DNA of 51,873 nucleotides from contig JAUXWU010000032.1 in the NCBI GenBank assembly GCA_030680085.1, positions 1 to 51,873 of the forward strand, written 5' to 3'. This DNA is from Rhodocyclaceae bacterium (GTDB taxonomy: Bacteria; Pseudomonadota; Gammaproteobacteria; Burkholderiales; Rhodocyclaceae). The position numbers and the translations under genes were made by a program. Numbering within the stretch: the first letter of the stretch is position 1; each line of letters opens with the position of its first letter. This document shows positions 1 through 51,873 of this stretch, piece by piece. Under the pieces are notes generated by a model. It saw nothing but the letters and a program-made list of their open reading frames with translations. It did not search any database and was not told the origin of the DNA.

Positions 1-1
1 G

Positions 2-64
2 GCTATTTACGATGCCTTGAAGATCAATGCAGTTCCCGGAGGAAGTAAAAAACTGTTCTGCTGA
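2..64 (+). CDS. 3' end of an unidentified CDS (partial, ...AIYDALKINAVPGGSKKLFC*)
   Basis: Open frame running in from the window edge to TGA at 62-64; too short to identify. Confidence 0.3.
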   Translation, partial: AIYDALKINAVPGGSKKLFC

Positions 65-206
65 ATCACGAAAAACGAGCAAATGCGCCTGGAAAAATAT
101 CCGTGCGCGCTAATGCAATGATTTATATGAGAGATTTGTTGTGGTTGTTAAACATTGGATAAGCAGGACGATGGGCACGCATGTGTTTTTCCTTGCAACA
201 GTTGAT

Positions 207-233
207 TTGTCCGGACTCTGGCTTCCGTATAAT
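207..233 (+). promoter_or_regulatory. putative sigma70 promoter for guaB (TTGTCC - 15 bp - TATAAT)
   Basis: Perfect TATAAT at 228-233 with a weak -35 upstream, about 27 bp before the guaB start. Confidence 0.4.
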
Positions 234-259
234 GGCGATTTGGATACAAGGATAACAGT

Positions 260-1720
260 ATGCGAATCCTCCAGAAGGCGCTGACCTTTGACGACGTTCT
301 CCTGATTCCAGCACACTCGGTGATCCTGCCCCGCGACGTTTCCCTGGCGACACGCCTGACCCGCAAAATCAGGCTCAGCCTGCCGCTGGTGTCCGCGGCG
401 ATGGATACCGTCACCGAGGCGCGTCTGGCGATTGCGCTGGCACAGGAAGGCGGCATCGGCATCATCCACAAGAACCTTTCCCCCGCGCTGCAAGCCGCCG
501 AAGTGGCGAAGGTCAAGCGTTACGAATCGGGCGTGGTGAAAGACCCGATTACCATCCCGCCGACCATGACGGTGCGCGAAGTGCTGGCGCTGACCCGTAT
601 CCACAAGATTTCCGGTCTGCCGGTGGTGGAGGAGGGCAAGGTCGTCGGCATTGTCACCAACCGCGACCTGCGTTTCGAGACCCGGCTGGACGAAAAGATC
701 GGCAACATCATGACGCCCCGCGAGCGCCTGATCACCGTCAAGGAAGGCGCCTCGCTGGATGACGCCAAGGCGCTGATGCACCAGTATCGCCTTGAACGGG
801 TGCTGGTCATCAACGATGCCTGGGAACTGCGCGGTCTGATGACGGTGAAGGACATCCAGAAATCCACCGACCATCCGCATGCCACCAAGGACGAATTTGG
901 TCGCCTGCGCGTCGGTGCCGCGGTCGGCGTTGGTGCCGGCACTGCGGAGCGGGTTGCGGCGCTGGCCGAGGCGGGCGTCGATGTCGTCGTCGTCGATACC
1001 GCCCACGGCCATTCGCAGGGCGTGCTGAAGCGCGTCGAATGGGTGAAGAAGCACTATCCGGCCATCGAGGTGATCGGTGGCAACATCGCCACCGGCGATG
1101 CCGCGCGCGCACTGGCCGATCATGGCGCCGATGCCGTCAAGGTGGGCATCGGCCCAGGCTCGATCTGCACCACGCGCATCGTCGCCGGTGTCGGCGTGCC
1201 GCAGATCACGGCGGTCGACAATGTCGCGGCAGCCCTGGCGAACACCGATGTGGCGCTGATCGCCGATGGCGGCATTCGTTTTTCGGGCGACATTTCCAAG
1301 GCGATTGCCGCGGGCGCGCATTCGGTGATGCTCGGCGGGCTGTTTGCCGGCACCGAAGAGGCGCCGGGCGAGATCGTGCTGTTCCAGGGGCGTTCGTACA
1401 AGGCCTATCGGGGCATGGGCAGCCTGGGTGCCATGCAGCAGGGATCATCGGACCGCTACTTCCAGGAAAACGAGTCCAATGTCGAAAAGCTGGTGCCGGA
1501 AGGCATCGAAGGTCGGGTGGCCTCCAAGGGGCCGGTCACGGCGGTGATCCATCAACTGATGGGCGGCCTGCGTTCGAGCATGGGCTATCTGGGTTGCCCG
1601 ACCATCGCCGAGATGCACGCCCGGGCCGCCTTCGTCGAGATCACCGCGGCGGGCGTCCGTGAATCGCATGTCCATGACGTGCAGATCACCAAGGAAGCAC
1701 CCAACTACCACGTCGATTAA
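260..1720 (+). CDS. guaB: inosine-5'-monophosphate dehydrogenase
   Basis: [17 protein letters not shown] pair, [11 protein letters not shown], full length. Confidence 0.98.
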
Positions 1721-1722
1721 AA

Positions 1723-3285
1723 ATGTCCCACCAGAAAATCCTTATCCTCGATTTCGGCTCTCAGGTCGCGCAACTGATCGCCCGTCGCCTCCGCGAACAG
1801 CAGGTTTATTGTGAACTGCACCCGTTTGATGTCAGCACGGACTTCATTCGCGACTTCAACCCGCAGGGCATCATCCTTTCTGGCGGGCCGAGCTCGGTCT
1901 ATGAGGAGGCGTGGCAGGCGCCGCAAATCGTTTTCGAACTGGGCGTGCCGGTGCTGGGTATTTGCTATGGCATGCAGACCATGGCGGCGCAACTTGGCGG
2001 TAAGGTTGAAAGCAGCAACCAGCGTGAATTTGGTTACGCCGAGATGCGCGCGCAGGGCCATTCAAAACTGTTTGCGGGCATAGAGGACCGCAGCAACGCG
2101 GCAGGCCACGGCCTGCTCGAAGTCTGGATGAGTCACGGCGACAAGGTCACCGAACTGCCCCCAGGCTTCAAGATCATCGGCAGCAACGCTGCCACGCCGA
2201 TCGCCGCCATGGCCGACGAAGCGCGCAAGTTTTACGCGGTGCAGTTTCATCCAGAAGTCACCCATACCCTCAAGGGCCGCGAAATCTTCGCCCACTTTGT
2301 GCGCGACATCTGCGGCTGCCGTGGCGACTGGAACATGCCGGGCTATGTCGAAGAGGCGATTGCCAAGGTGCGCGAACAGGTGGGCGACGAGGAGGTGATT
2401 CTCGGCCTTTCCGGCGGCGTTGATTCCTCCGTGGTTGCCGCCCTGCTGCACAAGGCCATTGGCGACCAGCTCACCTGCGTGTTCGTCGACAACGGCCTGC
2501 TGCGCCTCAACGAAGGCGAACAGGTGATGCAGACCTTCGCCCGCAATCTCGGCGTCAAGGTCATTCACGTCGATGCCGCCGAACAATTCATGGGACACCT
2601 CAAGGGCGTCTCCGACCCCGAGCAGAAGCGCAAGATCATCGGCCGCGAGTTCGTCGAGGTATTCCAGGCCGAAGCACAGAAACTCCCCAATGCCAAGTGG
2701 CTGGCGCAAGGCACCATTTATCCGGACGTGATCGAATCGGCCGGTGGCAAGACCAAAAAGGCGCACACCATCAAAAGCCACCACAACGTCGGTGGCCTGC
2801 CCGAAACGCTCAATCTCAAGCTGCTCGAACCACTGCGCGAACTCTTCAAGGACGAAGTGCGCGAACTGGGCGTCGCGCTCGGCTTGCCGCACGAGATGGT
2901 CTATCGCCATCCCTTCCCCGGCCCCGGTCTCGGCGTGCGCATCCTCGGCGAAGTGAAGCAGGAATACGCAGACCTGCTGCGTCGCGCCGATGCCATCTTC
3001 ATCGATGAACTACGTGCCGCCGACTGGTACGACAAGACCAGCCAGGCCTTCGTCGTCTTCCTGCCGGTCAAGAGTGTCGGCGTCATGGGTGATGGTCGCG
3101 TTTATGACTATGTCGTCGCGTTGCGCGCCGTGGAGACCGCCGACTTCATGACCGCCAAGTGGGCCGAACTGCCGCACGATTTGCTGGCGCGCGTCTCCAA
3201 CCGCATCGTCAATGAAATCCGCGGCATCAGCCGCGTCGTCTATGACGTGACGGGCAAACCGCCTGGAACCATCGAGTGGGAATGA
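1723..3285 (+). CDS. guaA: GMP synthase (glutamine-hydrolysing)
   Basis: Class I GATase GICYGMQ, PP-loop [10 protein letters not shown]-terminal PPGTIEWE; follows guaB. Confidence 0.98.
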
Positions 3286-3327
3286 TTTAACGTCTCGTAC
3301 TGGCTTGCCATGACAGGCGTCATGCCG

Positions 3328-4239
3328 TCATGCCGACTTTTGTGGTTCCGGCGATACCCCGTTGCGCAACAGGTAGTCCAGAAAAGCCTCGGCGACCGCC
3401 GACAGGTGCTTGCCCTTCGGGTAGGCGACATACCATTTGCGCATCAGCGGGAACCCCTTGACATCCAATGGCTGCAATAGCCCGCTGGCGCCTTCCAGCG
3501 TGATGGTGTGCAAGGAAATCACGGAAACTCCCAGGCCGCTGGCGATCGTCTGCTTGATCGCTTCGTTGCTGCCCAATTCCATGCGCACCTTGAGCTTGAG
3601 GCCCCGCGCGGCAAAATGGTTTTCGGTCGCAAGCCGCGTCCCTGAACCTTTTTCCCGCAGTATGAACGGTTCTTCGGCCAGCCGTGCCAGCGTGATTGAG
3701 CGGCTGGCGGCGAGCGGATGGTCGTGACGGGCCAGGACGACGAGCGGGTTGTCGGCGATTGGCGTGGCCGTGACGTCCATGCTTTCGGGCGGCATGCCGA
3801 GGATGGTGAGGTCGTCATCGTTATTCGACAGGCGGGCGAGCAGGGTTTCACGATTGCTGACGGTCAGTTCGGCCTCGATGCCGGGGTAACGCGCACAAAA
3901 TTCTCCCAGCAGGCGTGGTATCAGGTATTTCGCCGTCGTGACGATGGCAACGCGCAAGCGTCCCCGCTTGAGTCCCTGCATGTCGGCCAGACGCATTTCC
4001 AGGCGCTCGAGCCCAACGATGGTTTCCCGGCAGGTCGCCAGTACTTCCTGGCCCGCCGTTGTGAGGTGCAATCGCTTGCCGATCCGTTCCAGCAATGGCA
4101 GGCCGACGTTTTCTTCGAGTTGTTTGACCTGGGTAAATACCGCAGGTTGGGTCAGGTGCATCTCTTCGGCAGCGCGTGTGTAGCTCAGGTGACGCGCGAC
4201 GGATTCAAAAATGTTGACCTGCCTTAGGCTTAGGTGCAT
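3328..4239 (-). CDS. LysR-family transcriptional regulator (CbbR-like)
   Basis: N-terminal HTH LRQVNIFESVARHLSYTRAAEEMHLTQPAVFTQVKQLE; divergent from a cbbY-like gene. Confidence 0.85.
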   Translation of the reverse strand: MHLSLRQVNIFESVARHLSYTRAAEEMHLTQPAVFTQVKQLEENVGLPLLERIGKRLHLTTAGQEVLATCRETIVGLERLEMRLADMQGLKRGRLRVAIVTTAKYLIPRLLGEFCARYPGIEAELTVSNRETLLARLSNNDDDLTILGMPPESMDVTATPIADNPLVVLARHDHPLAASRSITLARLAEEPFILREKGSGTRLATENHFAARGLKLKVRMELGSNEAIKQTIASGLGVSVISLHTITLEGASGLLQPLDVKGFPLMRKWYVAYPKGKHLSAVAEAFLDYLLRNGVSPEPQKSA

Positions 4240-4258
4240 AGACTTAATCCAAGCATAG

Positions 4259-4269
4259 TTATCTGATAA
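4259..4269. promoter_or_regulatory. candidate LysR-type operator TTATCTGATAA
   Basis: 11-bp palindrome in the lysR/cbbY divergent intergenic region. Confidence 0.45.
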
Positions 4270-4336
4270 GAATTATTTAGTTTTCGGCAGTGTCTCGCAT
4301 GTCCATACTGCCGTCAACCCTAATGGTGGAGGCAAC

Positions 4337-5128
4337 ATGAAGGCAGTGATCTTCGACGTCGACGGGACGCTGGCCGACACGGAGGAGGCGCACCGCGCGG
4401 CCTTCAACGCCACCTTCCGACAGTTTGGCTTGCCGTGGGAGTGGGATGCGGCGCTCTATCGCGAGCTGCTCGCCGTCACTGGCGGCAAGGAACGCATGCG
4501 GCATTTTTGCGAGCGTTGCTTTCCGGATTTTCTTGAAGATCCGCAAGCGGGTTCCACCATCGCCACCTTGCATCGGGAAAAGACCCGGCACTACGCCGGT
4601 CTGGTCGCGGCGGGCGGAGTCGCGGCGCGCCCCGGCGTCGTGCGGCTGATTCGCGAACTGCGCGCAGCCGGCATCCGGCTTGCCATCGCCACGACCACCT
4701 CGCGCAGCAACGTGGATGCGCTGCTTGCCTCAAGCCTCAAGACGCTGCCGCCGGATACTTTTGCGGTGATCGGCGCAGCCGAGCAGGCCGCCGCCAAGAA
4801 ACCGGCGTCCGACATCTATCTGTGGGTGCTGGAACGGCTCGGTCTGCCGCCGCAGGACTGCCTCGCCATCGAGGATTCGAGGAATGGCGTGCGGGCCGCG
4901 ACCAGCGCCGGCATTCCAACGCTGGTCACCGAATGCGCGTGGACGGCCGGAGAAGACTTCTCCGGGGCGCTGGCCGTGCTCTCCGATCTGGGTGAGCCGG
5001 AGCGTCCCTATACGCTGGTGAGCGGTCCGCCCAACGGCATTGGCTACGTCGATGTCGTGGTACTGCGCCGCTGGCATTGGAAATCCATTCATCAGCACGC
5101 CGTCCCGCCAGCGCCGACTTTCGAGTGA
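4337..5128 (+). CDS. cbbY: HAD-family hydrolase, CbbY-like; C-terminus ends in [10 protein letters not shown] from a dispersed repeat
   Basis: MKAVIFDVDGTLADTEEAHRAAFNATF, DSRNGVRAA. Confidence 0.8.
   Translation: MKAVIFDVDGTLADTEEAHRAAFNATFRQFGLPWEWDAALYRELLAVTGGKERMRHFCERCFPDFLEDPQAGSTIATLHREKTRHYAGLVAAGGVAARPGVVRLIRELRAAGIRLAIATTTSRSNVDALLASSLKTLPPDTFAVIGAAEQAAAKKPASDIYLWVLERLGLPPQDCLAIEDSRNGVRAATSAGIPTLVTECAWTAGEDFSGALAVLSDLGEPERPYTLVSGPPNGIGYVDVVVLRRWHWKSIHQHAVPPAPTFE
5099..5121 (+). repeat. dispersed 23-bp element GCCGTCCCGCCAGCGCCGACTTT
   Basis: Exact copy; in-frame end of cbbY. Confidence 0.95.
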
Positions 5129-5174
5129 TGCTCGGCTATCATGCGCCATCCCTCTTCTTGAGTGCCGCGCACCG

Positions 5175-6116
5175 GTGATCGACGTTGTCATTCTCTTTTT
5201 CCTGCTGGGTCTGCTCGCCGGCCTGGCGCGCTCCGAGCTGAAGCTGCCGCCCGCGCTTTACGATTCGTTGTCGCTGGTGCTGCTGCTCGCCATCGGCCTG
5301 AAGGGCGGCGAGGGGCTTGCCCGGCAGCCCTTGCTGCCCCTGTTGCCCCAGTTGGGTGTCGTGATCCTGCTGGGCGTGGCGCAGACCTTGATCGCCTACG
5401 CCGCACTGCGGCGCCTCGGCCGCTTCGACCGGGCCAACGCCGCGGCCATCGCCGCCCACTATGGTTCGGTCAGCGTCGCTACCTTCGCCGTCGGGGTGAA
5501 TTGGCTCAACGCGCGCGGCATCGCCTTCGAGCCGCAATTGCCGATCTTTCTTGCCGTCATGGAAGTGCCGGCGATCCTGGTGGGCATCGTTCTGGCGCGC
5601 GGCATGGCGACAAAAACCGACTGGCGGCGCATCGCCCACGAATCGTTTCTTGGCAAGGGGGTCGTGCTGCTGCTCGGCGGCATGGCCATCGGCTGGATCG
5701 CCGGACCGGAGGGTCTGGCACCGATCCGCCCCCTGTTTTTCGATCTCTTCAAGGGGATCCTGGCCATTTTCCTGCTGGAGATGGGCCTGATCGTCGCGCG
5801 GCAGACCAGCGAACTGCGTCGCCGCGGCCTGTTCGTGATCGGCTTTGGCCTGCTCATGCCGGGATTCTCCGCCGTGCTGGGCATTGCCTGCGGCATGGCG
5901 ATGGGATTGTCAGTGGGCGGCCTCACCCTGCTGGCGACGCTGGCGGCCAGCGCCTCCTACATCGCCGTGCCCGCCACGATGCGTCTGGCCGTCCCCGAGG
6001 CGAATCCGGGACTATCGCTGGCGGCCGTTCTCGGGGTTACTTTTCCCTTCAACATCCTGATCGGCATTCCGGTTTACCATTGGCTGGCCGTGCTGATTTC
6101 CGGGGGTAGTTCATGA
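5175..6116 (+). CDS. SbtA-type sodium-dependent bicarbonate transporter family protein
   Basis: IDVVILFFLLGLLAGLARSELKLPPALYDSLSLVLLLAIGLKGG; ATGA overlap with a PII-like gene; GTG start inferred. Confidence 0.8.
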   Translation: MIDVVILFFLLGLLAGLARSELKLPPALYDSLSLVLLLAIGLKGGEGLARQPLLPLLPQLGVVILLGVAQTLIAYAALRRLGRFDRANAAAIAAHYGSVSVATFAVGVNWLNARGIAFEPQLPIFLAVMEVPAILVGIVLARGMATKTDWRRIAHESFLGKGVVLLLGGMAIGWIAGPEGLAPIRPLFFDLFKGILAIFLLEMGLIVARQTSELRRRGLFVIGFGLLMPGFSAVLGIACGMAMGLSVGGLTLLATLAASASYIAVPATMRLAVPEANPGLSLAAVLGVTFPFNILIGIPVYHWLAVLISGGSS

Positions 6117-6421
6117 GTCTCGCATTGGAAAAACGTATTCTCCTCACCATCGTCACCGAGGCCGTTGTCGAGCAATCCCTGCTGGCCGATTTTGCCCGTC
6201 TGGGCGTGCGCGGTTATACCGTGACGGATGCTCGCGGCCTGGGAAGCCACGGACTGCGTGATGCGGCCTGGGATGAAGCGGCCAGCATTCGCATCGAAAT
6301 CATCTGCGACAGAAATCTCGCCGATGCGCTGCTGGCCCTGCTGCGCGAGCATTACTACGCCAATTACGCGATGATCAACTTCCTGCATGAAGTCGAAATA
6401 TCGCGTCCCGAAAAGTTCTGA
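6113..6421 (+). CDS. PII-like signalling protein (SbtB-like)
   Basis: Small ferredoxin-fold PII-like protein (TVTDARGLGSHG, IEIICDRNLADALL) overlapping the transporter stop. Confidence 0.75.
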   Translation: MSLALEKRILLTIVTEAVVEQSLLADFARLGVRGYTVTDARGLGSHGLRDAAWDEAASIRIEIICDRNLADALLALLREHYYANYAMINFLHEVEISRPEKF

Positions 6422-6422
6422 C

Positions 6423-7004
6423 TTATCCGTTTCTGAACCAGAGCACCGCGATCGCGACCAGCGCGACGGTCGCCCAGCCCAGGCGGTCGACGTAGCGGTG
6501 CAGGGCCGCTTCCATGCGCGCGCCGCCCCAGGCCATCAGGCCGGCGACCATGAAAAAACGCGCGCCGCGGCCGATGATGGATGCGATGGTGAAGGGTAGC
6601 AGCGCCATCGACAGGGCGCCGGCGGCGATGGTGAAGACCTTGTAGGGAATGGGCGAGAAGCCGGCGATGAATACCGCCCAGAAACCATAGCGGCCGAACC
6701 AGTCGACGGCGGTTTGATAGGCGGGCCAGTAGCGGCTTTCCTGCAACCAGGGCAGTATCGCGTCAATCGCGAAAAAACCGATGGCATAACCGAACAGCCC
6801 GCCCGCCACCGAAGTCAGCGTCGTCAGGAGGGCGAGCCACCAGGCCCGCCGCGGGTTGGCGAGGCACATCGGCGCCAGCATGACATCGGGCGGCACGGGG
6901 AAAAATGACGATTCCGCAAAGCTCATGCCGCCCAGATACCAGGGGGCGTGCGGATGCCGTGACCAGGACATGGCGCGGCGGTATAACGGCGAGAATATTT
7001 TCAC
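6423..7004 (-). CDS. YqaA/DedA-type (SNARE-associated Golgi family) membrane protein
   Basis: SFFPVPPDVMLAPMCLANPRRAW, GFSPIPYKVFTIAAG. Confidence 0.8.
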   Translation of the reverse strand: MKIFSPLYRRAMSWSRHPHAPWYLGGMSFAESSFFPVPPDVMLAPMCLANPRRAWWLALLTTLTSVAGGLFGYAIGFFAIDAILPWLQESRYWPAYQTAVDWFGRYGFWAVFIAGFSPIPYKVFTIAAGALSMALLPFTIASIIGRGARFFMVAGLMAWGGARMEAALHRYVDRLGWATVALVAIAVLWFRNG

Positions 7005-7107
7005 TGGAATCCTTGCGGCAGCCCGTGCGCCCGAAGTGGTCGCACGAAAAGAGTGCGCATGTTAGCAGAGCTTTTGATGAGCGCTTTTACTGGGTTTACG
7101 ACAAGGC

Positions 7108-7130
7108 GCCGTCCCGCCAGCGCCGACTTT
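7108..7130 (+). repeat. dispersed 23-bp element
   Basis: Exact copy; intergenic, beyond the DASS terminator. Confidence 0.95.
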
Positions 7131-7135
7131 GACCG

Positions 7136-7169
7136 CAACAAAAAGAAACGCCGCAAAAGCGGCGTTTCT
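7136..7169 (-). terminator. Rho-independent terminator downstream of the DASS permease
   Basis: 11-bp stem AGAAACGCCGC/GCGGCGTTTCT, 4-nt loop, then TTTTTG on the minus strand. Confidence 0.8.
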
Positions 7170-7195
7170 GGGTTTGCTTCACTTTCGGCGTCACA

Positions 7196-8641
7196 TCACT
7201 TGATCCCAAGTAATGGCAGACCATGGAAGCCTATCAAAGGCCAGTAGATGGCCGCCGAGAGGGTGACCATAATGACGCAGGTGATTGCCCAGGGCACGGC
7301 CACCTTGATGAAGTCCATCTGGCTGAAATAGCCCGTGCTGTAGGCGATGATCGTCGGCGGGCAGCCGATGACGAGCATGATGAATGAGGTCGAAATGGGC
7401 GCCGACATCGCGATGGCGGCCTCCGGGATGCCCATCGACTGGGCCATCGGGATGGTGATCGGCAACACGAGAGCGGTGGCCGCCGCATTCGACATGAAGC
7501 TCGATATGAACGATCCGAAAAAGCCCGCTCCGGCAAACACCACCATCCAGTTTTGGCCTTCGAGTAGCGGGATGAATTGGCCGGCAACCCATTTCCCCGC
7601 CCCCGAATCCAGCATGGCCAGGCCCATGGCCACGCCCGAGCCGAACACCAGCCAGGACTCCCAGGGGAATTTCTTGAAAACCACGTCGAAGCTGACCAGC
7701 CGGAAGCCGAAGATCAGCGCCAGCGCGCCGGCCGCGACCACGCTGTAATGGACCTTGGTGATGTCCGTGATGGCCCACAGGACAAAGGCCAGGGCAAAGA
7801 AGAAGACCACCCCCTTTTGCTTGATGTTCATCGGCGGCAGTGCTTCGGCGGTAACCGATGCCGGCAGATGTTTGATCTCCGGCCGAAATACCAGATAACA
7901 AATGGCCCAGGTGACAAGTGCCGGAACCAGAACCAGGGGCAGGTTCAACATGGCAAATTCGAGAAAGCCCATTTCATAGCCGGTCATCGCCTGCAATTTG
8001 GCCACCATCACCGGGTTGCGGCCGCCGCCGAGCAGCGAGCCGAACCCGCCCGCGGAGGCGGACAGCGGAATCAGGATGACGAAAAACTTGGAGAGGTTGT
8101 TGCTGCGCGATGGCGTGATGCCCATGGCGGCAAACACCGGCAGAAAGCTGAACAGCAGGATGATGGTGATCGTGGCGTCATGAAAGAACGCCGACAGGTA
8201 GGCGGAGGAAATCGCCAGCACCAGGCTCAGTTTTTTGACATTGGTTCCCGCCGCCTTGACGATCAGGTGCAGGATGCGTTTGGCCACGCCGGCCTCGTCG
8301 AGGATGATGCCGAACATCATGATCATCAGGACGAACATCACCGCCGGATTGGCAAAGGGTTCCCAGGCCTTTGCGGCGGGCTGGATCTGGAACAGGATCA
8401 GGCTGGCGCCGGCGAGCAGTCCGGTGACGCCGATCGGCAGCGCTTCGGATATCCAGAGGATGATGATCGTGACCAGCAGGGCCAGATAGCGGTGTCCGAC
8501 CGGAGATAATCCCTCGGGAGTGGGCAGGGCGTAAACGAAAAGACCGGCCGCCAGGGCGAGCACGACGCCGATGAGGATCGAGCGGTTGGATTTTACGGGT
8601 GCATCTTCTTCAACTGGAATAGCAGACATGTGCGCTTTCAA
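7196..8641 (-). CDS. SLC13/DASS-family anion permease
   Basis: About 12 TM segments; SEALPIGVTGLLA, SNAAATALVLPITIPMA. Confidence 0.85.
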   Translation of the reverse strand: MKAHMSAIPVEEDAPVKSNRSILIGVVLALAAGLFVYALPTPEGLSPVGHRYLALLVTIIILWISEALPIGVTGLLAGASLILFQIQPAAKAWEPFANPAVMFVLMIMMFGIILDEAGVAKRILHLIVKAAGTNVKKLSLVLAISSAYLSAFFHDATITIILLFSFLPVFAAMGITPSRSNNLSKFFVILIPLSASAGGFGSLLGGGRNPVMVAKLQAMTGYEMGFLEFAMLNLPLVLVPALVTWAICYLVFRPEIKHLPASVTAEALPPMNIKQKGVVFFFALAFVLWAITDITKVHYSVVAAGALALIFGFRLVSFDVVFKKFPWESWLVFGSGVAMGLAMLDSGAGKWVAGQFIPLLEGQNWMVVFAGAGFFGSFISSFMSNAAATALVLPITIPMAQSMGIPEAAIAMSAPISTSFIMLVIGCPPTIIAYSTGYFSQMDFIKVAVPWAITCVIMVTLSAAIYWPLIGFHGLPLLGIK

Positions 8642-8675
8642 TTATCGGTGATGGTTGTAATGTCGGGCCGGACGG

Positions 8676-9551
8676 TCAGGCCACGACCAGCACGTCGCAA
8701 TGGGATTCGGCAATCACGCGCTTGGTGACGCTGCCGAGCAGAAATTCCTCGACCATGTTGGCGCCGCGCCGGCCCATGACGATGAGGTCGTAATCCTTGG
8801 CCTGTTCCTGATCGATAACGCATTGTCCGACGTCGCATTTCGAGGCGAGCAGTTGCGTTTCCGTCGGCCCGGCCACCTTGGCGGCGAATGCCTGCAACTG
8901 TTGTTCGGCATCGAGTTTCGCGTTGCCACGCAGTTGCTGGATAATGGCATCGCCGACGCCGGCATGGCGCAGCGCGCAATCGAAGGGTGACTCGAAGGCG
9001 TGCAGCAGCGTGATGGCGGCCGCCGGGGCGACCTCGCGCGCCAGGTTCAGGGCGGTTGCCGTGACCGGCGAGAAATCGAGCGGGGCCAGCACGCGCTGAT
9101 AGGCGCCGTGCGGCGGCCGCTTGACCACCAGGATCGGCAGCGCGGTCATGCGCAACAGGCGCGAGGCGGTCGTGCTGACCAGAAAATCCCCGCCATTGGA
9201 ACCGAAGACCAGCAGGTCGGCATCGATGACACCGGCGTGTTCGATGATGGATTGCAGCAATTTGCCGCTGGCCAGGTGGAGATTGGCCGTAACGCCGTGC
9301 GCTTGTCCAAGTTCGGCGGCGAGTTGAGTAAGGCCGTCCTGGGCCTGTGCGCGGAGTTTCGCCTCGACGTCCGCCGCGCCCTTGCCGAGCAGCTTGCGCA
9401 ACTCGTCGGTGGTGCGCTGGCGGAGCACATGCATCAAGGTGAGTTGCGCGCCGGTTTCCGCGGCCAGGCGAAATGCCCGATCCACGGCCGGGCGCGTGGC
9501 TTCCAGCAAGTCGGTGGTGACGAGAATGCAAGGGGGGGATTTCATGGACAA
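8676..9551 (-). CDS. tandem universal stress protein (two UspA domains)
   Basis: Two Usp repeats; C-terminal IVMGRRGANMVEEFLLGSVTKRVIAESHCDVLVV. Confidence 0.9.
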   Translation of the reverse strand: MSMKSPPCILVTTDLLEATRPAVDRAFRLAAETGAQLTLMHVLRQRTTDELRKLLGKGAADVEAKLRAQAQDGLTQLAAELGQAHGVTANLHLASGKLLQSIIEHAGVIDADLLVFGSNGGDFLVSTTASRLLRMTALPILVVKRPPHGAYQRVLAPLDFSPVTATALNLAREVAPAAAITLLHAFESPFDCALRHAGVGDAIIQQLRGNAKLDAEQQLQAFAAKVAGPTETQLLASKCDVGQCVIDQEQAKDYDLIVMGRRGANMVEEFLLGSVTKRVIAESHCDVLVVA

Positions 9552-9733
9552 TTTCCTTACTTTTGATATGGATATTCAGTCGGCCAGTCTAAGTGACAAA
9601 ATGGCTCGCCGGGTATGCCCAATTGGATAGCTCTATCAGGTATTGCTAATGTAGCTAAACCAGCCAGAGGCAGCCGGATTTACGGCAACTCAGGGATTAG
9701 GGCAGCCCGGACAGCGCCATGCCGATGCGCGCT

Positions 9734-10267
9734 TTATTTCTGCGTCAGGCGCCGGCGGCGGCGGCGCATGACGCGCCAGTACCAGCCGAAGCTGATCAGC
9801 GCGTAACTGCTCACGCCGGCGATGGTCGCGGAGATGGACAGGCCGACGAACAAGGGTAGACCGACGTTGGCCAGACTTTCCCAGAAACTCTCGTCCGCAC
9901 CGGTTTGTTGCGGCAATGGCGTTCGCGCTTCGGCCGGGGCGTCTTCACCCGTGACCCATGCGCCGAGTTGGTAGGCGGCGTAGTAGATCGGGCCGAAAGT
10001 GACCGGATTGGTGATGAGGGTGCTTGCGGCGGCGGCTGGCACATTGGCGCGCAGGACAACGGCGGCGACGGCCGAAAAGGGAATCTGGATGATCGGGATC
10101 AGCAGCCCGAAAAACACGCCGATGCCGACGCCCAGCGCAACGCCCCGGCGCGACCAGTGCCAGAGCCGCGGCTCAAGCAGCACCGGCCCCAACCAGCGCA
10201 GCCAGCGCTTGTCGGCGAGTTGTTCGCGCGTCGGAATGTGGCGTTGCAGGCGTTCAAGTAATGACAT
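9734..10267 (-). CDS. DUF2062 domain protein
   Basis: RRGVALGVGIGVFFGLLIPIIQIPFSAVAAVVLRANVPAAAASTLITNPVTFGPIYYAAYQLG. Confidence 0.85.
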   Translation of the reverse strand: MSLLERLQRHIPTREQLADKRWLRWLGPVLLEPRLWHWSRRGVALGVGIGVFFGLLIPIIQIPFSAVAAVVLRANVPAAAASTLITNPVTFGPIYYAAYQLGAWVTGEDAPAEARTPLPQQTGADESFWESLANVGLPLFVGLSISATIAGVSSYALISFGWYWRVMRRRRRRLTQK

Positions 10268-10601
10268 TGCGGTCGATTTCCGGGGGGGGCGTCAGCGAAG
10301 GCAGCTTGCGGTGCAGCGCCGCCTTGGCCAGGAGGTGTGCCGAAATCGGCGCGGTGATGAAGAGGAACAGCGTGACCAGGATCTCGTGCAGGCTGAGCCC
10401 GTCGGCGGTCACGCTGAAGAAAAGCGCCGAGGCGACGAGCAGGCAGCCGACCCCCAGTGTGGTTGCCTTGGTCGGGCCGTGCAGGCGGGTGTAGAAATCG
10501 CGCAGGCGGTAGAGTCCCAGCGAGCCGATGAAGGTGAAGACCGCGCCGGCGAGCGCAAAAGCAACCCAGAAAGTGGGGGGGACGGCCAGCAGAAGATTCA
10601 T
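10254..10601 (-). CDS. mnhG: monovalent cation/H+ antiporter subunit G (MnhG/MrpG/PhaG)
   Basis: GSLGLYRLRDFYTRLHGPTKATTLGVGCLL; no other mnh subunits nearby. Confidence 0.85.
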   Translation of the reverse strand: MNLLLAVPPTFWVAFALAGAVFTFIGSLGLYRLRDFYTRLHGPTKATTLGVGCLLVASALFFSVTADGLSLHEILVTLFLFITAPISAHLLAKAALHRKLPSLTPPPEIDRNVIT

Positions 10602-10604
10602 GAC

Positions 10605-10627
10605 GCCGTCCCGCCAGCGCCGACTTT
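10605..10627 (+). repeat. dispersed 23-bp element
   Basis: Exact copy; between the CBS-gene stop and mnhG start. Confidence 0.95.
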
Positions 10628-10646
10628 CATGCGATTTTCCAGAAGA

Positions 10647-11270
10647 TCATCGCCACAGGCTCAGCGGCGGATCGGCGACCACCGCGCGCAGGATGTCGCT
10701 GCGCGAGAGGAAACCGATCAGACGTCTGCTGTCGTCGGTGATCGGCACGCCGTCGACGTCATGGTCGAGCATGACGGTGGCGATCAGACGGATGTCGGTC
10801 TGCGCCGTGGCGGTCACCACCGGCGTGGTCATGACATCACGCACCCGTCGGCTGAGGGATTCGACGATGCGGCCGGCGTCGATATTGATCGCGGTCAGCA
10901 GGTCACGTTCGCTGACGATGCCAACCAGCCGCGCGCTGTCGTCTTGCACCGGCGCCTGGTGGATGCGGTGATCGCGCAGGGTGCGCCAGGCCTGCGCGAC
11001 ATCGTCGCTGGCGGCGACGGTGATCACCTGACGCTGCATGACCTGGTCGGCGTGATAGAGCGGGCCGCGTTCCTGGTCGTGATGAATCATTTCCTGGTAG
11101 GCGCGGATCGCCTCCGCGCGGGGAGGACTCGCCATCACCTCAACGCCGGGTTCTTCGCCCTCTTTGGCGATGGGACGCACCGCGCGCAAGTTGTGGAGCT
11201 GGCGCACCCGCTTGAGTTCTTCCAGCGAGCCTCTGAAGACCGGCCCGGACATGCCGTAAATGGAAAACAT
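10647..11270 (-). CDS. CBS domain-pair protein
   Basis: Two CBS repeats (IHQAPVQDDSARLVGIVSERDLL, VDGVPITDDSRRLIGFLSRSDIL). Confidence 0.9.
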   Translation of the reverse strand: MFSIYGMSGPVFRGSLEELKRVRQLHNLRAVRPIAKEGEEPGVEVMASPPRAEAIRAYQEMIHHDQERGPLYHADQVMQRQVITVAASDDVAQAWRTLRDHRIHQAPVQDDSARLVGIVSERDLLTAINIDAGRIVESLSRRVRDVMTTPVVTATAQTDIRLIATVMLDHDVDGVPITDDSRRLIGFLSRSDILRAVVADPPLSLWR

Positions 11271-11285
11271 CCCTCGTCCTCCGGA

Positions 11286-14006
11286 CTACCGCCGCCCGAG
11301 GGTGAGGAGGCGCAGACCCAGCTTGCGCAGCTCTTCCAGAATCAGGACGCTCGACGCGATCGCCGTCGCCAGCAGCCAGTCGTCGAGGCTGAGGTCGACG
11401 GTGTCGAAGATCGCCTGCGCCGGCCCCCAATGCACGGCGACGATTTGCAAGCCGACGACCGCGGCGAGCGCGAGCCAAAGCTTATTGTTGGCGAAGATCT
11501 GGCGGTTGAAGGCGCTGCCGTGCTCGTTCCTGGCGTTGAAGATGTTGAAGAACTGGAACAGCACGAAGGTGGTGAAGGCCAGCGTCACCGCATAGTCATG
11601 GCCGCCCGTTTGCTCGCCCCAATAGTAAGCGGCGAGCGTGCCGACCGCCATGGTGAAGCCGTAGAGCCCCAGGCGCGCCAGGCGCGTGCCGGTCAGGATG
11701 TTGGCGTCCGGTTGGCGCGGCTTCGAGCGCATGATGCCGGGGCGCGCGGGCTCGACGCCGAGCGTCATGGCGGGCGGCCCGTCCATGATGATATTCACCC
11801 AGAGGATCTGGATGGCGGTAAAGGGCGTCGGCATGCCGAATAGCGGCGCGCCGAGCACGGTGAGGATCGCGCCGATGTTGGTGGAGAGCTGGAAGCGCAC
11901 GAACTTGACGATGTTGTCGTAGATGGTGCGGCCTTCCTCGACCGCGTGCACGATGCTGGCGAAGTTGTCGTCGGTGAGCACCAGCGTCGCGGCCTCCTTG
12001 GTGACCTCGGTGCCGGTGATGCCCATGGCGACGCCGATGTCGGCGGTCTTCAGCGCCGGCGCGTCGTTGACGCCGTCGCCGGTCATCGCGACGACGTGGC
12101 CGCGCGACTTGAGCGCCTCGACGATGCGCAGCTTGTGCTCGGGGGAGACGCGGGCGAAGACGGTGGTGCCATCGACCATTTCGGCCAGCGCCGCGCCGGT
12201 GAGGCCTTCGATCTCGCGGCCCTCACGCACAACACCGCGCACCGCGCCGCCGGCTGTTCCGAGCAGGCCCAGATCGCGGGCGATTGCGGCGGCGGTGATC
12301 CGGTGGTCGCCGGTGATCATTTTCACGGTGATGCCGGCGGTGTGGCAGATGTGAATGGCTTGTTTCGCCTCGGGGCGCGGCGGGTCGATGATGCCGACCA
12401 AAGCGATGAGGGTCAGTTCGTCAGCCCAGCGCAGCAGGTCGCCGGCGGGGTCGAAGTCCGCCGCCGGGATGCTGCGGCCGGCCAGGGCGAGCACGCGCAG
12501 GGCTTCCTCGGCGAAGGCGATATTCTCGGCCGCAAAGGTGGCGCGGGCGGCGTCGTCGATGGCCAGCTTGCCGCTCGTGGCGAGATAGCTGCCGGCACGG
12601 GCGAGCAGCACGTCGGGCGCGCCCTTTACCCACATGCGCACGACGGCGCCGTCATGGTGAAAGGTGGCCATGAACTTGTTGGCCGAATCGAAGGGAATCT
12701 CGGCAATGCGTGGCTGACGTTCGTGGATCGACTCAATCGCGCCATCCGGCATGGTCTTGGCGGCCAGCGCCAGCAACGCGCCCTCGGTCGGGTCGCCGAT
12801 CAGTTTGCCGTCCCTGATGCGGGCATCCGCGCACAGCACCGCCGGGTCGCGCAGGCTGTCCAGCTCGGGCGCGGGCTGGCCGTCTTCGGCAGTGATCTGG
12901 CCTTCCCCCCGGTAACCTTCGCCGCTCACGGCAAAGCGGCGGCCCATGTAAAACACGCGGCGCGCCGTCATCTGGTTGAGGGTCAGCGTGCCGGTCTTGA
13001 CGGAACAGATCACTGTCGTGCAGCCCAGCGTTTCCACCGCCGCCAGCTTCTTGACGATGGCATGGCGCTTCGCCATGCGGTGCATGCCCAGCGCCAGCGT
13101 GACAGTCACGACCGCCGGCAAGCCTTCGGGGATCGCCGCCACCGCCAGCGCAATCGCGGTCATCGCCGTCTTCACCAGGTCGTCGCCGCGCAGGATGCCG
13201 ATCACGAAAATCAGCGTCACGACAGCACCGGCGATCGCGGCGAGGCGCTTGCCCAGCCGGTCGAGCTGCACCTGCAAGGGCGTTGCCGATTCGGCGGCCT
13301 CGGCCAGCAGGCCGGCGATCTTGCCCATCTCCGTCTGCATGCCGGTGGCGGTGACGATGGCCTCGATGCGGCCGCGCGTCACCACGGTGTTCATGAAGAC
13401 CATGCCACGCCGTTCCGCCAGCGCCGACTTTGCATCGACCGTTTCCGGCGTCTTCGCCACGGCGTGCGACTCGCCGGTGAGCGCGGCCTCCGCCACCTCG
13501 GCCGAATGGGCGTGGAGCACGCGCGCGTCGGCCGGGATGCGGTCGCCCGCTTCGAGCAACAGGATGTCGCCCGGCACCAGGTCGACTGCCTGGATCAGCG
13601 CGGTGTGGCCGTCGCGGCGCACCCGCGCGATGGGCGCCAGCATGTTCTTGAGCGCCGCCAGCGCTGCCTCGGCGCGGTGTTCCTGAAAGAAGCCGAGCGT
13701 GGCGTTGAGCAGCACCACGATGACGATGACGATGGAATCCTTGAGTTCCCCGACCGCGCCGGCCAGCACCGCGGCGCCGATCAGGACGATGACCAGGAAG
13801 TTCTTGAACTGGTCGAGGAACTTCAGCCAGGCCGGGCGCGGCGGCTTTTCGGCGAGCTGGTTCGGGCCGTATTGCGCCAGACGCGCCGTGGCGGCGGCGG
13901 CGGGCAGGCCGCGCGCGGGGTCGCAGTCGAGTTCGGCCGCGACCCGCTCGGCCGGGAGGGCGTGCCAGGATGGAGCAGCCGGAACGGTGTTCATGGGGGT
14001 GTGCAT
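11286..14006 (-). CDS. P-type (P2A-like) cation-transporting ATPase; catalytic DKTGTLT reads VKTGTLT
   Basis: LTGES, AIPEGLPAVVTVTLALG, MTGDGVNDAPALK; CSVKTGTLT in place of CSDKTGTLT. Confidence 0.95.
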   Translation of the reverse strand: MHTPMNTVPAAPSWHALPAERVAAELDCDPARGLPAAAATARLAQYGPNQLAEKPPRPAWLKFLDQFKNFLVIVLIGAAVLAGAVGELKDSIVIVIVVLLNATLGFFQEHRAEAALAALKNMLAPIARVRRDGHTALIQAVDLVPGDILLLEAGDRIPADARVLHAHSAEVAEAALTGESHAVAKTPETVDAKSALAERRGMVFMNTVVTRGRIEAIVTATGMQTEMGKIAGLLAEAAESATPLQVQLDRLGKRLAAIAGAVVTLIFVIGILRGDDLVKTAMTAIALAVAAIPEGLPAVVTVTLALGMHRMAKRHAIVKKLAAVETLGCTTVICSVKTGTLTLNQMTARRVFYMGRRFAVSGEGYRGEGQITAEDGQPAPELDSLRDPAVLCADARIRDGKLIGDPTEGALLALAAKTMPDGAIESIHERQPRIAEIPFDSANKFMATFHHDGAVVRMWVKGAPDVLLARAGSYLATSGKLAIDDAARATFAAENIAFAEEALRVLALAGRSIPAADFDPAGDLLRWADELTLIALVGIIDPPRPEAKQAIHICHTAGITVKMITGDHRITAAAIARDLGLLGTAGGAVRGVVREGREIEGLTGAALAEMVDGTTVFARVSPEHKLRIVEALKSRGHVVAMTGDGVNDAPALKTADIGVAMGITGTEVTKEAATLVLTDDNFASIVHAVEEGRTIYDNIVKFVRFQLSTNIGAILTVLGAPLFGMPTPFTAIQILWVNIIMDGPPAMTLGVEPARPGIMRSKPRQPDANILTGTRLARLGLYGFTMAVGTLAAYYWGEQTGGHDYAVTLAFTTFVLFQFFNIFNARNEHGSAFNRQIFANNKLWLALAAVVGLQIVAVHWGPAQAIFDTVDLSLDDWLLATAIASSVLILEELRKLGLRLLTLGRR
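13409..13431 (+). repeat. dispersed 23-bp element-like (22/23)
   Basis: gccgttccgccagcgccgacttt within the P-type ATPase CDS; may be coincidence with LAER-type coding. Confidence 0.5.
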
Positions 14007-14944
14007 CAGACAGTTACCAGGGTAGCAAAAATGAAAACGCCATACATGGCGATGAGCAGCAGACCGCGCCCGCGCGGAATCATGCCGACGCGGTTGGGCA
14101 GCAAAAGCAGCAGCGCGGCAACGCCGCAGGCCAGGGTGACCATGATCTCGGCCGGTGGGACGGAGATCGGATGAATGCTGGCCGCCACGCCGACAATCGC
14201 CAGCCCGTTGAACAGGTTGCTGCCGATCAGCGTGCCGATCCCCACCTCGTCATGTCCGCGCAGGCGCGACAGGATAACCGTGACCAGTTCCGGCAAGGTG
14301 GTGCCGATGGCGACCACGAGCACGCCTATGACATAGGTATCGATCCCGAAAGCCGCCGCGACGCCGGTGGCGCCGCCGACGAACAGCCTTCCTGCCGCGA
14401 TCAGGGCAAAAAGTCCGAAAATGCCCAGGAGCAGGGTCGGCCAGGGTCCGAGGTCCGCGGGCTGCCGATCCGGCATGCGCTCCCGATGGCGCCGCGCCGC
14501 GTGCAGGCTGAGGCCGAGCCAGGCCGCGAACAGCACCAGCAGCGTCGCGCCCTCGCCGCGCCCGATGCGCCCGTCCAGCGCGAAAACCAGGGTCAGAAGC
14601 GGCACGGCCAGCGCCAGCACGAAATCGCGGCCGAATTCCTTGCGCGTGAAGCGGATCGCCCCGAACAGCAGGGCCAGGCCGAAGATCAGGGCGATGTTGA
14701 TGACGTTGCTGCCCAGCGCATTGCCCAGCCCGAGTTCGGGGCGGCCGGAAAGCGCCGCGACGGTGGCGACGGTCAGTTCCGGACTGGAGGTCGCAAACGC
14801 CGCCAGTATGGTGGCGACCACAGCCTTGGGCACCCGCAGATGCACGGCCGCGCCAAGGATGGACTTGAGAAAAGCCTCGCCGCCGACGCCCGCCAGTATG
14901 ATGGCGCCGAGCACCGCGAGCAGGTCGTTGGCGGAAATAGTCAT
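14006..14944 (-). CDS. calcium/sodium antiporter (CaCA family)
   Basis: Two alpha repeats (FATSSPELTVATVAALSGRPELGLGNALGSNVINI; AIGTTLPELVTVILSRLRGHDEVGIGTLIGSNLFN). Confidence 0.9.
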   Translation of the reverse strand: MTISANDLLAVLGAIILAGVGGEAFLKSILGAAVHLRVPKAVVATILAAFATSSPELTVATVAALSGRPELGLGNALGSNVINIALIFGLALLFGAIRFTRKEFGRDFVLALAVPLLTLVFALDGRIGRGEGATLLVLFAAWLGLSLHAARRHRERMPDRQPADLGPWPTLLLGIFGLFALIAAGRLFVGGATGVAAAFGIDTYVIGVLVVAIGTTLPELVTVILSRLRGHDEVGIGTLIGSNLFNGLAIVGVAASIHPISVPPAEIMVTLACGVAALLLLLPNRVGMIPRGRGLLLIAMYGVFIFATLVTV

Positions 14945-15009
14945 GCGCGGTTATTTCCTGTTATGGATGGCCGGGCTGATGATAGACCGCCGGCTGCGCC
15001 GCGGTCATC

Positions 15010-15975
15010 TCAGCCGCCGCGCACCATCGCCATGATCTGCCCCATGTCGAGTGTCTTGGCCTGTTGTTGCATCTGCGGAAGATATTGCGCCTGCATCTGT
15101 TTGGCCGGTCCGAGCAGGTTCTGGAACGTGTCGCGCAGCACGGTGGTGTTCATCACCCGCCCGCCGGCGTAATAGCGCTTGGCAAGCTGGCCCAAGGCGT
15201 AGGTGGTGGCGAAGGAAAAAGCCATGCCGGTGGCTGCGCCGCCCACCTTGCCGAAAGTCTTGCCCGCCATCTTGCCCAGGAGCCCGCCCAGCAGCTTGCG
15301 GCCGAATTGTTCGAGATATTGCGAGGTCAGGCCGACGCCGGCGGCGGCGATGAATTCCTTGATGTGGCCATGGTCGAGCTGGACCCCGTGCGCCTTGCCG
15401 ACGCCATAGACCAGCTTGATCTGCAAGGGGATGATGGCCATCGACGCCCAGGACTGCGGGAGCAGTTCCAATGCGCCGTTGAGCAGGCTGTATTTGAGGA
15501 TGGATTTGTCCAGCTCGGCATCGCTCACATTCGGCTGCGCCGCCACTAGCGAGCCTGTGGCACTGGCTGGCCCTGCGGCAGGGGCGGCGGCTTCGGACAT
15601 CTCGACGACGGCATCGGCCTCGCGCTCGAAGGCGGCGGCCTGCCCGGCATCGAGCTGGAGGAGGGCCTTCAGTTCGCCCAGAAAACGCTGCTCGGCCTCG
15701 CTCTGACGGCCGTCGGCATCGCACACGCACACCGCCATTTCATACGCCAACTGGCGCAGGCCGGAATCGGGCAACGCGGCGACGGCGGTTGCGAGGCTGA
15801 CGCGCTTGAGCAGCACATCCTGATAGAGGCGGGCGAGGTCGGTTGTACCGGTTTCGTTGCCCAGTGATTCGGCAATGCGGCGAATCTCATCGCGCTCGCG
15901 GTCGTGCTTGGCGCCATCGGCGAAGGCCGCATAGAGGGCAATGGCGAGGATGGCGCGCTGTTGTTCTGGGTTCAT
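15010..15975 (-). CDS. TerB-like / DUF697-like domain protein
   Basis: N-terminal acidic helical TerB-like domain, C-terminal glycine-rich hydrophobic domain. Confidence 0.55.
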   Translation of the reverse strand: MNPEQQRAILAIALYAAFADGAKHDRERDEIRRIAESLGNETGTTDLARLYQDVLLKRVSLATAVAALPDSGLRQLAYEMAVCVCDADGRQSEAEQRFLGELKALLQLDAGQAAAFEREADAVVEMSEAAAPAAGPASATGSLVAAQPNVSDAELDKSILKYSLLNGALELLPQSWASMAIIPLQIKLVYGVGKAHGVQLDHGHIKEFIAAAGVGLTSQYLEQFGRKLLGGLLGKMAGKTFGKVGGAATGMAFSFATTYALGQLAKRYYAGGRVMNTTVLRDTFQNLLGPAKQMQAQYLPQMQQQAKTLDMGQIMAMVRGG

Positions 15976-16006
15976 GGTTTGGTTCCGGTGCAATTGGGCA
16001 TGTCGT

Positions 16007-16855
16007 TCAGGTTTTAGCCGAGGACAGCAGCGTTTTCAGTTCGCGGATCTCATCGCGCAGGGCGCGCACCTCGGCATGCAGATCGACCTCGATGTGCTCC
16101 TGCGCCTGTTCCACCGCCGCCATTGTCTCCGCATGTTCCTGCTCATTGTAGGTTTGCATCGCATTGACGATGATGGCGATGAACAGGTTGAGCATGGTGA
16201 AGGTCGCCACCAGGATGAAGGGCACGAAGAAGGCCCAGGCGTAGGGAAAGTTTTCCATCACCGGGCGGGCGATGCCCATCGACCAGCTTTCCAGCGTCAT
16301 CACCTGGAACAAGGTGTAGAGCGAAAGGCCGATGTCGCCGAACCATTCCGGGTGGGCGGCGGCGAACAACTTGGTGGCGATGACGGCGAACACGTAGTAG
16401 ATGATCATCAGCACCATGGCGATCGAGCCCAGCCCCGGAATCGCCGCCAGCAGCGCCCCGACCACCCGCCGCATCGAGGGCACCATGGTCAGCAGCCGCA
16501 ACACGCGCAAGACGCGCAACGCCCGCAGCACGGCGAGCGGGCCGGTGGCCGGCAGCAGCGCAATGGCGACGACGGTGAAGTCGAACACGCTCCAGGGGTC
16601 GCGCCAGAAGGCCTGCCTGTGGACGTAGAGCCGGACAGCGATTTCCACCACGAATACGCCAAGAATGATCCGGTCGATCCCGAGAATCAACCCGCCTGCC
16701 GCCGCCATCGCGGCGGGCCAGGTCTCCATGCCGAGCAGTGCCGCGTTGAGCAGGATCAGGACGATGATGAAGCCCTGCACGCGGGGATGCTCGATGAAGG
16801 CGCGCAGGCGTTCCCGTCCGCCCGGCGCCGCGGCCGGTCTGGTGGTTTCCGTCAT
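16007..16855 (-). CDS. bacterial voltage-gated sodium channel (NaChBac-type ion transporter)
   Basis: S4 VLRALRVLRVLRLLTMVPSMRRVV; selectivity filter TLESWSMG; C-terminal coiled coil. Confidence 0.9.
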   Translation of the reverse strand: MTETTRPAAAPGGRERLRAFIEHPRVQGFIIVLILLNAALLGMETWPAAMAAAGGLILGIDRIILGVFVVEIAVRLYVHRQAFWRDPWSVFDFTVVAIALLPATGPLAVLRALRVLRVLRLLTMVPSMRRVVGALLAAIPGLGSIAMVLMIIYYVFAVIATKLFAAAHPEWFGDIGLSLYTLFQVMTLESWSMGIARPVMENFPYAWAFFVPFILVATFTMLNLFIAIIVNAMQTYNEQEHAETMAAVEQAQEHIEVDLHAEVRALRDEIRELKTLLSSAKT

Positions 16856-16858
16856 TGC

Positions 16859-17734
16859 TTACTGCGCTGCCTTGAGTGCGGCGATGCGCTCTTCCAGCGG
16901 CGGATGCGTCATGAACAGGCGCTTGATGCCACCGCCCCCACCACCGGCAATGCCGAAGGCCGCCATCTTGTCGGGCAGGGGCGCAGGATGCAGAGCATTC
17001 AGGCGCTCCAGCGCGGCGATCATGTTTTTCCGCCCGGCCAGGCTGGCGCCGCCGCGATCGGCGCGAAACTCGCGCTGGCGCGAGAACCACATGACGATGA
17101 TCGAGGCGAGAACGCCCAGCACCAGTTCGGCGATGATCATCGTGACGAAAAAGGCCGGGCCGTGCCCGCGCTCGTTCTTGAAGATCACCCGGTCGACGGT
17201 GTGGCCGATCACGCGCGAAAGGAACATGACGAAGGTATTTACCACGCCCTGGATCAGGGCCATCGTCACCATGTCGCCGTTGGCGGCGTGGGCGACTTCA
17301 TGGCCCAGCACCGCCTCGGCTTCCGGCCGGGTCATCTGCTGGAGTAGTCCCGTTGAAACGGCGATCAGCGAACTGTTTTTGGTCATGCCGGTGGCGAAGG
17401 CGTTGACGTCGGGTGAATCGAAAATCCCCACCTCGGGCATCTTGATGCCGGCTGTCGTCGAGTATTTCCGGACGGTTTCCACCAGCCAGAACTCGGTCGA
17501 ATTCGCCGGCGCCTCGATCACCTGCACGCCCATCGACTTCTTCACCGTCCATTTGGAGATGGCCAGCGAAATGAACGCACCGCCGAAGCCCATCACCGCC
17601 GCGAAAATCAGCAGCGAGGTGAGATTCAGCCCCTGGGCCGTCAGATAGGGCTCCACGCCCAGCAGGCGCATGGTGACGGATAGCACCAGCAAAATCGCCA
17701 TGTTGGTGCCGAGGAAGAGCAGGGTACGTTTCAT
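16859..17734 (-). CDS. htpX: HtpX membrane zinc metalloprotease
   Basis: [18 protein letters not shown] zinc motif, typical N-terminus. Confidence 0.95.
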
Positions 17735-17759
17735 GGATGGGTTCTCCTTACGTAATCAA

Positions 17760-18455
17760 TCAGTCGCTGCTGTTCATGAAACCCAGCAGATGCAGCAGGC
17801 TGGTGAAGAGGTTGAAAATGGCGACGAACAGGGTGACCGTCGCCATCACGTAGTTGGTTTCCCCGCCGTGGATGATGTTGCTGGTCTCGTAGAGGATCAA
17901 GCCGGACATCAGCAGGACGAAAACCGCCGAAACCGTCAGTGACAGCGCCGGGATTTCAAAAAAGATCGCCCCCAGACCCGCCAGGAAGGCAACCAGGATG
18001 CCGACCATCAGGAAACCGCCCATGAAGCTGAAGTCCTTCTTCGTGGTCAGCGCATAGCCGGACAGGCCAAGGAAGATCGCGGCGGTGCCGCCCATGGCCG
18101 TCATCACGGTTTGACCGCCGTTGGGCAGCCCGAGGTAATGGCTGACGATGGGGCCGAGCGTGTAGCCCATGAAGCCGGTGAGGGCGAAGACGGAGACGAT
18201 GCCCCAGCCGCTGTTGCGCAGTTTGGCGGTGAGGAACAGCAGGCCGAAATAGCCCACCAGGGTGATGATCAGGCCGGGGTGCGGCAGCTTCAGCGCCACC
18301 GACGTGGCGGCCGTGACGGCAGCAAACAGCAGCGTCATCGACAGCAGCATGTAAGTGTTGCGGATCACCCGGTTGCTGGCCAGTACGGATTCAATAGCGC
18401 TGATGTTGACATTGTCGCTGGCGTTGCCCGTGGGCAGGGAGTGAATGGAACTCAT
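17760..18455 (-). CDS. Bax inhibitor-1/YccA family membrane protein
   Basis: 7-TM protein with FGLTGY-like motifs and C-terminal LLHLLGFMNSSD; upstream ORF extension rejected. Confidence 0.9.
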   Translation of the reverse strand: MSSIHSLPTGNASDNVNISAIESVLASNRVIRNTYMLLSMTLLFAAVTAATSVALKLPHPGLIITLVGYFGLLFLTAKLRNSGWGIVSVFALTGFMGYTLGPIVSHYLGLPNGGQTVMTAMGGTAAIFLGLSGYALTTKKDFSFMGGFLMVGILVAFLAGLGAIFFEIPALSLTVSAVFVLLMSGLILYETSNIIHGGETNYVMATVTLFVAIFNLFTSLLHLLGFMNSSD

Positions 18456-18643
18456 GGTGCTCTCCTTTTCAAATGGACCGATATGCTGGTTCGGGTTCTC
18501 AGTCGTGAGTGCCCAATCCGCACTATATATGCAGGCAGGCATCAATAGCTGCAAGGGGGCGATGATAGGGCAGGCTGATTCATCCGACAATTCGAATATA
18601 AACAATAAATACATCGCTATATTCGATGTATATGGCGGATATC

Positions 18644-18687
18644 TGCACAGCCTGTGCACAGCTTTTGCACAGCAATTCCACAGCTTG
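18644..18687 (+). repeat. four 11-bp-phased direct repeats (T[G/C]CACAGCNNN)4 upstream of dnaB
   Basis: GCACAGC at 18645, 18656, 18667 and CCACAGC at 18678: exact 11-bp period. Confidence 0.85.
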
Positions 18688-18757
18688 TTCACTCCCCACT
18701 GTTCGGGTCCGCGAGTAGACTCCGCAACTTGGCAGAAAATGCCGTGAGGAGATAAAA

Positions 18758-20173
18758 ATGGGCCAGCTGCTCGGTAACCCGCCGCACACACAGAATTATC
18801 TGACCGGACACATGGATGCCCAGGTCGCCGCGCTCAAGCTGCCGCCGCATTCGATCGAGGCCGAGCAGTCGCTGCTGGGCGGATTGCTGCTCGACAATCA
18901 GGCGTGGGATCGCATCGCCGACCAGGTCAATGAGGCGGATTTTTATCGCGACGATCACCGGCGCATCTTCGCGCACATTCGCAAGCTGGTCGAAGCCGGG
19001 CGGCCGGCCGATGTGGTGACTGTGTTCGAATCCATCGAACACGCCAACCAGGCCGACCAGACCGGCGGGCTGGCCTATCTGGGCGAAATCGCCAATGCCA
19101 CGCCCTCCGCCGCCAACATCCGCCGCTACGCCGAGATCGTGCGCGAGCGGGCAGTGTTGCGCAAACTGGTGACGGTCGGCGACGAAATCGCCGGCTCGGC
19201 CCTCAACCCCGCCGGGCGCGACGTCAAGCAACTGCTCGATGCCGCCGAACAGAAGGTGTTTGAAATTGCCGAGGCGGGCAACCGCTCGATGCAGGGCTTT
19301 CAGGCGATCACGCCAATTCTGGGTGGCGTGGTCGAACGCATCGAGGTGCTCTACAACCGCGAGAACCCTTCCGACATCACCGGACTGGCGACGGGTTTTC
19401 ACGACATCGACCGCATGACCAGCGGGCTGCAACCCGGCGACATGATCGTCGTCGCCGGTCGGCCGTCGATGGGCAAGACCGCCTTCGCGCTCAATATCGC
19501 CGAACACGTCGGCATGGAACTCAGAAAACCCGTGGCGATTTTCAGCATGGAAATGTCGGGGCCGCAACTGGCGATGCGCTTTCTTTCATCGGCGGGCCGG
19601 CTCGACCAGACCAAGATTCGCACCGGCAAATTGACCGACGAGGATTGGGAAAAAATGTCGATGGCGCTCGGCAAGCTGCACGACGCGCCCATCCATATCG
19701 ACGAAAGCGGCATGCTCAATTCCTCCGACCTGCGCGCGCGGGCGCGGCGCCTGCACCGCCAATGCGGCCAACTGGGCCTGATCGTGGTCGACTACCTGCA
19801 ACTGATGAGCTCGGTGAAAAACAACGAAAACCGCGCCACCGAGATTTCGGAAATCTCGCGCTCCATCAAGGCCCTGGCGAAGGAGTTGCAGGTGCCGATC
19901 ATCGCCCTCTCGCAGCTCTCGCGCAAGGTCGAGGAACGCAACGACAAGCGCCCCCTGATGAGCGACCTGCGTGAATCGGGCGCCATCGAGCAGGATGCCG
20001 ACATCATCATGATGATGTACCGCGAGGAATACTACAAGCCCGACACCACGGAAAAAGGTATCGCCGAAATCATCATCGGCAAGCACCGCAACGGCCCGAC
20101 CGGCGTGACCAAGCTGACCTTCCTCGGCGAGTACACGCGCTTCGAGAATTTTGCCAGTCCCGGCTCCTATTGA
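18758..20173 (+). CDS. dnaB: replicative DNA helicase DnaB
   Basis: LPPHSIEAEQSLLGGLLLDN, Walker A GRPSMGKTAFALN. Confidence 0.98.
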   Translation: MGQLLGNPPHTQNYLTGHMDAQVAALKLPPHSIEAEQSLLGGLLLDNQAWDRIADQVNEADFYRDDHRRIFAHIRKLVEAGRPADVVTVFESIEHANQADQTGGLAYLGEIANATPSAANIRRYAEIVRERAVLRKLVTVGDEIAGSALNPAGRDVKQLLDAAEQKVFEIAEAGNRSMQGFQAITPILGGVVERIEVLYNRENPSDITGLATGFHDIDRMTSGLQPGDMIVVAGRPSMGKTAFALNIAEHVGMELRKPVAIFSMEMSGPQLAMRFLSSAGRLDQTKIRTGKLTDEDWEKMSMALGKLHDAPIHIDESGMLNSSDLRARARRLHRQCGQLGLIVVDYLQLMSSVKNNENRATEISEISRSIKALAKELQVPIIALSQLSRKVEERNDKRPLMSDLRESGAIEQDADIIMMMYREEYYKPDTTEKGIAEIIIGKHRNGPTGVTKLTFLGEYTRFENFASPGSY

Positions 20174-20195
20174 AAGTCGGCGCTGGCGGGACGGC
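20173..20195 (-). repeat. dispersed 23-bp element
   Basis: Exact copy (reverse complement), overlapping the dnaB TGA by 1 nt. Confidence 0.95.
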
Positions 20196-20218
20196 GTAGA
20201 AAAATCAGGCTCTATGCA

Positions 20219-20324
20219 AAATCCCCCTCAATCCCCCTTTTTCAAAGGGGGAAGGCAAGCAACCCCAACCCCAGTGGCACTGGTTCTGTTCCCCCCTTTG
20301 GAAAAGGGGGGCTAGGGGGGATTT
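20219..20324. repeat. long imperfect inverted repeat / MITE-like element
   Basis: aaatccccctcaatccccctttttcaaagggggaa ... ttccccccttTggaaaaggggggctaggggggattt; each arm also folds on itself. Confidence 0.8.
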
Positions 20325-20338
20325 ATTGGGCAGGCATA

Positions 20339-21499
20339 TCAGTTCACCAATGCCCAGTCGCCATTTTTGACTTCGAGCATACGGAAGGACGACAGGTCGA
20401 GACCCATGTGATCCGTGGGTGACATATCGACCCTGCCAGCGGTGCCGATGAAGCCCCGGGTTTTTTCAATTTCGTCGCGCACCTTCGCCTTGTCGGTGCC
20501 GCCGGCGCGCTTGATGGCTTCGACAACCATCATCAGGCCGTCGTACGCGTGGCCGCCGAAGGTGGAGACATCTTCCTTGTAGCGCTCGTTGTAGGCTTTC
20601 TTGTAGGCCATGGCGACCGGTTTCTGCGGGTCCTTGGCGTCGAGCTTGTCGGCGACCAGCAATGCCGCGGCGGGCAGGCGCACGCCTTCGGCAGCCGAAC
20701 CGGCGAGTTTGATGAACTCTTCGGAAGCGACGCCGTGGGCGTGATACAGCGGCAGCTTGATGCCGAGCTGCTGGTAGTTCTTGGTCACGATCGCCGGACC
20801 CTGGCCGAGACCGAAGACAAAAACAGCCTGTACGCCCGGCGCATTGCGGATCTTGGTCAGTTGCGGGCTCATGTCAGTGTCCTTGGGGCCGTAGGTTTCA
20901 TTGGCCACCAGCGTGATGCCCATTTTGGCGGCCATGGCTTCGGTTTCCCGCTTGCCGGACTGGCCAAAACCGGAGGTTTCAGAGAGCAGGGCGACCTGGG
21001 TCAGGTTGCGCTTTTTCATGTCCTCGAACACCTTTTCGGCCGCCATGCGGTCGGTGTGCGGTGTCTTGAAAACCCATTTCTTCACCGGCTCGACGATGAC
21101 GACCGCGCCGGCCAGGGAAATGAAGGGCAGGCCGGCTTTTTCAACCAGCGGCACCATCGACATGGTGCTGCCGGTGGTCGTGCCGCCGACGATCAGGTCG
21201 ACCTTGTCCTCTTCGATCAGGCGCTTGGCGAAACCGTTGGCCTTGCCGGCATCGCTGCCGTCGTCGTAGTGCGTGAGCTGGATTGGCCGGCCGAGCACAC
21301 CGCCTTCCTTGTTGATCTTCTCGACATACATTTGCAGCGTCTTGAGTTCCGGGTCGCCGAGAAACGCGGCGGGGCCGGTGACCGACAGCACCGAGCCGAG
21401 CTTGATCGGTTCGTTGGCGAAGGCGCTGGAGAGCGTCAGGGCGCCTGCGATGGTGGCGCCGGCGACTGCCAGGCCAAGCTTTTTGAATAATTGCTTCAT
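20339..21499 (-). CDS. branched-chain amino acid/aromatic acid-type ABC transporter substrate-binding protein
   Basis: Signal peptide MKQLFKKLGLAVAGATIAGALTLSSAFA; Peripla_BP_6-like. Confidence 0.9.
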   Translation of the reverse strand: MKQLFKKLGLAVAGATIAGALTLSSAFANEPIKLGSVLSVTGPAAFLGDPELKTLQMYVEKINKEGGVLGRPIQLTHYDDGSDAGKANGFAKRLIEEDKVDLIVGGTTTGSTMSMVPLVEKAGLPFISLAGAVVIVEPVKKWVFKTPHTDRMAAEKVFEDMKKRNLTQVALLSETSGFGQSGKRETEAMAAKMGITLVANETYGPKDTDMSPQLTKIRNAPGVQAVFVFGLGQGPAIVTKNYQQLGIKLPLYHAHGVASEEFIKLAGSAAEGVRLPAAALLVADKLDAKDPQKPVAMAYKKAYNERYKEDVSTFGGHAYDGLMMVVEAIKRAGGTDKAKVRDEIEKTRGFIGTAGRVDMSPTDHMGLDLSSFRMLEVKNGDWALVN

Positions 21500-21530
21500 T
21501 GTGAATATCTCCTCTTTGTTGTAATGAAAA

Positions 21531-22853
21531 TCATGGTTTGCCGCGTTGATCGATGACCCGCTGGGCCTTGCCGCCCTGGATGCGGGGAATGGCGCCAAAA
21601 TCCATCACCCGGACTTCCGTCGACACGCCAATCAGCGACTTGATGTGGTGACGCAGCAGGTGGGCGACTTCCTGGCGTTCCGTGCCGGTGACCTTGAAAC
21701 TCGCCTCGCGCTGCAGTTCGCACTGCACTTCGAGCGCATCGAGATGGCCTTCGCGGGTAACGATCAGTTGGTAATTTCCCGAGAGGCGCGGGTCCTTGAG
21801 GATCAGTTCCTCGACCTGCGTCGGAAAGACGTTCACGCCACGGATGATCAGCATGTCATCGGAACGGCCGACAATCTTGCCGATGCGGCGCATCGAACGC
21901 GAGGTCGGCGGCAACAGGCGGGTGAGGTCGCGCGTCCGGTAACGGATGACCGGAAAGGCCTCCTTGGTCAGCGAGGTAAACACGAGCTCGCCTTCTTCGC
22001 CATCCGGCACGACTTCACCCGTTTCCGGATTGATGATCTCGGGGTAGAAGTGGTCTTCCCAGATCACCGGGCCATCCTTCGATTCGAAGCATTCGCAGGC
22101 GACGCCGGGGCCGAGAACCTCGGAGAGGCCATACACATCAACGGCGTCGATGTTCATCTTGGCTTCGATTTCCACCCGCATCGCCTCGGTCCATGGTTCG
22201 GCGCCAAACATGCCCATGCGTAGCGAAGAAGCGCGCGCATCAAGGCCCTGCTTGTCGAACTCCTCCGCCAGCACCAGCATGTACGACGGGGTCACCATGA
22301 TGATGTCGGGACGAAAATCATTGATGATCTGAATCTGTTTTTCGGTTTGCCCGCCGCTCATCGGGATGACCGTGCAGCCGAGATGTTCGGCGCCATAGTG
22401 GGCGCCCAGACCGCCCGTGAAGAGACCGTAACCGTAACCGACGTGGACGATGTCACCAGGCCGGCCGCCCGCCGCGTAGATCGAGCGGGCCATCAGGCTG
22501 GACCAGGTGGCGATGTCGTTCTTGGTGTAGCCGACGACGGTCGGCTTGCCCGTCGTGCCGGATGAGGCGTGCACCCGCACGACCTGTTCGCGCGGCACAG
22601 CGAACATGCCGAACGGATAGTTGGCCCGCAAATCCGACTTGGTGGTGAAGGGAAACTTCGCCAAATCCTGCAAGCTGTGCAGATCTTCCGGAGCCACGCC
22701 GGCTGCATCAAACTTGTTGCGATAGTGCGGAACGTTGGCGTAGACGTGCTGTAGGGTTTTTTTCAGTCGGGCCGTCTGCAACGCGACAATTTCGTCACGA
22801 CTGGCTGTTTCGATACTGTCAAAAGCTCCCGCTTGCGGTCTGCTGGCCGCCAT
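21531..22853 (-). CDS. paaK: phenylacetate-CoA ligase (PaaK-type)
   Basis: VHASSGTTGKPTVVGYT, YGLFTGGLGAHYGAE, RGVNVFPTQVEE. Confidence 0.92.
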   Translation of the reverse strand: MAASRPQAGAFDSIETASRDEIVALQTARLKKTLQHVYANVPHYRNKFDAAGVAPEDLHSLQDLAKFPFTTKSDLRANYPFGMFAVPREQVVRVHASSGTTGKPTVVGYTKNDIATWSSLMARSIYAAGGRPGDIVHVGYGYGLFTGGLGAHYGAEHLGCTVIPMSGGQTEKQIQIINDFRPDIIMVTPSYMLVLAEEFDKQGLDARASSLRMGMFGAEPWTEAMRVEIEAKMNIDAVDVYGLSEVLGPGVACECFESKDGPVIWEDHFYPEIINPETGEVVPDGEEGELVFTSLTKEAFPVIRYRTRDLTRLLPPTSRSMRRIGKIVGRSDDMLIIRGVNVFPTQVEELILKDPRLSGNYQLIVTREGHLDALEVQCELQREASFKVTGTERQEVAHLLRHHIKSLIGVSTEVRVMDFGAIPRIQGGKAQRVIDQRGKP

Positions 22854-23037
22854 TCTCTTCTCCCTGCTGCTGAATACGTTGTGAGGCAAAGGCTGAAAAT
22901 TACCACATCGAGGAAGGGGTTGTGAAATTTGCACGCGGGGAGACCTGATAGCGCCAATGGTTCAGGGCATAATGGCGCCCCGATCTGCCGACCCGAAGCT
23001 GTCGCGGATCATCCAGAATCCCGGGAGGAGGGGCTTC

Positions 23038-23925
23038 ATGCACGGCGACTGGCTGCCACAATTTCTGCAATTTCTGTTTTCCGGCATTACGGTCGGCGCC
23101 GCCTACGCCTTGGCGGCACTGGGATTTACGCTGATTTACAACGCCAGCAACGTGATCAATTTTGCCCAGGGCGAGTTCATCATGTTGGGTGGCATGCTGA
23201 CGGTGTTCTTTCTGCAAGCCGGCTTGCCGATGCCGCTGGCCGTGCCGCTGGCGATTTTCATTCCGGCCCTGGTCGGCATCCTGATCGAGAAGTTGGCCAT
23301 CGAGCCGGTGAAAAATGCCGAGGTGACGACGCTGATCATCATCACCATCGGCGCCGCGCTGGTGATTCGCGGCTTGGTGCAGATTTTCCTCGGCAAGGGC
23401 ACGCACAGTTTTCCGCCGTTTTCGAGCGCGGAGCCGATTGCGCTTGCCGGCGCCACGCTGCTGCCGCAAAGCCTGTGGGTGCTGGGCGTGGCGGCGCTGG
23501 TGGTGGCCGCGCTGGGCTGGTTCTTCAGCCGCACCCTGATGGGCAAGGCGATTCTCGCCACCTCCTACAACCGACTGGCCGCCCAACTGGTCGGCATCAA
23601 CACCAGCCGGGTGCTGTTCATCAGTTATGCCCTGTCGGGCGCGCTCGGCGCCATCGGCGGCATTTTGCTGACGCCGATCACCCTGACCTCCTACGATGTA
23701 GGCATCATGCTCGGACTCAAGGGCTTTGTTGCCGCCGTGGTCGGCGGTTTGGGCAGCGGGCTGGGCGCCGTGGTGGGCGGTCTGCTGGTCGGCATTCTCG
23801 AAGCCATGGGCGCCGGCTACATCTCTTCCGCCTACAAGGACGCGATTCCATTCGTGCTGATTTTGATCATCCTGTTCTTCATGCCGCGCGGCCTGTTCGG
23901 CGGCAAGGTCACGGATCGGGTGTGA
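23038..23925 (+). CDS. livH: LivH-type ABC transporter permease
   Basis: YALAALGFTLIYNASNVINFAQGEFIMLGGM. Confidence 0.92.
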   Translation: MHGDWLPQFLQFLFSGITVGAAYALAALGFTLIYNASNVINFAQGEFIMLGGMLTVFFLQAGLPMPLAVPLAIFIPALVGILIEKLAIEPVKNAEVTTLIIITIGAALVIRGLVQIFLGKGTHSFPPFSSAEPIALAGATLLPQSLWVLGVAALVVAALGWFFSRTLMGKAILATSYNRLAAQLVGINTSRVLFISYALSGALGAIGGILLTPITLTSYDVGIMLGLKGFVAAVVGGLGSGLGAVVGGLLVGILEAMGAGYISSAYKDAIPFVLILIILFFMPRGLFGGKVTDRV

Positions 23926-23927
23926 CC

Positions 23928-24857
23928 ATGTTAGGACGAAAATTTTTCGGGTTGATTATTCTGGCCGTCATTCTGGCCGTGCTGCCGTTTGTGCTGCCGA
24001 ACAATTTCTATCTCGATCTGGCGATCCGCATGATGATCAATGCCTGCATCGTGCTCGGACTCAACCTGCTGATAGGCTTTGCCGGGCAGATCAGTCTTGG
24101 CCACGCCGGCTTTGTCGGCATTGGCGCCTATGCCTCGGCGGTGCTGACCACGCACTACAGTTGGTCGCCAGTTGCCGCCATGCTGGCCGGTGCGCTGGCG
24201 GCCGGCGTGCTGGCGGCGCTGGTGGCGCGGCCGATCTTCAAGCTGAAGGGCCACTATCTGGCAATGGCGACGCTGGGGCTCGGCATCATCATCTCGATCA
24301 TCGTCCGCAACGAGGCGGCCCTGACCGGCGGGCCGGATGGCATGCCGGTGCCGGCGCTGGCGCTGTTCAGCTTCGAGCTTGCCGGAGAAAAGCAGTGGTA
24401 CTGGGTGGTTTCCGGCATCCTGCTGCTCAGTCTGTGGGCCTCGCTCAATCTCATCGACTCACCCTTCGGTCGGGCGCTACGCGCCCTCCATGGTTCCGAG
24501 GTGGCTGCGCAGGTGGTCGGTGTCGACGTGGCAAAGTACAAGCTGGCGATCTTCGTGCTGTCGGCGGTTTTCGCCAGCCTGATGGGCTCGGTGACGGCGC
24601 ACTATGTCGGCTTCGTGACGCCCAACGTGGCCGACTTCTTCCATTCGATTGAACTGGTGACGATGGTGGTCATCGGTGGCATGGCCTCGATCTACGGTTC
24701 GGTCATCGGCGCCGTCCTCCTGACGGCTTTGCCACAGGCGCTGGCCGGTTTTGAGGGTTGGGAAACCGTTGTCTTTGGTTCAATCCTGATGTTCTGCATG
24801 ATCTTCATGCCCAAGGGGCTGGTGCCGACCCTGGTGGCAAAATTCGGGAGACGGTGA
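23928..24857 (+). CDS. livM: LivM-type ABC transporter permease
   Basis: LNLLIGFAGQISLGHAGFVGIGAYASAVL. Confidence 0.92.
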   Translation: MLGRKFFGLIILAVILAVLPFVLPNNFYLDLAIRMMINACIVLGLNLLIGFAGQISLGHAGFVGIGAYASAVLTTHYSWSPVAAMLAGALAAGVLAALVARPIFKLKGHYLAMATLGLGIIISIIVRNEAALTGGPDGMPVPALALFSFELAGEKQWYWVVSGILLLSLWASLNLIDSPFGRALRALHGSEVAAQVVGVDVAKYKLAIFVLSAVFASLMGSVTAHYVGFVTPNVADFFHSIELVTMVVIGGMASIYGSVIGAVLLTALPQALAGFEGWETVVFGSILMFCMIFMPKGLVPTLVAKFGRR

Positions 24858-25619
24858 ATGGCGCTCCTCGAAGTCAGCAACCTCACCAAGATTTTCGGCG
24901 GCGTGCGCGCCGTGCAAAACGTCAGCTTTGCCGTCGACGCGGGGATCGTCTATTCGGTCATTGGCCCGAATGGCGCCGGCAAGACGACGCTGTTCAACCT
25001 CATCACCGGTATCTATACGCCGAGTGAAGGGCAGATTCGCCTGGACGGACGCGACATTGCCGGTGTGGCGCCGCATGAACTGGCGCGTTTCGGCATGGCG
25101 CGGACTTTCCAGAATCTCCAAGTGTGCATGAACATGACGGCGCTTGAAAATGTCATGGTCGGCGCGCATCTTCGGCTTGATCGCAATCTCTTCAAGGGCG
25201 CGCTGCGGCTGCCCGGCATCGCCCGGCGCGATGCCGAACTGCGCACCGAGGCGGCTGAATTGATGCGCCTGGTCGGACTGGAGGCCTTCATTGACGCCCA
25301 CGCCGACGCGATGCCCTATGGCGCGCTCAAACGGCTGGAAATCGCGCGCGCGCTGGCCGCCAAGCCGCGCGTGCTGTTTCTTGACGAACCCGCCGCCGGA
25401 TTGAACCCGACGGAAACCAGCGAGCTCGACAGCCTGATCCGCAAGGTCGCCGATTCCGGCGTGACGGTGGTGCTGGTGGAACACGACATGAAAATGGTGA
25501 TGAACATTTCCGACCGGATTCTGGTGCTCGACTATGGCCGCAAACTCGCCGAAGGCACGGCGGCCGAGGTGCGGCGCAATCCCGACGTGATCGCGGCCTA
25601 TCTCGGCACGCACCAGTAA
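24858..25619 (+). CDS. livG: LivG-type ABC transporter ATPase
   Basis: GPNGAGKTTLFNLITG, FLDEPAAGLNPTET. Confidence 0.95.
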   Translation: MALLEVSNLTKIFGGVRAVQNVSFAVDAGIVYSVIGPNGAGKTTLFNLITGIYTPSEGQIRLDGRDIAGVAPHELARFGMARTFQNLQVCMNMTALENVMVGAHLRLDRNLFKGALRLPGIARRDAELRTEAAELMRLVGLEAFIDAHADAMPYGALKRLEIARALAAKPRVLFLDEPAAGLNPTETSELDSLIRKVADSGVTVVLVEHDMKMVMNISDRILVLDYGRKLAEGTAAEVRRNPDVIAAYLGTHQ

Positions 25620-25634
25620 ATAAGTGAGAAAGAT

Positions 25635-26954
25635 ATGCGCAGCCTGACCCTGCGAACGATTACCGACGAACACCGCAACCAGTGGCAACTGGGCCATGCG
25701 CTGGCCGATCTGGCCGAGGAGATCGAGCAGGGCGCGCGGCCCGACACCCGTTTCTTCGAGGCGGTGTTCACCTACATCGATGAATATTCGAACCACATGC
25801 ACAACCCGCGCGAGGAAGCGCTCCTGTTCGGGTTGTTGCGCGAGCGCGATCCGTCACTGATTCCGCTCATCGACGAGCTGTCTCAGGAGCATCTCGATGG
25901 CGCCCCCTTGATTGCCCGCCTGCGCGCCGCGCTGGCGGAATCCCACAGTGAAGCAGGCCGGCCGCTGTTTGCCGAGGCGCTGCGCGAACTGGTCGCCGAG
26001 ATTCGCAGCCACATCGGCAAGGAAGAGGGCAGGTTGATGCCGCGCGCCCACAAGGTGCTGACGGCCGAAGATATTGCCAAACTCGACGCGGTGCTCTCCG
26101 ACGCGGATCACCCGCAGTTCGGCACCAAACGGCAGGCGGAGTTTCGCGAGCTCTACCACCGCGTGGTCAATCTGGCGCCGGAATCGGTCGGTCTGGGCGG
26201 GTCGACCGCCGGACAACTGATGCGCGGCGCCGCCGCCCCGGTGCGTGAATCCGTGCTCACCGTGCGTGGTGTGGAAAGCTGTTATGGGCGGATTCAGGCG
26301 ATCAAGGAAATCAGCCTGGAGGTTCGCAGCGGCGAACTGGTCGCCCTGGTGGGCGCCAACGGCGCCGGCAAGACCACTCTGCTGCGGGCGATCTCTGGCG
26401 TCCAGCCGCTGGTCGCCGGAACCATCATCTTTGACGGCGAAGATATCACGCAGCTCAGTGCCGACCGGCGCGTCAAACTGGGCATTTGTCAGGTGCCCGA
26501 AGGGCGCCAGGTTTTCGGTCCGCTGTCGGTCGAGGACAACCTGAGACTGGGCGCCATCACGCAATCCAAAGGCCGGCTCGCCGTCGGGTTGGAGCGTGTC
26601 TATGAAACTTTCCCGGTACTCAAGGAAAAACGCCACCTGCCCGCCGGCACGCTCTCCGGCGGCCAACAGCAGATGTTGTCGATCGGCCGCGCCCTGATGG
26701 GGCGGCCAAAGCTGTTGTTGCTCGACGAGCCGTCAATGGGCCTGGCACCGCTCCTGGTCGAGGAAGTCTTCAACGTCGTGCGCTCCCTGAAGTCGCAGGG
26801 CATGACCATTTTACTGGTTGAACAAAATGCCTACGCCGCCCTCGAAATCGCCGACCGCGGCTACGTCATGGAAACCGGATCAATCACCCTGAGCGGAACG
26901 GGACAGGAATTGCTAGACAACGAACAGGTGCGGGCCGCTTACCTCGGTATCTGA
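25635..26954 (+). CDS. livF: hemerythrin (HHE) domain fused to LivF-type ABC ATPase
   Basis: N-terminal about 190 aa with DEHR..., HMHNPREEALLF, QEHLDG, HIGKEEGRLMP; C-terminal GANGAGKTTLLRAISG, LSGGQQQMLSIGRALMGRPKLLLLDEPSMGL. Confidence 0.9.
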   Translation: MRSLTLRTITDEHRNQWQLGHALADLAEEIEQGARPDTRFFEAVFTYIDEYSNHMHNPREEALLFGLLRERDPSLIPLIDELSQEHLDGAPLIARLRAALAESHSEAGRPLFAEALRELVAEIRSHIGKEEGRLMPRAHKVLTAEDIAKLDAVLSDADHPQFGTKRQAEFRELYHRVVNLAPESVGLGGSTAGQLMRGAAAPVRESVLTVRGVESCYGRIQAIKEISLEVRSGELVALVGANGAGKTTLLRAISGVQPLVAGTIIFDGEDITQLSADRRVKLGICQVPEGRQVFGPLSVEDNLRLGAITQSKGRLAVGLERVYETFPVLKEKRHLPAGTLSGGQQQMLSIGRALMGRPKLLLLDEPSMGLAPLLVEEVFNVVRSLKSQGMTILLVEQNAYAALEIADRGYVMETGSITLSGTGQELLDNEQVRAAYLGI

Positions 26955-26982
26955 ACGCATCGCCGCGTCAAAAGCGGCGCTG

Positions 26983-27000
26983 ACGTCAAGCGCTTGACGT
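26983..27000. promoter_or_regulatory. 18-bp perfect palindrome ACGTCAAGCGCTTGACGT, candidate TA operator
   Basis: Perfect dyad about 70 bp upstream of the DUF1778 antitoxin. Confidence 0.6.
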
Positions 27001-27068
27001 ATTGACAACAGCTACACGACGTAGCAAGATGCGCGTATCTGTTGTGTATGCGCAAATAGGAGAGACCA

Positions 27069-27347
27069 ATGCGTGACGCTGCCATCAACCTGCGAGCTCT
27101 GCCCGAACAACGGGACTTGATCGACCACGCTGCCAGCCTGCTGGGCAAGAACCGCTCTGACTTCATGCTGGAGGCGGCTTGCGACAGGGCGCAGACGGTC
27201 TTGCTCGATCAGGTGTTCTTCAGTCTGGATGCCGACAAGTTCCGGCAGTTCACCGCAATGCTCGACGCGCCACCCAATCCCGCTCCCAACCCCGGTCTTG
27301 AGCGTCTCATGGCCATCAAGGCACCGTGGAGTTCCGGCGCTGCATGA
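27069..27347 (+). CDS. DUF1778-family (TacA-like) antitoxin
   Basis: RHH-like AINLRALPEQRDLIDHAASLLGKNRSDFMLEAA; ATGA overlap with a GNAT gene. Confidence 0.88.
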   Translation: MRDAAINLRALPEQRDLIDHAASLLGKNRSDFMLEAACDRAQTVLLDQVFFSLDADKFRQFTAMLDAPPNPAPNPGLERLMAIKAPWSSGAA

Positions 27348-27838
27348 GCTTGCAGTTCTGTTCGCCGCAGCCGCTGACCACGGCTCATCGACTGCATGAC
27401 TTCGCTTGTGGCGAGGCCGTTCTCGATGAATGGCTCAAACGCCGCGCTTTGGCCAACCAGTTGAGCGGCGCCAGCCGCGCGTTCGTCGTCGCGGATCACG
27501 ATGGCCGAGTCTACGGCTACTACGCAATGGCGGCCGGCGCCGTTTCGCACCTGATGGCTCCGAGCAGTGTCCGACGGAATATGCCCGACCCCGTTCCTGT
27601 GATGGTGCTGGCTCGGCTGGCGGTCGATCATCGCGCGCAGGGCATCAAACTCGGGGCCGCCTTGCTGCAAGACGCCGTCAATCGGGCTGTGACCGTTTCC
27701 CGAAACGCAGGCGTCCGCGCCCTGCTTGTCCACGCGCTTCACGACCGAGCCAAGCAGTTCTACGCGCACTATGGTTTCCAGGAGTCGCCGCAGCATCCGC
27801 TGACGTTGATGCTGCGCTTGAACACCGTGAAAGCTTGA
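27344..27838 (+). CDS. GNAT-family toxin (TacT-like)
   Basis: FACGEAVLDEWLKRRALANQ..., VLARLAVDHRAQGIKLGAALLQDA, YAHYGFQESP. Confidence 0.9.
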   Translation: MSLQFCSPQPLTTAHRLHDFACGEAVLDEWLKRRALANQLSGASRAFVVADHDGRVYGYYAMAAGAVSHLMAPSSVRRNMPDPVPVMVLARLAVDHRAQGIKLGAALLQDAVNRAVTVSRNAGVRALLVHALHDRAKQFYAHYGFQESPQHPLTLMLRLNTVKA

Positions 27839-27854
27839 CCGGTCGGGGCAATCA

Positions 27855-27877
27855 AAAGTCGGCGCTGGCGGGACGGC
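27855..27877 (-). repeat. dispersed 23-bp element
   Basis: Exact copy (reverse complement), 16 bp after the GNAT toxin stop. Confidence 0.95.
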
Positions 27878-28076
27878 GAGAAGATCATGTGGACCAGATT
27901 CACCGGGTGGCTTGGTCATGGCCGGTAAGGGTGGAAGCGTCCAGAATAAACGACGATTTGTTTCGGTCATTGCCGCCCTTATTTACAGAAATTAAGAGAC
28001 ACGCAAATACGATGAATCCCGCGATGTAATGAAAACGTATACACTTGGTCAGTACTATTCTTCAGGAGATCGCAGC

Positions 28077-28358
28077 ATGTCCAAAGAAGCCGTTTTCACC
28101 ATGAAGCTGGAACCCGAACTGCGCGCCGACTTCATGGCGGAGGCGCAGGCCAGCCACCGGCCCGCCTCCCAGGTGCTCCGCGAACTGATGCGCGAGTTCG
28201 TCGAGCGCCAGCGTGCCGCACGCGAATACGATCAGTATTTCAAGCGCAAGGTCGACGCTGGTCGCGCCTCGATGCGCGCTGGCCGTGGTTACTCGAATGA
28301 CGAGGTTGAGGCCGCATTTGCTGCCCGCCGTGCGGCGGCGGCGGCGATGCAAGCGTGA
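28077..28358 (+). CDS. RHH/ParD-CopG-like antitoxin
   Basis: MSKEAVFTMKLEPELRADFMAEAQASHRPASQVLRELMREFVE; AGGAG upstream; overlaps the toxin. Confidence 0.8.
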   Translation: MSKEAVFTMKLEPELRADFMAEAQASHRPASQVLRELMREFVERQRAAREYDQYFKRKVDAGRASMRAGRGYSNDEVEAAFAARRAAAAAMQA

Positions 28359-28639
28359 AAGTCCGCTGGACGCCGGAAGCGCAGGACGACCGCGCGCAAA
28401 TCTTCGATTACATCGCGGCTGACAGTCCGTGTGCCGCCGTCAAGATGGACGAGACCTTCAGCAAGTCCGCTGCCCGGCTTGCCGATCATCCCAAGCTCGG
28501 CCGCACCGGCCGAATCCCCGGCACCCGCGAAGTGATTCCGCACAAGAGCTATTGCCTGGTGTATGAGATCGAGCAGGAAATCGCGTGGGTGCTGGCCCTG
28601 GTGCATACCGCCCGGCAGTGGCCGCCGGTTGCCGAGTAG
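28355..28639 (+). CDS. RelE/ParE-family toxin
   Basis: VRWTPEAQDDRAQIFDYIAADSP..., GRTGRIPGTREVIPHKSYCLVYEIE..., VLALVHTARQWPP. Confidence 0.92.
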   Translation: MKVRWTPEAQDDRAQIFDYIAADSPCAAVKMDETFSKSAARLADHPKLGRTGRIPGTREVIPHKSYCLVYEIEQEIAWVLALVHTARQWPPVAE

Positions 28640-28655
28640 GCGCTGGCGGGACGGC
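28633..28655 (-). repeat. dispersed 23-bp element (20/23)
   Basis: ccgagtaggcgctggcgggacggc overlapping the ParE-like toxin stop. Confidence 0.8.
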
Positions 28656-28755
28656 ATAAACGGCCGGTCGTGGTCCTTTATTTACCGAATGCGTGATTGC
28701 AAGACCTGACCCCGTGCATTTCGCCGCCATGTCACGCTACAAGAGAATACCCATC

Positions 28756-29268
28756 ATGCAAAACCAGCCCGCGATTTTTGAAGAGTACGAAATTCGTCGC
28801 ATCTATGATGAGGCGACCGAAACCTGGTGGTTCTCTGTCGTCGACATCATTCAGGTGCTGACCCAGCAGGCGGATTATCAAGCGGCAAGAAATTACTGGA
28901 AGGTGCTGAAAAACCGCCTGGCCAAGGAAGGCAGCGAGTCGGTTACAAACTGTAACCGACTGAAATTGCCCGCCGCCGACGGTAAAAATTACCTCACCGA
29001 CGTGGCTACCGCCGAAACCCTGCTGCGGCTGGTGCAGTCCGTTCCAAGCCCTAAGGCCGAGCCGATCAAGCTGTGGCTGGCCAAGGTGGGTTATGAGCGT
29101 ATGCAGGAGATGGCCGACCCAGGTCTTATCCTCGCTCGCGCCCGCGAAACCTGGCAGCAGCACGGGCGTAGCGAAAAATGGATACAGCAGCGCATGACCG
29201 GGCAAGAATCGGCTGAACAAGAAATGACCACACAGCCCGCCGCCCTCGCCTGGCAGGCACTTTGCTAA
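28756..29268 (+). CDS. BRO-N domain (phage antirepressor-like) protein, probably C-terminally truncated
   Basis: FEEYEIRRIYDEATETWWFSVVDIIQVLTQQADYQAARNYWKVLKNRL. Confidence 0.7.
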   Translation: MQNQPAIFEEYEIRRIYDEATETWWFSVVDIIQVLTQQADYQAARNYWKVLKNRLAKEGSESVTNCNRLKLPAADGKNYLTDVATAETLLRLVQSVPSPKAEPIKLWLAKVGYERMQEMADPGLILARARETWQQHGRSEKWIQQRMTGQESAEQEMTTQPAALAWQALC

Positions 29269-29294
29269 TCCGAGGATGAATTGAGAGGTTCGGT

Positions 29295-30339
29295 TTGGAA
29301 GCTGGTCTGATCACCCTCGCTGTGCTCGAAGACCTCGCCGGAACCACTGCTTTCCGGCGTGGCGAAGAATACTTTTCCGTCGGCGCGGTTGGCCGCCTTC
29401 TGGCGACCGACGACAAAGTCGCCGCCAAGGTCGAAGGCACCGAAACATACCAGGTCGAACTGCGGGACGACGACGGCGATCTGGCCTACGACTGTACCTT
29501 TCCGCGTGCCGCCGACGGCTATTTCTGCAAGCATTGCGTGGCGGTCGGATTGGCGTGGCTGGCAGAGAATTCTGCTGCTCCGAAATCGGGTACGGCGTCC
29601 GGTAAGAAGAAGCGGCGCGCATCCATGGCTTTGTCGACTGGCGTGAGGTGGGCACCTTCGCCAGCAATATCGACCAGGTGGCGGATTCACTGGCAGAATT
29701 GCTCAAGCCAGACACCGCCGCCATGCTGGTCGAACTGGCCGAATACGCTATCGAGTGCGTCGAGAATGCGCTGGAGCAGGTTGACGACTCGAACGGCGAG
29801 ATTGGCGACATCGTCTATCGTCTGGGCGAGTTGCATCTCAAGGCTTGCACGCTGGCGCGGCCCCGAGCCGGCAGAGCTGGCCGGAGCAGCGTATTCGAGC
29901 GCTGGCATGGGTTGCCGAGGTCATTGCGCGCGAGGCGAGCACGACGAGCCGTTGGAAGCCGAAACCTTCGATACCCAATTACTCGCCGCGGGTGGAAATC
30001 GCGTTGTGGGAGCAGGACTTGGATGCAGCATGGTCGGTTGCGCATGAGGGCATCTGTGATCGCAGCCTGCTTGTCACGTTGGCCGGGAAGCTCGAATCTG
30101 TACGCCCAAGTGACGAGGTCGGCCTCTACCGCCGCGTTGTGCCGCTTATCGTCGAGCAGACCAACAACTCTGCCTACGACGAGGCAATCAAACTGATTCG
30201 CAAAGTGGGTGGGTTGATGAAAGCGCAGAAACAGTTATCGCAATTTGGTGACTACTTGGCGGAGCTGCGCGTGCAGTTCAAGCCGAAGCGGAATTTCATC
30301 AAGCTGCTGGATGGGGTGGCGCGGAGTGCTGCGGAATGA
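29295..30339 (+). pseudogene. SWIM zinc-finger protein pseudogene (frameshifts and probable internal deletions)
   Basis: Coding potential moves across three frames (29295.., 29648.., 29845..30339); SWIM motif appears as CTF...CKHC. Confidence 0.75.
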
Positions 30340-30410
30340 GTGCCGACACGCCTGTTGCGCTCTCCTAAATCTTTTGGCAACGCTATGATTTAATTGGCAT
30401 ATTAACTATT

Positions 30411-30884
30411 ATGAATAAAGTAAGCGTTTTATTCGTTTGCATGGGCAACATCTGCCGATCACCGACGGCGGAGGGTGTGACGCGGGCGCTGGCCGAGCGG
30501 GCGGGCGTGGCGAAAAACTTCGAGATCGATTCGGCGGGTACCCACGGTTATCACATCGGCAAGGCCCCGGATGCGCGTGCCACCAAGGCAGCGGCAGAGC
30601 GCGGTTACGACCTGTTGCCGTTGCGCGGGCGGCGGGTCAATGACGAGGATTTCGTGCGTTTCGATTACATCCTGGCGATGGATCGTGACAATCTGGAATT
30701 ACTGGTGCAGGCCTGCCCGGCCGAGCATCGGGGCAAACTCGGCCTGTTTCTGGAATTCGGGGCGGGACGCACGGGCGAAGAGGTGCCTGACCCGTATTAC
30801 GGTGGCGCCGATGGTTTTGAACTTGTGCTCGACATGATCGAGGAAGCGGCCAACGGGCTGCTGGATCGGCTCGGCAAACGGTAG
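30411..30884 (+). CDS. low-molecular-weight protein-tyrosine phosphatase
   Basis: VLFVCMGNICRSPTAEG, VPDPYYGG. Confidence 0.95.
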   Translation: MNKVSVLFVCMGNICRSPTAEGVTRALAERAGVAKNFEIDSAGTHGYHIGKAPDARATKAAAERGYDLLPLRGRRVNDEDFVRFDYILAMDRDNLELLVQACPAEHRGKLGLFLEFGAGRTGEEVPDPYYGGADGFELVLDMIEEAANGLLDRLGKR

Positions 30885-30904
30885 GTTGTAGGTTGCGCTA
30901 AGCT

Positions 30905-30942
30905 AAAAAAAAAGCGCTGCAGTTCATGCAGCGCTTTTTTAC
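30905..30942. terminator. bidirectional Rho-independent terminator between the phosphatase gene and rne
   Basis: aaaaaaaaaGCGCTGCAgttcaTGCAGCGCtttttt. Confidence 0.9.
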
Positions 30943-30961
30943 TTTGTACGTCTAGCGAGTG

Positions 30962-33724
30962 CTACGCCTTGGGTTGAGTTTCCACCATTTGCAGCGGCTC
31001 GGCGTTGATGACCACTGCAGGCTTCGGCTTGCGGCCCAAGGGTGGAGATGCGGGCTGAACTGCGCCAGGTGTCGCCGACACGCCCGACGTTTCGACCATC
31101 TGCAATCCGGCTTGCTGCAAATTGGCCGTCAGGTCGACAACCGGCGGGGGCGGCGTTACAGCGGCTGCGGGGGGTGCTGTTGGAACCTCGATTGCCGCAG
31201 GCGCGCTGATCAACACGGGCGCTGGTGCTTCGGCCGGGGCCGTAGCGAGCAGTTCCTCTGGCGCCGGTGCTTCAATGACCGAGGTCACTGGAGCGGGTGT
31301 CGGCATTGCGGCCGGGGCAGACATTGCGGCAGCCGGTTCTTGGGGTTCTGTCGAAACCTCCTGACGTTCCTCCTGCGCAAAAGTCGGCGCTGGCGGGACG
31401 GCGGTCGTATCGACGAGCTGGGGTGTTTCCACCGGGGTGGCGATAACGACGGCTTCGGCCGCAACGGTGGCTTCGCCCGCTGCAACGGCAACGGTTTCGA
31501 CTTCCTCGTTGCGGCGCGATTCGCCACGGCCACGGCCACCACGCCGGCCGCGCCGACGGTTGCCTTCGCCCGCGGCTTCGGCGGCGGGAGACTCGGCCGG
31601 GTTTGCGGCCACGAGGACGGGCGCTTCCCTTTGGGGTGCTTCGCCCTCGGCAGGTTTTGGCCTGGCTGGACGAGCGTCGGTGCCGCCGGGCGCGCCGGGC
31701 GCTCCGGGCGTCAAGGCTTCAGCGGGACGCGCTTCGGCGCCCCGGTTGCCGCGCCGGGCCTCGTTGCCTTTCTCGCCGCGTTCCTTGTTGTTCTGGCGAT
31801 TGTCGCGATCTCCAGGCCCCCTTTCCTTGCCGACTTCGCTGCGCTCCTTGCGCTCGCCGCGCTCAAGTCCTTCCCGGTTATCGGTGCGGCCCCGGCCGCC
31901 ACGGCCCCCACGGCCACCACTGTCGCTGCGTTCGCCCCGTTCGCTACGTTCGCGACGGATGGGTTTGTCGGTTTTCTGGGCGGGAGTTTCGGCCGTCGCC
32001 GCTGCCTTTTTGTCGCTCGAGAACCAGGCCGCGATCCTGGCGAACAGACCAGGCGCCGGTGCGGGCGCCGTTGCGGATGAATGCGCTTCTTTCGGTGCGA
32101 CGATCGGCGCCGGATGGTCGGGCGTGATGCCCTTGACCAACGCTTCGGCCCGGGCCGGTTTTCCTTCGGTTTGCGCGGCAATAGAGACGTTTTCTTCCTC
32201 GGCGGGCTTCACGGCCATCTCGTAGCTGGCCATGGTGGCGCCATCCAGGTTGAGCTGGTCGTGGCGCAGGCGGGTGATTTCGTGCTGCGGCGTTTCGAGA
32301 TGGCGATTCGGGATGATCAGCAGATTGGCGCGGTGGCGCATTTCGATGCGGGCGATATCGACGCGCTTCTCGTTGAGCAGGAAAGTGCCGACTTCGATGG
32401 GCACCTGGACATGCAAGGCGCCGGTGTTTTCCTTCATCGCTTCCTCTTCGAGGATGCGCAGGATGTGCAAGGCGGCCGATTCAATGCTGCGGATATGCCC
32501 GGTGCCGGTGCACCGCGGGCAGGTGATATAGCTGGTTTCGGCGAGCGCCGGGCGCAGGCGTTGACGGGACAATTCAAGCAGGCCGAAGCGCGAGATTTTG
32601 CTGGTCTGGACGCGGGCGCGGTCGAAATGCAGGGCGTCCTTCAGCCGGTTCTCGACATCGCGCTGGCTCTTCGCCGATTCCATGTCGATGAAGTCGATGA
32701 CGATCAGGCCGCCCAGGTCGCGCAGGCGCAACTGCCGGGCGATTTCGTCGGCGGCTTCGAGGTTGGTGCGCAGGGCGGTTTCCTCGATGTCGGCGCCCTT
32801 GGTGGAGCGGCCGGAGTTGACGTCGACCGAGACCAAGGCTTCGGTATGGTCGATGACTATCGCGCCGCCGGAGGGCAGGGTAACCTGCCGCGAATAGGCC
32901 GACTCGATCTGGTGTTCGATCTGGAAGCGCGAAAACAGGGGCACATCATCGTTGTAACGCTTGACGCGCGCTACGTTGCCGGGCATGACGTGGCTCATGA
33001 ACTGCTGCGCCTGCTCGTAGATGTCGTCCGTGTCGATGAGAATTTCGCCGATCTCGGCGTGGAAATAGTCGCGGATGGCGCGGATCACCAGGCTGGATTC
33101 CTGGTAGATCAGGAAGGCGCCGTTCTGGGATTTGGCCGCGCCGTCGATGGCGTTCCACAGTTGCAGCAGGTAGTTGAGGTCCCACTGCAATTCTTCCGTG
33201 CTGCGCCCGATGCCGGCGGTGCGGGCGATCAGGCTCATGCCGCCGGGGACATCGAGCTTGTCCATCACTTCGCGCAGTTCCTGGCGGTCCTCGCCCTCGA
33301 TGCGGCGCGAAACGCCGCCGCCGCGCGGGTTGTTGGGCATCAGCACCAGATAGCGGCCGGCCAGCGAAACGTAAGTGGTGAGCGCCGCCCCCTTGTTGCC
33401 GCGTTCGTCCTTTTCGACCTGGACGATCAGTTCCTGGCCGACCTTGAGGGCGTCCTGAATCCGTGCGCGACCGGCCTCGACGCCGGGCAGAAAATAGCTC
33501 TTCGAAACTTCCTTGAACGGCAAAAAGCCGTGACGCTCGGCGCCATAATCGACAAAGGCGGCTTCGAGACTGGGCTCGATGCGGGTGATGACTGCCTTGT
33601 AGATGTTGCTCTTGCGTTGTTCCTTGTTGGCCGACTCGATATCGAGGTCAATGAGTTTTTGACCATCGACGATCGCGACGCGGAGTTCCTCGGCCTGCGT
33701 CGCATTGAACAGCATGCGTTTCAT
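30962..33724 (-). CDS. rne: ribonuclease E
   Basis: [42 protein letters not shown] Zn-link; long disordered C-terminus containing AVPPAPTF. Confidence 0.96.
31380..31402 (-). repeat. dispersed 23-bp element
   Basis: Exact copy (reverse complement), in-frame in rne C-terminal region. Confidence 0.95.
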
Positions 33725-34103
33725 GTGTGCTCCCACGCGCAGGCAGGATAAGCACGACAAATTACACCGCTAGATAGTTGCGGCGTTGCTCAGATTTGCG
33801 GGTTCAGGCTCATCGGTATTCAGGGTGACGGACTGGGCAAATGAAGGGTGATTTGTCGATTCGTTGGGTAGCGACGCCGGTAATCTTGGTGAACCGGCAT
33901 CGCCATGCATAAGTCTGCGTTGCGCGAAATAAATGTCTTGAGACGAAGTAGTATCGCTGCCTCGGGCGAGCGACCTACGCTAGGGTTTTAGCAACCGGCT
34001 GTGACAACATCGCCGCACGACGCCCCGGAACCGCTTCGTGTCTCCGGGCACGCCGTCCGAAGACGGTCAAGCTGGGCCATTATATTACGAATGAACGAGT
34101 TAA

Positions 34104-35054
34104 ATGAAAGAGTTCAATGCGGATTCAGCCACATTCCTTGAAGTAGGCGAAGATGGCGTCGGGCAGCGCATCGACAATTTTTTGCTGAAGCGACTCAAGG
34201 GCGTGCCGAAAAGTCACGTTTATCGCATCCTGAGAAGCGGCGAAGTGCGCGTGAACAAGGGCCGGGCGGCGGCCGACCGGCGTCTGGATCTGGGCGATCG
34301 GGTGCGCGTGCCGCCAGTCCGAGTGGCTGAAAAGACCGACGACACCCCCGCGCCGCCACGGGAATTCGCCGTGGTTTTCGAGGACGCGGCGCTGCTCGTC
34401 ATCGACAAACCGGCCGGGGTGGCGGTGCACGGCGGCAGCGGGGTCAGTTTCGGGGTGATCGAGCAGTTGCGGCAGGCGCGCCCGCAGGCGAAGTTTCTGG
34501 AACTGGCGCATCGCCTCGACCGGGAAACCTCGGGTTTGCTGATCATCGGCAAGAAGCGCTCGGCGCTGACCCGTCTGCATGACCAGTTTCGCGACGGGGC
34601 GATCGACAAACGCTATCTGGCACTGGTCAAGGGGGGCTGGCGCGATCCGTTGCGCCATGTGAAGCTGCCCCTGCTCAAATATCTGACACCGGAAGGCGAG
34701 CGGCGCGTGCGGGTTTCGCCCGAGGGCAAGGAGTCCCATTCGATCATGCGCCTACAGGGGCGTTGGACAACGCCTTGGGGCGAGTTCAGCCTGCTCGAGG
34801 TGGAACTCGCCACCGGCCGCACCCACCAGATTCGCGTGCATCTCGCGCATCTGGGTTTTCCTATCGTCGGCGACGACAAATATGGCGACTTTGCCCTGAA
34901 TCGCGACTTGCAAAAAGTCGGTTTGAAACGCATGTTCTTGCATGCGGCATCGATGCGACTGCCGCATCCGCTCTCCGGGGAGGGGTTGGCGTTTGCCGCT
35001 CCGCTGCCGCCGGAATTGACGAAATTTCTTGGGAAGATCAATGGAATCAAGTAG
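34104..35054 (+). CDS. rluC: 23S rRNA pseudouridine synthase RluC
   Basis: S4 domain KGVPKSHVYRILRSGEVRVNKGR; HRLDRETSGLLIIGKK. Confidence 0.93.
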   Translation: MKEFNADSATFLEVGEDGVGQRIDNFLLKRLKGVPKSHVYRILRSGEVRVNKGRAAADRRLDLGDRVRVPPVRVAEKTDDTPAPPREFAVVFEDAALLVIDKPAGVAVHGGSGVSFGVIEQLRQARPQAKFLELAHRLDRETSGLLIIGKKRSALTRLHDQFRDGAIDKRYLALVKGGWRDPLRHVKLPLLKYLTPEGERRVRVSPEGKESHSIMRLQGRWTTPWGEFSLLEVELATGRTHQIRVHLAHLGFPIVGDDKYGDFALNRDLQKVGLKRMFLHAASMRLPHPLSGEGLAFAAPLPPELTKFLGKINGIK

Positions 35055-35076
35055 GCCGATGGAATCAAGGAGGCCG
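35041..35076 (+). repeat. 18-bp tandem duplication at the rluC stop / HAD start junction
   Basis: atggaatcaagTaggccg | atggaatcaagGaggccg then ATGGCC. Confidence 0.9.
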
Positions 35077-35733
35077 ATGGCCAAGCGCTATGAACTGATT
35101 GTGTTCGACTGGGATGGCACGCTGATGGATTCGGCGGGCGCAATCGCGCAAAGCGTGCAGGCGGCGGCCTGCGATCTTGGACTGGAGCCACCCTCGGATG
35201 AACGCGCCCGTCACATCATCGGCCTGGGGTTGGGGGACGCGCTGCGCTACGCCCTGCCTGATCTGGATGAGGCGCGCTACGACAATCTGGTGGAGCGCTA
35301 TCGCCATCATTACCTGTCGCGTGACCACGAGTTGCTGTTGTTTTCAGGTGTTGATGCGCTGATGCAGGAACTGGCCGGGAGTGGCCGCTGGCTGGGCGTG
35401 GCGACCGGCAAGTCGCGGCTGGGGCTGGATCGGGCGCTGCTGCACAGCGGACTCGGGGATCGCTTTCATGCCACCCGCTGCGCCGACGAGTGCCATTCCA
35501 AGCCGCACCCGCAGATGCTTGACGAGTTGATGGCCGAGTTCGCCGTCTCGCCAGCGACGACTTTGATGATTGGCGATACCACGCATGATCTGCTGATGGC
35601 GCAAAACGCCGGGGTCGATGCCGTGGCCGTGAGCTATGGCGCGCACCCGCGCAATGTGCTGGAAGCAGCCGCGCCGCTATACTGTGCGGCCTCCGTGGAG
35701 GATCTGGCGGCGTGGCTGGCAGAAAATGCTTGA
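35077..35733 (+). CDS. HAD-IA hydrolase (phosphoglycolate phosphatase-like)
   Basis: VFDWDGTLMDSAG, TLMIGDTTHDLLMA. Confidence 0.9.
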   Translation: MAKRYELIVFDWDGTLMDSAGAIAQSVQAAACDLGLEPPSDERARHIIGLGLGDALRYALPDLDEARYDNLVERYRHHYLSRDHELLLFSGVDALMQELAGSGRWLGVATGKSRLGLDRALLHSGLGDRFHATRCADECHSKPHPQMLDELMAEFAVSPATTLMIGDTTHDLLMAQNAGVDAVAVSYGAHPRNVLEAAAPLYCAASVEDLAAWLAENA

Positions 35734-35754
35734 TTGAACGGGAAGGCGATAGAC

Positions 35755-36693
35755 GTGGCAGACGATTCAAACTGGGAACGCAAGATTCTGGAAAAAGTGG
35801 CGCTGGCGGCCGTCGGCGAGCAGCGGAGCGCCCGCCGCTGGGGCATCTTTTTCAAATTGCTGGGTTTTGCTTATGTGACTGTTCTGCTGGCCGTGTGGGT
35901 GGACTGGGGAGCGGTCAGTCCCGATGGCAAGGGTGCCAAGCACACGGCGCTGGTCGAAATGCAGGGAGTCATTAAGGCGAAGGGCGATGTCAATGCGGAC
36001 GATGTCCTCAGTGCGCTGCAGGCCGCCTTCGACGACAAACACACGGCGGGCGTGGTGCTGCGCATCAACAGTCCCGGCGGCAGTCCGGCCCAGGCCGGCA
36101 TCATCGCCGATGAGATGCGCCGGCTGCGCGCAAAACATGCTGACAAGCCGCTGTATGTGGTGGTGGAGGATGTCTGCGCTTCGGGCGGTTATTACGTCGC
36201 CTCGGCCGCCGACAAGATCTTCGTCAACAAGGCCAGCCTCGTCGGGTCGATCGGCGTGCTGATGGATGGCTTCGGTTTTACCGGCAGTCTGGATAAGCTG
36301 GGCATCGAGCGACGCCTGTTGACCGCCGGCCAGAACAAGGGCTTCCTCGATCCGTTTTCGCCGCAGAACGAGCGCCACAAGGCGCACGCCCAGGGCATGC
36401 TCGACGATATTCACCAGCAATTCGTCGATGTGGTGCGCACCGGGCGCGGCCAACGGCTGAAGGAAACCCCCGAGATGTTTTCCGGCCTGATGTGGACCGG
36501 CGCGAAGAGCATCGAGCTGGGCTTGGCGGATGATTTCGGCACGGTCGATTCGGTGGCGCGCGACGTGATCAAGGCCGAGGAAATCCGCGACTACACGATG
36601 AAACCCAATCTGGCCGAAAAATTTGCGCGGCGCTTTGGCGCCGAGGTGGCGGCCGGATTAGGCAGCACCTTCGCCCGGTTTAGTCTGCACTGA
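35755..36693 (+). CDS. sppA: S49 signal peptide peptidase (SppA-type)
   Basis: INSPGGSPAQAGII, VCASGGYYVASAADKIFVNKASLVGSIGVL; start ambiguous (TTG 35734 or GTG 35755). Confidence 0.9.
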   Translation: MADDSNWERKILEKVALAAVGEQRSARRWGIFFKLLGFAYVTVLLAVWVDWGAVSPDGKGAKHTALVEMQGVIKAKGDVNADDVLSALQAAFDDKHTAGVVLRINSPGGSPAQAGIIADEMRRLRAKHADKPLYVVVEDVCASGGYYVASAADKIFVNKASLVGSIGVLMDGFGFTGSLDKLGIERRLLTAGQNKGFLDPFSPQNERHKAHAQGMLDDIHQQFVDVVRTGRGQRLKETPEMFSGLMWTGAKSIELGLADDFGTVDSVARDVIKAEEIRDYTMKPNLAEKFARRFGAEVAAGLGSTFARFSLH

Positions 36694-37396
36694 GCAACAA
36701 AAACACGGTGGGCCGCCGGTCCAGGTCGGGGCGGGGCGTCTGACGCCAGGCCCCGACGCGGCGGGTCGCCACCATTTCGCTGGGCAGTGTCAGATCGCTT
36801 GCCAGACACAGCAGGGTTTCGGGGTGGCAGGCGGCCAGCAAGGCATCAAGCATCACGGTATTGCGGTAGGGCGTCTCGATGAAGAGTTGCGTCTGCCGCT
36901 TGTGCCGGGATTCCCTTTCCAGTTCGACAATGCGTTTGCCGCGCTCCGGTTCGCGCGCCGGCAGATAGCCGTGGAAGGCGAAGCGCTGGCCGTCCAGCCC
37001 AGAGGCCATCAGCGCCAGCAGCAGCGCGGAAGGGCCGACCAGCGGCCTGACGCCGAGGCCGAAGCCGAGTTCATGCGCGCGCCGGACGATCAGGGCGCCC
37101 GGATCGGCGACGCCGGGACAGCCGGCTTCCGACATCAAGCCGACATCGTGGCCGGCTTGAAGCGGGATCAGCAGACGGTCGATATCCGCTGGAGCCAGTG
37201 GTTCGGGTAACTGTTCGATGAGGATTTCGCGCAGCGGCGTCGGGTGCCCCAGCCATTTCAGCGCGGCGCGCGCTGTTTTGGCATTTTCGACAATGAAGTG
37301 CTGAAGCTGACAGGCGATTTTCTGAGTGCCCGCAGGCAATACCGTCGGCCAGGCGGTGTCACCGAGTTGCGTCGGCAGCAGGTAGAGACAATTCAC
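36680..37396 (-). CDS. SAM-dependent methyltransferase, tetrapyrrole methylase/RsmI-like family
   Basis: [52 protein letters not shown]. Confidence 0.85.
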
Positions 37397-37971
37397 GGCA
37401 GGGCAAACCCTTCGGCGCGCAGCATTTCCGCGAGCGCGATGAGCGGCAGGCCGACCAGCGCGGTCGGGTCATCGCTTTTCATCCATTCCAGCAGGCTGAC
37501 GCCCAGGCCTTCGGAACGTGCGCTGCCCGCGCAATTCAGGGCATCTTCCTTGTCGAGATAACGTTCGATCTCGGCGTCGGCCAGTTCGCGAAAGCGCACT
37601 TCAGTGGCGACGCCGCGGACGTGGGTGCGGCCATTTCGGCTGTTGAGCAGGCACAGGCCGGTGTGAAATACGACGATATGACCGGAAAGACTGCGCAACT
37701 GGGCCTGGGCCTTGTCGCGCGAGCCTGGCTTGCTGAAGCGTTGCGTGCCGCAGTAGGCAACCTGGTCGGAGCCGATGATCAAGGCGTCAGGGTAGCGATC
37801 CAGCACCGCATGGGCCTTGGCGACGGCCAGCCGTTCCGCGGTGGTGGCGGGAATTTCGCCAGGCAAGGGCGTTTCGTCGGTTGCCGGGGCGCAGACCTCG
37901 AAGGCAATCTGCAAGCGATTGAGCAGTTCGCGGCGATAGGGCGAGGTCGAGGCCAGAATGAGTTGCGGCAT
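37393..37971 (-). CDS. Maf-family nucleotide pyrophosphatase
   Basis: [31 protein letters not shown] inferred at 37971. Confidence 0.93.
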
Positions 37972-38036
37972 GGGAGCGGTAGGATTGGAGGGAGCCTTTG
38001 ACTGGCGAGGGCGGCGCATGATAACATTCGCCGTTT

Positions 38037-38564
38037 ATGTCTAGTCGGGAAGAACAGGATTTAGCCGGGACAGTCATCGACAGCCTTAAATTCGCGGCGG
38101 ACGGCGGCTGTATCACCGGAAAACTCGCCCTGACGAGTCTGTCTCGCCTGGCCGATGTGCTGGTGCGCCCCACCGGTTCGCTGCAGTGCGAGTTGACGGG
38201 AGTTCCCGAAATGGGGAATGCTGGCGGGCCGGGTTTGCATGTGCGGGTCAGCGGGCGAGTTGGTTTGCAATGTCAGCACTGTCTTGCCGAGGTGGATTTC
38301 GAGTGCGCCATCGACAGTCGGTTGTTGTTGATGCCGCCTGGCGCAGCCGAGGAAGATTGGCCCGCGAATGAGTTGGAGTCTGACGAATACGATGCCATGC
38401 CAGCCAGCCGGGAACTGTCGGTGCTGGAATTGGTAGAAGAAGAGGTTTTGCTGGCGTTGCCGATCGTGCCGCGCCATGCGGATTGTCTGCTTCCGGCTGG
38501 GGCAGGGATTGAAGAAAGCGAGCCATCGCCGTTTGCGGTGTTGGCGGGGTTAAAGAAGCATTGA
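38037..38564 (+). CDS. yceD: YceD/DUF177 family protein
   Basis: CQHCLAEVDFECAIDSRLLL; precedes rpmF. Confidence 0.9.
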   Translation: MSSREEQDLAGTVIDSLKFAADGGCITGKLALTSLSRLADVLVRPTGSLQCELTGVPEMGNAGGPGLHVRVSGRVGLQCQHCLAEVDFECAIDSRLLLMPPGAAEEDWPANELESDEYDAMPASRELSVLELVEEEVLLALPIVPRHADCLLPAGAGIEESEPSPFAVLAGLKKH

Positions 38565-38601
38565 ATCGATTTGAAAATTGATTTTGAAATGAGGAGTCAT
38601 C

Positions 38602-38781
38602 ATGGCAGTCCAGCAGAACAAGAAATCCCCCTCCAAGCGTGGCATGCGTCGTGCGCACGACTTTCTCTCCGCGCCGCCCCTGGCCATCGAGCCGACCACC
38701 GGCGAGGTGCATATGCGTCACCATATCTCTCCCTCCGGTGTTTATCGGGGCAAGAAGGTCGTCACAACCAAGGGTGAGTAA
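38602..38781 (+). CDS. rpmF: 50S ribosomal protein L32
   Basis: [22 protein letters not shown]; 59 aa; not on the supplied ORF track as a start. Confidence 0.97.
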
Positions 38782-38847
38782 ACTCCCCTCGCCAGAATGC
38801 GGCCGGACGTGCAAACGCCCGGCCGTTTTCATGCCGCCCAGCTGAAT

Positions 38848-38937
38848 TAATGGCCCCCCACGCTCGCAAACCCAGCTCGCTGCCCCCCACAGGTGGGCGC
38901 ATGTCTCCTTGGGGCGGCCCGGCGGAGGCATGATTAT
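38848..38937 (+). repeat. GC-rich dispersed repeat, copy 1, upstream of plsX
   Basis: aatggccccccacgctcg...ctcgctgccccccacagg...cttggggcggcccggcggaggcatgat; matches 41876-41976. Confidence 0.9.
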
Positions 38938-39955
38938 CACGCTCGCAGTTGACTGCATGGGCGGCGATCACGGACCGTCCGTGATTGTGCCGGCAGTGCT
39001 TGAGTTCCTGCGTCAGGATCGGGATTGCTCGGCAATTTTGGTGGGTCGCGAGGAAGCGATCAGCCCTTTGTTGGCGCAAGCAGATTCCGCGCTGAAAAGT
39101 CGCTGGTCGGTACATCACGCCAGCGAAGTGGTTGGCATGGATGAGCCCGTTGCCAGCGCCTTGCGTGGCAAGAAGGATTCGTCGATGCGGGTGGTTGCCA
39201 ATCTGGTCAAGGACGGGCAGGCCGACGCGGCGATTTCGGCCGGCAACACCGGCGCCCTGATGGCGATCTCGCGTTTCGTGCTGAAAACCCTGCCCGGCAT
39301 CGACCGGCCGGCGATTGCCTCGACCCTGCCCTCCATGACCGGCCATACCTACATGCTCGATCTGGGCGCCAATGTCGATTGCGCCCCCGAGCATCTGTTG
39401 CAGTTCGGCATCATGGGCGCCATGCTGGCCGCCGCGCTCGAACATGAAGAGCGGCCCAGCGTCGGTCTGTTGAATATCGGATCGGAGGACATCAAGGGCA
39501 ACGAGGTGGTCAAGCGCGCGAGCGAACTGCTGAAAGCGAGCGGCCTGAATTTCATCGGCAACGTCGAGGGCGACGACATTTACAAAGGCACTGCGGATGT
39601 CGTCGTCTGCGACGGCTTTGTCGGCAATGTGGCCCTGAAAACTTCGGAAGGTCTGGCGCGCATGGCACGCACCTTCCTGAAGCAGGAGTTTTCGCGCAAT
39701 CCCTTGACAAAACTGGCCGGGCTGATCGCCATGCCGGTGCTCAAGGCCTTCCAGTGGCGGCTCGATCCGCGCCGTTACAATGGCGCGAGTCTGCTGGGTT
39801 TGAAAGGTGTGGTGGTCAAGAGCCATGGCTCGGCGGATACGTTTGCTTTCCGGCATGCCCTGGAGCAGGCGGCCGAGGCAGCCCGTCAGCGCCTGCCCGA
39901 GAAAATCGCGGCGCGCATGGCCGCCGTCCCGCCAGCGCCGACTCTTTGTGATTAA
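38930..39955 (+). CDS. plsX: phosphate acyltransferase PlsX; C-terminus ends in [10 protein letters not shown]
   Basis: [25 protein letters not shown]. Confidence 0.97.
39923..39945 (+). repeat. dispersed 23-bp element (22/23)
   Basis: gccgtcccgccagcgccgactct, in-frame end of plsX. Confidence 0.92.
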
Positions 39956-39964
39956 AGGCTAGCG

Positions 39965-40933
39965 ATGATTTATTCCCGCATCACCGGCACGGGCGGCTGC
40001 CTGCCGGGCGATCCAGTTGACAATGCCGCTTTGATCGCCGCGCATGGCCTCGACTCTTCGGACGATTGGATCGTCGAGCGCACCGGTATTCGGTCTCGCC
40101 ATTTTGCTCCGGCGGGAACGGCCGCCAGCGATCTGGCTCTGGTGGCCAGCCAGCGCGCGCTTGAAGCTGCTGGTTGCGCGCCCAACGATATCGACCTGAT
40201 CGTCCTGGCGACGTCGACGCCCGATTTCATTTTTCCCAGCACGGCGGCGCTGCTACAGGACAAACTGGGTATCACCAATGGTGCCGCCGCTTTCGATCTG
40301 CAAGCGGTGTGCAGCGGTTTTGTGTATGCGCTGGCGGTAGCCGACAAATTTATCCGCTCCGGATCGCATAAGCGTGCACTGGTGGTCGGCGCGGAGGTGT
40401 TCTCGCGCATCCTTGACTGGCAGGATCGCGGCACCTGCGTGCTGTTTGGCGACGGGGCGGGCGCGATTGTGCTGGAAGCCAGTGAGACGCCAGGTATTTA
40501 CGCCACTGCCCTGCATGCGGACGGCCGCTATCGGGAGATTCTCGCCGTGGCCGGCCACGTTAGCGGCGGCCAGCCCATCGGCGATCCCTTCTTGCGCATG
40601 GACGGTCAGGCGGTGTTCAAGTTCGCCGTCAAGGTATTGGCCGAGGTGGCTGACGAGGTGATGAAGGCCGCCGGCATGACGGCGGATCAGGTGGATTGGC
40701 TGGTGCCGCATCAGGCGAATATCCGTATCATGCAATCCACGGCCAGGAAGTTGCGCTTGCCCGCCGAAAAGTGCATTGTGACCGTCGATCGTCACGGTAA
40801 TACCTCCGCGGCCTCGATCCCGCTGGCCCTCGACGAGGCGGTGCGCTCCGGAAAAATCGGCGCGGGTGACACGGTGTTGCTGGAAGGCGTGGGCGGTGGT
40901 TTTACCTGGGGCGCTGCCCTGCTGAAACTGTGA
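39965..40933 (+). CDS. fabH: beta-ketoacyl-ACP synthase III
   Basis: [30 protein letters not shown]. Confidence 0.97.
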
Positions 40934-40940
40934 GGTCATG

Positions 40941-41873
40941 ATGAAATTTGCTTTCGTGTTTCCCGGCCAGGGATCGCAATCGCTCGGCATGATGGCCGCG
41001 TATGGCGACAGCCCGATCATCCGTGCCACGTTCGACGAAGCTTCAGCTGCCCTCGGGCGCGATCTCTGGCAACTGGTTGCCGAGGGGCCGGCCGAAGCAC
41101 TCTCGCAAACGGTCAACACCCAGCCGTTGATGCTCACGGCCGGCATTGCCGTCTGGCGGCTCTGGCAGGAGATGAATGGCCCCCTGCCGATCATGCTGGC
41201 GGGCCACAGCCTGGGCGAATACTCTGCGCTGGTGGCTGCCGGCGTGCTCGAATTTTCGGAAGCGGTTCCTCTCGTCGAACTGCGCGCGCAGGCCATGCAG
41301 GAGGCCGTGCCAGCGGGCGTGGGCGCCATGGCCGCGATTCTTGGCATGGATGCCGTGACGGTGCAGGCGATCTGCGCCGAAAATGCGCAGGGCCAGGCCG
41401 TGCAGGCCGTCAATTTCAACTCGCCGGAACAGACGGTCATCGCCGGTCATGCCGCAGCCGTGCAGCGTGCCGCCGATGCCTGCAAGGCCGGTGGCGCCAA
41501 GCGAGCCGTCATGCTGCCGGTGTCGGCGCCTTTCCATTCCTCGTTGATGCAGCCGGCCGCCGAGAAGCTCAAGGCGCGTCTCGCGACGGTCGCCATTGCG
41601 CGGCCGCGGATTCCCGTGCTGAACAATGTCGATGTGAACTGCGCCGAGAACCCGGAGGATATTCGTGCCGCACTGGTGCGTCAGGCCGCTGCACCCGTGC
41701 GCTGGGTTGAAATCATGCGCGCGATGCAGGCGGCGGGCATCACTCATGTGTTTGAATGTGGCCCGGGCAAGGTGTTGGCCGGGTTGGTAAAACGCTGTGC
41801 CGACAACCTGACCGGCGGCGCCATGCACGACCGGGCGGGTGTCGAGGCGGCGCTGTTAATCGTGAAAGGATAA
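40941..41873 (+). CDS. fabD: malonyl-CoA:ACP transacylase
   Basis: FVFPGQGSQSLGM, AGHSLGEYSALV. Confidence 0.97.
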   Translation: MKFAFVFPGQGSQSLGMMAAYGDSPIIRATFDEASAALGRDLWQLVAEGPAEALSQTVNTQPLMLTAGIAVWRLWQEMNGPLPIMLAGHSLGEYSALVAAGVLEFSEAVPLVELRAQAMQEAVPAGVGAMAAILGMDAVTVQAICAENAQGQAVQAVNFNSPEQTVIAGHAAAVQRAADACKAGGAKRAVMLPVSAPFHSSLMQPAAEKLKARLATVAIARPRIPVLNNVDVNCAENPEDIRAALVRQAAAPVRWVEIMRAMQAAGITHVFECGPGKVLAGLVKRCADNLTGGAMHDRAGVEAALLIVKG

Positions 41874-41875
41874 TA

Positions 41876-41976
41876 AATGGCCCCCCACGCTCGTAAATTC
41901 GACTCGCTGCCCCCCACAGGGGGGCCTCATTTGGCAACTGAGCCCCCTTGGGGCGGCCCTACGGAGGCATGATCAT
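41876..41976 (+). repeat. GC-rich dispersed repeat, copy 2, upstream of fabG
   Basis: aatggccccccacgctcg...ctcgctgccccccacagggg...cccccttggggcggccctacggaggcatgat. Confidence 0.9.
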
Positions 41977-42724
41977 GCAAGATGTGTTGAAAGGACAAGT
42001 TGCTCTGGTGACCGGCGCGGCGCGCGGTATCGGCCAGGTCATCGCCCAGGAACTGGGGAAGCAGGGTGCCACGGTGGTCGGCGCGGACATCAACGCCGCC
42101 GGCGCCCTGGATATCCAGCAGGCGCTGGATGCCGCAGGCATTCCGGGTTGGGGCGCGGTGCTCGATGTGACCGATGGCGCTGCCTGCGCGGCGCTGATCG
42201 GAGAGATCGAAAAACGCTTTGGCGCGGTTTCCATCCTGGTCAACAACGCCGGCATCACCCGCGACAATCTGGCGATGCGCATGAAGGACGACGAGTGGGA
42301 TGCGGTCATCGATACCAATCTCAAGTCCGTGTTTCGCCTCTCGAAGCTGGTGATTCGCGGGATGATGAAAGCCCGTTCCGGTCGCATCATCAACATTTCC
42401 TCGGTAGTCGCCGCGTCCGGCAATCCCGGCCAGATCAACTATGCGGCCGCCAAGGCCGGCGTCGCCGGCATGTCGCGCGCCCTGGCGCAGGAACTCGGCA
42501 GTCGCAATATCACGGTTAACTGCGTGGCGCCAGGCTTCATCGATACCGCGATGACCCGCGCGCTGAGTGAAGAGCAAAGGAACGCCCTGATTCAGAAAAT
42601 TCCGCTGGGCCGACTCGGTCAGGCGGAGGATATTGCCCATGCCGTCGCCTTCTTGGCCAGCCCGCAAGCCGCTTACATCACGGGAACGATGCTGCACGTC
42701 AATGGCGGCATGTACATGGTTTGA
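41975..42724 (+). CDS. fabG: 3-oxoacyl-ACP reductase
   Basis: VALVTGAARGIGQ, NISSVVAASGNPGQINYAAAKAG; start 41975 favoured by GGAGG spacing. Confidence 0.96.
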   Translation: MQDVLKGQVALVTGAARGIGQVIAQELGKQGATVVGADINAAGALDIQQALDAAGIPGWGAVLDVTDGAACAALIGEIEKRFGAVSILVNNAGITRDNLAMRMKDDEWDAVIDTNLKSVFRLSKLVIRGMMKARSGRIINISSVVAASGNPGQINYAAAKAGVAGMSRALAQELGSRNITVNCVAPGFIDTAMTRALSEEQRNALIQKIPLGRLGQAEDIAHAVAFLASPQAAYITGTMLHVNGGMYMV

Positions 42725-42818
42725 TAGCCGCTGCTGACAAGAAGGTTTTTAGCGTCGGCTTTTGGTAAACTACGCGGGTTCAAAACAACCCGCCTTTTAT
42801 AGGGAAGAGGAGCAATCA

Positions 42819-43058
42819 ATGGATAACATCGAACAACGCGTCAAGAAAATCGTTGCCGAACAACTCGGCGTGAATGAGGCCGACATCAAGAACGATTCGT
42901 CCTTCGTGGATGATCTGGGCGCCGATTCGCTTGACACCGTAGAACTGGTGATGGCGCTCGAGGAAGAGTTCGAGTGCGAAATTCCGGACGAAGAGGCCGA
43001 GAAAATCACCACCGTCCAGCAGGCCATTGACTACGTCAATAACAACCTGAAGAAGTAA
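42819..43058 (+). CDS. acpP: acyl carrier protein
   Basis: [34 protein letters not shown]. Confidence 0.98.
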
Positions 43059-43074
43059 TCGACAGGGGCGTACC

Positions 43075-44343
43075 ATGCCCCTTTTTCCCTCACCCCCGCA
43101 GGAGACTAACTTGTCGCGTCGCAGAGTCGTCGTGACCGGTCTGGGACTCGTCTCGCCGGTCGGCAATACCGTCGCCGAAACCTGGAACAACATTCTTGCC
43201 GGCGTTTCCGGCATCGGCCCGATCACGCGCTTTGATGCCGCCGCGCTCAAGGTTCGCATCGCCGGTGAGGTGAAGGGTTTCGACATCACCGCGTACCTCT
43301 CCGCCAAGGAGGCTCGCCGCATGGATATTTTCATCCATTACGGCATGGCGGCCGGTCTGCAGGCCTTCCGCGAATCAGGCCTGGTGGTCACCCCGGAAAA
43401 TGCCGACCGGATTGGCGTGAACATCGGTTCCGGCATCGGCGGCCTGCCGATGATTGAAGCGACACACCACGACTATCTCGCCGGCGGCCCGCGCAAGATT
43501 TCGCCTTTCTTCATTCCCGGCACGATCATCAACATGATCTCCGGCAACCTCTCGATCATGATCGGGGCGAAGGGGCCGAATCTCGCCGTTGTGACGGCCT
43601 GCACCACGGGTTTGCACGCCATCGGCACGAGTTACCGCATGATCCAGTACGGCGATGCCGACGCGATGGTCTGTGGCGGCGCCGAGTCGACGGTGACGCC
43701 CCTGGCGGTCGGCGGTTTTGCCTCGGCGCAGGCCCTGTCGACGCGCAACGACGATCCGGCGACCGCCAGCCGTCCCTGGGACAAGGATCGCGACGGCTTT
43801 GTGCTGGGCGAGGGCGCCGGGGTGCTGGTGCTGGAGGAATATGAGCACGCGAAAAAACGTGGTGCGCACATTTACTGCGAACTGGTCGGTTTCGGCATGA
43901 GCGGCGACGCCTATCACATGACCGCGCCGGATACCGACGGCCCGCGCCGCAGCATGCTGAATGCGCTGAAGGATGCCGGCCTGAATGCCGATCAGGTGCA
44001 ATACATCAACGCCCACGGCACCTCGACGCCGCTCGGCGACAAGAACGAAACCGAGGCGATCAAACTGGCGTTTGGCGACGCCGCAAAACAGTTGGTGGTG
44101 AATTCGACCAAGTCGATGACCGGGCATTTGCTGGGTGGTGCCGGCGGACTTGAATCGGTGCTGACGGCGCTGGCGGTGCATCACCAGGTTTCGCCGCCGA
44201 CGATCAACATCTTCGCGCAGGATCCGGAGTGTGATCTCGATTATTGCGCCAACGTGGCGCGCGATCTCAAGATTGATGTCGCCGTCAAGAACAACTTCGG
44301 CTTTGGCGGCACCAACGGTACTTTGGCTTTCAAGCGTATTTGA
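43075..44343 (+). CDS. fabF: beta-ketoacyl-ACP synthase II
   Basis: [29 protein letters not shown]; true start may be TTG 43111. Confidence 0.96.
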
Positions 44344-44768
44344 GGCGGGCCGTGGACTTGCCCTTGACGATTCCGCTGCGAGTCTCAAGGCGGCTGGTCA
44401 TGCTGTTGGTGGCGGCGCACCTGTTGGCGATTGTCGCGATCCTGCCCTTGATGTTGGCGTGGCCGCTGCGTCTGGCCATGATTGGCCTGGTGGTGGTTTC
44501 GCTGGTTTATTGTGTTGACCGGCAGCGTCGCCAGCCCGTCACGGGCTTGCATCTGGGTGCGCAGGGTGAGATCGAGATCGATATGAAAGTCGGCGCTCGC
44601 GAGACGGCGACAATCCTGCCGCAGACCACGGTGTTGTCGCGAGTGATCGTATTGCGCTTACGTAAAAATGGCCAACTGCTGACGCTCACCCTGTTGCCGG
44701 ACAGTACCGGCGTGACGGCGTATCGCCAGTTATGCCTGTGGCTGAAGTGGCGCGCCAAATTGGGCTAG
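44340..44768 (+). CDS. small membrane protein, YgfX-like
   Basis: Two N-terminal TM segments; position before nadB; start uncertain. Confidence 0.5.
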
Positions 44769-46360
44769 TTTTTTGGCTTGAGCACTGTGTTGCGCGCCCG
44801 CGCCAGAGTTTCCGGGTAGTCGCGGCTGAAATGCAGGCCGCGGCTTTCCTTGCGCTTCAAGGCGCATTCGACGATCAGGTGGGCGGTTTGCACGAGGTTG
44901 CGCAGTTCGATCAGATCGTTGCTGACGCGGAAGTTCGAGTAGAACTCGGCGATTTCCTTTTCGAGCAGGCGGATGCGGTGGCGTGCGCGTTCCAGGCGTT
45001 TGTTGGTGCGCACGATGCCGACGTAGTCCCACATGAAGCGCCGCAACTCGTCCCAGTTGTGCGAAATGACGATTTCCTCGTCGGCGTCGGTGACGCGGCT
45101 TTCATCCCAGCGTGGCAGCCTGGGTAGTTTGACGGGCTTTTGCGCACGAATGTCGGTGGCGGCCGCGGCGCTGAACACCACGCATTCCAGCAAGGAGTTG
45201 CTGGCCAGCCGGTTGGCGCCATGCAGCCCCGTGCAGGCAGCTTCGCCCAGCGCATACAGGCCGGGAACATCGGTGCGCGCCGCCAGGTCGACGACGATGC
45301 CGCCGCAGGTGTAGTGCGCCGCCGGCACAACAGGAATTGGCTGCCGGGCGATATCGATGCCCAACTCCAGGCAACGCGCATAAATGTTGGGGAAGTGGCC
45401 GCGCATGAAGCTTTCGCCCTGGTGCGTCATGTCGAGGAAAACGCAATCCAGTCCATGCCGCTTCATTTCGTAGTCGATGGCGCGCGCAACGATGTCGCGC
45501 GGCGCGAGTTCGGCGCGCGCGTCGTGGGCGAGCATGAAGCGGGCGCCGCCGTGGCTTTCTGGCAGACGCAAAATACCGCCTTCACCGCGCATCGCCTCGG
45601 TTATGAGGAATGATTTGGCCTGCGGGTGATGGAGGCAGGTCGGATGAAACTGGATGAATTCCATGTTGGCCACACGGCAGCCGGCGCGCCAGGCCATGGC
45701 GATGCCATCGCCGGTGGCGGTATCCGGATTGCTGGTGTAGAGGTAGGACTTGCCCGCGCCGCCGCTGGCAATCACCGTGTTGGGCGCGCCGAGCGTCAGC
45801 ACCCGCTCATTGTCAATGTCAAGCACATAGGCGCCCCAGCAGCGCTGGGTTTTAAGGCCGAGTTTGGTGCCGGTGATCAGGTCGACAACGATATGCCGCT
45901 CCAGCACGGTGATGTTGGGATGCTGGCGTACCTTCTGGCTGAGCGTTTGCTGCACGGAGGCGCCGGTAGCATCGGCGACATGGATGACCCGTCGGGCGCT
46001 GTGACCGCCCTCGCGGGTCAGATGGTAGCCGGTGTCGCCGCGGGTAAAGGGTACGCCCTGTTCGATCAGCCAGTCGATGGCGGTGTGCCCGCGCTCGACG
46101 ACAAAGCGTGTGGCGACCGGGTCGCACAGGCCGGCGCCGGCGGTGAGGGTGTCCTGAATATGCGATTCGACCGAGTCGGCGACATCCAGCACGGCGGCAA
46201 TGCCGCCTTGTGCCTGGTTGGTTGCGGAATCATCAATCATCCGCTTGGTAACCAGCACTACCCGATGGGTGTCGGCAAGCCGCAAAGCCAGCGACTGCCC
46301 GGCCAGGCCGCTGCCAATCACGATCACATCGAAGGTCTGCAAAAACTCAACTTTAGGCAT
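44765..46360 (-). CDS. nadB: L-aspartate oxidase
   Basis: [56 protein letters not shown]. Confidence 0.97.
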
Positions 46361-46575
46361 GATGCGGCTGAATATAACATGGCGTGATGACCCACCCACT
46401 GGTCGGGCGCGGAACTATTCCGTGCCGAGGGGGTCTTTGCCGTGAGCGGTATGGTTTGTAAAACGGAAGGCAAGGGCCATGGCAGAACGCGCGGAGAAGA
46501 GTGTGGCGTCAGGCGTCGGTGGGGCGTCGGCTATACTGGCACGCTACCAATTTCGGATGGAAAAACCGCATAGCC

Positions 46576-47175
46576 ATGGGAGAGCGCGAAGCCGACTGGG
46601 TGCTGGTCGAACGGGTGCAATCCGGCGACCAGGAAGCCTTCGGTCTGTTGGTCAGCAAATACCAGCGCAAGCTCTTGCGGCTGGTGATGCGTTTCGTGCG
46701 CGATTCCGCCGAGGCGGAGGACGTGACCCAGGAGGCCTTCATCAAGGCGTATCGGGCGTTGCCGAATTTTCGTGGCGAGAGCGCCTTTTATACCTGGCTG
46801 TATCGCATCGGGGTCAATGCCGCAAAAAACTGGCTGGTGGCGCGCGGCCGGCGCATGTCGACGGTGAGCGAGATCACCGGTGACGAAGCGACGGATATCG
46901 ACGACGGCGGCCGGTTGCGCGATGACGCAACGCCGGAACAGCTATTGATGTCGAAGCAGATTGGAGAAACGGTGAATGCAGCGATGGACGCCCTGCCCGA
47001 GGATTTGCGCACGGCCATCGCCTTGCGCGAAATTGAAGGCTTGTCATACGAGGAGATCGCCCAGGTGATGGATTGCCCGATCGGCACGGTGCGCTCGCGG
47101 ATTTTTCGCGCGCGCGACGCGATCGCAGCGCGGCTGCGGCCCTTGCTGGATACGGAGTCAAATCGAAGATGGTGA
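46576..47175 (+). CDS. rpoE: RNA polymerase sigma factor RpoE/AlgU
   Basis: LVERVQSGDQEAFGLLVSKYQRKLLRLVMR; LREIEGLSYEEIAQVMDCPIGTVRSRIFRARDAI. Confidence 0.97.
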   Translation: MGEREADWVLVERVQSGDQEAFGLLVSKYQRKLLRLVMRFVRDSAEAEDVTQEAFIKAYRALPNFRGESAFYTWLYRIGVNAAKNWLVARGRRMSTVSEITGDEATDIDDGGRLRDDATPEQLLMSKQIGETVNAAMDALPEDLRTAIALREIEGLSYEEIAQVMDCPIGTVRSRIFRARDAIAARLRPLLDTESNRRW

Positions 47176-47206
47176 GATCGCCATCGCCGAAAGTGGAGAG
47201 AATTTT

Positions 47207-47788
47207 ATGAAATCGCAACGCCCCGCGCACTTGGCCGAGTTGTCAGCGCTGCTGGATGGAGAACTTGAGCCACACGAACTGCGTCCCACCCTGCAGGCGG
47301 CCGTGCGCGAACCCGAATTGCGCGAGAACTGGCAGACCTATGTGCTGATTGGCGATCAGTTGCGCCAGGAGCGCACAAGGCCGCATGATCTGACCGCCTG
47401 TGTGATGGCGAAAATTCGCGCGGAGCCCGTGGTGCTTGCGCCACGTAAGTTGCAATTGGCCAGGCGCCGCAATCCAATGCTGGCGCTGGCCGCGGCGGCG
47501 GCGGGCGTGGCGGTCGTCGGCTGGCTGGCCCTGGCGGACAACGCGCAGTTTTCTCCAATGGAAAGTCGGCTCGCTGCTGTTTCGGGCAGCGCGGCTCGCG
47601 CCGTCCAGAGCAACGCGGCTGGCGCGGCTTACGCCGTCCCGCCAGCGCCGACTTTTGAGGCAGCCCAACGCAGTGACATGAGCGAATATCTGCTGGCCCA
47701 CCACACGCAATCCGCCACCTTCCGGCTGGGTGACAATGCCGGCCACGTCCGCACTGTCACCATGACCGGTGGCCCCGTGCGTCCATGA
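47207..47788 (+). CDS. rseA: anti-sigma-E factor RseA/MucA; contains AVPPAPTF from the dispersed repeat
   Basis: ELSALLDGELEPHEL; single TM; between rpoE and rseB. Confidence 0.93.
   Translation: MKSQRPAHLAELSALLDGELEPHELRPTLQAAVREPELRENWQTYVLIGDQLRQERTRPHDLTACVMAKIRAEPVVLAPRKLQLARRRNPMLALAAAAAGVAVVGWLALADNAQFSPMESRLAAVSGSAARAVQSNAAGAAYAVPPAPTFEAAQRSDMSEYLLAHHTQSATFRLGDNAGHVRTVTMTGGPVRP
47633..47655 (+). repeat. dispersed 23-bp element
   Basis: Exact copy, in-frame in rseA. Confidence 0.95.
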
Positions 47789-48786
47789 AGGCAGGCTTGT
47801 TTGCCTGGCTGGGGCTTGTGGCGAGCCTGCTTGGCTCGCCAGTCCTGGCCCAGACAGCGCTGGGCCAGCAGGAGGCCCTGCAATGGCTGCAACGGGTTGC
47901 CGGTGCGGCGCAGACACTCAGTTACAGCGGCACCTTCGTCTATCGCAACGGCAGCCAGAGCGAGACTTCCCGTGTCGTGCATGTCGTCAGCGCGGGCAAC
48001 CGGATGGAAAAGATGGAGGTGCTCGACGGCAGTCCGCGCGAAATCATTCGGCGCAACGACGAAGTCAAATGCTATCTCCCCGAAAGCCGCTTGGTGATCA
48101 TCGAGCAGCGCAGCACTCGGCGGACTTTTCCGGCGCTGTTGCCGGCCAGCCTGGCCGGACTGGGCGAGCATTACGTGATTCGCCAGGGGCGGCGCGCGCG
48201 CATCGCCGATTATGACACTCAGATCATTCGCCTGGAACCGCGCGATGCCTGGCGTTATGGTCGCCAGTTCTGGGTCGATCGCCAATCCGGTTTGCTGCTC
48301 AAGGCGGATTTATTTGATGAACGCGGCGCAGCGCTGGAGTCGTTGGCGTTTACCGAATTGCGCATTGGCGAGCCGGCCAGTCCGGATGCCCTGAAGTCGA
48401 GTTTTGCCCATGTTGCTGACGCGAAAGACCCGTGGCAGGTGCGGCAGGCCCGGACGCGCGACATGCGCGACGATGCGCAATGGCTGTTTCGCGTCGAATT
48501 ACCCGGTTTTCGCCGTCAGGCAGCGATGCGCCGCAGCATCGAACAGAGTGCTGGCAAGGACGCCCAAGAGGTGTTGCATTGGGTGTTTTCGGATGGTCTG
48601 GCGGCGGTGTCGGTTTTTATCAACCCACTGTCCCCACAGGCCGGCCCCGTGGATACCGCTGCCCATTCGCTCGGCGCCATCAGCGTCGTCAAGCGTGTCG
48701 TCGATGGCCATCAGGTGGTGGTGATGGGTGATGTGCCGGCGGCGGCGGTCAAGCGTCTTGCCGATGGCATCGAGGTGCGCAAATGA
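47785..48786 (+). CDS. rseB: sigma-E regulatory protein RseB/MucB
   Basis: LSYSGTFVYRNGSQSETSRVVHV; C-terminal VKRVVDGHQVVVMGDVP. Confidence 0.95.
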   Translation: MKAGLFAWLGLVASLLGSPVLAQTALGQQEALQWLQRVAGAAQTLSYSGTFVYRNGSQSETSRVVHVVSAGNRMEKMEVLDGSPREIIRRNDEVKCYLPESRLVIIEQRSTRRTFPALLPASLAGLGEHYVIRQGRRARIADYDTQIIRLEPRDAWRYGRQFWVDRQSGLLLKADLFDERGAALESLAFTELRIGEPASPDALKSSFAHVADAKDPWQVRQARTRDMRDDAQWLFRVELPGFRRQAAMRRSIEQSAGKDAQEVLHWVFSDGLAAVSVFINPLSPQAGPVDTAAHSLGAISVVKRVVDGHQVVVMGDVPAAAVKRLADGIEVRK

Positions 48787-49241
48787 CCGAGACCGCTGGT
48801 GTGGTGGTCCGCCTCGAAGGTGATCATGCCTGGGTGCGGGCGGAGGGCGCGGGCAGCGCCTGCGGGGCGTGTGAGCAGCAGGGCGGCTGCCAGAGCGCGG
48901 GCATGGGTTCCGTGCTCGATGGCGTGCTGGGCCGTGGGCAGGCGAAGCAACTGTTGCGCCTGCCCAATACCATTCGCGCCCGTCCAGGTGACACGGTGGT
49001 GGTTTGCGCGGCCGAGGGGGCGGTGTTGCGTGCCGTCTGGCTGGCTTATGGCATACCGTTGGTGCTGGCTTTGGCCGGCGCGATTATTTTCAGCGCGTTG
49101 ACCGGCAGCGAACTGGCTGCCGTGGCGGGGATGCTGATCGGTTTGCTCGGCGGCTATTTTGTCATGCGCCGCAGCGGGCTTGATTCCGGCCGGCCGGAAC
49201 CCATTTTGTCGATCAACTTCAAACGTATCCGGGAGGGTTGA
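48783..49241 (+). CDS. rseC: SoxR-reducing/RseC family protein
   Basis: GSACGACEQQGGCQ; two TM. Confidence 0.9.
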   Translation: MTETAGVVVRLEGDHAWVRAEGAGSACGACEQQGGCQSAGMGSVLDGVLGRGQAKQLLRLPNTIRARPGDTVVVCAAEGAVLRAVWLAYGIPLVLALAGAIIFSALTGSELAAVAGMLIGLLGGYFVMRRSGLDSGRPEPILSINFKRIREG

Positions 49242-49245
49242 AATC

Positions 49246-50667
49246 ATGCTGAAACGATTGCTGCTGACAGTGTGGCTGTTGCTGGTTGCCAACTTGAGTT
49301 TGGTGCAGGCGCGCGAATTGCCGGATTTTGCCGACCTGGCCGAAAAGCAGGCGGTAGCGGTGGTGAATATCAGCGCCACGCAGACGATTCGCGGCCAGCG
49401 CGCCGGTCCGCAATTCCCGTTTGACGAAGATGATCCGGCCTTCGAGTTTTTCCGTCGCTTCGCGCCCAAGATGCTCCCGCCGGGTCATCCGGCGGTGCCG
49501 CGCGAATTCGAGAACAAGTCGCTGGGATCAGGGTTCATCATCAGCCCGGATGGCTATATTCTGACCAACGCGCATATCGTCGATGGCGCCGATGAAGTGC
49601 TGGTCAAACTGACCGACAAGCGCGAATTCAAGGCCAAGGTCATCGGCACGGACAAGCGCACCGATGTCGCCCTGATCAGGATCAAGGCCAATGGACTGCC
49701 AACAGTGCGGCCGGGCGATCCGGCCCGGTTGCGGGTCGGTGAATGGGTGGTGGCGATCGGTTCGCCCTTTGGTTTTGAAAGCACGGTGACGGCGGGCATC
49801 GTCAGCGCCAAGGGGCGTTCCTTGCCACAGGAGAATTTCGTCCCATTTATTCAGACTGACGTCGCCATCAACCCGGGCAACTCCGGCGGGCCGCTCTTCA
49901 ACATGAGTGGCGAAGTGGTCGGCATCAATTCGCAGATTTACAGTCGTTCGGGCGGGTATCAGGGGATTGCCTTCGCTATTCCTATTGACGTGGCGATGGA
50001 GGTGCAGTCGCAACTGCGCACGGTCGGCAAGGTCAGCCGCGGCCGTGTTGGCGTGATGATTCAGGAAGTGACCAAGGAATTGGCGGAGTCATTCGGCCTG
50101 AGCAAGCCGCAGGGCGCGCTGGTCGCCGCGGTCGAAAAGGGCGGTCCGGCCGACAAGGCCGGCGTGGAGGTCGGCGATGTCATTTTGCGTTTCAACGACA
50201 AGAGCGTGGCGCAATCGGGCGATCTGCCCCGCGCGGTGGGCAACACCAAACCCGGCAGCAAGGCCACCTTGCAAATCTGGCGCGCCGGCGCGAGCAAGGA
50301 TTTGAGCCTGACGGTCGGCGAAATGCCGGATGAAGCGGCCAGCGGCCGCGCCAGCCGGCGTGGCAAACCCGCCGAAGCTGCGCCCGCCAATCGTCTGGGA
50401 CTGGTGCTGGCCGAGCCCAGCGCCGAGCAGCGGCGTCAGCTGGGGATTCGTCACGGCCTGATCGTCGAGGAGGTGCGCGAGAATGGCCGCGGCTTGCGTC
50501 AGGGCGATGTGCTCCTCGCCTTGATCCAGCGGGGAACGCAGACCGAAATCCGTTCGGTGGATCAGTTCAACGGCCTGCTGACAAAAATCGACAAGGGCGG
50601 CGGCATCACCCTGCTGGTGCGCCGTGGCGACACGCAGACCTTTGTCACGATCAAGGGGGCGGAATAA
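49246..50667 (+). CDS. mucD: Do/DegP-family periplasmic serine protease (MucD)
   Basis: TNAHIVDGA, TDVALIRIKA, NPGNSGGPLFN; PDZ domains. Confidence 0.96.
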   Translation: MLKRLLLTVWLLLVANLSLVQARELPDFADLAEKQAVAVVNISATQTIRGQRAGPQFPFDEDDPAFEFFRRFAPKMLPPGHPAVPREFENKSLGSGFIISPDGYILTNAHIVDGADEVLVKLTDKREFKAKVIGTDKRTDVALIRIKANGLPTVRPGDPARLRVGEWVVAIGSPFGFESTVTAGIVSAKGRSLPQENFVPFIQTDVAINPGNSGGPLFNMSGEVVGINSQIYSRSGGYQGIAFAIPIDVAMEVQSQLRTVGKVSRGRVGVMIQEVTKELAESFGLSKPQGALVAAVEKGGPADKAGVEVGDVILRFNDKSVAQSGDLPRAVGNTKPGSKATLQIWRAGASKDLSLTVGEMPDEAASGRASRRGKPAEAAPANRLGLVLAEPSAEQRRQLGIRHGLIVEEVRENGRGLRQGDVLLALIQRGTQTEIRSVDQFNGLLTKIDKGGGITLLVRRGDTQTFVTIKGAE

Positions 50668-50675
50668 CCAAGCCG

Positions 50676-50945
50676 CTGCTGACACTGTATGGCAGGCCTT
50701 ACTGCCATCTGTGCGATGACATGCTCGCCGCGCTGGAGGCCACGCGCGTCGAGCATGATTTCATTGTCGAAGTGATGGATGTCGACAGCCGTCCGGAGTG
50801 GGTTGAACGCTACGATGAGCTTGTGCCGGTGCTGACGTTGGGCGACGAGGAAATCTGCCACTATTTTCTCGACGAGGAACGGCTGCGCGCCGCGTTGCGG
50901 CAGTCACGCAGCCCGCGGCTGCCGACCCTCTCGGCGCGGCAGTAA
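50676..50945 (+). CDS. glutaredoxin-family protein
   Basis: LLTLYGRPYCHLCDDMLAALE; non-ATG start likely (CTG 50676?); start uncertain. Confidence 0.8.
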   Translation: MLTLYGRPYCHLCDDMLAALEATRVEHDFIVEVMDVDSRPEWVERYDELVPVLTLGDEEICHYFLDEERLRAALRQSRSPRLPTLSARQ

Positions 50946-51386
50946 TTTACGGGCAGTCGCAACATAAAGGGGAACATAAAGTAATAAAGGGGACGCTACC
51001 CTTTTATTCCGGACTGGATTGCGCTCAACGTACCGTACCGCAGCCCATAGGTAAGCATCATCCAGTGGTGATGAAAAAAAGCGCCCTTGCCACAGGTGGC
51101 CTTTCCAGCCGTGCGCACGGTTGATGCGTTGGGCGTAGCGCATGTGCAACGGCTTGAATACCCGTTGCAGGCCGTCGTCGCGGGCAGGGACTGCAACCAG
51201 ATGAATATGGTTGGTCATGAGGCAATAGGCAAGGATTTCAACTTCGTGTAGCTCGCAATATTCCCGGAGCCAGGTCAGATACGCTTCACGGTCTTCATCC
51301 ACAAAGAAAATGTCTTCGCGCCGATTGCCACGCTGTGTGATGTGGTGGGGGATACCGGCAAATACAGTTCTGGAAAGTCTGGGCAT
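50904..51386 (-). CDS. REP-associated Y1 (IS200-like) transposase, probably C-terminally truncated
   Basis: GIPHHITQRGNRREDIFF, YCLMTNHIHLVAVP, GHLWQGRFFSSPLDDAYLWAAVRYVERNPVR. Confidence 0.9.
   Translation of the reverse strand: MPRLSRTVFAGIPHHITQRGNRREDIFFVDEDREAYLTWLREYCELHEVEILAYCLMTNHIHLVAVPARDDGLQRVFKPLHMRYAQRINRAHGWKGHLWQGRFFSSPLDDAYLWAAVRYVERNPVRNKRVASPLLLYVPLYVATARKLLPRREGRQPRAA
50983..51008. repeat. terminal inverted repeat, left, of the transposase remnant
   Basis: AATAAAGGGGACGCTACCCTTTTATT; inverted relative to 51403-51426. Confidence 0.9.
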
Positions 51387-51402
51387 GGCGGGATATTAGC
51401 AA

Positions 51403-51426
51403 AATAAAGGGTAGCGTCCCCTTTTT
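51403..51426. repeat. terminal inverted repeat, right, of the transposase remnant
   Basis: AATAAAGGGTAGCGTCCCCTTTTT. Confidence 0.85.
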
Positions 51427-51873
51427 CTCCTTTGTTTTCAGGGCATTTTGCTGACACCTACGCCGACGAAGCTCTCTCCACCAGCATGTCTCAATCCCTT
51501 TGTTTTCAGGGCATTTTGCTGACACCGCTTTTGCGCGGCATTAGACGCGGCGCAGGGTCTCAATCCCTTTGTTTTCAGGGCATTTTGCTGACCTAAAATG
51601 GCATATGAACTCTCCCCGTCGGCGCTGTCTCAATCCCTTTGTTTTCAGGGCATTTTGCTGACTGGAGCGCCGCCGCTGGCGGACGCCGCTGGCGGTCTCA
51701 ATCCCTTTGTTTTCAGGGCATTTTGCTGACCCAACCGCGCTGCAGGGGTTACAGGCGGAAGTTATGTCTCAATCCCTTTGTTTTCAGGGCATTTTGCTGA
51801 CGAGAAGGCGGCAATGGAGGAACTACGTCAGGAAATGTCTCAATCCCTTTGTTTTCAGGGCATTTTGCTGACA
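51420..51873 (-). CRISPR. CRISPR array, at least 7 repeats of 36 bp; spacers 32-35 bp; continues past the window; first repeat (51420-51455) degenerate
   Basis: GTCTCAATCCCTTTGTTTTCAGGGCATTTTGCTGAC at 51488, 51557, 51627, 51695, 51766, 51837; reverse complement ends ATTGAGAC, suggesting minus-strand transcription. Confidence 0.98.

Follow-up and report, generated by a model that had tools for sequence, protein, structure and literature searches.

A valine codon at the phosphorylation site of an otherwise ordinary P2A-type ATPase gene from a Rhodocyclaceae bacterium: probably a consensus error or a very recent mutation

P-type pumps depend on an invariant aspartate that is phosphorylated and dephosphorylated during the transport cycle (PMC10654040). 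We analysed a stretch of 51,873 nucleotides from a Rhodocyclaceae bacterium (hereafter, the window) in which the assembled gene for such a pump encodes valine at this position. Its phosphorylation motif reads CSVKTGTLT (local peptide CTTVICSVKTGTLTLNQ), and the codon responsible for V336 is G-T-C, in frame at positions 13001-13000-12999. GTC differs from GAC by one base, an A-to-T change on the coding strand. The altered base apart, the gene appears from its sequence to be ordinary and not a new kind of pump, and nothing we saw points to a new function under selection. We consider it very likely that an ordinary pump gene has here acquired a single isolated change, either as an error of the consensus sequence or as a very recent inactivating mutation.

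The reading frame is open across all 906 residues (minus strand, 14006-11286). Pfam recognised E1-E2_ATPase, Cation_ATPase_N/C and HAD hydrolase domains in the product (PF00122, PF00689, PF00690, PF13246 and PF00702), and the best NCBIfam model was TIGR01522 (PMR1-type Ca2+ ATPase), at 749.3 bits, which lies below the curated cut-off of 798.3 bits and hence short of an equivalog assignment. SPCA1 and LMCA1 were the nearest solved structures in a PDB search. The protein has the A, N, P and M domains and the TGES, KGAP, DPPR, TGD and TGDGVND motifs of the P-type superfamily, and lacks, as assembled, the phosphorylated aspartate of DKTGT. It belongs to the superfamily by descent, without the catalytic residue that defines it. 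Its features suggest an ordinary P2A-type efflux pump for Ca2+, or possibly for Ca2+ and Mn2+, under normal purifying selection. Open frames on the plus strand that overlap the gene resemble GC-rich shadow ORFs and were not counted as genes.

Coordinates of the pump gene, its motifs and its immediate neighbours in the window
Feature	Position	Strand	Basis or remark
P2A-type (SPCA/LMCA1-like) cation-transporting ATPase gene	11286..14006	-	906 aa, full-length ORF
Codon 336, GTC (Val) replacing GAC/GAT (Asp) phosphorylation site	12999..13001	-	Sequence; Asp in 77/77 distinct orthologs
KTGTLT, rest of phosphorylation motif, residues 337-342, intact	12981..12998	-	Sequence and ortholog alignment
TGES dephosphorylation loop, residues 177-180, intact	13467..13478	-	E179 in 76/76 orthologs covering the site
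PEGLP ion-site motif of M4, residues 293-297, intact	13116..13130	-	Ortholog alignment
TGDGVNDAP hinge and Mg2+ site, residues 642-650, intact	12057..12083	-	Ortholog alignment
NIIMDGPPA in M6, residues 738-746, intact; includes N738 and D742, Ca2+ ligands of site II	11769..11795	-	Ortholog alignment
CaCA antiporter gene (Na+/Ca2+ exchanger family), immediate upstream neighbour of the pump	14006..14944	-	PF01699; TIGR00367 just below cut-off
CBS-domain protein gene, directly downstream of the pump	10647..11270	-	PF00571

The machinery around the altered codon is preserved. The dephosphorylation-loop glutamate, the PEGLP glutamate, the ATP-site lysine, the aspartates of DPPR and TGD, the hinge aspartates and the M6 ligands are all intact, and both motifs that form Ca2+ site II in P2A pumps (PEGLP in M4, NxxxD in M6) are present, with E294, N738 and D742 conserved among orthologs. 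M5 has alanine at the position of SERCA E771, the site-I glutamate, as do all 77 orthologs, implying a single ion site (site II). The original prediction had located the valine codon and described it correctly, and TGES (177), PEGLP (293), TGDGVNDAP (642) and the full-length frame are likewise present as it claimed.

Two groups of characterized pumps serve for comparison. The SPCA/PMR1-type Ca2+(Mn2+)-ATPases (human ATP2C1; TIGR01522) share the pump's domain order and motifs and supply its best PDB match (8iwp, E 5e-184); the pump differs from them in having valine for the phosphorylated aspartate and in its sub-cut-off TIGR01522 score. LMCA1 (lmo0841) of Listeria monocytogenes is a bacterial P2A Ca2+-ATPase that also matches closely (E ~1e-175). 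The TGES loops of the two proteins correspond, Glu292 (PEGLP) and Asn716 (M6) of LMCA1 are equivalent to E294 and N738, whereas Asp334, the residue at which LMCA1 is phosphorylated (PMC11977196), is equivalent to V336.

To place the valine in context, the protein was aligned with homologs from its genus (18 other genomes) and with homologs from 80 loci in named genomes; 77 distinct sequences with at least 55% identity made up the ortholog set. Aspartate occupies position 336 in every ortholog (GAC in 74, GAT in 3) and in every other homolog aligned over that position. Orthologs from the same genus and from Rhodocyclaceae/Sulfuritalea (L011/L040, L012, L013 and L042), which are ~81-87% identical to the pump over almost its whole length, have GAC or GAT where the pump has its valine codon. 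The comparison with related genomes that had been proposed as a check returned aspartate throughout. Of the 906 columns, 368 reach at least 90% conservation among the orthologs, and the pump departs privately from these at position 336 only; orthologs handled identically show a mean of ~3 such departures.

We extended this search with codon patterns, which fix the flanking residues (Cys, one WSN-coded residue, then KTGT-L/F-T), omit Glu and are not exhaustive. Since the aspartate version of the pattern matched 16 of the 19 genus genomes, the approach works. No second valine was found at the codon in the family (298 further genomes); alanine, glycine or valine gave no match in the order (398 further genomes), nor did codons starting with a base other than G in the class (273 further genomes). 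A valine common to relatives was accordingly rejected, none having appeared among the fetched homologs or in any of these scans.

Substitution rates indicate that the gene has been constrained like its orthologs. Pairwise dN/dS between the pump and its three nearest orthologs was 0.18-0.19, compared with 0.13-0.19 among those three themselves; together with the counts of private changes, this gives no support to relaxed selection. With its open frame, its one private change in 368 conserved columns and this dN/dS, the gene does not resemble a decaying pseudogene. Nor does it resemble a member of a pseudoenzyme clade, the loss being common to no relative and accompanied by no other active-site change. 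In a simple timing model, random missense changes in an unconstrained gene strike conserved columns ~40% of the time. At the 5% level, and with none seen besides 336, at most ~6 further random missense changes can have occurred since any loss of constraint, corresponding to at most ~1.3% of the branch, measured as the neutral change expected after divergence from the nearest ortholog; this estimate assigns half of the pairwise dS to each branch. Because no other conserved column has changed, V336 is likely to be either not real or extremely young. Ancient repurposing is disfavoured: a protein that had changed its role early should have eroded further, and the model allows at most ~1.3% of the branch since constraint was lost.

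These data suggest a gene that evolved under normal purifying selection and then underwent, or appears to have undergone, a single A-to-T change at the catalytic codon. The change may be absent from the organism, having arisen as an error in base calling, in assembly or in the consensus of mixed strains, or it may be too recent for other decay to have followed. Both a base-call error and a very recent mutation had been anticipated in the original prediction, and an isolated one-base change without further decay fits either. We regard artefact and real mutation as about equally probable, a split that is our judgement and not a computed figure.

If the base is a sequencing, assembly or mixed-strain consensus error, the organism carries GAC and the pump is normal. 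We give this explanation close to an even chance. The singleton nature of a one-base change that falls on the one indispensable residue speaks in its favour, as do the unchanged remainder of the conserved columns and the lack of a second occurrence among homologs or in the family, order and class scans. So does the state of the source assembly, which is fragmented into 225 contigs with 96.6% completeness and 3.2% contamination, a profile suggestive of a metagenome-assembled genome, and which probably includes a foreign contig. This contig, C112 (L120, G000:C112:1-3980), carries a truncated pump (to residue ~210, with an internal 12-aa deletion) fused to the tail of an IS4-family transposase. 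Its first 1510 bp match a contig of Sulfuritalea bin.273 (L042), a different species, at 99.8% identity, and the pump loci of that bin share only ~80-82% DNA identity with the window; for this reason C112 is probably a mis-binned contaminant. Because of this match, the truncated pump was rejected as evidence of paralog loss in the source lineage.

Against a consensus error, the neighbouring genes show no general excess of private changes: DnaB, HtpX and a 282-aa protein have none at conserved columns, and the less conserved TerB-like, CBS and CaCA neighbours have a few, within the control range, in alignments that are small. The first three do not support a generally error-ridden contig. The length of the contig (at least 51.9 kb) also speaks against very low coverage. 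Clean neighbouring genes are nevertheless compatible with one wrong base.

The other main explanation, that the valine is real and stems from an inactivating mutation that arose very recently and is either fixed or segregating among the cells sampled, with the pump dead and other systems exporting Ca2+, has in our estimation somewhat less than an even chance. GAC to GTC needs one base only. Laboratory mutants of SERCA and Na,K-ATPase in which the catalytic aspartate is replaced are expected to form no phosphoenzyme and to carry out no transport; those substitutions were engineered, whereas the valine of this pump is a natural or spurious sequence in which the same residue is lost. Since valine has no carboxylate, the assembled protein would form no aspartyl-phosphate, and transport should be lost while ATP and Ca2+ binding are kept, making the gene a fresh null allele. 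Both this loss and its recency are inferred, the former from the established P-type mechanism, and the earlier claim of a dead pump accordingly stands only if the base is real. Some residual, uncoupled ATP hydrolysis by the valine protein is conceivable by analogy with other P-type domains.

A real loss could be tolerated if Ca2+ export were carried by the CaCA-family antiporter encoded directly upstream, which could cover for the pump. Compensation by a second intact pump was considered and rejected: a codon-pattern scan of the assembled genome found no second intact pump with a matching P2-type aspartate motif, and the other P2-type ATPase found, on contig C69, is a broken remnant that lacks residues ~149-679. 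This remnant (L121, G000:C69, ~17500-18600) runs straight from residues ~31-148 into ~679-895 and contains an internal TAA. With no other matching aspartate motif and a broken remnant, such pumps may matter little to the lineage, which would favour a real mutation. The absence of decay elsewhere in the gene counts against it, in that the mutation would have to be extremely young, within the limit given above.

A selected pseudo-ATPase, in which the valine protein is maintained as a non-pumping sensor or regulator that binds Ca2+ and ATP, is very improbable: the full frame and ligand sites are kept, and isolated soluble N/P domains of PfATP4 hydrolyse ATP with D451N (PMC12152296), showing that P-type ATP-binding domains can retain some activity without the aspartate, but that case concerns a soluble fragment with Asn in place of Val and no transport, the valine occurs in no relative, no compensating or extra changes appear at conserved sites, and machinery that is useless without the aspartate (TGES, the hinge Asp) is still conserved. 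The suggestion of a repurposed sensor is disfavoured on these grounds and by the ortholog-like selection on the gene. A valine allele that was real and maintained would represent a rare case of a natural pump lacking its phosphorylation site, and would offer a test of non-transport roles for P-type ATPases; the evidence does not point to such an allele. More generally, when a fragmented assembly of probable metagenomic origin shows a one-base oddity at a catalytic residue that is otherwise invariant, the reads and relatives should be inspected first.

The local genomic context of the pump consists of genes for ion transport and stress. Between 7196 and 17734 these encode a Na+/sulfate-type symporter, a DUF2062 protein, an MnhG-like antiporter subunit, the CBS-domain protein, the CaCA antiporter and a TerB/DUF533-like protein, followed by HtpX. 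The CBS-domain neighbour is common to L011, L012 and L013, and in a related betaproteobacterial genome (L082, 2045-4957) two CaCA antiporter genes lie in tandem directly upstream of the pump ortholog. The window also contains a short interspersed repeat, CGTCCCGCCAGCGCCGACTTTCATG, in 8 copies at up to 3 mismatches (0 expected): one at 10607-10631, between the MnhG-like and CBS-domain genes, and others at 5101, 7110, 20169, 31376, 35544, 44582 and 47635. The genome as a whole holds 62 copies at up to 2 mismatches. The repeat is REP-like, and similar matches of 25-34 bp recur at numerous positions in two related genomes.
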